Shown: one piece after another, positions 1-64,000 of the stretch
How the letters are laid out: each line of letters starts with the position of its first letter
Position numbering within the stretch: the stretch's first letter is position 1
NCBI RefSeq assembly: GCF_035083965.1
Contig: NC_089724.1
Coordinates: forward strand, 7,728,501 to 7,792,500
From: Branchiostoma lanceolatum
Taxonomy: Eukaryota; Chordata; Leptocardii; Amphioxiformes; Branchiostomatidae
Length of the DNA: 64,000 nt
Reading direction: 5' to 3'
Notes under the pieces: model-generated
The model's input: only the letters and a program-made list of their open reading frames with translations
Told to the model about the DNA's origin: nothing
The model's database searches: none
Translations under genes and position numbers: made by a program

Positions 1-357
1 TTAAAAAGAAATTAAACATTTAACTGAAGAAGGGTGTTAGACGCTACGAAATGACGTGCCTCCAACAACGCGACACATCTCATTATATAGTCTCCCTCTT
101 ACCAATCTCAAAAGATAGTTCATTTCTTTCAACAATGTTCAAAACAAAACATCTTTCTGCTTGGAGATTACCCGGTAATCAAAACAATCAAAACAAAAAC
201 TGATTTTGAATTTCTGCCCTTTGATGTTTTTAGAAGCAAAATTTACAATGGAGGCATGTGAATCGAATGTATCCAACACCCAAGTCCACCACATGCACAG
301 CTAATACATGCAATTGATAGAGCACCATTATATGAACGTTCACTGCACTGGGTCTAC

Positions 358-441
358 CTTCTCGATAGCTGACAGAATACGCTGACCAATTTCTTCGGTG
401 TGAACGTTCTCGGTAGTGCGATACGCGGCCAAAATGAGAGG
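358..441 (-). CDS. TTC17: TTC17 exon 13 (last visible exon)
   Basis: An 84-nt phase 0/0 exon between a weak acceptor (ggaag) and the donor aag|gtagac. It encodes a stretch ending in TEEIGQRILSAIEK, which resembles the family segment recalled as PEEEIGSFLFHAINK just before the middle TPR block. The exon is short and the acceptor has a poor pyrimidine tract, so its 5' edge is less certain than its reading frame. Confidence 0.7.
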
Positions 442-3400
442 CTTCCATAGTAGTGGTGGTGTGAAGAAACAACATACAGTTAGGCATAACAAAGCTGTTA
501 ACATTTTGTAGACAGACATGTTCTTCAGTTAGGACATCAAAGCAGATACAGCTAGTAAACAGAACAAAAACTTAATCTTTCTTTCTTTTAATAATAGTTT
601 ATTAGCTACACATTATCAACATACATCCAAGCATGATGTTACAGTATGAACACATTTTTTGCAATCTTATACCCAAAAATTGAGAGTCTGAAGCCTCTTC
701 ATCAAATTGTAGCTTTTTACTAATGGTAAGAATGTTTTTGCAATCTTAAACCCAAAAATGTAGAGTTTGAACCCTCTTCATCAAATTGTTCATTTTTTCC
801 ATTGAGTTAACTTTAGCATGCTTGAATTTTGGGAACAAAAAAGAATAAAAAAATCTACATTTTCCTTACCGTTTTCATGTTGTTGTCCAGCACCTTTTTG
901 GGAAGTTTCTCCCGTTTTCCAACGCCGTCCACGTGGTCGTACGCGGTCTGCGTGAAGGGGAGGTCAACGACTGTGGTGCAGACCGGTTTGTACCAGGGGA
1001 GTGAGTGCTCCTCTTCTTCTGTCAGCTTTACCGCTTCGTTCAACAGGTGGTGCATCCTAAACCACAGAGATGAACCAATCTTTAGTAACATGGCAAATGG
1101 TAGTCGGTGACATCTGCACCGGTGCCCGTAGGAGGTGTAGTCCCGGCTGGGCCCCGAAGATAAAAATTTGTCTCGGTGGACTGCCGGACATCGGAAGTGT
1201 ACCTCTCGTGTTCTCAAGATTAGCTCATGGCACCTATTTGTTACTGGGTCCTGCGTTGATTTTAACTCTATGTTAAAAAAATCCAGGGCCCCGGCCGTGC
1301 CCAAAAATAGCCCAGCAACCCCACGGGCCCACGCAGGGGTCAGGCCCGAAAGTGACATAAAACAGCCCGTGAACTGCCCGGCAGGGCACCTTTTTCCAAT
1401 TGTGACCTAAGCATTACTTATGGTATTGTTGAATCAGCTTGATACAGACAACTGAATGTCAAGATTTTGCTACCAAACATTCAAAACCAAAGATTTGATC
1501 AATACATATAATTATGTCTCTCTTATCAACCCGTCACATATAAACTATACATATCTGCAACAAAGCACAATTTCTTATGTCCTGTCAAAGAGGTCCCTAT
1601 GCCTAGTCACAGTATTTGAATTTTACTTGTAAGAGAAGAGAATTTGAAATGTCTCAATTATTCTATGCTATACTTATTTATCTAACATACAAATTTTCAG
1701 CGACTGGTATGAGTATCATATATGATAAGTATCACAATCATTGCATTACAAATGTACATTCACTACTAAATGGTTCTTCTTGGCCTTTTGGTTAAGATCA
1801 AGTGTAGTGTCATATTTCACAACTATTCCAACATATAGTTGGAATTTTATTTTACAGATACTTCCACGGCCAGTGTTCCGATGAACTTTCACTACTTGTC
1901 CCGCCACAGAGAATTTTTCAGCGTACTACCAGGTTCTCCTCTGACTCACACCACTATACTGTACAACTACCAGCCTCTAAGTCATTCTACAGTAACAGCT
2001 TTTTTCCACAAACTGCGAAACTCTGGAATTCCTACACAGCCCACTGCTTTCCCCCCAAATACAACCTACAAACCTTCAAAACAAACACTCACCGCTGTCT
2101 CTCACCTATGCCACATTAGTTCAATTAGTTCAATGCCGAGAAGTGGCCTCTTACGGCCTTGCATTGAGCGAGATCGTTAAAAAAAACTTTAAAGAATATT
2201 ACAACTTACTGGAAACCCTTGTTCTCTGGAGGCAGGTATGTTGTAGGGAACTCATTCCACCCCGGCAGACGCTGAACCTTGGCTTCACAGTCCTCTCGAC
2301 TGGGCCACAGGGGGTCCCTGAGGGAGGGGGACATTTAACAACACATTAACAACTTTACAATCATGCTTATCTTTTCTTTGCTGTTTAACTTTAAGGTCTA
2401 CTCCAAAAGGCCAACATACTGGTGAATCTCCTTTTCTAAAATCAAGGAACAGTGCTGACTGACTGACTTGCCTATAAATAAATAAACAAACAAACAGTAC
2501 TGACTCAGAGATAGTCACTTAATAATATCCAAGTCAACATCATCATCATGCAGTATGACGATTCTAACTGTTTATGATAGCTACAAAATTCATGTCTGAC
2601 AAACCTGGTGACTGTACATAACGTAATACAAATGTATGTGTTGAATACATGTGTACATGGGTAACTACTTGATTGTTGTATATGACAAGTCTATTGACTT
2701 AAATGGAAATCACATTTACTATAATTCATTTTTACTTTTATTTTCAACTTTTACCTAAAAGTTTTAAACAAATTAATTGTCAGCCAATGACAAAACATAG
2801 CAATGAGAAAGCCATCATAAAACCAGTAAAATACTTGTATATCAACGAAGGTTAGACATCCAGGTAATAAGATACGGCAAATAGCAGTTACTCAAGCAAC
2901 TGGGTAATTGGATTTGATTTCCAAAATCATAGTAACTGGATATGATTTCCATCCAGTTGCTTGAGTAACTGCTATTTGGCATAAAGAGTCAAATAGAAGA
3001 GCTGAACCCACTCACCTATACTGGTCGTAAGCTGGTTTACTACCAGCCTTATCTGCAGGGGGTACAGAGTTAGGGGTGGGGGTGCTGACAGGGGGGTTGT
3101 CTGGTGGGACCGCAGAGCCATGTGGGGGGAGGGGCTGAGCTGGCAGGGGTGGCTTTCTCTCACTCTGAAAAATGGAAGATTATACAACATTGTAGATATG
3201 TTCTTTAAAGGAGCCCAAAAGAGATTTCAGCGTGTTGGAAGTCGGATTTTCACATTTAATTTTCTAGTCTTCTCTATATACATGATAAGTTTGAATAACA
3301 CTATTCCATTGCATACTGAGCAAGGATGCAATGTCATTGTGTAGTGAGAACTCATTGACAATTTGGGAGCTATTTTTTGGTAGTCCCAATTCATAAAGGA

Positions 3401-6400
3401 CTCCATGTGCGGCTTGTTTCTGTACAAAGTATGGAATTATGATAGAAATATGAAAACACAGATTGCTATATCCAGAATATTTCCAGTTTTAATGTTCTGA
3501 AATTGCTTTGGGCTCCTTTAATAATTTGCATTGAAGGAATATCTTACTGTTTATATGATTACATCATCACTCAAAAATGGACGAACAAAAGGGCATTTGA
3601 TATTCTTGACACTGAACTTAAAAGGTATGATGATTCATTGAGAAATTCATAAATTTGCCAACCGATTGTAGTTTTGATCTAATTAATGCTACATGTCTTT
3701 TATAGTTGCTCACCAGCACTGGAGTGTCCTTGACCTTGGATGGGATGATACTGAAGTTACAAACAACAATCTGCTTCCCGTACTCGACCTTCATGGTACA
3801 CTGCTGCTGGTCTTCTTCTGGAACAGATTGCACAGGTGCAAAACATGGTTAAAGGAGACAGCACAGGAGCACAACATGGTTAAAGGAGACAGCACAGGTG
3901 CACAACATGCCAGCACAGGTGCACAATACGGTTAAGGGAGACAGCACAGGTGCAAAACATGGTTAAAGGAGATAGAACAGCTGCACAATATGGCTAAAGG
4001 AGACAGCATAGGTGTAGAACATGGTTAAAGGAGACAGCACAGGTGCACAACATGCCAGTACAGGTGCACAATACGGTTAAGGGAGACAGCACAGGTGCAC
4101 AATATGGCTAAAGGAGACAGTATAGGTGTAGAACATGGTTAAAGGAGACAGCACAGGTGCACATAATGGCAGCACAGATGCACAACACGGTTAAAGGAGA
4201 TAGCACAGCTGCACAACACGGTTAGATGCAGTATAGGACTGGTGTAGAACATAGTTAAAGGAGACAGCACAGGTGCACAACATGGCAGCACAGATGCACA
4301 ACACAGGTAAGGGAGACAGCACAGGTGCACAACATGGTTAAAGAAGACAGCACAGGTGCACAACATGGTTAAAGGGGACAGCACAGGTGCACACCATGGT
4401 TAAAGGAGACAGCACAGGTGCAGAACATGGCTAAAGGAGACAGCACAGGTGCACAACATGGCAGCACAGGTGCACAACACGGTTAAGGGAGACAGCACAG
4501 GTGCAGAACATGGTTGAATGAGACAGCACAGGTGCAGAGCATGGTTAAAAAAGACAGCACAGGTGTAGAAGATGGTTAAAGGAGACAGCACAGGTGCACA
4601 ATATGCAGACAGCACAGGTGCACAACATGGTTAAAGGAGACAGCACAGATGCGGAACAGTTAAAGAACAAATTGAAGGTGCAATACAGAGTGAGGATAGA
4701 CAGCACTTGTGCAGGAAAAAAGAGCCAAATAGACATGTACACCTAAGGTACAAAACAGGCTTACAACAGATAGCAAAGATGCAAAGAAATATCACTGTTG
4801 TGAAATAAAGTAGGTACAAAAAGATATGTTGAAAAACAGATTTACTGTACATGTATAGGCAACAGAACTGAAGAATACCCCTAGAAGAAACATGGTAGCA
4901 AACCGACGTAAAACTCTCTTACCCAGCCGCTTCTCTCGGATGCCCTGTCGCTGGTACTGCAGGTGTGACTCGAACTGCAGTGCACGCTGGGACTGCTGGT
5001 TGTCGCGCGTTTCAATCTGATCCAGGTACACCTCGTGCAGCCGCTGGTACTCCTTCAGCTCGCTCAGCGTCCTCTCAAGAGACCTGCAGACACAAGGGAC
5101 ACTGTAAATGTCCCTGTGGCTTGACTGGTAGCAGTGTCACAGTGGAGCTCCTGGTGCCAATAGACCAATTTGAACGACACAAACTGATTTCATCATGTAT
5201 AGCGATATCCCAAAACGTTTGACGGCGTGTGTGTGGGGCCAAGTCGCTCTTGGGAAGCTAATACCTGCAACACGCCGGGCTCCCTGACACCGGTCAGGGT
5301 TTGAGGAACGGACGTGCGCAATGACATAGACAGTTTTTGTAAAAAATCCCCCCTATGACTCAGGGAGCCCGGCGTCTTGCAGGTATTAGCTTCCCACGAG
5401 CGACTTGGCGCCCGCACACATGCCGTGAAACGTTTCGGGATATCGCTATACAATGCCGGTGGCTATTCCCCTTTCTCGCTTGCATAAAATATGGACAAAA
5501 ATGGCTTATTTTGTACTTATCTGACGTACATCTTTCAGATTGTAACTGTCACTGACTTAAATTTCAGTCTCCAAAATGCAAGAAATGCGTAACTAGGTCA
5601 AAGACAAAGCAAAAATGTCACACAGACTCTAAGAAATAATACATCTCCGACAAAAATGGAAAAACCCTGGCTTTAAAAGGATAATCTGAGTCGCTTACCT
5701 GTGCTGAGCCTCCAGAGCCTTCTCCAGTTTGAAGTGGCACAGCACGGCGTGGCGGCGCTTGATGGCGGCATCAAAGTCCCGCTGTAGCTCGATGGTCTTG
5801 TCGAAACACTCCACGGATCTGTTGTACTCACTTAACACCTGTAGAGGCAGGGTCAACAATAATTTTAGACTTCCTAAAAGTAACACAGATTCAACAAAAT
5901 TTACAATTCACTTGAAAGTCCATCTGTGTTCAACTTGGTAGATTAGTCCTTCTGACTCCAGTCTTTGTCAAGGAATGAGCAAACCATCCCTTAACAAAGA
6001 CGGGTTGTCATAGACTTTCTGTATCATATTATGATCCACTGCTCACCGAGTCACGTGTTCTATCTGCATAACGTGACGTCACAGAAGCAGTCAGTGGATT
6101 GCTCATTCCTTGACAAAGACTGAAGCCAAAAATTTCGTTAAGTCCAATTTTCGTATTGGCAATTGTAGTTCAACGTTGATTCAGAGTCTTACAATTACTA
6201 CAAATGGATTCCGGGTCAGGCCACCTAAACCAGTTTCCCACTGATCAGCTACACACATGATTTTCTACCTTTGTTGGCTTGCAAAAGTAGGCATGCCAAA
6301 GACGTGTTAAGTGTACTTTCGGGCATTAAGGTTTGTGAATTTGAGACGCCTACATCCTTTGGTACAATACCTAGTATTGTCATCTAGCACAATTATGACT

Positions 6401-9400
6401 TATCCCTTCTAGCACAAGTTAGTAGATGTTAGCTGTCGAAGGTTAGATGTTCCCGAACAATGGTGCTTAGTGATTGGAAGTAGATTAAGCATGCCTGACC
6501 AGGATTTGGGGCCACTGTGTCATTGTAGACATGACTCGAATTTTGATAAGTTGGCATGCTTTCTCAGCCAAAATGCTTTCTGGCATATCTAATTGAACTT
6601 TGGGACAACTCTTTTTGTCACACATGACAGGATTTCATGAGTCTGCTGGGCTCAAAATACTGGGTGCTTGTGCACTTTTGTGCACCCAATTTTTGACTGT
6701 GTCTTTGCAAGCTATACGGTAGACTAGGTTCTATTGTAAACTGGTATACAAAACATTTCTTAAAAGGTAATATATTGTTGTACTTTGTTAGATGTACACT
6801 GTAGTACTTTTGAAGTACTTTTAGCTATAGAATTTCAGATTGAAGTTTTTCAGACAGGCAGTAGTAAATACGTTTTGCTGACATTCTTCTTTATCTTATG
6901 CAGTTGTGCACCCAAAATTCTTTCTGTGCACCTATTTGCAAAAATGAATTTTGAGCCCTTGTCTGTATCAAAGGTGAAATTTGTACAGACTGTCGGATTT
7001 GGCCCATGTTGACTTCTTCTGTATCCTATACTTGGTGTGTGTTACCATTTTCCCTCAAGCTATGGACATGAATACACACAGCAGATTTCTACTAGTTTTT
7101 GTGGACTCAAAGTCATCAATATGGCCTTCAACTTGGAAAGGGATTTTTTGTTTGAATTTGATTTGCTAATGAGTGTAGATGTTACAGAAGTTAGATTTTT
7201 GTCTCATTTTGAATTTCTTCCGTATCCTGTATCATAACTGGATTGTGATACCATTATGCCCCAAGGTACAGACAAGAATGGCAGCAGATTTCTACAGATA
7301 ATTTCTAACATATTTTGTATAGACTAAAAGTCACCAATGAGGCCTTACAATGGTAGTAGTGCACTGTGTTCTGCTGTTGCAGTGCAACTTAGGACAATAC
7401 AAGTTAGGAAAGTGTTTTGTTTGAATTTGATTTGCTAGTGAGTGTCTATGACTCATTTACAAAAAAAATGCAGCACAAAATAAACTGGGTAGATTCTACG
7501 TTACTACACAGAAGTTTTTTAAACACAAAGTTATATAAAAGGGCAAATAATCAAAGGTCAAGTAATCAAAGGTCAAGTAATCAAAGGTAAAGTAATCAAA
7601 GGTCATGTAATCAATGGTCAAGTAATCAAAGGTCATACATAACTGTCTTCTGTTTTGTTTTTTTGTTTTAACAAATGCAACAGAGAGACAGCCAACCAGG
7701 AGAGTCGGGGAGTACTTACAGCATACACGTTTCCTAGGTGGAAATACTTCACGTTGAAGTCGCGAGAGATGTCCAGCGAGGCGTGTGTAACAACAGCGGC
7801 TTCTTCGGAGTAGTGCGCCCGATGGAGGATGTTGGCGAGGTTCAGCAGAGCTACATCTCTATGCTCCCTATAATAAAGAAAAAAAAGAACATGTGTTGTT
7901 AGACATTCATAAACACTACATCAATATGTAAGACTTATGCTAGCCCTTATTGTTTGGTTTTTTTTTAGTAATTAGGATGTATGTTTAATAGTTGTTGCCA
8001 TACATTGCACCATGTACAACTGTCGTGAAATAAAGTTCTTCTTCTTCTTCAGAAAGACAAAAGCATCATGTACAGGAGAAGGAAATTCAAGGATACCCTT
8101 CAGCACTCTCCTCAACAGACCTTCCAGTTTCAGTGGAGACAAAGCCCCCTATAAACAGCCTTGAACACCTTAGAGTCTGAATTAAATCCTCAAAAGTAGC
8201 TTTTACGCTTTATATTGGGCAGCCATTGAAAATAATTCATTACACCTTGCCTAAACATACCACATTTTTCAATAAATGCCTACTTTTAACATTGTTATTC
8301 AATGTTACGTAACAAGGAAAAGAATGTAACTGTTACAGGTTTTACTTTTAGTTCAAAACACATTGCCCCCTGACCTTGGTGAGTAGTGCAGGGCACGCCT
8401 GGTACACTCGATCATGTTGTTGGCGTTCCCCTTGATCCTCCAGTAGAAGGCAGCCAGGTTGTACAGCACCCAGGACGACTGGTTCTGAAATGTTACCAGG
8501 AAAGAAGCTTAGAACTATGACATAGATGAAGGTTAGACATCCACGCAATATATTTACAAGCAACTAGATGTATTCTCTACACACATGCATCCATGCACAC
8601 ACACACACAGACACATACATCAGTGTTCTCGCCAGGCCTTTTCAGCATAGGGGCCCCCTATGATGTGATTTGGACCCCCTATGCTGTGATCTGGACCCCT
8701 ATGCTGTGTTTCAACCAGCATAGGGGTGTTTCTTTCTGGGACAAACCTTGTGACCCTTCATAAATCTTATAAAAAGTTCATATTTGGCTTTAGAATGAGG
8801 CTGTGAGAGAGGAAAAAGTCTACTTCACAAAATTTATCCCTCAAAATGCATGAAATAATGTCTCATTGGGTTATGAATTTACAAATTTTCCGGGGGAACA
8901 TGCCAGACTCCCTACTCTGGTCATGTCTTCAGCACTCCACGCGTGACTTGCACCGCGTAAAGTTGGCCTTCTGTACCTGACCCCTATGCTGTGAAAAAAT
9001 TCTGGTGAGAACACTGTACATGCACACACACATGTAGGCAAACACACACAAATACTCACACACAAGCAGACATGCACACACAATAGTACACAGTCACACG
9101 TATGCATGCACACAAACACACAGACACATACATGCACACACACACAAATACTCACACACAAGCAGACATGCACACACGATAGTACACACACGCATGCATG
9201 CACACAAACAAACACACACAGACACATACATGCACAGTGGCACACGCAAGCAAACACACACACACACACAAGCAGACATGCACACACGATAGTACACACA
9301 CGCATGCACACAAACAAACACACGCACACGCACACATGTACACATACCTTCTCCATGCCATCAGCGATCCAGTGACCCAGCTTGGCGAGGTCCTCATTCT

Positions 9401-12400
9401 TCGGCAGGGCGCTCCGCAATCCTGGCTCAGGTAACCCAGTCAGGTTCTTCCTGTTCTGTATACCCTGTCAACACATGTGGTTCCATCTTTCAACAGTAGC
9501 ACCAAATACACAATGTACAATTAAGGTCTCATTCATGAGTTTTTTCGCCCCATAGGATTACAAGTTATAATACGTGTTTTACATGGGCGCGTTCGTAATG
9601 AAGATACAGAAAATGTGCCAATGTTTTTCATTCCATGTTGAGACCATTTACCCTAGATTATGTAAAAAAATTGACAACATTTTCACTACACACAAAAATT
9701 CGGTACTTACTATAAGGTTCATATCAAGTTGATGACTTTAATTTGCAAGGTTTTAGAAAGCAGTTTAGGTCTTCGTAGGTTTTGAATATCATCAGTGTGT
9801 GAATGTCATGACATGACAAAGTCAAGACACATGACATCTGTCATAGGCTTAACAAGAGAAGACCATCTGAATGATCCTATGTGTTTACTAAGTATTGCGC
9901 AAAGAACAAGAATCAAGTTAGAGATTCTGCACTTGTGCATGCCCAAGTATATAGGAGACTTACTATGTTTTGGATGTATCATTTTGGGAAAGAATATCTT
10001 GACCTTAGAACTAGACAAGTATTAAGTGCTATGTTAAACTCGACATGTTGAATTATCCATATACTTGTACATAGGTTAATTCTTTTTTATCCAATTGTTT
10101 GTTTGCATGTATAGTTGTAGAAGACCTTACATAAGTCGCTGTACTTCTATTGTTATGTCAATAAAGATTGTTATTTGGGCCTCCTTGCCATGTTCATTTC
10201 CACCTATCACTAATTAATATTCACCCATGGGTACTTTCTGAGTGGCAAGATATAGTGAATAGTGAAATATAGACTAAATATAGTGTACTCTATTGTTCAG
10301 CCCATCCCATGACCAGTGACAAAACAAATAGATATGCATCTTTGCACATCAGGTATATGGCAATCTGCCCATTTGTCATGAACATACACAGAGGTGACAT
10401 TCCTGTGAAAGGGCATGTGTACACAGGGAAAACATTTTCACCATCAACATGTCGCCTGAATGACATCAACAAACAAACGTTGCACCGTTGGTTTTATTTG
10501 TACATTGTGTCAGCAATATTTGTGGGTATATCTAAGAGATATTCTAACAAACAATACAAAATGCAGCCTTGCCATACCAAAAAAAGGAATGTCCCATAAC
10601 TAGCTACTTTGGACATATAGTACATGTAATGCATATCACAATAGGCTGTTTCAATGAAGTGTAAAGTGTGATACTTGTGAACACATTGTGAGAACTGGCT
10701 CTTGTTTTTCAGTCTGTAAACATCAGCTAAAAACACTACCATTATCAAGATGCTATCGGCGATAAGAAAAGGTGCCAAGGACAAAGCTTTTTTGTGTGTT
10801 ACGCCTGGGGGACAAATATATACAACAATAGCATTAGTCATTATTTCAAGCATCTGTTCATGATACATGTACATGTGCGTGAAGGCATGCATTTTTCCCA
10901 GGAAGAACCGATCCCTCAAATTAACTCTTTCTTCTTTCTCTTCTTCACAAAAGTCTTGAATGTGAGTCATACTACCAACCAGACTGAGGTCACTGAACCC
11001 TAGTCATTGTGACTGCCCAACATATATAGGTTACAGATTTGTAACAAAGTGTCTGGATTACTGTAAATCAGTAGGGAAAAAAGGAAGTTTTTCCAGTGTT
11101 TTAAGTTACCGGTTTAAACAATTCTGTAGCACAGTAGAATCAAAAAGAAACATACATTCACCGTGTTATAATTTCACATTAAGAGGTCACCTCGAAAACC
11201 GCAAAAAATGAAAAGCAAAGCAAAGATTTCACGATCTACTGTAGCTACACCTGTCCCCATCAATGAATGACTTTTGAAATTGGTCTGTCTGCACTAGAGC
11301 CATGGCAAACGGCTACAGCAGGCTGTTGTTGCATCAGCCCTTCACAGTAGTCTTTTCATCTAAATCCTGCTCCATGGAGCGTTTTGCAGTTCTCTGCAAC
11401 TGTGACAAATTCAGACCAATTGTTGGTGAATTCTTAGCCTACTTATCCTTATTATTACTCATGATCATTTTAACAATCAAATCATACAGTTTCTTTCCTC
11501 TTTTTTCCTGACTGTACGCTCATTCTCATTTAAATGTACACATTTTGTAATCTCCGTTGTTAGAAGTAAGACGTTCCTGACATTAAGATATGCCACATAT
11601 AAGGTACGCAACTGCCGTTTATAAAGCTAGAAAAGTTTTAAGTCGTCATAAAAACTACAGTTTGACATCTTATATGTGGCATATACTAATGCCAGGAACG
11701 TCTTATTTCAATCGGTAACGGAGATTACAAAATGTGTACATTTAAGTGAGAACGAGCGTGTAAGCAAAACTTACCTCGAGATGCTCAAGGCTATGAATAC
11801 TGTAGGGTAGTTCCACTATCGATGAACATACGGGGGTAAGCACTTTGTCAGGCTGTTCCTCCCTGCTGACATTAATGTAATCTTCCAACCTGAATGAATA
11901 ACAATATCAACAGCTTTGAGTAAGCACAAATGAATCTTCTTCTGAGGAGATGGAGTGCATAATATTTGTATATGACTGTAGATAAATCTTTTGATATTGG
12001 AAATTTAAAAACATTTAAAGGTGCCTTCAGTTTAATCGCCAAGCAGATCTATCGGTGGCATTATGCAGTGGCTATTGATACTGGTTGGCCCTTTTGATAC
12101 TGCCTTGCCACCAATAGATCTGCTTGGAGATTAGCTTCAGTCCAGTTCTCTAAGGATTTGAAATCAATATGAAAAGGGGAGGCAGGATAAGAAACTTTTG
12201 CCCCTTCTTGTACATAAAAATAAAGAACTACATGTACTATGCAACCACACAATACCACCATGGCATCTTGACTAGGCTTTAACTAAACCAATCTGCAAGT
12301 ACAATATCTATCATGTCAAATACATTTGTAAACTTTGATATAACAAATATTTCATAACAGAAACATCATATCACATTTTGGCATGATATGTGACATATCT

Positions 12401-13264
12401 GTTAACCATACAACAACGTATATATCTCCTTGGTCTCCTTCGTCATTTCTTAAACCAACATATCATATCATATCACATCTTAAAAGATAACAACTACCCC
12501 AAAAAGTTTGCAGCTCTTGCTTCAGCCAGCTGCAGGACCCACCCACTTCTTTCTATCAATTTGTTTCCATAATTATCTGAAAACCTCATTTATTATTAAC
12601 CAATGGGTGGGGGACAATTTACTGCCAACAGCTATCTGACCACTCATGTGTATTTCCAGATGTATACACAAGAATCTCTATTACATTAATTATTCATGCA
12701 CAAGAAGAGCCTGTGTACTATATAGTAATGGTGGCATTAGCAATTACCCAGTTTTGTGGGTCAGAAACACTCAAACCTAAGATGGAAATTTGCAGGTGTA
12801 TTTCAATGACTACTTCAACTTTTTTTGCAATCTTTTGCTTAAATCCACAGGTGAACAGCAACATGGTTAATAACATGTGCGTGGCTGCCCCTCGGAAAGG
12901 TTGCTTTTCTTCCAAATGTCGAAATATGGTTAATTTCCAATAAGTGATATATGGGCAAAGGAGAATATGTCCGGAATGCTCCTTTGCACCGGGTAAATAC
13001 TAATTGTACTAATTTTTAATGGGCCATTTGTAAAAGTAACTGTTAAATGTGCTTGTGACACAGCCAGAACCAAACTACATCATCATCATCATTTCAGTCG
13101 ATCACACATTTTATCCAAACCTGTCAATCAGAAGAAAGTCAGCTATGGATTCTTCCAATACTGTGCCCTTACAATGATCTACAAATGTACCACACAAAAG
13201 TCATGACGTCAGCATTTCCAGAATAAAAATACACATACACACACACACAAACACATTACATACC

Positions 13265-13305
<41 letters not shown>

Positions 13306-16300
13306 CACCTAAGCTAAAACATAACCATCTCCAATTCTTGGTGAAAGTGATTACACAAAAACCTTCCCCACCTGATGCCTTTGTTCTCCAGCGGTAACAC
13401 AGTACTGATGTACAAGTCAAAGTCTGTCAGCTGTCTCTTGGCTGCACGACAATCCGGATCTGTCTTATAAAAGGTTTGCTCCAAGTTTGTCTCCTGAAAA
13501 AAAAAAATTATAACCGGAAAGTTAGAATATAATTTGGATCAACTGACATTTCTGAAGTATTTCAACTTCTGCTTGGTAAACAATTCGGGTTCAAACCAAT
13601 GGAAAAGATTAGTAAGTTAGACCTCTCTAAAGCTCTTATCTCACTGGGCCCGCGGCACATTGGCCACCTCACTACGACCGACCGAGTGTTCAACGAATTT
13701 CATCGATAAAAAAAAATCTTTTTATACTTTGTGTGTTTTGCTGTCCTTTTATCCATACTTGTGCATTCTGCATGATATTCCCATTACTAAATCAAGAATA
13801 ACACAAATTCAATTTAGGATGCAGCAAGGTCGTCAACGTTCCGTGGGTTCAGAGAGACAGAGGCTTGACTTTTGGTTCGAAATTATTTCCCAACATTACA
13901 ATTTACCCTCTATACATGTATATACTACTTAGGACAGGCAAAAAGATCACACACATATCAAATTTCAAATTAAACTGTACATCATCATCATCATCATCGG
14001 TCGATGACAAAACTGTGCAAAAGTATCTTTTAATGTGCGTCTATTGCCTTGAGAACTGTGTACAAGCACATGAGAATAACATAACAATGAGTCATTGTGG
14101 AGTCCAACAAACGATTGGTTTGTCTTTGTCTTAATGGCCTTGGATAGTCAGGTGACATGGCATCCTAAAAAACTTGAAGTGTGGGTTATACAGTCATGTA
14201 CCTGGGAAAATTCAAGCTGGTTGAAATCAATTGTCCATCAAAACTCATTTTGTCAATTTACTAAATAAACATAAGCTAAAATGACTATGGAATTGGTACA
14301 ATGTTGGAATGGTGCAATTTTCTATTGTTGGTTTAGCTTGTGTGATACAATTATTGTAGTTTGTACATGTTTGTACATGTTTTTGAGTCGACTTGGAGTC
14401 GTATCAGGAGGGTTCTGTTTACACCCGGGGGCTGCGAAGTGACTTGGAACGCCCAGCTGCGCCGGCGGTGTGATGACCGCAGTTACGTATTGTCTCGCTT
14501 CGAATCATGACCAACTCGCACAACAACATGCACAAAAACTTTGAACAGGTACCGAAATATTATGGCATAAAGAGTAAGAAACGTATTTCCAAATTTGCGC
14601 AAAGTGCCTTCACTGATTTTCATATGACCCCTGACCTGAGCATTGCATAACACGCTGGGAGTCGACTCTGTGGATTCACACACATGAAAACGCATGACTT
14701 TATACCTTCACCTGTAGAATCACTAACGAGTAAAGTCTCAGTACCACACCGACACAAACAAAGGCCATGGGGTGACTTGCTATGACACATTGTCTGGACT
14801 CCAAACACTAAAACTTTAACACCACTCAACAAAAGGAGAGACACGCAAAATTTGAAGCACACAGAATTTCATTTCATTATGTTCCTTTTGAAGTCACTAA
14901 TCTAATGAAAAAGGCTTTTACTAAAGCTAGAGAATGATTTGAGTCTGTCAGGCTTGTATAGCAGCAAAACCTTGTAATTTCATCTCCGAACTGTTTGTAT
15001 TTAGCGATTTCTTTTTTTTCCTTTTTGTCTCCCAGCCATATTTCTTTGTCCTAGATTTGAGCAGGTTGGTTGTCTAAAATACCACTAACAACATGCTATG
15101 CACTAATAAATGTTAACAGAGGATTTTAGGTGTAACACTATGATAGTCTAACTTTGACCAAAATGCTTATGCAGCAAAGCATATAATGTATTTCTGTACA
15201 ACTAAATCTTGTGATATCTAGAATGGTTTTCATAGTATGTACAGTATACTGCATAAAAGACATATTTTTCCAGCATAGCTCAAATAACCGAGCCAAGCTA
15301 CCGACCTGGCAGTCATATATGAAAAAAAGGTAATTTTACATTATGATAATGACATAACTCTCCGAAGGCTAAACCTACAGAATTTGAGTGTACCTTGTCC
15401 TCGGTTTCCTCTATGTGTATTTTCTGTGCCAGGAGGTCCTTCTGCATCTGTGAGATCTGCTCGGTCCGTTCCGCCTGACGCATGAACATCACAAGGTCGT
15501 CCGTCCGCTTGATGTTTAGCGGAGACTCAAACTGGGAGGAAAAACAGAAAACTACAATCAGAAACCTGTTGGTAAATAGAATTTGCATCAGACTAAAAGA
15601 AACTGCAGTTCAAATGCAATATAAATTGCAATGTAACAATTGACTAACTACAAAATGAATCAGAGACAAATGTATGTGTGAATGAATGAAGAAAGGAATG
15701 AACAAACTAACAAACAAACTAATGAATGATTGATATGTTCCGCATCTTAACATGCCAGTTCAAATGAGCTTGTACCTGTACTAACAATAGTAACATTGCA
15801 ACAATACCAGTAATTACAATATTACTGTTTGGGACCTTTATACTATTCTAGCTGATCATGAAGCATATTGACTTTCACTTATATTTTGCCCAATGCAACA
15901 TCAACATGTTTTCTTTCTTCAAGAATCAATTTTGTATACCAGTCCAATACGTATCATGTAATCATAGGTTATCTATGAAAATGTAATTTACGGTAAAGTA
16001 TTAGATTAAATATAATTCTGGTGTTTGCTTCAAAGTAGAAACAAAACAAAACTTTGAAAATACACCTTCAAGATGACATTGGGCTTGAAAAACAGATTAG
16101 ATATTCCTTATAATACGCAATAGAGACTTGTACATATACATGTACCCCACATATATAAAGTTTCCCTGGAAGAATTTTAAGGTTACATTTGGCAAAGTCA
16201 ATGAACTGGCATTTCAAAGCTACAATCAAACAGGAAAAATAGATCTGTTTGTCTGTATTTTGGACATAAAGGCACAACAATCCTTGACCTGAAGCGACAC

Positions 16301-18978
16301 AGACGGCATTTATATGTTGAAAAGTGCTGCGGATGTCTGTGTGTATGGGAGTCTGCCAGAAACGGATTATAAACAATGGTGAAGTGGCCGTCTGACTGAT
16401 GCAACAGGAATTCAACACAACAAAAGTACCAAGGTCATCCTAAGCCCGAGATGATTATATACATGTAACTCCACAGTCTTCACTCGATTAGATCATTACA
16501 TACCTTACAAAAAGCCCATTGTTAACGGTACATTGTGCTGTAGCAAGGGCTGCACAGGATCAAAACTTAATTTTTATCGTGCCATGTGTGTGCAACTTGC
16601 ATGTAACATAGTGGCTAGTTGATTTGCAGTTCCATGTGGAAAAATTGGGGTTTGATCCCTCGTCAACAACTGTAGTTGTTACAGCTGATTTGTTAAAATG
16701 GCAGACTATAGTATAAGCTGCAAGTCCGATGTTTAACTTAGTAGAGCAACATCTTTAGCATGTTAAAGATTACACACTTTCATTCTACATATGAGGGTAT
16801 GATAGCTAGGATGTATGGGATGGCTTAAAACAACTTCCTATATATATATGCTGGATATAGTACGAAGCTTGCACTTGTATCCTCTAATCAAAAAGACAAA
16901 AAGAGAAAAGACACTTTATTTGCATGTCAATTTATGGTTTGTGTTCAAAAACCTGCAGATCGACAAATCTTGCTCAGTGTCATTGACGAAAAGTAGCAGA
17001 ATAGATGCTACTTGAATCGTCTGAACATTTCCAAAATCATATTCAGTTGCTTGAGTAACTGCTATTTGCCGTATCTTATTACATGGATGTCTAACCTTCA
17101 TCGAAGTAATTTGATTTAGTGTTACACTGTGAGTGTGTGTTCATTCCGATTCATAGTCAGATTGTTGCTGACAGCAGTAACATTGAACTTTAGGAGACAG
17201 TTGAATACCACACACGGCAGCACAGAATCTGACATTTGCCACTTGGCAGACACTACAAGCTTTTAGTAACGTTTATAAACATAGACGCCTTTTCACCTCA
17301 ATTAGACCACAGCCAAGGGCATGGACTCATGTTTATCTGCCTGCAAAATGTTCCCGGTGTCTTTCAATAAATGTTATCAACTGAAGATAACATGATCCTC
17401 ATAAACTTGTCCATCATATTCATGTAACTGGTACACCAAAAAATGTTCCTGTATTGTGGTGTTACAAATGTACTTTGAGAAAGGGGATGGAACTGTGGTA
17501 TTATAAACTGTTATTCGTGTGGTATGGCTACAAGTACCAGGCTAAGTTGTTTACATTGTAATGCTACGATTGTTTAGTAGTAGTAGTAGTAGTAGTATCC
17601 AGTATTAGAATAGATTATACTGCTACGGGGTTCCCTAACGCAGGGGTTGGCAGCAGTCCGCCAGTATTCACGTAGCACTTCAAAGCGGGTCCACGTTGGT
17701 GAGGCCGCACACTGTAATGTCCTTCTTTACGCACTCAATCCAAGATTTCTTTGGTCTACCAAAAATAATGGATTGTTTACAAAAAATAATCAAGCTGTCC
17801 ACTTAAATTAAGTGGTACTGTTTGCAAAAGCTAGTATTTCGCAGACTCGGACTGGCGGATGACTGGTACGGGGTGCATATCTTCCTAAGGATGGGATGGG
17901 AGGTTTGGGATAGCCTTGAGTGTGTTGATAAACAGGGGTCTGCCTCAGTGTGACTTCTTCTAGCAGAAGCAGGGAGATGAAAATTGACATCGATGGCAAC
18001 TAAGAATATCATGGATTTCCAGACAGTTCCAGAGCAATCCATTCTCTTGGAGATCCTAGTGAGAATAGCTGTCCCTCTCCGCATTATTGTTTCAATATAT
18101 TATATCATAATAAAAACGATTCAAAGTTAGTAAAGATTTTATTAATTTGACAGCAACATGTCATCATCATGGAATTTGGCTTTGTCATACATGTACATAT
18201 ATTTTGTAAAAATTGGCACAACAAGCGACATACTGTAGCGAAAATACATAGATTCACATGTCTTTGAACTGATGTAATCGACACCATAGTAAAACAACAA
18301 ATTGATTTGCAGCAGTTGGATTTTAGCTTCTGTGTTTTCATTCCTCAAGGCTTTAATCCTTGGCAGGAGTACAAGGTTCACTAAGATTCACACACAGATA
18401 AGACGTGTGTGTGTGAATGTCTGGGAAAGTGAAACCGTCTGCTTCCCTCTTTTAGTGTAAAAAATGAGAACACACAGATAACGATATTCGCAAATTTGTT
18501 TGTTGTTATTTGTTCAGGCCGAGTTGTGGGAGGGGGGTGGGAAAATAATTTGGCTGTATATGATGGCAACAACTCTAGCTTGCGTCGTCTGCTATTACTT
18601 TTCATCCGCGTTCTTTTGGTGGTTTTTACCTGCCTCGTTGTGTACCATATGTGGGCAATACTTGTCGTTTCTTCTAATCACGGAACAAGTAACCACCTGG
18701 CTGAGATCGCCTGCGGCATTTTATCAGAAGAATGAATAGTGGCTAACTCAACTGGCACTGAGTTGTGCCCCCCACCCCCCATTCCCCGCTCCAAACGCAC
18801 AAGTTTAAGAAGACTATCTACGATCCTAGCGTAAAGACAGAGACATGTCTGTCTTCCTCACCTGTTGTTGTATCCTCCCGTCCTCGGTGACGACCCAGTG
18901 TGTCCAGCCGGCGGCTTGAAGGGCCTGGCTTGCCCACCACAGCAGACACACCAGCAACAGGGATGGCCCCGTCGCCAT
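358..18978 (-). CDS. TTC17: TTC17, tetratricopeptide repeat protein 17, 5' half (13 exons, 3' end beyond the window)
   Basis: Large TPR protein; the human protein is linked to actin polymerisation and primary cilium formation (family knowledge). Exons from 5' to 3' on the minus strand: 18862-18978, 15394-15531, 13372-13493, 11775-11889, 9348-9464, 8375-8484, 7720-7867, 5699-5838, 4923-5083, 3714-3817, 3016-3164, 870-1056, 358-441. All junctions are GT..AG and the phases join exactly, giving 1692 nt or 564 codons; human TTC17 is about twice as long. Exon 1 has a hydrophobic signal-like segment (LLLVCLLWW, residues 7-15) followed by THWVVTEDG, a family hallmark. Exon 2 contains LVMFMRQ and AQKIHIEE. 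Exons 6-8 are TPR motifs (SSWVLYNLAAFYWR, VALLNLANILHRAHY, AAIKRRHAVLC). Exons 9-11 form a charged, then Pro-rich linker. I chose ATG 18978 because it precedes the signal-like segment; an in-frame upstream ATG exists near 19032. Exon 13 ends at TEEIGQRILSAIEK, where the family's middle TPR block follows. Confidence 0.92.
661..795. repeat. Two-copy direct repeat, about 78-bp period
   Basis: Two similar stretches start with gcaatctta(t/a)acccaaaaa and end with cctcttcatcaaattgt, at about 661-710 and 739-789. They lie in TTC17 intron 12. This is a simple local duplication with no coding content. Confidence 0.75.
870..1056 (-). CDS. TTC17: TTC17 exon 12 (second copy of the C-x-LP / H-x-GV head motif)
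   Basis: 187 nt with acceptor gtggtttag and donor acg|gtaagg. It joins exon 11 in phase (two bases plus one base make an Arg codon) and ends in phase 0. The peptide includes EEEEHSLPWYKPVC, TTVVDLPFTQTAYDH and VDGVGKREKLPKK. It is similar to exon 4/5 (PVCSSIVELPYSIH, then HLEGIQNRKNL), so it marks the start of the second structural unit of TTC17. The surrounding longer open frame (to 1358) is not supported as coding. Confidence 0.8.
1773..1812 (+). pseudogene. U2 snRNA 5'-end fragment
   Basis: About 40 nt match the invariant 5' end of U2 snRNA (GGCCTTTTGG, then TAAGATCAAGTGTAGT) with a few changes. The match stops before the branch-site-recognition region, so it cannot be a working U2 gene. 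It lies in TTC17 intron 11, about 50 bp upstream of a LINE tail on the same strand. The U2 sequence was recalled, not searched. Confidence 0.7.
1850..2130 (+). mobile_element. Non-LTR retrotransposon (LINE) 3' coding tail, degraded
   Basis: One plus-strand frame reads SFYSNSFFPQTAKLWNSL, the pattern typical of the extreme C-terminus of many LINE ORF2 proteins (SFFP, about 6 residues, then WNxLP). The upstream part is open only with frameshifts. No reverse transcriptase core is present, so this is a 5'-truncated relic. Confidence 0.6.
2841..2985. mobile_element. Foldback element, family A (TACTCAAGCAACTGG arms), copy 1
   Basis: Near-perfect inverted repeat: the left arm gttagacatccaggtaataa..ttactcaagcaactgg is mirrored by ccagttgcttgagtaactgctatttgg. 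It lies in TTC17 intron 11, just downstream of exon 11 in transcription order. Related copies lie at 8523-8575 (partial), 17031-17107, 31350-31442 and 54519-54745. It has no coding capacity. Confidence 0.85.
3826..4660. repeat. 31-bp minisatellite in TTC17 intron 9, abutting exon 10
   Basis: Roughly 25 imperfect copies of a unit of the type GGTTAAAGGAGACAGCACAG followed by GTGCACAACAT. The array fills most of the 1.1-kb intron between exons 9 and 10. Its edge lies about 10 bp from the exon 10 acceptor (minus strand ...tgttccag at 3818), so the acceptor-proximal intron sequence is itself unit-like. The minus-strand open frames inside it are repeat artefacts. Confidence 0.95.
5196..5452. mobile_element. 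Foldback DNA element in TTC17 intron 8
   Basis: The left arm starts tgtatagcgatatccc and the right arm ends gggatatcgctataca. Inner arms also pair (gtcgctcttgggaagctaa with ttagcttcccacgagcgac; gccgggctccctga with tcagggagcccggc). It is about 257 bp, non-coding, and MITE-like. Confidence 0.85.
5839..7719. other. TTC17 intron 7 with interspersed-repeat fragments
   Basis: No exon-like open frame was recognised. Around 6640-6960 it carries a dispersed element with repeated GTGCACC(C/T)AA-type boxes and ttgagccctt; a relative lies in inverted orientation at about 45115-45480. The rest is unremarkable AT-rich intron. Confidence 0.55.
7547..7637 (+). repeat. 15-bp tandem repeat (AGTAATCAAAGGTCA), about 6 copies
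   Basis: Regular 15-bp spacing of CAAAGGTCA-type units in TTC17 intron 7, close to exon 7. Each unit holds an AGGTCA nuclear-receptor half-site. It may be simple slippage; function is not shown. Confidence 0.85.
8523..8575. mobile_element. Foldback element family A, partial copy
   Basis: It begins gatgaaggttagacatcca, matching the outer arm of the element at 2841-2985, but loses similarity after about 50 bp. It lies in TTC17 intron 5. Confidence 0.5.
8621..9016. mobile_element. 396-bp TIR element inserted in a CA-rich array
   Basis: Ends are inverted (cagtgttctcgcca.. and ..tggtgagaacactg), with CATAGGGG/CCCCTATG boxes repeated inside each end. It is flanked by a 5-bp duplication tacat (8616-8620 and 9017-9021), and CA-rich sequence continues on both sides, so it landed inside an existing array. 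No transposase frame is visible. Confidence 0.85.
9017..9346. repeat. CA/TG-rich minisatellite running into the TTC17 exon 5 donor
   Basis: Longer units (cacacaaatactcacacaca, agcagacatgcacacacgat, agtacacacacgcatgcatg) recur on a CA background. On the minus strand the array starts in the donor itself: exon 5 is followed by gtatgtgtacatgtgtgcg. Long open frames in both directions here are repeat artefacts. Confidence 0.9.
11513..11762. mobile_element. Foldback DNA element adjacent to TTC17 exon 4
   Basis: The left arm (ctcatttaaatgtacacatt, then ttgtaatctccgtt and taagacgttcctg) is mirrored by caggaacgtctta, ggagattacaaaatgtgta and catttaagtgag. It is about 250 bp and ends 13 bp from the exon 4 donor at 11774. 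Confidence 0.85.
12032..12133. mobile_element. Foldback element family B (TCTCCAAGCAGATCTAT), copy 1
   Basis: Arms cgccaagcagatctatcggtgg and ccaccaatagatctgcttgg are near-inverted. Flanks gccttcagt and gcttcagtc look like an 8-9 bp target duplication with a change. It lies in TTC17 intron 3. Other copies are at 19771-19902, 34940-35081 and 36919-37068, with a fragment near 23207-23232. Confidence 0.75.
13266..13302. repeat. (CA)n microsatellite
   Basis: Uninterrupted CA run in TTC17 intron 3, about 70 bp from the exon 3 donor. A shorter impure CA run lies just before it. Confidence 0.95.
13665..13890. mobile_element. Interspersed repeat family D, copy 1
   Basis: Shares a block with 22440-22630 and 38850-39040: aacgaatttcat(c/t)gataaa, tttttatactttgtgtgtttt, then tgatattcc. 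Copies are divergent and non-coding. It lies in TTC17 intron 2. No target duplication was identified. Confidence 0.65.
17031..17107. mobile_element. Foldback element family A, right half
   Basis: Contains cagttgcttgagtaactgct, then atttgccgtatcttatta and catggatgtctaaccttcat, the right arm of the family at 2841-2985. The left arm is missing. Confidence 0.75.
17574..17597. repeat. (GTA)n microsatellite
   Basis: Eight consecutive AGT/GTA triplets at the edge of a LINE fragment in TTC17 intron 1. Confidence 0.9.
17640..17765 (-). mobile_element. LINE ORF2 C-terminal fragment
   Basis: The minus strand reads GRPKKSWIECVKKDITVCGL, the pattern often seen after the reverse transcriptase in LINE-type ORF2 proteins (GRPKxxW..V..D...GL). 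It stops soon after. It is a short relic with no catalytic core. Confidence 0.6.
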
Positions 18979-18981
18979 CTT
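18971..18981 (-). promoter_or_regulatory. YY1-type box overlapping the TTC17 start codon
   Basis: The minus strand reads AAGATGGCGAC, with the ATG being the TTC17 start. YY1 sites of this form, just downstream of transcription starts and overlapping an ATG, are common in housekeeping genes. An identical 11-mer occurs at 27492-27502. Confidence 0.6.
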
Positions 18982-19059
18982 GGCGAAGCTAATTAAATAT
19001 TCATGAGCTGACTGGCCGTGTGTCAACATCAAATGCAGGTAAACAAGACACCTGTTGGG

Positions 19060-20290
19060 GCAATGGGGCTTAGGTCAGGAAAGAATCTGCACTAACATGT
19101 TTTCTGACAACGCAAATTAAAGGAGAGCATGTAAATTTCATCGCAGGGTTGTGTTGTATTATATCCTGTCATCACTGAACTGAGATAGAAATACAAAATA
19201 AAGTTAACCTTAACTTAACGTTAACGTTACCTGTTCTGCTGTTTGCGCCTTGAATTTACGTGACAAGCATTTTCTCCAATAGGGTGATAACTGTTAAAAC
19301 ACTTCCACAATTGCATTTGAAGACTTACGACTACTCAAAATATGCATGAGTGAAGCGTTTTTAGCGATGCCGAATCTTGTCTACTTTCTTGCTGAGTTAA
19401 CGTTGTTATTCTCCAGTAGTTGAGGATCATTCCTCCCTTTTATGGCTTCAATATTCCATGTCTTTATAATGACGGCCGTGTCGACGCGTGATTGGTGGCG
19501 CAATATTGTCTCATCTCACCCCCAATGACTCCGTACAGGTGAATTTCCTGGGCCCCGTGGACAATAGAGACAGGAATTATTTATGAGGCTAGGCACTATT
19601 CACGAGTAAGTAGGTAATCCACCAGTAAGTCCTATTGTGTGAAACAATTCGCCTTCCTGCATGTGTGCACCGAAAGGTGAATGGAGATCTATGCTTTGTA
19701 AGCCACCATGAAAAGTCGTTAGTAATATTAATATCACTACGATGAGAATGCCGTAAAACATCTGAACACCTAGTCTCCAGGTAGACCTACGGATTGCAAA
19801 GACCGTATCCAACTGGCAGAAGGAGTTTTTACAGCAACTATAAAAAAAACCTTCTGCCAGTTGGATACGGTCTTTGCATCCCGTAGGCCTGCTTGGAGAC
19901 TACTGAACACCTTCCTTTCTGAGTTATATCTTGTCTCTTATTGATTTGACAAAGTGTTAGCAACTTAGAGTTATTACTTGACATGACAATATATAAATAT
20001 TTGATGGATCTGGAAAGAAAGAAAAAAGTCTATTTATAGCGAGTTTCGTGATGAAAAATGACGTCAATTCGCAGCGAGTATTGTGATGAAAAATGACGTC
20101 AATTCAAACCGAGTATTGTGATCATAATTCGTTGAAAAAGTACAATAATCATTGTGATCCCTGGTATGTTTTAGCGATATGTTCATTGGGCACGCCTAGT
20201 CTTTACGCACGCAACCGTTGAGGAGAACGTCGCAATATGTAGTATTTGGCACTTGAAGCCAGAGTCTCAGTGGCACAAAACTACCGTATC
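19060..20290. other. Intergenic, upstream of TTC17
   Basis: No supported gene. It holds the family B foldback element at 19771-19902 and a short tandem block at 20036-20130 (unit gtgatgaaaaatgacgtcaa, 2-3 copies, with a TGACGTCA CRE-like core). The first few hundred bases may include TTC17 promoter sequence. Confidence 0.6.
19771..19902. mobile_element. Foldback element family B, copy 2, with 9-bp target duplication
   Basis: A 132-bp inverted repeat beginning tagtctccaggtag and ending ctgcttggagacta; the inner arms ccgtatccaactggcagaag and cttctgccagttggatacgg are perfect complements. It is flanked by ctgaacacc on both sides (19762-19770 and 19903-19911). This is a clean MITE insertion. Confidence 0.93.
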
Positions 20291-20296
20291 TCTGAT

Positions 20297-21497
20297 TAGT
20301 GCTGCGTACCTAGACTCCGGACCGTAGACTGGACTTGTAAAAACGTTTAGGTTCATGTCCCAAAAAACTAAACGTCAGGAACCATGTCCGGACTCTCGCT
20401 TATATTCTCCTTTTTGTTCTAAACCATACCATCTCAAACCTTCCATAGATTGTGAAATTTGCACTGGAAACAGACAAAACATTGCTGTTTTTGTGGTTAG
20501 GCCACAGCAAGTAAATTTTATGGATGACATCCTCCGCAGACTCCAAACTAATAAGATAGGGCGAAAAAAAAACAAGGCGGGCCAAAAAAAACAAGATTCC
20601 TATATTTTCAAATTTTGAGATCATAAGTCTTGTTAAAAAGAGTTGAGGCGACGAAATATGATATCATGAACAACGGGTCTTTTATTCCTGTATTCAACCA
20701 ATGAGGTTTCATATATAATATAAAACCACCTTGATTTGATGTAAACATGTCCTTGTAGATGTGTATACATCTCAATAGACTAACTACAACAAATGAAGAA
20801 AATAGCTTGTTGTGCCATCATCTGAAGCAACTACACTGGGAATTCATATGCGATGAAACACCTTGTGTATACAGCTCAATTAACTAGACCGCCCCCCCCC
20901 CATTTTTTATAAAATATCCTTGCTAGAACAAATGCAGAAAACAGCTTGTTATCATACCATCATAGGCAGGAACTACACTGGGTATTCATATGCAATGAAA
21001 CACCTTAGACTGTCAACATTTAACTGTTCTTGAAGATGTGTATACAGCTCAATTAACTAGAACAAACACAGAAAACAGCTTGTCATACCATCATGGGCAG
21101 GAAGAGCCAGGAACTACACTGGGTATTCATATGCAATGAAACACCTTAGACTGTCAATGTTTACGACATATTTGCCAATTTTTGGCATGTTGACCACTGT
21201 CGGAGGGCAATGAACTTTCTTTTTTTTTTTTTTTTTTCGAAATCAGGCGAAAATTAATGAGCGCGCTGATGTCATCCATAAAAATTACTTGCTGTGGCCT
21301 TATGACTGAGTTGTTTCTGTTTACTACTGACTGTATATAATTTTGCATGTATAGTTTGTTTTTTTCTCAAATTGTATGTCAACTTTTTGTTAACATGGAA
21401 TTTTACATAAGTCCGGACCTGAACCTGATCCCTGGTCTTGGATCCACTCGGACCTGAACCTGAACAATAGTTTGGGTAAATGGGGTATGCAGCACTA
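20297..21497. mobile_element. Probable 1.2-kb non-autonomous element with inverted ends
   Basis: Left end tagtgctgcgtacc and right end ggtatgcagcacta are inverted. Inside, ggccacagcaagtaaatttt (about 20501) is mirrored near 21300. The middle (20795-21160) has three tandem copies of a block around cagcttgt, catcat, ggaactacactgggtattca and atgaaacacctt. A smaller relative with the same gcagcacta end lies near 49560-49660. No transposase frame was recognised. Confidence 0.6.
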
Positions 21498-24400
21498 GCT
21501 GTCTCTAATACATGTAGTACATTGTGTTGATCAATAGAAGAAGAACTTGATTGCACGGCAATTAGTAAACGTCGTACAAAATAGAAGTATAGAACAAAAC
21601 TTAACATCCTAATCACTTTTAAAAACAATAAAGGCTACCATATGTCTTTGATATAGTGTTACAATCGAGTGGGGCTAATCATGAGTATTTTTTTCTAATT
21701 ACAAAGTAGTTTTTACATATTTACGTTACCGATTTTTCCATTGTGCAGTTGTTACATTTTGTATATTCAAATAAATAACTACACGGATCGTAATTTTGCG
21801 ACCAATCAAATTGTGGGTTTTAACTTCATGAACTTACACTTGTTAAATCATATGGGTTGAATTCGTCACCGTGCATCTAATTCCTGTGCAAAGACATTCG
21901 CAATTTTACTTGTAGGTTTGCTCGTTTGAGACACTTCACAAAAGACACGTACAACTGCGCCACCTACTGATTAATGGGTGTGTTGCTTTTACTTATGATC
22001 AGATGACTGACAGGTGTTAGAAAATATGAGATATCAGTGATAGAGGTTTACGAAAACCAGATTGACAGTGAAGGACAGATAAAACTATATCCTCCTGTAT
22101 GTCCTAAAACAATCGTTCTGGGCCGTAGTACCCGCAATTACCCGGATTTGATAAGCCCGCATTCTTCGATCCGTTTTCTTGATTTTCACAGTCTAGTCAG
22201 ACCTAGAATCTCTGTAGACGGATGAAAAAATCCTCAATTCCCGGAGTGTGTTGCAAACATTGTGAAAGAACATTGTCTGTCATCAGGAGATTAACTTAGT
22301 ATTTGGTTCTTAGACTTATTACTGTGGTACACGTAATAAGGGTGGTGTTGCAAAGGGGGTTATACATAAAAAAAAGAAAATTACTAAACCGAATGACAAT
22401 TTTAATACTCCCATTCAATTAGGACGGCGCTCTCGCCGCGCGCTCTTTGCGACCTACATTTGTTTAGTTCAACAGAGCGCTCAACGAATTTCATTGATAA
22501 AAAGTCTTTTTACGCTTTGTGTGTTTTGACGTCTTTTTAATCATACTAGTACTTTTACAATTCTAATGATATTCCAACTATGAAGTCAAAGGTTACAAAA
22601 CTCCGATTTAGGTCGCAGCGAGAGCGCCTAAGCAAATCTTCTGGTGGCAAATTCGTTATGTTGGCACTATCCATTGACCAAAACTGTATCCATGGGCCAA
22701 TGGAACATCTATGGGCCAAGACAGTAGCCATCTGTCCTAGGGAAAGGCCCAGTGTTCCGGGATCCTGGAGCTTGAGAACGGTTACGGATTTGCCTGTCTA
22801 CATCTGCTCTGGTGCAGGACTCCACCTGGCGGCGAAACGTGCATCTGCACGTGTGTGGAAACGTGCACATGCCCGAGGCGTGTAATTTCCAAGCAGCTCT
22901 ACAGGGGCGAGACAGCACAGAATTCCAAAGGGCTAAGCATAGACTCTGCTCGTAGACAGGATTTGTGGGGTGGGGGGATCGTAGATTTATAAATATTCGA
23001 TTTTGAAAATTCAATTCTCTGACTGATGTCATGTCTTGCTCTTTGAGAGGATTTCAAAGTAAAAAAAAACGAAGACGGTCAATTGATCATTCTTTTCTGG
23101 TGCATGTACCTCCGAGTGGGTAAGGGTTTCTGGCAGTCACTTTCTGCTACCCCAACACCCCCCCCCCCACACCTGTGTCATAGTGTTTAGCATTTTGGAT
23201 ACTACCTTGCCCCAGATCTGCTTGAAGGTAATTACGAGCGCTAGCCGTGAGAGCGCAGTCGGGGGATCTGTGCCTCAAGGCATGCATTGTCCAGTCACAC
23301 GAATGCCACCTAAAATTGTCACAGAAGAAAGATAATCTAAAAAGATACTATACTAACTCTTTGATCCTCCTTTCTTGCTTATAAACAAGTCTTAACATAG
23401 AGGTTGGAGTCTGTAGGGGACAGACGTATCTTTGAAATTCAGTACTGGGTCAAATCGTTCACAGAAGGTAGCCAGGTGCTTGGGCCTGTCACAGCGGAAA
23501 GTGGTTTAAATACGACAGAAGTATGGCGACATGTAGAACACAGAGAAAAAAAAATGACTTAGATGCTCGTCGAGGTCCAACTGAACAAACTTTCTTTGGA
23601 AATGCCTGCATTTCGCTCCTTACACAGCTGCGGAGGTATGTGCTGGAACAATGGCACCTCCGGTTGAGACGTTTGCCAAGATTTTCCGCCCAGGTGGTTC
23701 TGAACTACTGGTGACCCAAACGACTTACGACTTGCGTGTAAATAATGTAAACAATGTTTTGTTTTTTAATAGGAACTTTTACCCCCATGTCAATATTTCT
23801 AAACGGTGAAATCCAAAAGCTAGAACAACAATATTGTATGAAGGGTATTTAGAATATTGAGAGAGATTTCTGTAACATACCGGTCGTTTTGGTTAAGCAT
23901 TCGGGGTCACTGAAATTGGTGGCATTTTTTTAATGTTTGTTTTCTCACGACGTAATTGAGGGGATCAATGTCATTTCCCTACTTTTCAGGAAATTCTAAA
24001 AGCTTTCTACTTTTCCAAACCACTTCCGTCTTTCGGGACAACAGTTTCCTTTGTGATGTATGTGTCATTGTTACACAGGTAGGGTTTTAATTATGACTAA
24101 TGGTAACAATGTTGTCCGGAAGGCCCTGGAAAAAGACAATATAGCAGATAGAGAATGGGTGACTGGGATTAGGCCTTTGCCAATTTTTCATGATTCTTGG
24201 CGTTATCATATTTTTCATATGAAGCGTCACAATTACGCCCGTAGATTAATCTACTGGTTATACTACTCCGTCCATACTGGAACTTTACATATCATACCGG
24301 CCAGCTGACACAGCAGAAGATAACCGAAGCAATTTGCAGAAATGGGAATCTTTACTGTGTCATATAAAGCAATTGTAGGATCTCAAGGGGAAACAGTAAT

Positions 24401-24740
24401 TAAACCACTATACCCAGAGAATCGGCGGAACTAGAAAAACAACGCCTATAATTTGACTACTTCTGTTGACGGGAAATGATCCTAACAACGACCCCCAATT
24501 ATGATGCTTGAATCATAATTATGGTCGTCATATCTTTGAGTCGACGCTTTTAGAAGTTGCAAATCATGCACTCTTGGGAAATTACCGTCATGTTTTGGTA
24601 ATGTACCCGTTATTACGAATGATTTCTTGATTCCATGGTGCTACACCGAAAGTGTATTCTATGTATAGTGCTCCACTGAATTTTTTGTGTCTTTCAGAAC
24701 TTCGGTGGATGTTTTTTTTTTTTTTTTTTTAAGTACTAGT
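21498..24740. other. Intergenic, no supported gene
   Basis: Short open frames only, none with recognisable domains. It contains family D at 22440-22630, a family B fragment at 23207-23232 and a long T tract near 24711. Confidence 0.6.
22440..22635. mobile_element. Interspersed repeat family D, copy 2
   Basis: Shares caacgaatttcattgataaa, ctttgtgtgttttgac and taatgatattcc with 13665-13890. Its ends gcgctctttgcgaccta and taggtcgcagcgagagcgcc are inverted, suggesting a foldback element of about 190 bp. Confidence 0.7.
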
Positions 24741-24753
24741 ACACAGAGAATAG

Positions 24754-24925
24754 TAGCCTCCATGGCAGACTCTCTGTGCAATTTTAGGGCTTATATTGCA
24801 CTTTTTGCATTGACTTCTTTTTGTACTGGGTCGTTTGTGCAGCCATAGGACCCAGTACAAAAAGAAGGCATACAGAAAGTGTATTATAAGCCACAAAAGG
24901 CCCAGAAACCCTGCTATGGAGGCTG
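24754..24925. mobile_element. Foldback element family C (TAGCCTCCATAGCAG), copy 1
   Basis: A 172-bp inverted repeat with arms tagcctccatggcag and ctgctatggaggctg, and central arms gtactgggtcgtttgtgcag and ggacccagtac. It is flanked by gagaatag on both sides (24746-24753 and 24926-24933). Copy 2 is at 60912-61121. Its termini resemble family B. Confidence 0.92.
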
Positions 24926-25029
24926 GAGAATAGCCCATACAAACATATTCTTACAAACGGGTTCATCTTAAACTAACACCAACAAACAAAACCAACAAAG
25001 ACTTTTAAATAACCGAGAAGATAAAGGCA

Positions 25030-25035
25030 TTTATT
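25030..25035 (-). terminator. Candidate polyadenylation signal for the DNAJC7-like gene
   Basis: AATAAA on the minus strand about 500 bp after the stop codon. It is the most plausible of several AATAAA-like hexamers; unproven. Confidence 0.35.
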
Positions 25036-25530
25036 CACCATAACCCTCTACCATTGCACCATGCCCCACCTGTACAAAATCTACTCTTAAATAATAGAAT
25101 AGCATGTACTGTTCACAGAACAGATATTTAAACATAAGCTCGCAGTGAACAATATAGCCTGCATAGAAAACATTGGAAATACAGTTTCAGTGCTCTTTAC
25201 ATGCCAATGCCAATGAAAATAGAATACAGTTCCAAATATATTATTGAGTGAAAGAAAAAACTGAGGGCGATATACATCATGTACGTCCTTGCCAGAACCT
25301 TTCACCAACATTACTCCTTTTTTTTTTTTAAAGTGATTGAGAATAAAACGACTGCAGTAAATAAACAATTTCTTTGTCGTGATGAATTCTACCGACAGAT
25401 AAATTTTCAAGCTAAGAAAAAGGCCGACAATGCTGTGAAACTAGCGCTAGACATGTTTTGTCTTAGTTTGATAAGTATCTACTTGCTCTAAACAGGAAGT
25501 ATGCATACTTAAGACCTAACCCTCATTGCG

Positions 25531-27270
25531 TCATACATTATGAAATCGGCTACTTGTGAATCGGCTACTTGTGAATGGTCTGCTAGCAAACCCATAACGT
25601 TGTCTTCCCCCTTGGTTAGCTCCCGGGTTAGCTCCTTGGTTAGCGTTGAACATATTTGCGTGTCCAAATCTACCAGTCCTTTGCGTCTGGGGCGGTACGT
25701 TACCAGTTCCGAACTTAGAGAATCCCCCGAAAGCGTCCTGTGCCCCCTCCATGGCCTGTTCCAGGTCGTACCGTCGTTTTTCCTCGGCGTCTGACAGCAC
25801 ACCGTACGCTTCGCTGATCTCCTTAAACCGCTTCTCCTGTATGGCTTTCTCTTCCTCGCTCGAATCCACATTCTTATCCGGGTGGCATTCCCTTGCCTTC
25901 TTTCTGTACGCTTTCTTGATTACATCCACGCTTGCCGTTCGCTCTACCCCCAGGATTTGATAATAGTCCCTTGAAGTACTTCTCTTCAGCGCCTTCTTCG
26001 CTTCTTGAAGGAACTGCAAGTGCTCGGGCGTTCTGTCTTGTTCGCACGCCCTCTCGTAGTCGGAAACAGCCTGTTCGAATTGTTCCATTTCCATGTAGCA
26101 CTTTGCCCTCCGGAGGTATGCTTTTGTGTATGATTCATCCAATCTGATGGCGTTTGTGCAGTCTTCGATAGCCTGCATGAGTTTGTTCATTTTTACACAG
26201 ACCACGGCGCGGTTGTAGTACAGTTTTGAGTTCGTCAAGTCGATCAGTGGGTCAATGGCGAGAGCCTCTGTATACCTGTCGAACGCCTCTTCGTATTTGT
26301 TTGCCTTGAAGGCATCGTTACCCTCTTCTTTCTTGGTGGCAAGCGTCTGGGCCTTTTCTAGTGCGGCGTTGGTCTTCTCGTGTTCCGGAGAAATGTCCAA
26401 CACTTGTTCGAAGTGTACGAAGGCGTCGTCAATGTTGCCCTGGTAGTACAGACACAGTCCCATGGCGTACAGAGCGTCCACGTTCTGAGGTTGGTACTCC
26501 AGAACCTCGCCTAGCACTTCGTGTGCTTCGTTGTAGTTCCGCATCATGACCATACTCTCTCCCTTGTACACCCTGTATTTAGCACACTGCGGGACCTGCT
26601 TGATAGCTTTGTCCATGTAAAACAACACCCGCCTGTAGTCGCCTTTCTCCATGTCACGCTCGGCGAAAGACTGCAAATGAATCAGGTCCTTGGCGACCCG
26701 GAGGTCACTGGAAATGGCCTGATTTTTTGGCTCGAGCATCTGTGCTTTGGTGTAGACTGCGGTGGCTTCTTTGGGGCGTCCCAGGGCCAGTAGGCACTCC
26801 CCGTGACTGCAGTACGCGTCTACGCAGTCCGGGGCGAAGTCGGTGGCTTGGACGGCATCCATAATGGCGTCCTCGTACTTGCCGAGCATGATGTTACAAC
26901 CGGCCCTCCCCGCCAGGTAGTCTGGACAGGTGGGGCACGCCTCGACCGCGTCGGTCCAGTGCTTCAGGGCCTTCTCGTAATTTTTACAGTTCATGAACGT
27001 GTTGGCCATCTTGACGGCCATCAAGGCCCGGCGACGGGCGGCCATGTCCTCGCCTCCTCCCGTCGTTGCCGTCCCGTTGGCTTGCATGGTGGACCCCGGC
27101 GATCGGAATCGGGCTCGCTTGCCCGGCACTCCACCTAAGATGGCGCCCGAGGAGCGCGGATTGTAATTCCTGTCTGACAGGGCAGACAGTTCTTCCTCGC
27201 TGTCGGTTCGGGCGAGCTTTTGTCCTGCCGTCTTTCTGTTTTCCTGACCGTAGAGACGGCTCACCGGCAT
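25531..27270 (-). CDS. DNAJC7-like TPR and J-domain co-chaperone, intronless
   Basis: One uninterrupted frame of 579 residues. In family members (DNAJC7/TPR2) TPR clamps bind HSP70/HSP90 tails and the J domain stimulates HSP70 ATPase in the cytosol. Residues 1-75 are a basic, low-complexity extension absent from the roughly 494-residue human DNAJC7. Residues of about 80-425 form tandem TPR units ([53 protein letters not shown]). The J domain begins near residue 434 (DYYQILGV) with the catalytic HPD at 463-465. The tail is rich in Gly, Asn and Gln, then SSRF repeats. I start at ATG 27270 (accaccATGc), because the frame's upstream opening codon is TTG. Single-exon structure suggests a retrocopy, but the intact frame argues for function. 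It could be a DNAJC7 paralogue rather than the orthologue. Confidence 0.88.
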
Positions 27271-27502
27271 GGTGGTGCTGGAACCGGGGTAACGTCTGTG
27301 TGTGTTCGGTCGCGGTCCCAACTAGATCAAACTGGGATCACAACCGCCCGCGACCCTAAATAAAACCTTCCCCGGTGGGAGTGGAAAAAAGCTGGTGACG
27401 TAGAGCGGATCGTTGCCGGTTACTCAGGTTTGAACAATAACAAGGATGTTTGTGACGTGGAATCACGGGACGGGAGAGACAGTAATTGTCCAAGATGGCG
27501 AC
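27271..27502. promoter_or_regulatory. Promoter region of the DNAJC7-like gene with CRE-like and YY1 boxes
   Basis: GC-richer sequence with a TGACGTAG box, a TGACGTGG box and, facing away from DNAJC7-like, an AAGATGGCGAC YY1 box at 27492-27502. An ATG lies in that box and opens a short plus-strand frame (to 27725) with no recognisable product and no strong donor, so divergent transcription is possible but a divergent gene is not shown. Confidence 0.45.
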
Positions 27503-28529
27503 AGAAGAGCCCAGGGCGGTGGAGATGAGAGAGACAACAGTCTTTAAAACACCTGGCGTGACAGTGGGGTTCCGTGTAGCTTCCCGTCAATTCCGCTTAA
27601 CTCCAGATAACACATGCGTGCGAAAAGCCTGGAAAATATGTGTGCCTGTAAAATTGATGACCTTTGATAACAGGTTTAGACTATTCCTTTATGGCGTGAA
27701 GAATTGTCTTAAAGTAGATGAATAATGAGGACATCCCCGAGGAACATGTCCATATATGGAAGAAGGTAATTTAATTGCAAAAAAAGTGGTTCTTCAAGTT
27801 CTGGCACTACCATATATGGAAGTAGGTTGCCTGTCCCGGGGGACGTCTAAACGGTTCTTTATCTGTTCTTCACTGAAATTTGTTCGTCAGTGATTTGGGA
27901 TTTTGAATCTAAATTTAGACCAATTTGTACCATGCCGGAGAAGTCATCACCAAGACAATTCATTCGATTTGTATTTTGATTAAAAACTAAAGTGTCGCTG
28001 TGCCGTGTGCAAATCATTTATGTAGGTCAAAGAGATCGTATTTCACCTGTTGTCATCAAATATCTTCAACGTTGTTCTAAAGCAAAATAAATTGAAACTT
28101 CCTGAAACATTTTCTCGTTAGAAATAGTTCCGTCATGATATCGCCATGGTGCTAATATTTTGGTTGCTGAGTCGTTTGGAATTTCGTTTCAGTTTATTTC
28201 GACTTTTGTTTGCTTTTTATCCTATACAGTCCACACTGCCCCGACTGCCAACTGGCTTTGAAAGTTCAGTTTTTAAACTGGTTTATATGGTGCAATGATG
28301 TTGAAACATTCCTTCCTGAATACTGGTATGTCATTCTACAATGTTTATTCAACATACCATGTAAAGAAATGGTAGAAAAATTGACTTTCTGTATTGACCA
28401 AATCTTACATAGTGCAGCTTTAAAGAAATGCGGTGCCAAAACGTTGAAAGAGTTGTGAAAATATTGAGTTACCATAGTATGAAATCAACAAATTCTCTTT
28501 ATATGTTTATATATGCATGAAACTTTTAG

Positions 28530-28795
28530 ATGCCATCGCTCCCCTGCTCTACCAGGCTCCACAGGTCGCCGAAAAAATCGTAGAAATTGGCCAAACAAAC
28601 GGATAACATGCCAGAGAAGTTAGTCGCCTATAGAAGTTACAGTTTGCAATCTCTAGCTGTCCCCGTGGATGGCATGGTTGGCCCTCTATCCGTAGCCGAC
28701 TCCCTTAGCATACCATTCACTCTATTTGGCCAATTTCTACTATTTTCCAGCCATCTTCGGGGCCTGGTAGAGGCTAATCGCTCCCATGCTGTACA
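28530..28795. mobile_element. Foldback DNA element
   Basis: The left arm (atcgctcccctgctctaccagg, then gtagaaattggccaaa) is mirrored by tttggccaatttctac and cctggtagaggctaatcgctcc at about 28725-28792. It is non-coding. Confidence 0.8.
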
Positions 28796-29127
28796 ATGCG
28801 CGATTAAACCTTGCCAGTGCGCAAACTAACTTTGCTTGGGGTGGAATATCCGGGTGAACCGAGGTCGCGTGATCCCCATGGCGGTTGACAGTTACCAGTG
28901 CGTGAACAATGTGTGACTGGAATACCGCTGAATAAATTACGGCGACTCCAAAACAGTTCTTATTTCTCGTCGTTCTCGATGTCGAAACGTTCCGGTCGTT
29001 ATGATAACAGCTTTGAAACTTTGAAATGTTTTTACGAGTTTCGTAAATAAAATGTCACGCCATGCGTTTTTACAAGTCTTGTTGCCAGATGCGCATGCGT
29101 GTTGCAGTTGTAATACTTCTCCACTAT

Positions 29128-29525
29128 TAGGCCATGTTGATTTGATTGTATGGATGACATCGACGCGCGCATCAATTTTCGTCCGTTCCCAAAAATAAGT
29201 TTTCGGCAGTACTGTAAATGGTACAAAGTAGCTGCAAAATGAGAAAATGTATGCTGTAAATTTAAAAATATATTTAGGAAAACGGATACTAATGTCGTAG
29301 AATACCAAAGTGAATTCCAAAGTCAATGAGGAAGTTGTGAAAGAACGAAAATGCATGAATAATCTATTATTCTGTATACCATACTCACGTGTGTTTTGTT
29401 AATCCTTCCGGGCCATGTACATTTCATAATGAAGCCATTTTTTGGCCAATTCTTTTATTCACACGCTCGCATCAGTTTTGGGGTCCCCGGAGGATGTCAT
29501 CCATAGAATCGAATCGACGTGGCCT
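29128..29525. mobile_element. Inverted-end element (GGCCATGTTGATTTGAT type), copy 1
   Basis: The left end aggccatgttgatttgattg followed by tatggatgacatc is mirrored at 29485-29525 (gatgtcatccata, then gaatcgacgtggcct). A relative sits at 57913-58186, and the tatggatgacatc motif recurs inside 20297-21497. Confidence 0.75.
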
Positions 29526-29789
29526 TAAAGTTGGAAAGCTGCGCCCCAAAATGTGCTAGCCGTATTATGAACGGACTACTGTACATCCGGGAGACCGGCA
29601 GATATATGCGGGGCCTGACCTGCTCTGTTAGAAGGTACAAACAACCATGCCCGACTTGGTGTTTACAAACTGAATAAAGAACTGTTTACAAAAGCTGTCC
29701 TCGATAAAACAGCCTGTGCTGGACAAGATGTCTTAGCTTAACAGGTCTTCTACACTCTCTGTTTACTTACTTAGATGCACACACGGGTC

Positions 29790-29802
29790 GAGAGAGAGGG
29801 GG

Positions 29803-29847
<45 letters not shown>

Positions 29848-29858
29848 AGAGAGAGAAT
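29790..29858. repeat. (GA)n microsatellite
   Basis: An imperfect then perfect GA tract, interrupted near its end by agctagagag. Confidence 0.95.
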
Positions 29859-31349
29859 AAATGCTACAGATGTAATATCGGAGGTGTACGAAGGATGAAT
29901 ACAACTAAAGGTGCGTTATGTTGATGACATCATTTGTATAATACATTGAATTCCTTTATTAATGGGAGGGAAATATCCTGCGTTTTCTCGAAAATGTTGC
30001 TTTTCTAGTTGCCAATGCGTTGTCTCTATACTCATAAGTAGGTCATGAGTAAAGGGGCTCCTATCCTTGGTGAGACCGAGGACATTATACAGGGATGTCC
30101 TGCATAAGAGCGAGTGTGCCTTTTTCTTTTACATGCACTATATTCCTGAAGTTAACGAGCTTTGAAGTATAATCGTTTATTCAATTCGGGATATCGGAAA
30201 ATGCACACTGCCACTTGAAGACGCGCGCCGGTGCTGTTTACGGACCCATGGTCGTTATTTAACGGAATCCAGAAGCTGCTTTAAGAATCAGTAGTCTCGT
30301 CAGTATTCTGCAAACGGACAGCTGGCATATTCCCAGCTGCCTGGGCTAGCTACAAAACGGATCTTATAGCAATATCATGATCAGAGCCCAAAAATCAGAT
30401 TTTGAAAGTCAATGTATTTAGTTATTTCTACACATGATTAGTTCAAACAGCCGACTGTCACAATGTACAGCGTTGTCCATGATGCAAAAATACGACGTCG
30501 TTGTGATGCGAGAACTCGCAGAAATTCGTCGACGGTTTTTTTTTCCTATTTCCATTTTTTGGCCCATATATTGCTTTGGTTGTCTTTAAGATTGTCGTAA
30601 CACAACCCTAAGCACCCTGCGTGACCCATTGTCGTTACTAGGTCACTGTCGCCTATTGGCCGGAAGAATTCAAATCCTGCAGGCGGAAAACTTTGTAAAA
30701 CACCAACGGCACGCGGTAAAATCCGTGACCAGGAGATGTATCGTGGAAAGAAAAATTGACAAAAAAAGGACGTCCGAGAGGTCGCTTGGAAGATGTCGAC
30801 AGGATGCCACTTGAAATCGACTTGGAGGTTCCATGCTCACAAAATCAAATCGACTCGACTACCAGATGACTACCAAATCGAATTGAATTGCTGAAATTTT
30901 TGCATCAAATGAAGTGAAATCACGATCGGGGCCCAATTAAGGTTTTTATCAAAACATTGAGATAGGGTAACGTATGAAAGAGAAGAAGGGGGTAAAAAAG
31001 AAGGGGAACAAAAAAAGCCGAAAACGTTCTTATTCAGCGGTCCTACCCAAACCACCAAAGTACCTCCTGCTGACATATAAACGTTTCCGACGGTGCATTT
31101 ATAGGTATGGGCGCCAGGAGTCTCTGTTATGCTATGGATACGGATGAATATCACAACATCTATGTAGAAAGCGATTCTTTTAGAATTCTGAACACCGCCG
31201 TTCCAGATACCATCTTTTAAGTCGCCATTGGAAGAAATAAGCGCATGAACTTTTGTGAAATTTATGCAGATTACTTTTTATTACATGTAAGTCTATGCAT
31301 GCATGTATGTATGCATGGTGATGTACATTGCAGGTGAGGATGCAAAATG

Positions 31350-31442
31350 AGAGTTACTCAAGCAACTGGATAAAATCTTACCCAGTTGCTTGAGTAACTG
31401 CTATTTGGTGTATCTTATTACCTGAATGAATCTTCATCGACG
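31350..31442. mobile_element. Foldback element family A, copy
   Basis: gagttactcaagcaactgg and ccagttgcttgagtaactgc are inverted around a short loop, followed by the family's outer arm (gtatcttattacctg, then cttcatcgacg). The outer left arm is missing. Confidence 0.85.
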
Positions 31443-31564
31443 CACCGCTAAGGAGTTGCAGTATTTTCGTGTTGATTTCGCATTTTAGGCCCTTACTTGC
31501 ATGTTAGGCATTTGTTATCGTTGTTTCACTTGCCATAAAGTACAGATGTCTTGAAGTCACTGAT

Positions 31565-31880
31565 ATTATACAATTTGCTCATTTGTTGTGCAAATAAAGT
31601 CCTCATTTCCATAACTTGCATCTAATTGTGTAATCTCTGTCCAAGGTACCCACATCCCTCTTTCCTTTCTTCAGTCATCAACGTCGGAAGATTCTAGAAA
31701 AAAAAACATGCAGTTCTGATATCAACTGCTAAGGAGCCCAAACCGAAACCACTTGACCCTGACGTCAAAAGCTGTCTGCCACACAATCACCTAAACCATA
31801 GCATGTCCAGGAAAGAAAATACATGAAAAAATGTAATGATACAATTTTGTCATTGATTATGCAGATGAAGTCCTATTTTG
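31565..31880. mobile_element. Interspersed repeat family E, copy 1
   Basis: Shares blocks with 38040-38585 and 39285-39665 (ggagcccaaaccgaaaccac, tctgccacaca, catagcatgtccagg). It is non-coding and probably a divergent transposon remnant. Confidence 0.55.
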
Positions 31881-32513
31881 CATAATTTCAACTTCGTCGT
31901 GAACATTTCTTTCTAAACTGCCAACAAACCCCAAATCACAATGATTCGTCAACGCCTCTTGAGTAATCCTCTTTGGAATAACGCTGTTATCTAAAACATT
32001 TTTCATGGATGTAATAAAGAAAAAATATTCAATCCACCAGCATGCAATTCTTTTAAATCCTGCATGTCTAAAAAGGAACTTTCCGAAGAGTGGAGCTTGA
32101 ACCTTTAAGTTACAATGGTATGTAGCATATAAAAAAAATGAAATAACTTTACAAAGAAATTTTATAGGATTGTCCATATCGAAACTCTTGGGGTTTCAGC
32201 TGCAGCCATCCAAACAAACACTTTAACGAAGCTTCATGATAATGACATCAACCCGTAGTATTCCACAAACGCAGCTAATTGCCTGTATACAGCTAGACTG
32301 CTCCATGAAAAGCAGCGAACATGCGTATGGTTTCCTAGCGACCACGGCGGTAACTCGGTCTCTTCGTTGTCAACAACCATTGAGACACAAGAATGGATCC
32401 CAGCAACCTCAAAACTTTCCGGTGTCACCATTGAAGCTTCATCATTCATTGCGGCCTCGACTAGAGAAAGGGCGGTAGCTGTCTTCTTCATCAGTCTCGT
32501 CAAGTTCTGAAAT

Positions 32514-33851
32514 ATGGAGGAGGATCAAAACCTCTTCTCACTCAATTTGGGTAACATACATGATATCATATCGAGCACCTCGCTGTCTCGTGGTCTCCAA
32601 ACAGCGTACCTCGTTTTCAGTCTGATCGTGGCCGTGGGTTGCAGCTTGCTCCTCATTTTCTTGGTCTGGAAAAACGAGTCTCTACAGAAGCCCCGTTATT
32701 ACATTCGGTGTAACTTAGCGCTAGATGATATCATCTTCACAGGCTGCATGATTCCCGTACAGATCTATGGGCTTTTCCACGACGGCAGCAGTTATCGACA
32801 GTTCTGTGGTGTCTCAAATACGTTGATCCCAACCTCCACAGCATCAATGTTCGGTACGTACCTCCTGATGGCAACAGATCTGTATCATTTCATATGTAAT
32901 CCATTGCACTACGGCAGCAGAGTCACAACAAAACGTGTCATCATCGGAATAGTTACAGTCAGAGCCTTCGCCTTGTTCTTTGGGATTGGACCTGCCGTAA
33001 TCAGAAGACTGCAGAACTCTGGCGACAGCCTATGTCAACCAGAACCTTTCAGCAGCACCAGCCCGGCTGCCATCTTCAGAAACATGTGTGCAGCTGAGGT
33101 TGTAGTTGCTGTCCTGGCCATCCTCGTGATCTACTTCCTCGTCTACAAGGAAGCAAGGAAACAGCAGGAGAGGGATGAGCATCGCAACCTGTGGCTTTGC
33201 CATACCAAGGCCTTCAGAACACTGGCACCACATATCATTGTTCTAGTTGTGTCGGTGGCATCCTACCTATTCTTGGTTGCCTCTGGTCGGTCTTTGCTCA
33301 ATGTCGGTGCAGAGAAAGCATCGACCTCACAACTCATAACGGTCATAGTGGCCAATCGGATCTTCCTGACGCTATCATCTATGGTCAACCCCATCATCTA
33401 CAGCTTCAGGCAGCCAGAGTTCCGACGAGCTCTGAGGGAGCTGTGCGACGTGCCTGACAACATACCTTTGCCATCAACTCCACCACCTGTACACAGAGGG
33501 CAGGACATCGCCGTTGTTAACCTTCTCCCCAACGGTCATGATCAATGGACATCAGACGAAGAAGAACTCGCAGCAGAATCATCTTCCCAACAGACAGAGA
33601 GACAGCGTGAAGAGCAGACACGACTTCCCGGTACATTGCAAACACAGACAGAGACGCATGGCCGTCAGACACCACCGACTCCCAGTCCACCTCAAACACA
33701 AAAAGTACAGGTAGAGGTACACAACGAACGAACGAAGTTTCCTGACCACCGTATAAAAGAGAAGACCCGACCCAACCAACCTTTGGTACAAACTGCACTT
33801 GCGAAGGAACATCCCAGCCCAACACTACTTCCTGGATGCAGCGGTTTGTAG
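32514..33851 (+). CDS. Intronless class A GPCR, lancelet olfactory-receptor-like
   Basis: 445 residues starting at an ATG, seven hydrophobic segments. TM1 is about 30-52. TM2 has NLALDD (67-72). Cys98 and Cys174 could form the usual TM3-ECL2 disulfide. TM3 ends with D122-L-Y in place of DRY, followed by ICNPLHY (127-133), a signature strongly reminiscent of vertebrate olfactory receptors. TM7 ends with NPIIYSFR (292-299). The sequence after residue 310 is a 135-residue hydrophilic Ser/Thr/Gln/Pro-rich tail, unusually long for this type. In the family the receptor sits in the plasma membrane of sensory cells and signals through G proteins; the ligand is unknown. Lack of introns is normal for olfactory receptors. 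No neighbouring paralogue is in the window. Assignment to class A is firm; olfactory type is inferred from NPLHY. Confidence 0.9.
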   Translation: MEEDQNLFSLNLGNIHDIISSTSLSRGLQTAYLVFSLIVAVGCSLLLIFLVWKNESLQKPRYYIRCNLALDDIIFTGCMIPVQIYGLFHDGSSYRQFCGVSNTLIPTSTASMFGTYLLMATDLYHFICNPLHYGSRVTTKRVIIGIVTVRAFALFFGIGPAVIRRLQNSGDSLCQPEPFSSTSPAAIFRNMCAAEVVVAVLAILVIYFLVYKEARKQQERDEHRNLWLCHTKAFRTLAPHIIVLVVSVASYLFLVASGRSLLNVGAEKASTSQLITVIVANRIFLTLSSMVNPIIYSFRQPEFRRALRELCDVPDNIPLPSTPPPVHRGQDIAVVNLLPNGHDQWTSDEEELAAESSSQQTERQREEQTRLPGTLQTQTETHGRQTPPTPSPPQTQKVQVEVHNERTKFPDHRIKEKTRPNQPLVQTALAKEHPSPTLLPGCSGL

Positions 33852-34935
33852 GATTCTTCCCCTCTGGAACACTGACACAAACAGGCGATATTAGAAACTC
33901 AAATTACAGACGCTGGATTTGAACGGCGATATCAGTCTGGCCTCCAAATATGGCTTAGAATGAAAGTAGAGTTTGTACTGTGACAACGTTGAATATGGCA
34001 CAAATGGCGATCGGTGATTAAGCTATTATCAAACTTCGCACTTGGAGACAGCAAAACCGCGGCAGAAATGGACGACATCATAAAAAGTTGTAGGATTCCA
34101 TGAGAATCATATAACGTTACACTCCATAAAAACAGAAACGAAAGTGAACAATGCCATCCGTGTTTCTTGCTTTGGTGTCAACAATGGGACTGAAAAGGAT
34201 GATCCCCAAAAAGAAGACTATCCTCAGGATTCACAAAGGTATGGGGGAATATTCGATGAAACTATACGTGTGGAATAAATTTTGATATACAGACTCCAGA
34301 TTGATCTACGATGAGAGAAATTCTGTATATTTTTGCATCGAAACTACAAAAAGTGCTCTTTGTTGAGGATCTCCTTGTAATGCTCATTAGATTATTGTAC
34401 AGCTATCCTACACTGAAAAGCACCTTGAGTGCGAAGAAAAATATTGATTAGATTCACATTTTGTTAATTGTACAAAAACACTGTTGTTTCCCTCTTTCGG
34501 CATAACAATGTGTACAATTTCATTGATTTACAACCCTGTATTGCCCTTAATAAGCCGTGTTTCGAAAATGCCAAAAACTGCTTTATTTTGTGATTCATTC
34601 ATGTGGACGGTCTTTATATCAAGTGTGTAGCGTCTTGAAAGAAACTTCATGGTTTTAGCATTGCTCGGCATCATGAAACCAAATGTTGTATCTAGTGGTT
34701 CTTCAACATTACTTATTGTTTCAAGTGTATGTAACCAACTTCAAAACCAAGAGTATGCAGTGTCAATGCATTAAGAAGATGTTGCATTTTGTGCTCCTTT
34801 TTTAGCTCACTTATCTGGAAATCAGTAACATGTTTATGTTGATATAGGTGTGGATATGGATATTGTATTTATCCCTTTTTTCGCTGTAGATAGTACCTTA
34901 CACGTTTATCAACGATCAGTTGATCAACGATCAAG
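33852..34935. other. 3' flank of the GPCR gene
   Basis: No further gene. AATAAA at 34274-34279, about 420 bp after the stop, is a candidate polyadenylation signal. Confidence 0.5.
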
Positions 34936-34939
34936 TATA

Positions 34940-35081
34940 TAATCTCCAAGCAGATCTATAGGTTGCGAAGACCGTATCAAACTGGCATAAGAAGTATGTT
35001 TTGCAACATAAGATTGCTATACAAGCTCCTTCTTCCAGTTGGATACGGTCTTTGCAATCCATTGGGCCTGCTTGGAGGCTA
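34940..35081. mobile_element. Foldback element family B, copy 3, with 8-bp target duplication
   Basis: Begins taatctccaagcagatctat and ends gcctgcttggaggcta; the inner arms gaccgtatcaaactgg and ccagttggatacggtc pair. Flanks are caagtata at 34932-34939 and 35082-35089. Confidence 0.9.
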
Positions 35082-35089
35082 CAAGTATA

Positions 35090-36480
35090 GTCGACGTCAG
35101 TTTGGAATATGATGAACAAAAACACTCCTTTGATAAAGATATAGTTTCGTCTTTTTTTATCAATTTTAAAAAGATTTTCTTAGTATAATAAAAACCGGAA
35201 TTTCAGGAACGAAAAACTGAAACAAACGAGAAAATTGACGAACATCCGGTCGTTTATGGGGGCATATCGGTCCATCAACAAAGTGTTGGCAGTAATAAAA
35301 ACTCGAGCAGAGAAACATAAAAACATAATTACAATAAGAATTTTATTCCATCAAAAGAAAGAAGATAACTAGACTGGGAAAATACAAATTATCGTTGTTT
35401 TGTTCTTGATGTCTCCAGAAATTAACTGCTGCATCTCAATGGTGAAGGCAGTAGTCTTAAATCTTGTTTCATACATGGTATGTAAATAAAGCTGTGGGGT
35501 CTTGTAAGCTGAGTCTGTGGTTTGCCTTAGATTCTTTGATATATCAGACGTTTCACGGTATACAAGTACGCTGTTTTTGAGAGACTACAATGAGGCATAA
35601 GAAATGCGAACCGGGGTACTACGGTTAACTCTATTCTAGGCATACAAGTAAGTCAGATTCTATTTCTGTGATCGAAAATTTTCCCCAAGCTAACACGGTG
35701 GCGATAGGCTGTAAACTAATAAGCAGAAGAAGAAAACCCAGCAGTGGAAAGACTATGGATGGCAATAAGTGAACAAAATTTCTAATCATGATGTACAGCA
35801 AAATACCTCCTTACCGGGTATACCCGCTGCCTTGGCAATGCGTTTTTCAGATAAAATGTGAAGGAGAATGTAGCTCTCTGTATGGAAACATTTATATCTT
35901 TCATAAGAATTGAAGGATTTTGAAGGAGTTTCGTTAGGGACGTCACTCGGACAGGACGTTAAATGGGTGTCCCACCTTTGCATTGGAGTACGGACACTTT
36001 TGCATGGGGGTACGGACATATACCTTTAACATTTAGCCTCTTTTGGCTACTGCTACTGCTGACGTTAGAGAGTAATCAGCCGATTGAATTTCTCCACGTC
36101 ACTGTAGCCGGACCGCTCCGATGGCTCATGTCTATGCCAGGGAAGCCCTATCGTGGTTCGTCGTGTCAAATATATCTAATGTGTTTGTTTGCGAGGTTGT
36201 ACATAAATACTTCTGTTGAAACGTTTGAACTTTCAGTTCGAAGTGTCCGGTGCAACCAGCTTATAGGAACGAAAGATATGATGCAAAAGACAACAAAAGA
36301 CACAAAACGTAAAAAAATTACTCCTAACCATGATCTTGTAGCTTCTTGATAAGCTTTTTTTTCGTTTTCGCAAACATTGGAAATTAATGTAATAATAAAG
36401 TAAGTAATAGTAAAAGTTTATTGCACAACAAATGTAACAGGTACAATGAATGGCAAGTTCGTAGGCAGTGCGAAATGTCA
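35090..36480. other. Intergenic, no supported gene
   Basis: Only short frames without domains. AT-rich; nothing recognisable as RNA gene or repeat was seen. Confidence 0.55.
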
Positions 36481-36485
36481 ATACG

Positions 36486-36608
36486 GTAGAAAATTGATCG
36501 GGCTATCTGCGCCGCAGCGTGAATTTCGCAGCCTCACCTTCGCCTCTAACTGCCGTGTGGTCTCATCTTCACTGTCAGACGAAGAACTGTCCTCCTCGTC
36601 ATCGTCGG
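36486..36608 (-). pseudogene. Inverted partial copy of SART3 exon 1 and intron 1
   Basis: About 120 bp read in reverse complement match SART3 exon 1 from 37263 through its donor to about 37385 in intron 1, with only a few differences. The acidic EEDSSSSDSEDE codons and the aag|gtgagg donor are intact. The copy has no ATG or promoter of its own, so it is a segmental fragment rather than a gene. Confidence 0.92.
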
Positions 36609-36918
36609 ATTACGAACTTCTAAAACGGCCTGATTACGCCTTACGAAAAAGGGGCATGCAGGCCCTCATATATGACTTTGCTTATTAACAATGCTATTGA
36701 ATTCTACAAAACTTAAGTCTAAACACTACGGTATACAATAAGAGTAATACAGAATACATATGTGGAACTTTGTTACATGATACACAGGAAACATCAATTG
36801 TTTGCATCAGAGATCAATCGATTTCTTTTTAGTAAAGAGGTAGATATGCATTGGCCTATGTACAAGGAAATTGCGTCAGGACATGACATAAGTAAATTGA
36901 ACGTTTCTGGGCTTGTCT

Positions 36919-37068
36919 TAGTCTCCAACCAGACCCAATGGATTGCAAATACCGTATCCAACTGGAAGAAGGAGCTTGTAATGCAATCCAATCCTTGGGT
37001 TGCAAAACGTACTTCCTCTGCCAGTTTGATACGGTCTTTATGCAACCTATAGATCTGCTTGGAGATTA
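36919..37068. mobile_element. Foldback element family B, copy 4, in the SART3 promoter region
   Basis: A 150-bp element, tagtctccaaccag.. to ..ctgcttggagatta, with a 9-bp target duplication ggcttgtct at 36910-36918 and 37069-37077. It ends 134 bp upstream of the SART3 start codon and lies between exon 1 and its inverted copy. Confidence 0.92.
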
Positions 37069-37134
37069 GGCTTGTCTTAGATGGTACGGTTATGTTTGCA
37101 TTGGGACCGAAGCACAACAGGGGGGGTACCCGTG

Positions 37135-37158
37135 GCTGCGCGGTGCATTGTGGGCCTG
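37135..37158 (-). promoter_or_regulatory. ZNF143/Staf-like box upstream of SART3
   Basis: The minus strand reads GGCCCACAATGCACCGCG, close to the ZNF143 consensus CCCA(N)AATGCAYYGCG. It lies about 45 bp upstream of the ATG in a GC-rich stretch, consistent with a housekeeping promoter. Confidence 0.5.
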
Positions 37159-37202
37159 CTGACGCTCAGCGCACGACACCTGCCCCCCTCCCCCCTACCT
37201 CC

Positions 37203-39863
37203 ATGGACTCTGCAGAAGAAGAGATGCAAAACCCTCCGTCTGAGGACGTAGAGATGGCACAGGACGATGACGAGGAGGACAGTTCTTCGTCTGACAGTGA
37301 AGATGAGACCACACGGCAGTTAGAGGCGAAGGTGAGGCTGCGAAATTCACGCTGCAGTGCAGATAGCCCGATCAATTTTCTACCGCGTACACGTGAAATT
37401 TGTTATTGTTTTTCTGTCACGATGATAATTTGCACGAGACTCAGTTGTTGTTGAATAGAAACGCTGGATATAACTTCAGTGTATTTCAGACGACAGAGCC
37501 CATAATTTGCTACACACTGTCGTCACCTGACATAACATTTATGCACTGGTCAGTTAGCCTTCGCTGCCTAGCTTGAGTGCTCCACGTTGTGTTGTTGCAA
37601 TGATTTCAAACAATACTAGTAGTTCGGAGACCTCATATTTTCATGAATATTCTGATTATGCAAATGATCCACATTGGCATGATAATATTTGATATGACGC
37701 TTGGTCATATTCACCTTTAGCTAGCTTACACAGGTCACAATTGACGGTCCAATCATCTACCATATACTATGATGTAGTCACTGCACTTTAGATTAGCCGT
37801 GGCGACTAACGAAGGGAGTTTTTTCTTGATATTACATATACTATCCCTTCTAATATCAAGAAAAAACTCCCTTCGTTAGTCGCCACGGCTACACTTTAGA
37901 TTAGTTAGGATTATGACACTTTTGCATCAATTATGCAAATTAGCAATTTATTTGCATAATATTGGTATCTAACTTTAATGTTCCACCTGGCATAAACTAC
38001 ACATGTTCCATGTATTTCATTTTCAGTCCTATAATGTAAAACACTGGTAACATGATGATAATGAACAAGATTTTCCTCATTAATTATGCAAATTACTTAA
38101 TTAGGTCCCAATTTGCATAATTTGCACTTCATCATGTACATCTCTATCTGAGCTACCTGCATACTACATACAATTGTTCCTTTCTTCAGTTTTTCTATAC
38201 TAGTATCTCCTGGGAAGATTTTGTCAAAAATGCCCCTGCAGTTCCAGAGAAAGCTGCTAGGGGGCCCAAACCTACACCACTTCTTTCTTACATCACAAGC
38301 TATCTCATCAGTATCTGCCACACAAAAATACATAGCACATCCAGGTCAAAAGATACCGAAAAGGAAGTTCTGCTGCAGTACCAAGGTCACATACCAGGGG
38401 GCCCAAAATCGACCTTGACAATCGTCTTCCACACACCAACCCACATACTAATTATCATCATAATCCATCCAGAGGTTCTTGAATTTTGCTGACTCAAAAA
38501 AATCCAGAAACACAAACACACATACAGGCCAAAAACTATTGATACATTTGTATATTATATATCTCCATTTTTCATATGGAGATAGAAAGAAGAACAGTTG
38601 TTCAGAAAATATGGATTGTACACAGAAAAGAATATCAATTTGATGCTTATTGAACCCAAAAGTTCTGGGACCTTGTGTTTTTCTTCTTCAGATTCAGCGC
38701 ATTTCACAAACATTTTTTCAAAGCACTTTTCAGGAGTGTAAAATAAATAGTCACATACCCCTTTATACCAGAAGCTGTAACTTAGCTGAGGGACCAAAGA
38801 TTTGATAGAACCATGGTTAGCAAGCGAATTTCTTTTGTTCCAGCGGTCACTACGGAGGCTGGTACTCAGGCTAAGATTTGATAGATCACCCAGTGAATTT
38901 CATAGATAAACAATCATAAAGAACGCTTTTGTGAGTTTTGTCTTTTTATCATACTTCTACAACTTGCATTGATCATATTCAAGTTATAAAATCAAGGGTT
39001 ATACCAATCGTATTTGGGTCTCTCAGCAATTGCCGTCTAGTGGAAGGGGAGCCTTTGGAAATACTCTGTACCATCTGGCAGCTTTGCATGACGTAAAACT
39101 TACATCCAGTGACCAACCCCACTTAAACTAAGCCAAGTTACGTTTGGGACCGGCTTTTTAGCGAATACCCACAAACGGCAACTCTGGCGAAGTCGGCGCT
39201 GCACGAATCTCATTTTTCTTTGCTCGGAATATGTTCAGGTTGTGCTCCCATTAATTAATCCTAAGTTTCAAGTCAATCCATCAATCCAAATGTAAATTCA
39301 GTTATTTTATCCAAAACACCCCTGCAGTTACAGAGCAAGCTGCTATGGGGCCCAAACAATCACCACTTCTTCCTTACATCACAAGCCACCAAAAAATCAA
39401 GACCATAGCATGTCCAGGTCAAAAGATACAAAAAAAAACAAAGTTCTGCTGCAGTACCAAAGTCACATACCAGGGGGCCCAAAATCAACCTTAACCTTTG
39501 TCTTCCCAACACCTGCCCACTTACCAAATATCATCATAATCCATCCAGGGGTTCTTGAGTTATACTGACTACAAAGACACAAAACACACACACACACACA
39601 CTGTCAGACAGACACACACGGAAACACCCAAACCAATATCTCCGTTTTTCATGGAGATCATGAACTTACAGCTATTTTCTGGTGTGCTGAACAGGTGAGC
39701 AGTAACCCCTATGACTACAACAGCCATGTGGAGCTGATCACCGCCCAGAGGAGGGAGGGTGAACTGGTGGAGGTCAGGCAGGCCAGGGAGAGGATGAGCA
39801 AGTTCTTCCCCTTAACAGAAGGTAATGTACAATATAGTAGCACTCTATGGAAAATATTGTTTT

Positions 39864-39953
<90 letters not shown>

Positions 39954-42900
39954 CACGCAAGTGCACACTTGCATGCACACATGTGCACACTTGCATGTGC
40001 ACACGAGCGCACACACATGCGTGCACACACACACGTACACACACACTCACTTAGTCACTATCCATTTTTTCCAACACAAAATCCGGATGCTTTTTAATCA
40101 GGGCTTGGAATACACACCTGAAACCTGGGAATTGTGGAGAAAACATTGAGGTTACAGAAAAAGATACCGGAACCTGAAACTTGAAATGTAGGAGAAGAAA
40201 AAGAATACATCTTGATAAAGTTCTTACTTCAAATCACATATTGTTAAAGAAAGAAAGAAAAAACGAGCCCTGCCAGACAGTGCTGTACATATATGTCAGG
40301 ACTAGAGTAAAAATTATATGCAATCTGCAAAAATGATGAATATTGACTAACTTCTAAGTCTCAAGAAGACTTATTGATAAGGTAAAGTTTTTCCCTGGCA
40401 ACTTGGTAAATGGCTTTCATACATTTATGTGTTCATGTTTAAGGAACTAGTTCACATTTGATATCCTTGACCGTTGTCTGATTTCAGAGCTGTGGTTGGA
40501 TTGGCTGACAGACGAGATGAAGCTGGACTCTGGTAGACAGAACCGAGCGGCAATAAACAAGCTGTTTGAGAGAGCTGTGAAAGACTACCTCTGTAAGTCA
40601 TGATATATGTATCATTGGGTCGGCCAACTACACTCTTTGCAGCCAGGGGCTGAATTGCGAGGAGCTTACAATTGGTGGGGCTAAATCCCAAGGGTCTGGT
40701 GCGACAGCCATTTAATGCTAACTCAGGTGACCTCAATACGACAATTGCCCCATGTGCAGCCATAGGGCTGTAGGATTTGAACCACTCACACTGGGAAGGA
40801 CCCCTAGTCTTTTCAATAAGTGCAGTGGGTTTTTTAACATGCTTGAGGTGTGGCTCTCCACAAACACAGGACCTCCATATAACGTCCTAGCTATCTGAGG
40901 GACGTCCCTCATTTTCACCGGAGTGAAGTGAGGAATGTCCTGTAAAGTGGCTGTCCCAAGGGCACAACAGTGGGGCCTATCAGTGGTTTCGAACCGAGGA
41001 CCTCTCAGTTCTGGCCGAAACACCCTGCAGATTGCACAACATGATGCCACATTTTAGACATTGCAAATTGGTAGCTAACATGTGTGATAACTATAGGAAA
41101 TAAAGGCAAGGCTGTTTTTTTAGCTTGTTACCGGTAAATTACTAAGAAAAATAACAAATAAAATTAAGGGAAGACTGCTATGAACCCAGGGGTAGCATGT
41201 AGGCGGTTGCAATTTATTCATTAGATGTAGCAAAAGTATAACTTTTGTTGGGAGTAATTTATTTTGTATTCAGTAATATAATCTCTTAATACAAAACTAA
41301 GATAGTAAAATCCACCAAAAATGCAGTAGATGACCTTAGAACACCCCTCCGTTAACATGCAGCATAACAGACTGCTATCCGTTATTGTTGTACGGTCTCT
41401 TTCATGCCAGTTTCCTTGCTTCTTTTTTGTAAACAAAATTTTATTGGTCTACAGGAAAGTTTTGCACCCAATTCCCTAATGGTTACAGAGTTAGGCAGCA
41501 GGGAGAAGATACTACACCCAGACATATACGTATGAGTATATCCAGTACTGTATTTGATCCCTTCCATGTGTACATGTACATGTAGGTGCGGACGTATGGT
41601 TGGAGTATATCCAGTACTGTATTTGATCCCTTCCATGTGTACATGTACATGTAGGTGCGGATGTATGGTTGGAGTATATCCGGTAATGTATTATATCCCT
41701 CCCATGTGTACATGTAGGTGCGGACGTATGGTTGGAGTATATCCGGTAATGTATTTGATCCCTCCCATGTGTACATGTACATGTAGGTGCGGACGTATGG
41801 TTGGAGTATATCTGGTAATGTATTTTGTCCCTCCCATGTGTACATGTAGGTGCGGATGTATGGTTGGAGTATATCCGGTAATGTATTATATCCCTCCCAT
41901 GTGTACATGTAGGTGCGGACGTATGGTTGGAGTATATCCAGTACTGTATTTGATCCCTTTCATGTGTACATGTACATGTAGGTACGGACGTATGGTTGGA
42001 GTATATCCAGTACTGTATTTGATCCCTTTCATGTGTACATGTACATGTAGGTGCGGACGTATGGTTGGAGTATATCCGGTAATGTATTTGATCCCTCCCA
42101 TGTGTACATGTAGGTGCGGACGTATGGTTGGAGTATATCCGGTAATGTATTTGATCCCTCCCATGTGTACATGTACATGTACATGTAGGTGCGGACGTAT
42201 GGCTGGAGTATATCTGGTAATGTATTTTATCCCTCCCATGTGTACATGTAGGTGCGGACGTATGGTTGGAGTATATCCAGTACTGTATCGGTGGGATGGA
42301 GGATGGGCTGGAGTCGGTGCGAGCGGTGTGCGAGAAGGCGCTGACTGCGGGAGGGCTGCACGTCTCCAAGGGAACCATGCTGTGGGACGTGTACAGGGAG
42401 TTCGAGAACGCCGTTCTCGCAGGAATGCAGGTAAAAATTCCAGTTGTATCAGGTGCTGTATTTGTATTGCACAACAGCTACATGTACTGGTAAACTGGCT
42501 AGTATTGAAATACACTGTATACATAGTGTGTGTGTTTATTTGTTTGTGTGCGCCTGAGTGTTTATGTGTGTGTGTAAGTTTGTGTGTCCATGTTTTTTGT
42601 GTGAATTGGTATGTGAATGTGTGTGTAAGTGAATGTGTGTGTGTTTATGTGTGTGTGTGTATGTCTGCTTTTGTGTGAATGGGAGTGAGTACATGTTTGT
42701 GTGTGTGTGTGTGTGTGTGTATTTATGTATATGTGTGGGTATGTCTGCTTTTTTAATGAGTGTGTGAGTGAATGTGTGTGCGTGTATGTATGTATGCACA
42801 TGCATGCATGTGTGTGTTTTGTTCCGAACCTCTGGTCAGTTCCCTCATGCTCCGTCCTCCTCCCTCTCCAGCCAGACCCAGGGTCCATCTGCACAGGTGA

Positions 42901-45900
42901 CCAGGAGGAGAAGATGCAGGCTCAGATCACCAGGATCAACTCCATCTTCAGGAGACAGCTGTCCATCCCTCTCCTCGGTCAGGATCACTTCCTTATCCCT
43001 TTCTTAGATACCACATCTTTTTTTAGACTGGCACACACGGTACTTAGTAAGAAGACATTTTGAAATTACTGTAATTCTTTTTTTCTTTCACAGTGACTAT
43101 AACTTTATGTTCACTGTTTTCACGGTCACCTCTAGATCTGTACCGTGAACTTATCATCACACATTACATACGTTCTATAAATCACTTGCCGCCACTGTGA
43201 AGTTCAGTGAAAATGTCCATTTTCATTACGCCGTGAAATTTTGCTACCGTGAAGATAAAGTGAATAACAATATGTGTCGTTTCCTGTTCTAGAAGCCATG
43301 TAGCTTAACAATGTTTCCTCATAGGTAGAATGGTATAAACAGTATTTTCATTAGGCCAAACAAGCTTGATTTAATGGATGACGCACTCTGAGTTCCATAT
43401 GATATCAGTTGTGACTTATTCTCTTTTTGTGAAAACTGAAAAGGGCTCTTCTTGACAACTGCTCAGTTTGCAACAACCTGTTTTGTTAGGATGCTGGAAT
43501 TGCCATGCATTTGATTTTTCTGTAAGCTATCAAGTAGAGAAATTTTGTTGTTTTTAGAAACCAACTCAATATACATATAAAAGTCATCCACAGAATCAAG
43601 CCTGATATGTGGGCTAAGACATTGTATGTCAGCAGGTTTACTTCAGGTAGCTTCAGGGTTTTGCCCAGTGTCCGTCATTCAGTCGTTTGACGGAATCTAT
43701 GGCTAGTTGCTAAAGATGGACAAAGATAATGGACATTTAAAAGATTAGAATTAGGTAAAATCACCGCAGGAGGTTAGCATGAGTTTGTTGAATGAGGAAA
43801 AGAAACATTACGCGTCTGTGTAAAACCCTATTTCAGCAGCAGCTGCTAACATATGTCCTTCTGTGTGTTGTTGTGCAGGTATGGATGGTACATATCTGGA
43901 GTATGAAGAGTTCCAGACAGGACCGGTGGATGCCACAGTGAAGCAGGCCTACCAGAAGGCACTCGAGAAGCTCGAGAAGTACAAACCCTTCGAAGAGTCG
44001 TTGGTGAGCACTAAACAATATATGTTGTGTTGTATCATATGTTTGCAATCAGTCTTAAAACAGTATTCTACCCCAGAAGTGGGTATTATTTTCTGATAGA
44101 TAATATTTTTCCGGATACAAATGCACCCTTTTGGCTAGATTACCTCAGCTGTCTTTTCAACAATAATCCTTTTCTAAATCCATGTACCCCCATACGGACC
44201 CGCTTCAACTTCGGGCAAATTTATTGCTGACAGTAGACGAAATAAGCTTAACGAAAGCAGTCGAGTCACTATCACACATTTAGGGAGGCACACAAAAAAC
44301 ATTTGAAGACTATCAAGTATTGAGATACAGAGATTTTGGTACTTTTGTAAGAAACATTGAACTAAAGGCATTGTTGGAAGGGTCCTCCGGGGAAGTCAAG
44401 AACTTGATTGCTGTAAATGTAATGTTTGCCCTACATTCAGGCTTCAACTTCTGGTAGATTTGACAAAACAAACTGGATTCAAGCATAACAATTTAGTCTC
44501 TAAGGAATTATGATACTCGCCTCTGGAGTGGAATGCTCCTTTAAAGCAGGGGTTGAATTACAGTACCTTTCAGTTAATGGGGCTTGATTGTAGGAATCTT
44601 GAATAGCTGCATCTTGACAACACCAGTTCAACACATAGTAACATCAGCAATTTACGTCACGCACCGCCAGCAGGAAGCTTGTGACGTAAACAACATTTTT
44701 AGGAGTCATTGATGTTGTATGTATACGATATTTATAAGCCATTGTATTGTATGAATGGGGTTAAGTATTTTGTCCCAGTGGCTGAATTGCAGTAGATTAC
44801 AATCAATTTAGATTGAATGGTAAGGATCATGAATGGCTGTCATTAGCACCACTAATAAATACCTCAAAAGTTGATACAGCAGTGAGACCACATTCATATT
44901 GGGGATTGTTGAATTGGAAATGGGTTTTTGTCAAATTCTATGTGGAAAAGCTTATTTTGAAACTGTCTCAAACCATCTCTCAAATTTTATCAGGAAACTT
45001 TTACTAACAAAATCGTTTGTAGGTCCAAGCTCTTTTGGAAGAAATCCCACCCTTAGGATTTATTGGCTGCAATTATATTGTTTTTTATAATTGGAAAATG
45101 ACTCAAATGTAGGCATGGCTTGATATTCATTTTTGGAATTGGATGCACTGGTGCACCTAACATAAACCTTAGGTGCACAGAACAACACAAGATAAAGTAG
45201 AATGTCAGCAAAGCGTATTTTACAAACCCTACTGCCTGTATTAAGAACCTCCATCTAAAATTTTATAGCAATACATCAAACAAAGTGAAAAAAGGTTATA
45301 TGATATTATGTTTTCAGATATTTGAATTTCAAGAATGTTTTGTATACCAGTGTACAATTATTTTAGTTATAGTACCTCTACCCTACAACCTACAAAAAAT
45401 GTCTGGTGCACTGGTGCACCCACAGTAAAAAATTAGGTGCACAGCTCCAATTTTGGCATGCATCCAGTATTTCGAGCCCTCTAGGTCTGTTATTCAAAGC
45501 CTCATGTTTTCCTTTTTTTCCGTTCTGATGATATCTTCAGATGTATTTTCATACGACCCATGCTTTGCTTGTTTAGACCAGTGCTCCAGCCCCGCGGCTC
45601 CAGGAGTACCTTGCGTACATTGATTACGAGCTCGCTGAAGACGAACCAACCAGGATCCAGTGTATCTTTGAGAGAGCCATTCAGGAGAATCCTCTCGTGG
45701 TGGAGCTGTGGACTAAATACACCCACTATCTGGTCAGTATCTCTCACTCAGAAGGATTGTGAAAGGTCAAGATGGAAGAAACTTTGCTTCAGGAGGTTTT
45801 TTGTAATACAATGTACCTAATACTAGTACCTTAGATCCTTCCATGAATTTGTTACAAAGGTTCAACATGTCCGACAGTTTTCCTCCAGACAGTGTTGTCA

Positions 45901-48900
45901 AATGTGGCTTGTAATTTGTATGAAAAGCAGTAAAGATGATGATGATGTAATTTGTGATACACAGAATCATATTTGTAAAAAAATTGCTAAATTCCTTCCC
46001 CCGCTACATGATCTTGCTTGGTTTGGCCCTTTGACAAAGAGAAGGCATTTTGGAAGAAATCAAACCAATGAATTGTTATAATGTTATTTCTATTCAAAAC
46101 TGTTCCCTTTTTGTTTTATATCATATTATGTTGTATCTTCAAAGGAAACCATTTTGATCCTGAAGATAAATAATTTATGATTTACTAACTCATGCAGCCC
46201 CGACCAGTAACATGCAGATTAAAATTCTTAACTTTATTTAATTTGCAGATGCAATATTGCCAACAAAGAGCTCACCACACACTACTTCATGCTGCTTTCA
46301 CTATGATATATATATTTTGCCACATCATAAAAGATGTTGTCTCAATGTTTGTACAGGATACCAAGCTCAGAATACCTAACATTGCGCTGGCCACCCACGA
46401 ACGCGCCACCAGAAACTGTCCCTGGGCCGCCGCCCTATGGCAAGGGTACCTCTTGGCCCTGGAGAGACACAGACAGCCAAAGGAGAAAATAAAGGGTGAG
46501 GCAGACTCTGTTGATTTACTGTTTCCTGAAGATATACTTGTATGTCTTAGAAATAGGATTGAATTATTATGCATCTCTTTTTCTTCTTTAGGAATTATTT
46601 GTGATATGTTCTGTACAACATGACTAATCATCGTATGCTAATGCCAGTGATGTGATATGAGTGGCAAAGGACACATGTTGAAATGAGGATGTTATTCTTT
46701 CTGAAAGACATCTTTTTGGAGATGACTCGGCACACCCCACTAATATAATGTCCTTGATTTCCCTAGTAAATGGATCAGTATCTATATCGGGTATAACCAC
46801 CCTTCAACATAACACATCAGCTTCTCAGGCATGCGGCACGGCAGTGACCTGTCACACCTAACTTTTGCACATCTAGCAGCAAGTGTTGTTTAAAGCTATC
46901 TAATAAGGATGCCCCTACCTGGCCTACCATACTCTAACATTAGTTCTATGGAATAACGTATACTATCTTTGAACACCTCAATCAAGCACTTAGTATGATG
47001 CAGGGTGCGAAATACCCGGTTGCGCACTTGCGCAGCGCAACAATATTTTGGTTGGCGCAACTTATCTCTTAACCCAGGTTGCGCGATGCGCTACCTAAAT
47101 TTTGGGCCGGAGAAATCAATTTTGCGGCAATTACTTGGACGAAGTAGAAAATAATTGGACTAAGGAAGCTCACACACCCGTGTGGTGTGCACACACACTC
47201 TCTCTCAGTCTCGTAAATTTTCAAACCAAACATATAAATCGACCCCCAACTAAACAAGTTAATAAAGTTACCGATACTTTTTCACTCGTTTGCATCCATA
47301 GTCAACCTGTTTTATTGTGCCTGGAACGCAAAATTCGTCGGAAAGAGAGCGCGGCTTAGCGCTCGGCTCTTGTCCGCCATGTTGAATTCATCGACTCTCG
47401 CTGAATATCGCGTGATTACGCGAGAGTAATGACGTGTAATCTGCAGTACCGGCAACTACTGGTAGAGGGCAGTGTTTGAGTTGCTGTGTATTTTATGGGC
47501 GAAATGTTGCTAGTGCTTTTTGGGGGGCAAAATTAAAAATTACAGAAGTGGAGATGGAGCCACTTTACTAATAATAAGCTGGGATTTAAAGATTCTTTAC
47601 TTTGCAACAATGATTATAGAATAAACAATGTTGTGACAGTGAGATAAAAACTGGACAATGACATAGACTATTGCATATATTTTATGATTATCATACATGT
47701 ACATCATTAATAACTCACCTGTGAATTTTTCAATAAAAAATATAGGTGATTTTATTCCGGGGGTACTTTTATTAGACTTTGAAAATAGGCCCAGTAGCAA
47801 CTTTTATGTAAGGGATGAGAATAATGTACAGGTACAAGTCCTATTGCAGTGTAGCTATTGCAGTGTAACTCTTGCTAGAGCAGAAAAAGCAAAAAGTCTA
47901 TGGGTGTTGAAAAAAGGATTTATTTGTACTAAAAAAATAGCCGTGCCGTGTCACATGAATTGTATTAATTTGTTTGTTGTGGGTAATGTGGTGTGTTATT
48001 TACATTGTATATCATTGACTTTTATTTTGAAACAAAAACACATTTAAGCACTAGTTATATTGTTAAAGGCTATGTAATACTATGTACTTACAAAATATAA
48101 TTTCAAGAAATCAGTGAATTTTAGGTGGGGCAACCTGAAATTCTGACGGGCAACCTAGCTTTCTACCTAGGTTGCACACCGTGCAACCTGGCTCAAAAAA
48201 GTATTTCGCACCCTGTGATGATATTGTTTTTTTAATCTATGCTGTTGCCATGACGTCAGCTTAGCAGCAGAGCTGAATAATGTTCATTATACAGGGCGCT
48301 GACGAGTGGCGCTGAGGTGGGCGTTAACTTTACATTTAAAGTTCTGTGAGTTCTTGGTGTTCACAATGTCCTGCGGGAGGCTATTGCGCAGCTTTACTGT
48401 AGCAGGGATGAAAGTTCTTCTGTGCCAGGAGGAGGATGACTTGACAGGTTCTAGGACTGCACTGTATTGGGATGTGGACAGGCGAGTATCTCGGCGATGA
48501 ACGTAGGGCTCAGGTAGTAGGTTGTTCAGTAAAGTTGGTGCGTTTTGATAGTACATTCTGTGTAGAAGTGTGAGGGCTCCAACATTTCTCCGTTGTTCTA
48601 GAGGCTGCCACATATGGTGACTGCTGCTAATGTTGTGTGTAGAAGTATGTAGATGAATATAAACTTAAGATGTCCTACTGTGTTCATACAGAGGTGATGG
48701 ACACTGCCCTGCCTGCTGGTTTCCCACAAGCCTCTGACTATGTCAGTCTGTGGCAGACGTACTGTGACTACCACCGCAGGAGAGTCGACTGGACAAAAGG
48801 TAGACATTTTGACCTTCTGTCATCTCAGCAATGTGTGGAAATCTTTAGGGATGAGAAACTGTTAATACAGTCAAACCCCCCCAAGAAGACCACTCAGGGG

Positions 48901-51900
48901 ACCAGTAAAATCTTGTCTATATGTGGGATCATTCGTCTTCCAATGTCTCGGAAAAAGAAGTTGAACCCAATTAGTAAGAATATTATTATTAAGCGCAAGT
49001 ACTAGTAGTTAGACTAGTAGTCACATGTTATGTTGTGCATCATTGTCCATCCCTCCTTTTCATGTTACATGTACTTGCTACGGGCAAGAACTTGCAATAA
49101 AATTTCTACATGAACTCAGTCTACATAATTCATACTTTATTTATGACCATTCGAATATTCAACAAATCTTACGGACTTACAGCATTCCATTATTGATTTT
49201 CATCTATAAATGTAACAGTATGTGATACCTGTATCCTAATTCCTTGTGAAGAAATGCATGGTTTGTAGCTGTTTTTGTCATTTTTCTTGCTTGGATGTCT
49301 CTAGATGCTGAATCCCCAGGTGTTGATGAACTAAGATCCACCTACCAACAAGCTGTGGACTACTGCAAAGACAGCCTGCAGCAATGTGAGTCAGACTTTT
49401 GATATGCAGAACTCTTACATTGGTCACTTGATATGATCATAATAAACTTGGAAAGACACTAAGAATCGGGAAAATTGATAAAATGTTAAATACAAATATC
49501 TTAGGTCATGATATGGTAAAAACTCACAGTCTCTTCAAAGTTGAAGTTAGATTGTCTCTTCAAATTGTTCAGGTACAGGAACGGGTCCGGACCTGTACCT
49601 AAACCTCTGTACCGGTATCTGTCCCCTGTACCTGATGTTACATTCAGGAACGCAGCACTAGTTATGGAATGGGTACCAACCATAACCATATCAGCCTATG
49701 TGATATACTGGCATGATTCAAACTGATAGCAGAACTGAACAATCTCTTTCTCCACAGACTTTGGTGAGACTGGTGACCCACAGTGCACCTTACAAAGGTC
49801 CTGGGCAAGAATAGAGGTATGTGTGCTGGGGTGTTAGAATACTTGTCAATGCTAGTTTATTTGCAGTAACTTTAAAGTTTGAAATATTCAAACATTGATG
49901 TTTTCATTGGAGCTCATTTCATGGTAGTGATCATAGTGCAATGCTAAAATTTCTTCCAACACTAAGGTACACATGGATCAAACTTTCAGCGACCACTGTC
50001 GCCTTCTTCAGGATCAATAATGACCAATCACTTCCGAACGTAAACCCATGAGAGTTACAGACATATGACCTTATTGACACGACTGAATTTATGGATACGT
50101 GACGTCAGCAATTGGTCAAACGTGCCAGGAAGTTTATAACGCCTGCCGTCTCTGTTTAGTGATGGTTGGAGTGACCTGATATATATTGGCCTCCTTTATT
50201 CCTCTAACAACGTAGTACAGTGTCCAATATTCTTACTTTGTCTAGTGAAATGGCATGGTCCAGTGATTCGATATGTTGAGAGACTTTCAATGACAGCTGG
50301 GGCCTTTGTGTTCAAGGAATCTAGTGCTTAAAACATTGATGTTTAAGGCACTGTGTCATACCTTTGACCCCAGGCCAAGCACTGCAAGAATATGGGAAAG
50401 GCAAGGGAATTATGGGATGGCATCATGGCGGAGGGGCACGGGAGGGAGGCTCAGATGTGGCTTGAGTATGCAGACCTGGAAAGGTGAGTCGAGCAGATTC
50501 TTCAAGGAGGCGCAGTTTCAATTACAATTTAGCCCACAGTTTTTGCCATGTGGCCCCATAGTGACTTGACATTTAACAATATATATTATGTTCCAAGACA
50601 ACAAGTATATGACGACTGTCTTTAAGTTCTTTCTCAATCAATAAATGGGTATTAAACTTTTTAAAGTATAATTTTGTACTTTCAGAGGTTATTAGTAATG
50701 ATTGTTCTGCATTCAATCTGACAGCAGAAATCACATTGAAGTGTGACACACATGTTAAGATAGTCATGACCCTGGCTATGTCTATCTATTTTGATTAATC
50801 TTACTGGTAGACTATTAACTTCTTAATCTTGTATAATCACAAAGAAGATCTTGCCAGTCTTTTGGTGTTCGTATAAAACTCATGATATTTTGTTATGTAT
50901 TATTTCTCTTTTATTCAGATCATTTGGAGACGCAGAACGCAGCAGAAAAGTGCTGCAGAAGGCTGTTAGTAAGGCCAGCGACTGGCCAGAGTCAGTCTGT
51001 GAGGCCCTCATCAACTTTGAAAGGGAAGAAGGTGAATGTAGACAAGGCTGTTGTCTGTCACTACACTTCTAGTAGTACTGAAAAATAAGTCATATGGATC
51101 CAGTTTAGCTCACTGAAGATCTATTTTTCCACTGGTCGTGACAGAGAAGACAGACGCTATGTACAGTGTTTACAGGTTCCTTGTACCAGGAAAATTCTCC
51201 TAGCTCTTAACGACAAGCACAATGAACAGTGGACCACGGCTTTGCGTCCCGTCCTAACGACTGCGACCCTTACCGATGGCGTGCATGTCGAGTGAGTGAC
51301 ACTGCTTGATATTAACAGATGCCATTCTACCGAATATACTGTAACATGATTTATATCCTACAGATTAAAGATGAAAATTGTGTTATTTTTTTGTAGGTAC
51401 ACTTGAAACCTACGACAATGCTGTAGCCAGATGCGAGGCTCAGCTCAAGAGAGTCCAGGAGAGAAGAGCCAAGGTGAGATATACATTTGGACCAACTTTT
51501 CTGTTCGTCAATTCAGATGGTGACATAAAGCCGGCGACCCAATGTATGAGGGAGCTTCAGGCTCCAAGCGTCAAACCTCTGCATATAAAAGACCCCATCA
51601 CACTTATCGAGAAGAGTAGGGGTGACCCGGTGTGCTTGGCTCTACTTGAAAAGGCGTCAGGCTTCACCACAATGGAGGATGACTAGCCTGCTTTACCTAC
51701 CTTACATGTATCTTCTGTATGCACTGTTTGTGACTGTAAGTAGAAACAGACAATGGAACACCTACAGATCTTCCCCCTTCTGCCAGAACTCTGTAGTTTG
51801 TAGTTTGATATTGTTAACTTTGTATAATTGTTACACAGCCTTATGCTAGTTTTATCATTTATGTACATATGTAAACTCTGTGGTGTTCATATGTGTCATG

Positions 51901-54900
51901 TAGTTTTGTCCAGTCAGTTTGGACCATAGGAAGAGTAGCTTTTAAGCTAATTGTGGATCCCAATAAACTCAAACTCAAACTCTGCACACAAGAAGTCCTA
52001 TGCCCAACCCCTAGTCAGTTCTTTACAGGACAAGTGTAATGTACTTTGAGAACTAATAGCTGAGTAGTGTTGTTTTATAACATGTTACTTTCATTTTGAA
52101 CTTCATTTCATTTCATAGGTTTCAAGATTCCCATGTACATGTGTATAGAATTCATTAGGTACTTATTATATAATTTTGACTTTTATCTTTCATCATTTGA
52201 TTTAGAACAAGAAGAGCTTAGCTGGTATATGTGTGTCTGTCTGTCATGTGTTAAACATGTACTTGTAATAAGCAATTTTTATTTTCTTTTGTAGCAAGCA
52301 GAAAAGGAGATGGTGGCAGCCCAAGCAGAGGAACAGAAGGCCGAAGCCAGGAAAAAGAACAGGGCAGAGAAGAAGACTGCCAAGAAACAAGAGATGAAGC
52401 AAGGACAGAAGAGAAAGGTGGGATGTTCATCATCAATGTATAAACAATCCTTTTTGACACAACAAAAGTACAGCGACTTCCGTAAGGTCTTCTACAACTA
52501 TACAATCATACAAACAAACAAACAAGTGGATACAAATCAATTAACCTAGTATATACAAGTACATGTATGTGAATAGATCAACATGTTGAGTTTGACATAT
52601 CACTTAATATACATTTTGTACTACTAGTTCGAAGATCTAAACATTCTTTGATATATTTACCTATTTGCACACAGGAAAGGTTATGTCCTTGTATATACTG
52701 GTAGTCAAACCTGTATACTTGTTCTACATAAACATAATACACCTGGCCAATATGACCACTTTTTGGCAATCACTTGGATAATTTTCCTATTGACACAAGC
52801 ATTTAGAACCCTGTCTATAGTAACCACCTGTCCACATAGACCAGATTTTATAGGTCCCCTGATTGGTCTTTTTGGGCAGGTTTGACTGTACTTCTGCCCA
52901 TATCCTTGCACATGTACATGAACCTATAATAGGAAAAACATTGTAGGATAGGTGGATTCACACAAAGTCAAAGCGACAGCCATCTTTGTGCTGTAACACC
53001 CACATTCTTTTCTTTCTAGTTGGATCATCAGCCATTTGTGAAGTCAGGAGGCACCCTTCACACAGTGGAGTCATCAGTGGATGAGGAGGGGTTCAAAGTG
53101 CCTTCCATGCCTGCACCCAAGACTGGGAAGGCACCCGAAGAGCCACCAGTGAAGAGGGCCAAAGGTCTGCATCGTTTTTTACAAGTCACAATCTTGAAGT
53201 TGTTGTTTGCAGTTAAGTCATTGTTTTCATTTAAGTCAAATGCAAACAACAACGCTCTCATGAAAGATGATACCTTGTTCAGACTAGTGGCAAGGTGTTT
53301 GAGGTCCTGGGTTAAAATCCGGGGTCCCCTGATTTGTCCTGTTGATGTTGTGCCCTTGGGAAAGGCACTTCTTGACACGACTTTCCTCACTTCACTCAAG
53401 TTTAATTGAGTACCTAGCCATGTTTGAGGAGAGCCACACCTTGATCACGTAAAAGAACCCACCACACTTACCAAGAAGAGTAGGGGTCCTTCCCGTGAGT
53501 GGACCATATAGAATCTGTCCAGATATGCTGCTTGTACTGGTCAGTACAAACCTGGTATGTTATGCCTTGAGGCGGTTTACCGGGTATGCAGAACAAACAA
53601 ACAAACAAGACTGCCCAATGTTTCAGATTGCATTATGTGATGGTTTTCATTCTACGATGCGTAAAAGTTATCTCAGCCAATGTGAACATGATTCGTGCTT
53701 TGTCAAATTGTGTTTCTGTAGAATTAGCCTTGAGAATATGCTTGCGGGTGCCCTCACAAAATAACTCAAATCTCAGTATCCAGAAAAGGTCTCACATTTT
53801 GCAGAATCATCACATTCTGATCTCCCTGACTCTCAGGCGATGAGACAGAGGAGGTGACGTTTTCGACGTTTTCCGCGGCGTGGCAGTCCATCCACGAGGC
53901 CACGATCCCGCCCGCCCCCTCTCCGACGTCCACGGGAGATGTCCACGTCCACGACCCCGAGAGGGAGCGGAGGTCGGTGTTCGTCAGTAACCTGAGCTAC
54001 AACCTGCAGAACCCCCAGGACAAGATGAGAGAAGTCTTCTCAGAGGTATGTCTGCTGTCACTCTCCTCTAACTATGTATAGCTAGCTCTTTTGTTTTAAA
54101 GGCACCCAGAGCATTTTATGAGGCTTGAAAACTGGAAATATTCTAGTTGCTGTAATTATTATGAAATTGACATTTAATGCCACTGTTAACCACATTTGCG
54201 TACGGATTTCTTATCAAAAGTGCTCAAAAGCAGCACAGACATAAGCTACATTGTGATCTTTTAGTTTCACTCGCCTAGTGTAAATAGGCCGATACCATAG
54301 CCCCGCCCACCTCCGTCAAAACGTAGAAATGCAAAATTAAAACATAAAAATGCAAATATTTGACGGACATGCAGTCACTCTCTCATTGGTCGAACCGCTA
54401 ATTGTGACATATGGTATAGTGTTATTGAAACTTACTATGTGTAGGAATGACTAGAAATTTGCCTTTTTTTACTTAAAGTTTCAAGCCTCATGAAATGCTC
54501 TGGATGCCAAGAAAATGTTGATGATGATACGGCAAAAACTCAAGCGACTGAATAAGATTTTGAAAAAGTCAGCATCCACTATTTTTTGTCAGTGACTAAT
54601 GAAAAGAACTGGAGAACCAGGTTTTATACGAAAACTCTGAATTGAACATCTGACTGTTTCAAAATTCTATCCAGTTGCTTTTTTTTTAATTAGTAACTAT
54701 TTTGGCGTATCTTATTACCTGGATGTCTAATCTTCATCAACGTCAAACTTTACAGTCTGTATACCTGAATAGCACTACTAACAATACAAGATATTAGACA
54801 ATACATTTATTCTAAAATTAACTTTGTCTACAATTATACATTCAAATGTTCTGAACTTCTAAAATGTAACGATCACTATATGAGTATTTAGTTATTTAGT

Positions 54901-57900
54901 GTAATGACCTCCAGACTTCACAGAGAGCCTTGCTGTTAATCATTTCTACTTGATGTTTAGAGGTTGATACTTCTAAAGGGTCAGACTTAACAGAATGTAA
55001 TAAGTGTTAAAGCTGAAGATAGACTGTTAAAGTGTTACATATTACCTTGCAATTACGAAAAGCTCTGAAACGTCAATTTTGGATACCTTAAACAAGAAAA
55101 ACTAATTTTCTTCCAAAAAAAATCTGTGATGTTACCTGATAGTGTGGAGAAGTGGCAGACGTGAGACTGGCCTTCACAAGTAAGAAGAAGTTCCGAGGAT
55201 TCTGCTATGTGGAGTTCAAGGATGAGGTATGTGTAATGCTGTATCTATCACTATTTTTTCTTTGAACCATTGAGAACTACTAACACCCTCCACTTCAAGT
55301 TTAGAATTCCACTTTTCCCATTTTGACAAGTGCTTATATTTTCAATATAAAAGCATTCAAGTGAAAAATGCTTACATATAGTTGATGAGTATGATGTACT
55401 TGAGTATGATGTACATGAGTATGATGTACATGAGTATGATGTACATGATTGATAATAATAACTTTCATGAATATTCATTTTGAAAATTTTCTTCCTGCAG
55501 GAATTTGCAGGAATTCCTGCAGAATCTGCAGGAATCCCTGCAGGAAGAATTTGTCCTGCAGGAATTTCTGAGAACTATCTTCTCTCAGACATTTACATGT
55601 AACTAAATCTTGGGAGCTGTGAATGCATCAAGTTTGCGGTGATTTACTTTCACGGTTCGGAGAAAATGAAGTTTTTGCAGTGATTTTTAGTTCGCGGTTG
55701 AATCAAGGTTGTAGCAGGTGGTCAGAAGACAGAACAAGCATTTTTGCAGTGGTCTTGAGTTCATGGAGAAGAGTTTACCGCAAAAATCGTGAACATTAAA
55801 TCACCGCAAACTTAAATGCATTTACTGTATGTTTCTTTTTCTGATCAGGTTTGACTTTTGCTTTACAATATGATCAACCTGACTGCATGCATTTCTAAAC
55901 AAACAAATATAGACTTGAAAGTGGTTTGGTTTTAGTGTCAGACAACAGTGTTAATGTTGTTCCAGTCTGCTGCTGTGAAGGCATTGTTGCGATAGGTACT
56001 TTTGTTATGATTAGAGTCAAGAACGTTGATTTATGATGTTATGATTCATCTAACTGCATGTATGTCTAAATAAACAAAAATGAAAAATAAAAAACAATCG
56101 ATACTTGAGGGTGGTTTGGCTTTAGTGTCAAACAAAAGTGTTGCTGTTGTTCCAGTCCGCTGCTGTGAAGGCCCTGGGTTTCGACCACAAAGAGGTGGAA
56201 CGGCGCCCCCTGTTTGTTTCCCCCTGTATTGACAAGAGGAAGGGAGACAAGTTCCATGGATTTCAGGTGAGCATGGCTTGATACTGAAATAATCAATCTT
56301 GTAACTGAAGCATCCTTTTACAGTGTTGGATATCATATTTATTTCATCATAAATGTTTCTATTGTATGCACTTTTATCAACATGGTTTTTAAACGCACTT
56401 AAAACTTAATGGAAAGTTGCCAATGCGACCTCTCAGCCATTATCAAGCACAGTACAGTCCATGGTATATGGTCAGTAAGCTTTGTCTAAAGCAACCAACT
56501 GCGCCGCAGTGTGATTGCATTAAGTTACAGTACGACTAGTGGAGGTTTCACTTTGAAATGCCCCCAAGACATTTTTTTTAAACACAGTTATGTAATACTG
56601 GATTTAGTTGGTCAGAAATTACCCGTGCAATGACAGCCTTTCTAGTGTTGAATTGGTGCAGGGTTTACAATCACAATATAACACACAGGTGGTGCTGTCG
56701 CAAGGGTCTGGGCGGCTGTCAGTCGGCACCACCAGGTGACCTCAATACGACCTTCCCCAACCTAATTCAGGTACCCATTCACACCTGGGTGGGGTGAGGA
56801 AAGTCGTGTTAAGTGCCTTTCCAAAGGGCACAACGTCGGTGACATGACAGGATTCGAACCCGGGACCACTTGGTTCTGAGCCAAACGCTCTGCCATTAAG
56901 CCACACGACCCCACTTAAATTTGGAAAGCTGATGGTGCGGTTTTGCTGATTCCTTTTACCTGATGTTTTGTTTGATTGTTTTCCTTCAGTATGCCACCAA
57001 GCTGGAGAAAAACAAGCTGTTTGTGTCCAACCTGCCGTTTACTGTCACCAAGGAGGCCCTGGAGAACATCTTCAAACAGGTGGGGGACTGGTCTGAGAGA
57101 CTGCCTCACTCAGCAGTCTTAGTCTTACATATATATCTTACTTATATACATATATGTTATATGTATATTATGTTTGTATGTGACTTTATTACATTGTGTT
57201 CTACTTGTTTAAGTTTTAAGTTTTGCAAGAGTTTAGGTGTGAAGTCATTTGTTGTGATATGATCAGCCATTGCTGCAAGGTTTTGAAAAGTTTCCAAGCA
57301 TACAATATGTTGAGACCTGTTAAGTTTTTAATGCTGTTTTTGTGCATAGCATTCATCATTATTTTTTTCTACACATTTTTATTCAAACATACATAAATAC
57401 ATTGTATAATAGCACATTTGAATGTACACATTTACGATTCCACAAATATACAATACATATTGGTACAGGGGCCATTTCCACTTGCTATTTGGCTAGAGTG
57501 TGCTCCCTATAACTTTTTTGTCAGGGGTGCCGTGTTTCACCCCCCCCCCCCCCCCCCTGGATTTTCTGTGCTAGGGTCTCTTCCCTAGGACTTCTGTGCA
57601 GGTGTGTCTTGCCTGGGTTTCGGTGCTGGGTTTTCCTTCCCAGTGTTTTGATTCATCAATATTATAATATAGAGAATAGTGAATAGTGAACTTGAAGGTG
57701 ATATTGGATTAAGATGCATTTTTACTTCTTCTTACATGCTAAAAAAGTAGACTGCGTACAGTTGCTAAGTTCCCACTGTGTTTGTTTCCCAGCATGGTCC
57801 GTTGAAAGGAGTGAGGATGGTTACCTACAGGTCGGGTAAGCCAAAGGGACTGGCTTATGTGGAGTATGAGGACGAGGTAAGGCTTATTCAGTTATAGTAG

Positions 57901-59101
57901 CTCATTTACTGTAAATTAGGCCATGTTGATTTGATTATATGGATGACAAGTTTTAAAAAAAACGTTTTCAGCCATACTGTAAATCATATAAAGCAGCTGC
58001 AAAATAGGAAATATGTGCCATAAATTGAAAAGAAATCTTTCGCGAAACAGATAGTGACATAGTACATCAAAGCAAATTCCAAAGTCAAAGAAGAAGATGT
58101 GAAAGAAAAAAGTTTTATGTTCGCGGTGAAACGGTCGCTGCGAAAAACTGCGAACATAAAACCACCACGAACATTTCTGCATTTACAGTCCTAGTTGCTG
58201 TCCTTGGTGCTGAAAACTTTTCACATTGCCTTATTCAACATGGTTCACACTTTTAACCTGTGTTTTAGCAAACGGCCAGCCAGGCAGTCCTGAAGACAGA
58301 CGGGCTGATGATCGGGGACAGGAAGATCGAAGTGGCTGTCAGCAACCCTCCCACACGGAGAGGGGGGCCTCATGGGGAGGGGGTGAACGACAGGCTAAGG
58401 TAGGAAAACGTTTCACCTGTAGCACTGTGTACCTAAACTCATGTTCAGATTCAGGTCCGGATTCAGGTCCAGAGGTTCAGGTCAGGACGTGAACCCATGG
58501 CATATGTGTGCTAGAAATATATTTATTTTTTTCAGTTACATATAGAATTCCATGTTGCCATAAATTTTACATGCAATTTGTCTAGACTAACAGCATCAGA
58601 ACATGTAAGCCTCAAGCAAGACATGTATGACTTGATACTGTACCTTTTATTTTATTTTATAGTACTCACTTGGCACAAGTGCATCCATAGGTTGCTAAGG
58701 CTTTAACCTTCCCCCTGCTGCCTAACTCTGTAACCAATAGAGAACTGAGTGCAAAATGGCTACTTCAGAGTGCTTAAGCATAAGAAAATGAAAGAATACC
58801 CTTTGCAAGGTGTTGTGAATTGACATTCGATACTTTTCTGTGCATTAGGGCCGACACATTTAAGGAGTCCCAGTACAGAGGGAAAAGTCGCACCCAACTG
58901 TCTCTCCTCCCACGGTCTCTCCACAAACCCACACCTACATCGGCCAGTACTTCCAAACCTCCTACAGGCAGCAACGGGACCACATCATCAGATAAACCAA
59001 CGACCACGTCAGATCAACCAACAACTAACCAGGACCCACTCAAACAGGGAGGCAAGAGACTCACTAATGCAGACTTTGCCAAAATGTTCTTTAAGAAGTA
59101 G
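37203..59101 (+). CDS. SART3: SART3, U4/U6 snRNP recycling factor (23 exons, complete)
   Basis: Nuclear HAT-repeat and RRM protein that binds U6 snRNA and reassembles U4/U6 (family knowledge). Exons: 37203-37331, 39695-39821, 40488-40592, 42252-42430, 42872-42977, 43879-44003, 45577-45732, 46357-46495, 48692-48799, 49305-49385, 49758-49816, 50374-50483, 50919-51031, 51397-51473, 52295-52417, 53020-53164, 53837-54045, 55143-55226, 56156-56266, 56990-57079, 57793-57876, 58269-58399, 58849-59101. All phases join: 2844 nt, 947 residues (human about 963). An acidic N-terminus is followed by HAT repeats (LWLDWLTDE, VWLEYIQY, LWDVYREFENAV, IQCIFERAI, RNCPWAAALW). Exon 15 is a Lys-rich putative nuclear signal. 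RRM1 is in exons 17-19 (SVFVSNLSYNL, RGFCYVEF). RRM2 is in exons 20-22 (LFVSNLPF, KGLAYVEY). The C-terminus NADFAKMFFKK is the conserved LSm-contact motif. Exon 4 starts inside a minisatellite. AATAAA lies at 59262. Confidence 0.97.
37794..37891. mobile_element. Perfect 41-bp-arm hairpin element in SART3 intron 1
   Basis: Left arm 37794-37834 and right arm 37851-37891 are exact reverse complements (starting tagccgtggcgactaacg), with a 16-bp loop. The flanking 10-bp repeat cactttagat (37784-37793 and 37892-37901) marks insertion. Zero arm divergence suggests a young element or strong arm homogenisation. Confidence 0.93.
38040..38585. mobile_element. Interspersed repeat family E, copy 2
   Basis: Shares long blocks with 39285-39665: gctgctagggggcccaaac, acatcacaagc, aggtcaaaagata, accagggggcccaaaat, atcatcataatccatccag and ggttcttga, and ends near tccatttttcatatggagat. 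Non-coding. Confidence 0.75.
38845..39045. mobile_element. Interspersed repeat family D, copy 3
   Basis: Shares gaatttcatagataaa, ttttgtgagttttgtctttt and the following block with 13665-13890 and 22440-22635. Confidence 0.55.
39285..39665. mobile_element. Interspersed repeat family E, copy 3
   Basis: Second copy in SART3 intron 1 of the 38040-38585 element, in the same orientation, interrupted by a CA run and ending tccgtttttcatggagatca just before exon 2. Confidence 0.75.
39866..39946. repeat. (CA)n microsatellite, about 40 units
   Basis: Uninterrupted CA run in SART3 intron 2, about 45 bp after the exon 2 donor, continuing as a CA-rich degenerate block to about 40050. Confidence 0.97.
40625..41045 (-). 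mobile_element. tRNA-derived SINE, minus orientation, degraded
   Basis: Minus-strand GGTTCGAAACC at 40985-40995 is a perfect B box; the body then reads gtgcccttgggacagccact and tcctcacttcactcc, shared with copies at 53275-53500 and 56686-56912. It lies in SART3 intron 3. Confidence 0.75.
41531..42290 (+). repeat. Exon-anchored minisatellite carrying the SART3 exon 4 acceptor
   Basis: Eleven copies of a unit containing a 3' splice site and the first codons of exon 4, plus a degenerate first unit. The units start (after acatgtag) at 41586, 41655, 41718, 41787, 41850, 41913, 41982, 42051, 42114, 42189 and 42252. Spacings are 63, 69 or 75 bp, all multiples of three, differing by a TGTACA hexamer. 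The last copy is the genuine exon 4. Upstream copies run into TAA (after ATC CGG/TGG) or TGA (after TAC TGT ATT). Very long open frames on both strands here are caused by the period. Confidence 0.97.
42528..42815. repeat. TG-rich degenerate array in SART3 intron 4
   Basis: Blocks of TGTGTG mixed with units such as gtgaatgtgtgtg and gtatgtctgctttt. It ends about 55 bp before exon 5. Not coding. Confidence 0.9.
43069..43262. mobile_element. Foldback-type repeat with TTCACGGT/ACCGTGAA boxes
   Basis: It starts attactgtaattc and contains several inverted TTCACGGT-type boxes. Similar boxes occur at 55620-55835 and 58110-58190. It lies in SART3 intron 5 and is non-coding. Confidence 0.55.
45115..45485. 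mobile_element. Interspersed repeat related to 6640-6960
   Basis: Contains tgcactggtgcacc, ttaggtgcaca and aagataaagtagaatgtcag, which read in reverse in the 6640-6960 block. Non-coding, in SART3 intron 6. Confidence 0.55.
47001..48215. mobile_element. 1.2-kb inverted-end element in SART3 intron 8
   Basis: Ends cagggtgcgaaatac and gtatttcgcaccctg are perfect inverted repeats, with GTTGCGC/GTTGCAC boxes repeated inside each end. The 5-bp duplication tgatg flanks it (46996-47000 and 48216-48220). A 116-codon plus-strand frame at 47697-48047 has no recognisable transposase domain, so it is probably non-autonomous. Confidence 0.9.
48287..48613 (-). mobile_element. LINE ORF2 C-terminal fragment
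   Basis: A 108-codon minus-strand frame has the layout of LINE C-termini: RRNVGALTLLHRMYYQ, an LLP motif, then RRTFIPATVKLRNSLPQDI and a FKCKVNAHL ending. There is no reverse transcriptase core. It lies in SART3 intron 8 just upstream of exon 9, in opposite orientation to the gene. Confidence 0.8.
53275..53500 (+). mobile_element. tRNA-derived SINE, plus orientation, degraded
   Basis: The B-box region is eroded (gggttaaaatccgggg), but the body gtgcccttgggaaaggcact, then tcctcacttcactca and the tail agaacccaccacacttac match the other copies. A fragment of the same tail occurs near 51590. In SART3 intron 16. Confidence 0.7.
54519..54745. mobile_element. Foldback element family A, long copy
   Basis: The left arm gatacggcaaaaactcaagc and the right arm tccagttgc, tagtaactattttggcgtat, cttattacctggatgtctaa flank a longer interior than in other copies. 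Located in SART3 intron 17. Confidence 0.75.
55378..55450. repeat. 15-bp tandem repeat (GAGTATGATGTACAT), 4-5 copies
   Basis: Nearly identical consecutive units in SART3 intron 18. The last three are identical. Confidence 0.92.
55494..55566. repeat. CCTGCAGGAATT-type palindromic tandem block
   Basis: Seven TGCAGGAAT-type units, several as the full palindrome CCTGCAGG, separated by aat/att spacers of varying length. In SART3 intron 18. Confidence 0.85.
55872..55998 (+). pseudogene. Decayed duplicate of the SART3 exon 19 acceptor and first codons
   Basis: Matches 56043-56172: a shared block from ctgactgcatgcat, gtggtttggttttagtgtca, ttgttccag, then TCT GCT GCT GTG AAG GCA. The copy soon meets TAG and diverges, so it cannot encode RRM1. 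It lies about 150 bp upstream of the true exon. Confidence 0.88.
56686..56912 (-). mobile_element. tRNA-derived SINE, minus orientation
   Basis: The minus strand has an A-box-like TGGCTTAATGGCAGAGCG and a perfect B box GGTTCGAATCC (56850-56860), followed by the shared body gtgccctttggaaaggcact. The acceptor stem does not pair well, so it is a SINE head rather than a working tRNA. In SART3 intron 19. Confidence 0.82.
57913..58190. mobile_element. Inverted-end element, copy 2 (related to 29128-29525)
   Basis: It shares aggccatgttgatttgatta, tatggatgaca, ccatactgtaaat and gcagctgcaaaa with 29128-29525, then ends with ttcgcggtgaaacggtcgct boxes. In SART3 intron 21. Confidence 0.75.
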
Positions 59102-59261
59102 TAAAACACTGTAGGTTGTAGGTACTGTATAAGAAAGGCAGCTGAAATACAAAAATAGACCATTCCTTACAACCTAGTATCTGCTTGTATTTTTTTCTAA
59201 TTTTTTTAAGTTAGAAGTTCTACCCATCTGTGGGTAATTAGAATGAAATGCCAAATTAATG

Positions 59262-59267
59262 AATAAA
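59262..59267 (+). terminator. SART3 polyadenylation signal
   Basis: AATAAA 161 bp after the SART3 stop codon, the first such hexamer in the 3' flank. Confidence 0.6.
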
Positions 59268-59299
59268 CATATACCTTTTCACCATATACACATCATGTA

Positions 59300-60905
59300 T
59301 GTGATGAAAATTAATCTTACTATAAATGGTAGTTTTCTGAAAGACAGTGAATATAGTCAGTAGATAACTTGTGATGTGTTAAAAAGTCCCATATGAATTG
59401 TGAAAAAACTTTTGTAACTTTTCCTTTGCCTTGATTTGATTATTTTCAATACCCACAATAGGGGTTACATGAACAATTAGGATGATAATGCATTTGAAAA
59501 TGATTAATGGAATATTCCCTACACCCGGTAACCTTTTGTCAAACTCGACTTTTGATAAATGCCTACTGTTCATACTACCAATGCACCATAGAGCACTGTC
59601 AAAATAGGTCTTAAAATGTACTATGGTATGTACATTGTATGATGCTAGCATTCTACAAGAGATGAAATTTGAGAATCAAATGGCTCCCAGAAGTTTTTAA
59701 TGGGTTCTACACCATTGCAAGATGCAAGAGCAATCATGCACATTATATGCATGTAGTATAGTGTAAACTGTAAAGGCATACTATATGCAGATGTTTGCAT
59801 CAAAGTGCTGTAGTATTACAATCCTGAATGATACTTCATTCATTATGAAACTGATTTTAAAAGTTTGCAGCAACTACACTTAATGCAGCATAATGTGACA
59901 CTACAAGGAATGTAGAGATTTTATTTTATTCGAAAGCACAGTTTGCTAATGAAATAGTAGTAAGCCATTTGCTCGTGAAACAGAAATAAGAAGAATGATC
60001 TGCTTTCCCAGCATACTCAACCATACTCCTCTCATATTTATCTATTTAGTCCATGCACAAATTCACATGTTGACATTCCAGTACAATTCATTCTCTCTTC
60101 TGGGCATAATTGAATGCATAGCAAAAAGGCAAAGCACCCCAGACATCTCTCTGTGCATTCTTTTACTCACAACAATTCCCAAATAACTCGTAAACTTCTC
60201 TTAAGGACCACATTCTATATCTATGGAGGCCCCTAACAATACTTTTATTTCACTAGAAGGTTTATATAAGATAAATGTGTAGTATAGGCAAAAAAATTGA
60301 TGCCCAATTCTTGAATTAGCAAAATGAGAACAGCATTTAATGTTAACATCTGGACTTTCCAACTGCTAAACCAATGATAGTATCATCATGAATAATAATT
60401 CATTATTTACTGTTGACAAGACGCAGTAACAATTGCATTGTTGGATGAACATCACATGGGATGTGTAACAGGAGGGCCTTGCAGGGATATGCAACACCAG
60501 GCACAAACAAACCCAACTTTGACGTTTTTAAAACGTTTTTCCATAAAATACAAGACTGAGTAAATATTACTGGTGTTACTATCACCATAATTCATTGTCT
60601 TGTCAACTGTGGAATTTTTTCTCATATATAATATTAGAGCAAAGAGAATTGGATCTTACCCTGAAAGCAAATTGAATAGGACCTCATGACTGTACTGTAC
60701 AGATGTTCATGTTGGATACAACAATGCAGGAAGGATCATCATATAAAAAATTCTCCTTATAATTGAGACAGAAACTTTTCTGACAGGACTATTTGAACGT
60801 CTAAAAACAGTGACCAGTTGAGCATGTCCGGCCCACCGAAGCATACCTTAGGCAAGAGCATCCCTTTCACAAACACATCCCGGTACAACATGGCGACAGA
60901 AATGT
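59300..60905. other. Intergenic between SART3 and the convergent right-hand gene
   Basis: AT-rich; no coding frame or repeat recognised. Probably includes the 3' UTR of the minus-strand gene ending at 61214. Confidence 0.5.
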
Positions 60906-60911
60906 TCAATG

Positions 60912-61121
60912 TAGCCTCCATAGCAGGCTCTCGGGGCCTTTGGGAGGAGGTGGCTTTTGTTAATGAATTATTTCGTACTGGGTCGTTTGTGCAGCCAGGC
61001 TGTAATCATTAGGCCATATGGTTACGGGCTGGCTGCACAAACGAACCAGTACGAAAAAAGTCATCAGCAAAAAGTGTATCATAAGCCAAAAAAAGGCCCA
61101 GAGAGCCTGCTATGGAGGCTA
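60912..61121. mobile_element. Foldback element family C, copy 2
   Basis: Arms tagcctccatagcaggctct and agcctgctatggaggcta, with a central pair gtactgggtcgtttgtgcag and ctgcacaaacgaaccagtac. Near-identical flanks tgttcaatg (60903-60911) and tgttctatg (61122-61130). It lies about 90 bp downstream of the stop codon of the right-hand gene, probably in its 3' UTR. Confidence 0.92.
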
Positions 61122-61213
61122 TGTTCTATGCACATCTTGCTGTTTGTCATGGGGAAAGCAGCAGGACATGGGGCTTCCTACAGACAGAGAGGAATCATAG
61201 GATTTTTGTTTTT

Positions 61214-63514
61214 TTACAAGTCGTTGTTTGTGTTCTGTGCGAAGGCATGCAGGTTCCCCATCTGGCTGAGGCCGCTCTGGACGTGCGCCACGTGGATCTC
61301 CACATTGTTCTGGAAGCAGCTGCAAAGGAGTAACGGAAAAGATCTAAGACAATGAAATATCAAATATTTTTCTGCCATATTTCAAATTTTACCTTCCATT
61401 TTGAAATATCAGATTCCCAAGCAGCTGTACAATATTAACTACATGTACAGTTAAAATTGTCTAAGAGGACAACACAGGAGACCAATAAAGTCTGGTCGTT
61501 TTAGACATCTTAACAAAATGAGACAAATCAAGACAGACACAGATTTCAAAGTTCATGTCCTTTAACATATTGACAAGAATGCTAAACTTACTTATCCTTA
61601 AAACATTCATTGCTTGCTACTAATCCTTTTAGCAAGGGGTAGTGTTGGCCAATAGGAAACTTTCACACAGCAGAAGATAAGGGGCAGTTGTTGGGGAGAC
61701 TTGTAAATGGTAAGAACAGTTGACAAAGAATGCAGAATAATAGAAGAAAATCTCTTTCTGCAGCAATTTTTGAACACACGCTATACAATCCAATTCTTAA
61801 ACAAAGTTCCAATTCTTTGACAAAGTAAATACAAAATCCATTAAAGTTGTGAAACCCCCCTACCTTAGGTTGGCACAGTCCACCCTCTGCCGAATGTCCT
61901 CCAGGGCGTCTGACAGGGACTTGAACTCATACGAGTTCAGCTCATTCTCAGCCAAAGCCTGGAGAACACACACAATTGCAAAGTAAAACATGGCGTAAGA
62001 TTGTGTCACACATTTTACACCATCCCTACATGATCATTTTATCCAAACAACAAGAATTACAGAACGCCTAAGTCTTACTTCTACTGTCATCCACCTAACT
62101 TAACTAACGGTATGGTGAAATCATTTGATGCGATTGTACCACATTGTGTTTACATATATTCCATCCATGAGCATAGAGATGCAGGGTGCAACAAATTGTG
62201 GAAGGACACAAGCTGTGTAACCACACACCAATGTAACTACAAACCTTTGTTTATAATATCTTGTAACCAAACCTTTAACACTGTTGCAGATGTCACACTG
62301 GGAAAAATTCTGGACCTACGACAACAGCGTACTAAACCTTTTTCCTTCAGTGCGAACCGGCCCGCTCGTCGTATGGCAGCCATTTTTATGGCCCATACCG
62401 TTTTGTCATACGCCACCTCCAGAGTGAAAGAGTGAATGTACGACCACCTAGCAGGAGGTGTGAGGCACTGCCAGCCTGGTGTGAATCCAAACTATCATAC
62501 GATAATGTCCTGGTGCCGATATTCCGCTTGCAGGAGGTCGGGCGTCATGTGCAAATTGCGGTTGTCGTACATCCAGAAAGTTTCCCAGTGTGAATCGGGT
62601 CTATAATCTATTGCATTGTTGTAAGAATGCACAAGGACAGCACAGTTTTTCTGAACCTGTTTGTGGTACGGATGTGGTAATCAGTATGACATCCCACCTT
62701 TATCTGTAGCATGAGTGAGGTGAGTTTGGTGATGAGCTGACAGGCGTCCTGACTCTGCACCGTTTTCGCGCCGTTCCCCTCGTTCGCTCTCTGCAGGATC
62801 TCCACGGCGTCCTCCTCGCATCTCTTCTTCAGCGCCGAGCCTGCCGGTTCCTTTATCGTCTCCAGGCCTTGCTCTGGAGCGATCTACGGCAAGGAAAGTC
62901 TCATGGTCATGATCACGAAAACAGTAAGGACTACGAAGCCCGGAAGGGGAGGTACATGATACAGAGGACCTGCCCTTTAGTGTCCACCACATGAAATGCT
63001 CAATGCCTAATAAACAAATTACATAGTGAAGATGATGTTACCTCATCATCCTCATGACCTTTGAACATTAGGACTTACATATCCAATATCGTTATGATAT
63101 CATAACTTAAATTTTACCGATACAAATGTAGCTGATGTTTAACTTTGTGGTGTTTGCTTTTAATGTAAATCAATAAGAATAGGTGTTGGTTCATGTTGTG
63201 GTGTATACATCTGATGTTAATCAGCAAGGTATTTCAGACACCATGTACTATGTACGTCTGCTATTTGCTAATAAAAAGTCATCTCATCATCTCAAATAAA
63301 CATTGGCTCTTGTTATGCCACTGTTTCCTTCATATTCTGCTTAATTCTGCCATTCTGTGGCCGTGCAATACTACAGATGTGTACATACCTCCTGGCAGTA
63401 CTGTTGGACCCCTATCAGGTAAGTGTTGAGTTCCCTGTTCAGCCTCTCCAACTCCAGGACCAGGGTGGCATATTTCTTCTGGAACTCCACATCCACACTT
63501 TCACCGTGAGATTT
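61214..63514 (-). CDS. Unrecognised helical/coiled-coil protein, last four exons (5' end beyond the window)
   Basis: Exons from 5' to 3' on the minus strand: 63389-63514, 62698-62883, 61864-61958, 61214-61319. GT..AG junctions and phases agree exactly, giving 170 residues plus a TAA stop. The first exon reads FQKKYATLVLELERLNRELN, a heptad-like amphipathic helix. The second contains KKRCEEDAVEILQRANEG and LITKLTSLMLQIK. The third and fourth contain YEFKSLSDALEDIRQR and NNVEIHVAHVQSGLSQMG. The composition is that of a small helical-bundle or coiled-coil subunit, but I do not recognise the family and assign no function. The first visible exon starts at phase 0 inside a 60-bp minisatellite that carries its acceptor, so upstream exons lie beyond 64000. 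Confidence 0.8.
62293..62593. mobile_element. Foldback DNA element with TCACACTGGGAAA ends
   Basis: The left end tcacactgggaaaaattctg, then gacctacgacaac is mirrored by gttgtcgtacatccagaaag and tttcccagtgtga. About 300 bp, in the second-last intron of the right-hand gene. Non-coding. Confidence 0.88.
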
Positions 63515-64000
63515 CTACAGGGACAAAACCACACATACATGTAACTCCACATCCGCACTTTCACCGTGAGATTTCTACAGGGACAAAACCACACATACAC
63601 GTAACTCCACATCCACACTTTCACTGTGAGATTTCTACAGGGACAAAACCACACATACATGTAACTCCACATCCACACTTTCACTGTGAGATTTCTACAG
63701 GGACAAAACCACACATACATGTAACTCCACATCCACACTTTCACCGTGAGATTTCTACAGGGACAAAACCACACATACATGTAACTCCACATCCACACTT
63801 TCACCGTGAGATTTCTACAGGGACAAAACCACACATACATGTAACTCCACATCCACACTTTCACCGTGAGATTTCTACAGGGACAAAACCACACATACAT
63901 GTAACTCTACATCCACACTTTCACCGTGAGATTTCTACAGGGGCAAAACCAAACATACATGTAACTCCACATCCACACTTTCACTTTGAGATTTCTACAG
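63515..64000 (-). repeat. Exon-anchored 60-bp minisatellite carrying a splice acceptor
   Basis: Eight 60-bp units follow the genuine exon boundary at 63514. Each contains the acceptor (minus strand ttttgtccctgtag), the first ten codons of the exon (KSHGESVDVE), then TTACATGTATGTGTGG. Acceptors recur every 60 bp up to the window edge. Units differ by few bases, showing recent expansion or homogenisation. The repeated minus-strand open frame is a phase artefact. Confidence 0.97.

Follow-up and report, generated by a model that had tools for sequence, protein, structure and literature searches.

A mirage minisatellite repeats the acceptor and first codons of SART3 exon 4 in the lancelet Branchiostoma lanceolatum

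Results

SART3 and the array at its exon 4 boundary

The window, a stretch of 64,000 nucleotides from Branchiostoma lanceolatum within which all positions are given, carries SART3 on its forward strand and, at its right end, LIN9 on the reverse strand (Table 1). Translation of SART3 exons 1–10 yields 418 residues that match human SART3 (PDB 5jpz_A, E 2.2e-118) and HAT-repeat Pfam families, and downstream pieces of the gene match RRM_1 and LSM_int_assoc. With a joined query of 919 residues, the database protein records of SART3 from B. floridae (P0053) and B. belcheri (P0054) were the top two among the best 120 of 753 matches. Over the first 418 residues identity is 91% to the B. floridae and 93% to the B. 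belcheri protein, and neither record is identical. At the exon 3/4 junction both read KDYLC-(A/V)-DVWLEYIQYCIGGM, which is the product of the acceptor at 42252, with no insertion at exon 4. The human structure, the two lancelet proteins and the Pfam matches bear out the gene name proposed in a preliminary description of this DNA; the exon number 4 given there is right as well. The SART3 record is named as a spliceosome U4/U6 recycling factor. Exons 2–10 measure 81–179 nt and introns 1–9 measure 441–2363 nt, with 1659 nt for intron 3.

Two further long open frames lie to the left of SART3. The first (25531–27321, reverse strand, 596 codons) is apparently intronless, contains TPR-like and DnaJ-like sequence and presumably represents a DNAJC7-like gene; the second (32511–33851, forward strand, 446 codons) we tentatively take to be an intronless seven-transmembrane receptor.

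Table 1 Mirage arrays, their splice sites and associated exons in the window
Feature	Position	Strand	Description	Evidence
SART3 exon 3	40488..40592	+	donor TCT/GTAAGT	
SART3 exon 4 mirage	41531..42288	+	11 acceptor units and a partial unit at the left edge	TRF; pattern match and spacing
Ten decoy acceptors	41586..42225	+	5' of exon 4, each with 37 nt of exon 4-like sequence and an in-frame stop	
Seven donor-like GTAATG sites	41683..42222	+	28 nt past the acceptors 41655, 41718, 41787, 41850, 42051, 42114 and 42189	
SART3 exon 4	42252..42430	+	179 nt, opens in the 11th (last) copy; array reaches 37 nt into the exon	P0053 and P0054 agree at the junction
Decayed upstream copy of the SART3 exon 19 acceptor region	55901..55982	+	its acceptor, 55966, is followed by a stop after 9 codons	
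SART3 exon 19 (numbering of this analysis)	56156..56266	+	real acceptor	
LIN9 exon (KSHGESVDVEFQKKYATL...)	63389..63514	-	opens in the last array copy	Pfam LIN9_C 1e-36; PDB 7r1d_C; P0173/P0174
LIN9 mirage	63483..64000	-	60-bp unit, at least 9 acceptors, runs off the window end	

The unit of the SART3 array consists of the intron 3 tail (26–38 nt) followed by the opening 37 nt of exon 4. A pattern search for the acceptor together with the coding part returned 11 matches on the forward strand and 0 on the reverse strand, with first exonic bases at 41586, 41655, 41718, 41787, 41850, 41913, 41982, 42051, 42114, 42189 and 42252, and hence confirmed the 11 copies, coordinates and spacings of 63, 69 or 75 bp described before. 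The spacings run, in order, 69, 63, 69, 63, 63, 69, 69, 63, 75 and 63 bp, and they result from a differing number of ACATGT hexamers before the AG. The repeated coding part, earlier put at about 28 bases, extends to 37 nt (GTGCGGACGTATGGTTGGAGTATATCCAGTACTGTAT in the last copy). TRF called the array at 41534–42288 with a 69-bp period, 11.3 copies and a score of 1043, and alternatively with a 132-bp period and a score of 1103; these scores are far above chance. All unit lengths in the window's two large mirages (60, 63, 69 and 75 bp) divide by 3, which we did not use as a sign of design: because 69 and 75 are 63 plus hexamers, these amount to only two independent facts.

Two types of unit make up the array. 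Copies 1, 6, 7 and 11 are of a coding type that carries CAGTACTG; copies 1 and 6 equal copy 11, the true exon start, across all 37 nt, and copy 7 is one base off. Copies 2, 3, 4, 5, 8, 9 and 10 carry the altered C(C/T)GGTAATG. All of them are changed at bases 28 and 32 of the exonic segment, and the two changes jointly create both a TAA stop and a donor-like GTAATG. Because all seven have both changes, the altered type probably had a single origin and then spread in the array. Altogether, 6 distinct exonic variants occur among the 11 copies, in interspersed order.

The AG is kept in all 11 copies, and the junction of exon 3 with exon 4 is in frame. As stated in the preliminary description, only the acceptor at 42252 continues into coding exon 4, and each of the ten upstream copies meets a stop in the SART3 frame. 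The stop is TAA 9 codons past the junction in the copies with GTAATG, and TGA after 12 codons in those with GTACTG. Read through, acceptors 1–10 would give exons of 845 nt down to 242 nt.

Further mirages at acceptors of LIN9 and SART3

A second array, with a layout that matches the one at SART3 exon 4, occupies the right end of the window. Its units read TTTTGTCCCTGTAG up to the junction and AAATCTCACGGTGAAAGTGTGGATGTGGAGTT after it, with first exonic bases at 63994 (at the window edge), 63934, 63874, 63814, 63754, 63694, 63634, 63574 and 63514. The alignment to PDB 7r1d_C starts at the first residue of the LIN9 exon that opens in the last copy, and the lancelet LIN9 proteins P0173 and P0174 contain this exon without insertion; a 104-aa piece is 96% and 98% identical to the B. 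floridae and B. belcheri proteins. All 8 upstream copies meet TAG after 19 codons. Outside the two arrays, TACATGTA is the commonest palindromic 8-mer of the whole window (17 occurrences versus 1.8 expected); the SART3 array contains it 18 times and the LIN9 array 7 times, and it is possibly a hotspot of slippage or exchange.

SART3 exon 19 is preceded by a duplication of its acceptor region, in two 82-nt copies (55901–55982 and 56091–56172) that are 84% identical and 190 nt apart. Over SART3 exon 4, LIN9 and SART3 exon 19, every upstream acceptor (19 of 19) leads to a stop.

Prompted by SART3 exon 4, we then took a census of boundaries in which the neighbouring 600 bp were compared with 100 shuffles. 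The boundaries, 23 acceptors and as many donors, came from SART3 and from two exons of LIN9, with SART3 exons 11–22 placed by eye from the similarity table and the printed sequence; excluded were the exon 22 donor, the exon 23 acceptor, the subsequent exons of LIN9 and all other genes of the window. Copies exceeded all 100 shuffles at 3 of the 23 acceptors, namely those of SART3 exon 4, LIN9 and SART3 exon 19, in agreement with blastn; without the exon that prompted the census, the count is 2 of 22. Neither the census nor blastn found tandem copies at any of the 23 donors, and blastn's one further match, at the exon 1 donor, is an inverted and not a tandem copy. We make no claim of an acceptor bias, as 3 of 23 versus 0 of 23 are too few, and passages of the globin paper describe mirages at both kinds of boundary (PMC3087553). 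The position of the arrays on acceptors was likewise rejected as a statistical surprise: arrays as long as these, placed at random, would include one of the 23 tested acceptors in 25% and 18% of cases, so that their position by itself is unremarkable.

The inverted copy involves the last part of SART3 exon 1 with the adjoining donor region (36484–36606 and 37263–37385; 123 nt, 98% complementary, 656 nt between the arms), and intron 1 additionally holds a second inverted repeat, with perfect 41-nt arms around a 16-nt loop (37794–37834 and 37851–37891). A third long minisatellite, of 31-bp units, lies on the reverse strand at 3826–4652; some ten bases separate its end from a putative downstream acceptor, whose first exonic base is 3817. 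Its strand has 6 AG versus 21.6 expected and 13 TTTAAC, so that the array looks like repeated branch-point and pyrimidine sequence that is poor in AG. The adjoining gene, which has only a sub-threshold Pfam match to TPR_1, we assume to be TTC17-like.

A possible trace of another mirage comes from the B. belcheri protein. Residues 44–57 of P0054 are 14 extra residues, VNSNPYAMLLPHEQ, placed exactly at the exon 1/2 junction and followed by VNSNPYDYN. They repeat the start of exon 2 and end in EQ, which the intron 1 tail of the window, GAACAG, would encode in that frame. We infer that the insertion may reflect a two-copy mirage of 42 bp in which the gene model has taken the upstream acceptor. In the window itself, blastn and the boundary census found no second copy of the SART3 exon 2 acceptor.

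The length of the SART3 array could have been expanded in assembly from few true copies, or mixed from two haplotypes, as the mirage of the globin gene BflGb6 appeared aberrantly assembled in a draft genome according to passages of PMC3087553 and the copy number of the PGBD5 repeats varied between assemblies (PMC3902484). We regard such an artefact as very improbable in view of the 6 exonic variants in interspersed order, the second array and the decayed two-copy duplication nearby. For PGBD5, moreover, the repeats are described as confirmed by re-examined Sanger and new Illumina data (PMC3902484).

Acceptor strength and choice of site

The matrix for scoring acceptors drew on 21 sites of SART3 and LIN9, with exon 4 and the exon of the LIN9 mirage excluded, and the matrix for donors on 23 sites. 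The last SART3 copy reaches 6.42, and its nearest rival, 42189, only 3.53. The six copies with a long tail score between 3.35 and 3.87, whereas four upstream copies with a short tail (41718, 41850, 41913 and 42114) tie with the last at 6.42. The real acceptors have a median of 5.34 (n = 21, leave-one-out; range −4.69 to 9.35), and 3.5% of the other AGs in 37400–58000 (n = 1222) reach at least 6.42. Since these background AGs and four decoys score as high, the acceptor at 42252 is ordinary rather than unique. For LIN9, where the copy at 63994 could not be scored at the window edge, 7 of the 8 scored copies tie at 9.33, the last one included, and the remaining one scores 8.53; because of this tie, the site itself offers no basis for a choice. 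Given the ties in both genes, acceptor strength cannot decide the site, and we rejected it as the sole rule. RNA structure that hides the decoys was rejected as well: the folding of 41531–42430 is unremarkable (z −0.80, with 3 of 20 shuffles folding at least as well) and gives no aid in site choice. Once the hexamers are collapsed, the CATGTGTACATGTAG tail has 0 variable columns of 15, compared with 11 of 48 elsewhere (Fisher p 0.053), which is suggestive only of selection maintaining the SART3 acceptor tail.

If the decoys were used often, array length would set the amount of SART3 mRNA that survives decay, and copy number would tune dosage. Such a rheostat is in keeping with the AG kept in 10 of 10 decoys, each leading to a stop, with the four decoys that equal the true site on our small matrix, and with a precedent in human ABCA7, where skipping of exon 19 and lower expression correlate with intronic VNTR length according to passages of PMC5954066. 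In the same source, however, the event most like decoy use, in which one VNTR unit is retained, shows no change with VNTR length, and published mirages are reported to leave regular splicing intact. We consider frequent use of the decoys with an effect on dosage to be very improbable. Tuning of SART3 dosage by copy number, as raised in the preliminary description, is conceivable but unsupported; mirages reportedly do not seem to interfere with regular splicing.

The copies with GTAATG had also been noted to look like micro-exons with a donor. That look holds insofar as both signals are present in 7 of the 11 copies; it does not hold for the donors, which are weak (3.5–4.0), or for the introns, which would span 35–47 nt. 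SART3 exon 2 itself has GTAATG as its real donor, preceded by AAG, and in such a stronger context the motif can therefore function. In the array it scores 3.99 after CCG or 3.51 after CTG, values that 9–10% of background GTs (n = 1263) attain, whereas 22 of 23 real donors score at least 4.52 and up to 12.3; the real donor of exon 3 is lower still (1.52). Three micro-exons of 28 nt would restore the frame: with introns of at least 50 nt there are 77 splice paths, 7 of them open, comprising the normal one and six with such triplets, and with introns of at least 20 nt 43 of 288 paths are open, i.e., 42 besides the normal one. Introns to the neighbouring copy would nevertheless be far from the 441–2363 nt of SART3 introns 1–9, and the two lancelet SART3 proteins have no insertion at exon 4. 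For the birth of a new intron from the array one can point to a potato gene in which a new intron was made by tandem duplication across an intron–exon boundary (PMC4974935), and to the globin authors, who propose intron creation via mirages in lancelets (PMC3087553). Splicing of the copies as 28-nt exons, or an intron arising from them, nonetheless seems to us extremely unlikely.

Discussion

We are fairly confident that the SART3 array is a lancelet mirage that is tolerated and not regulatory, and whose last acceptor is used via exon definition. In a human survey, sites closest across the exon were preferred, under exon definition, when the flanking introns were long (PMC9225289, in part); section 9 of that survey reports for acceptors an overall upstream preference that is significantly reduced, with a reversal not shown, when both introns are long. 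Applied to SART3, the donor of exon 4 would pair with the nearest acceptor across the exon, at 179 nt compared with 242–845 nt for the others; acceptors 1–9 would yield exons of 317–845 nt, above every one of exons 2–10. The stronger, short-tail acceptor of the last copy may assist, as its nearest rival, 42189, has a long and weaker tail. Choice of the last acceptor by exon definition, with the others acting as decoys, is the most likely account. Occasional choice of a wrong acceptor would then lead to a premature stop and to nonsense-mediated decay. As to its origin, a tandem duplication across the acceptor would have placed extra copies inside intron 3, unequal exchange or conversion would have amplified and mixed the two unit types, and selection would maintain the coding state of the last copy. 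The last-copy rule may not be absolute, because B. belcheri P0054 appears to use an upstream copy of exon 2.

The array belongs to a published kind, the lancelet mirages, which are minisatellites across intron–exon boundaries, and the link to them drawn in the preliminary description is borne out by passages of PMC3087553 and PMC3902484. Genes with published mirages are globins, Adh3, TnC and PGBD5; the former paper cites Adh3 and other amphioxus loci, and the latter adds PGBD5 and cites TnC. In SART3 the tandem unit spans the boundary (the end of the intron and 37 nt of exon 4), each unit has splice signals and the terminal copy is the real exon, and the protein identities of SART3 and LIN9 mark both as cephalochordate genes. 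Set beside the SART3 units of 63–75 bp and the LIN9 units of 60 bp, the amphioxus Adh3 mirages (Canestro et al. 2002, NAR) concern a different gene, one for which somatic instability has been reported. The mirage of B. floridae BflGb6 is similar in that it repeats the 3' end of an intron and the 5' part of exon 2, but with units of 150–160 bp in 3–6 copies in place of 60–75 bp in 9–11 copies; it is described with 6 and 3 units in two haplotypes, and by RT-PCR its splicing was reported unaffected, while in BflGb9 it is the 3' boundary of an exon that is repeated (passages of PMC3087553). In PGBD5, 60- and 108-bp repeats overlap splice sites, but they are imperfect and number 2–7 copies; one annotation had built an exon from them, which the authors omitted (PMC3902484, in part).

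Outside lancelets, the duplicated segment of the potato RdRp gene also crosses an acceptor, and its upstream exonic copy can supply a donor; this plant case differs from the SART3 array in that the duplication occurred once and a new intron was detected (PMC4974935). In the human ABCA7 VNTR, too, every minisatellite unit bears a splice signal and the next exon is affected, but the signal is a donor site, it is skipping of the next exon that correlates with length, and the passages of PMC5954066 describe no copied coding sequence. Minisatellites and splicing are also the subject of a C. elegans paper (PMC4039745, in part). Among the matches listed in the open-licence literature, we found no genome-wide survey of mirages and no case in SART3 or LIN9. 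A term search for minisatellites gave none in lancelet papers on VCBP (among the matches listed), huntingtin and multiple genomes. The matches listed from the VCBP paper do not mention mirages; in part of its text, that paper mentions complete or partial exons with splice sites inside introns.

New here are the mirage in SART3, whose record names a spliceosome U4/U6 recycling factor, a second large mirage in LIN9, the decayed one with two copies at SART3 exon 19 and, at exon 2 in B. belcheri, an apparent trace in the protein. Tentatively, and with more doubt than conviction, we raise the wider reading that mirages are not curiosities of a few genes but a pervasive lancelet class that forms mainly at the 3' ends of introns. 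Were this so, lancelet genes would carry a large and fast-changing stock of decoy acceptors, most of them silenced by exon definition and decay and some becoming coding. The 14 extra residues in the exon 2 region of the B. belcheri SART3 protein, a copied exon start with an intron tail, suggest such a change to coding. The two arrays also provide a natural competition between splice sites, with eleven near-identical acceptors in the SART3 intron, nine or more in that of LIN9 and sequence differences largely removed, and pose the question of which rule selects the last acceptor. Should mirages elsewhere be as frequent as in this window, lancelets would have in them a living supply of new introns and exon extensions, as well as of errors of assembly and annotation.
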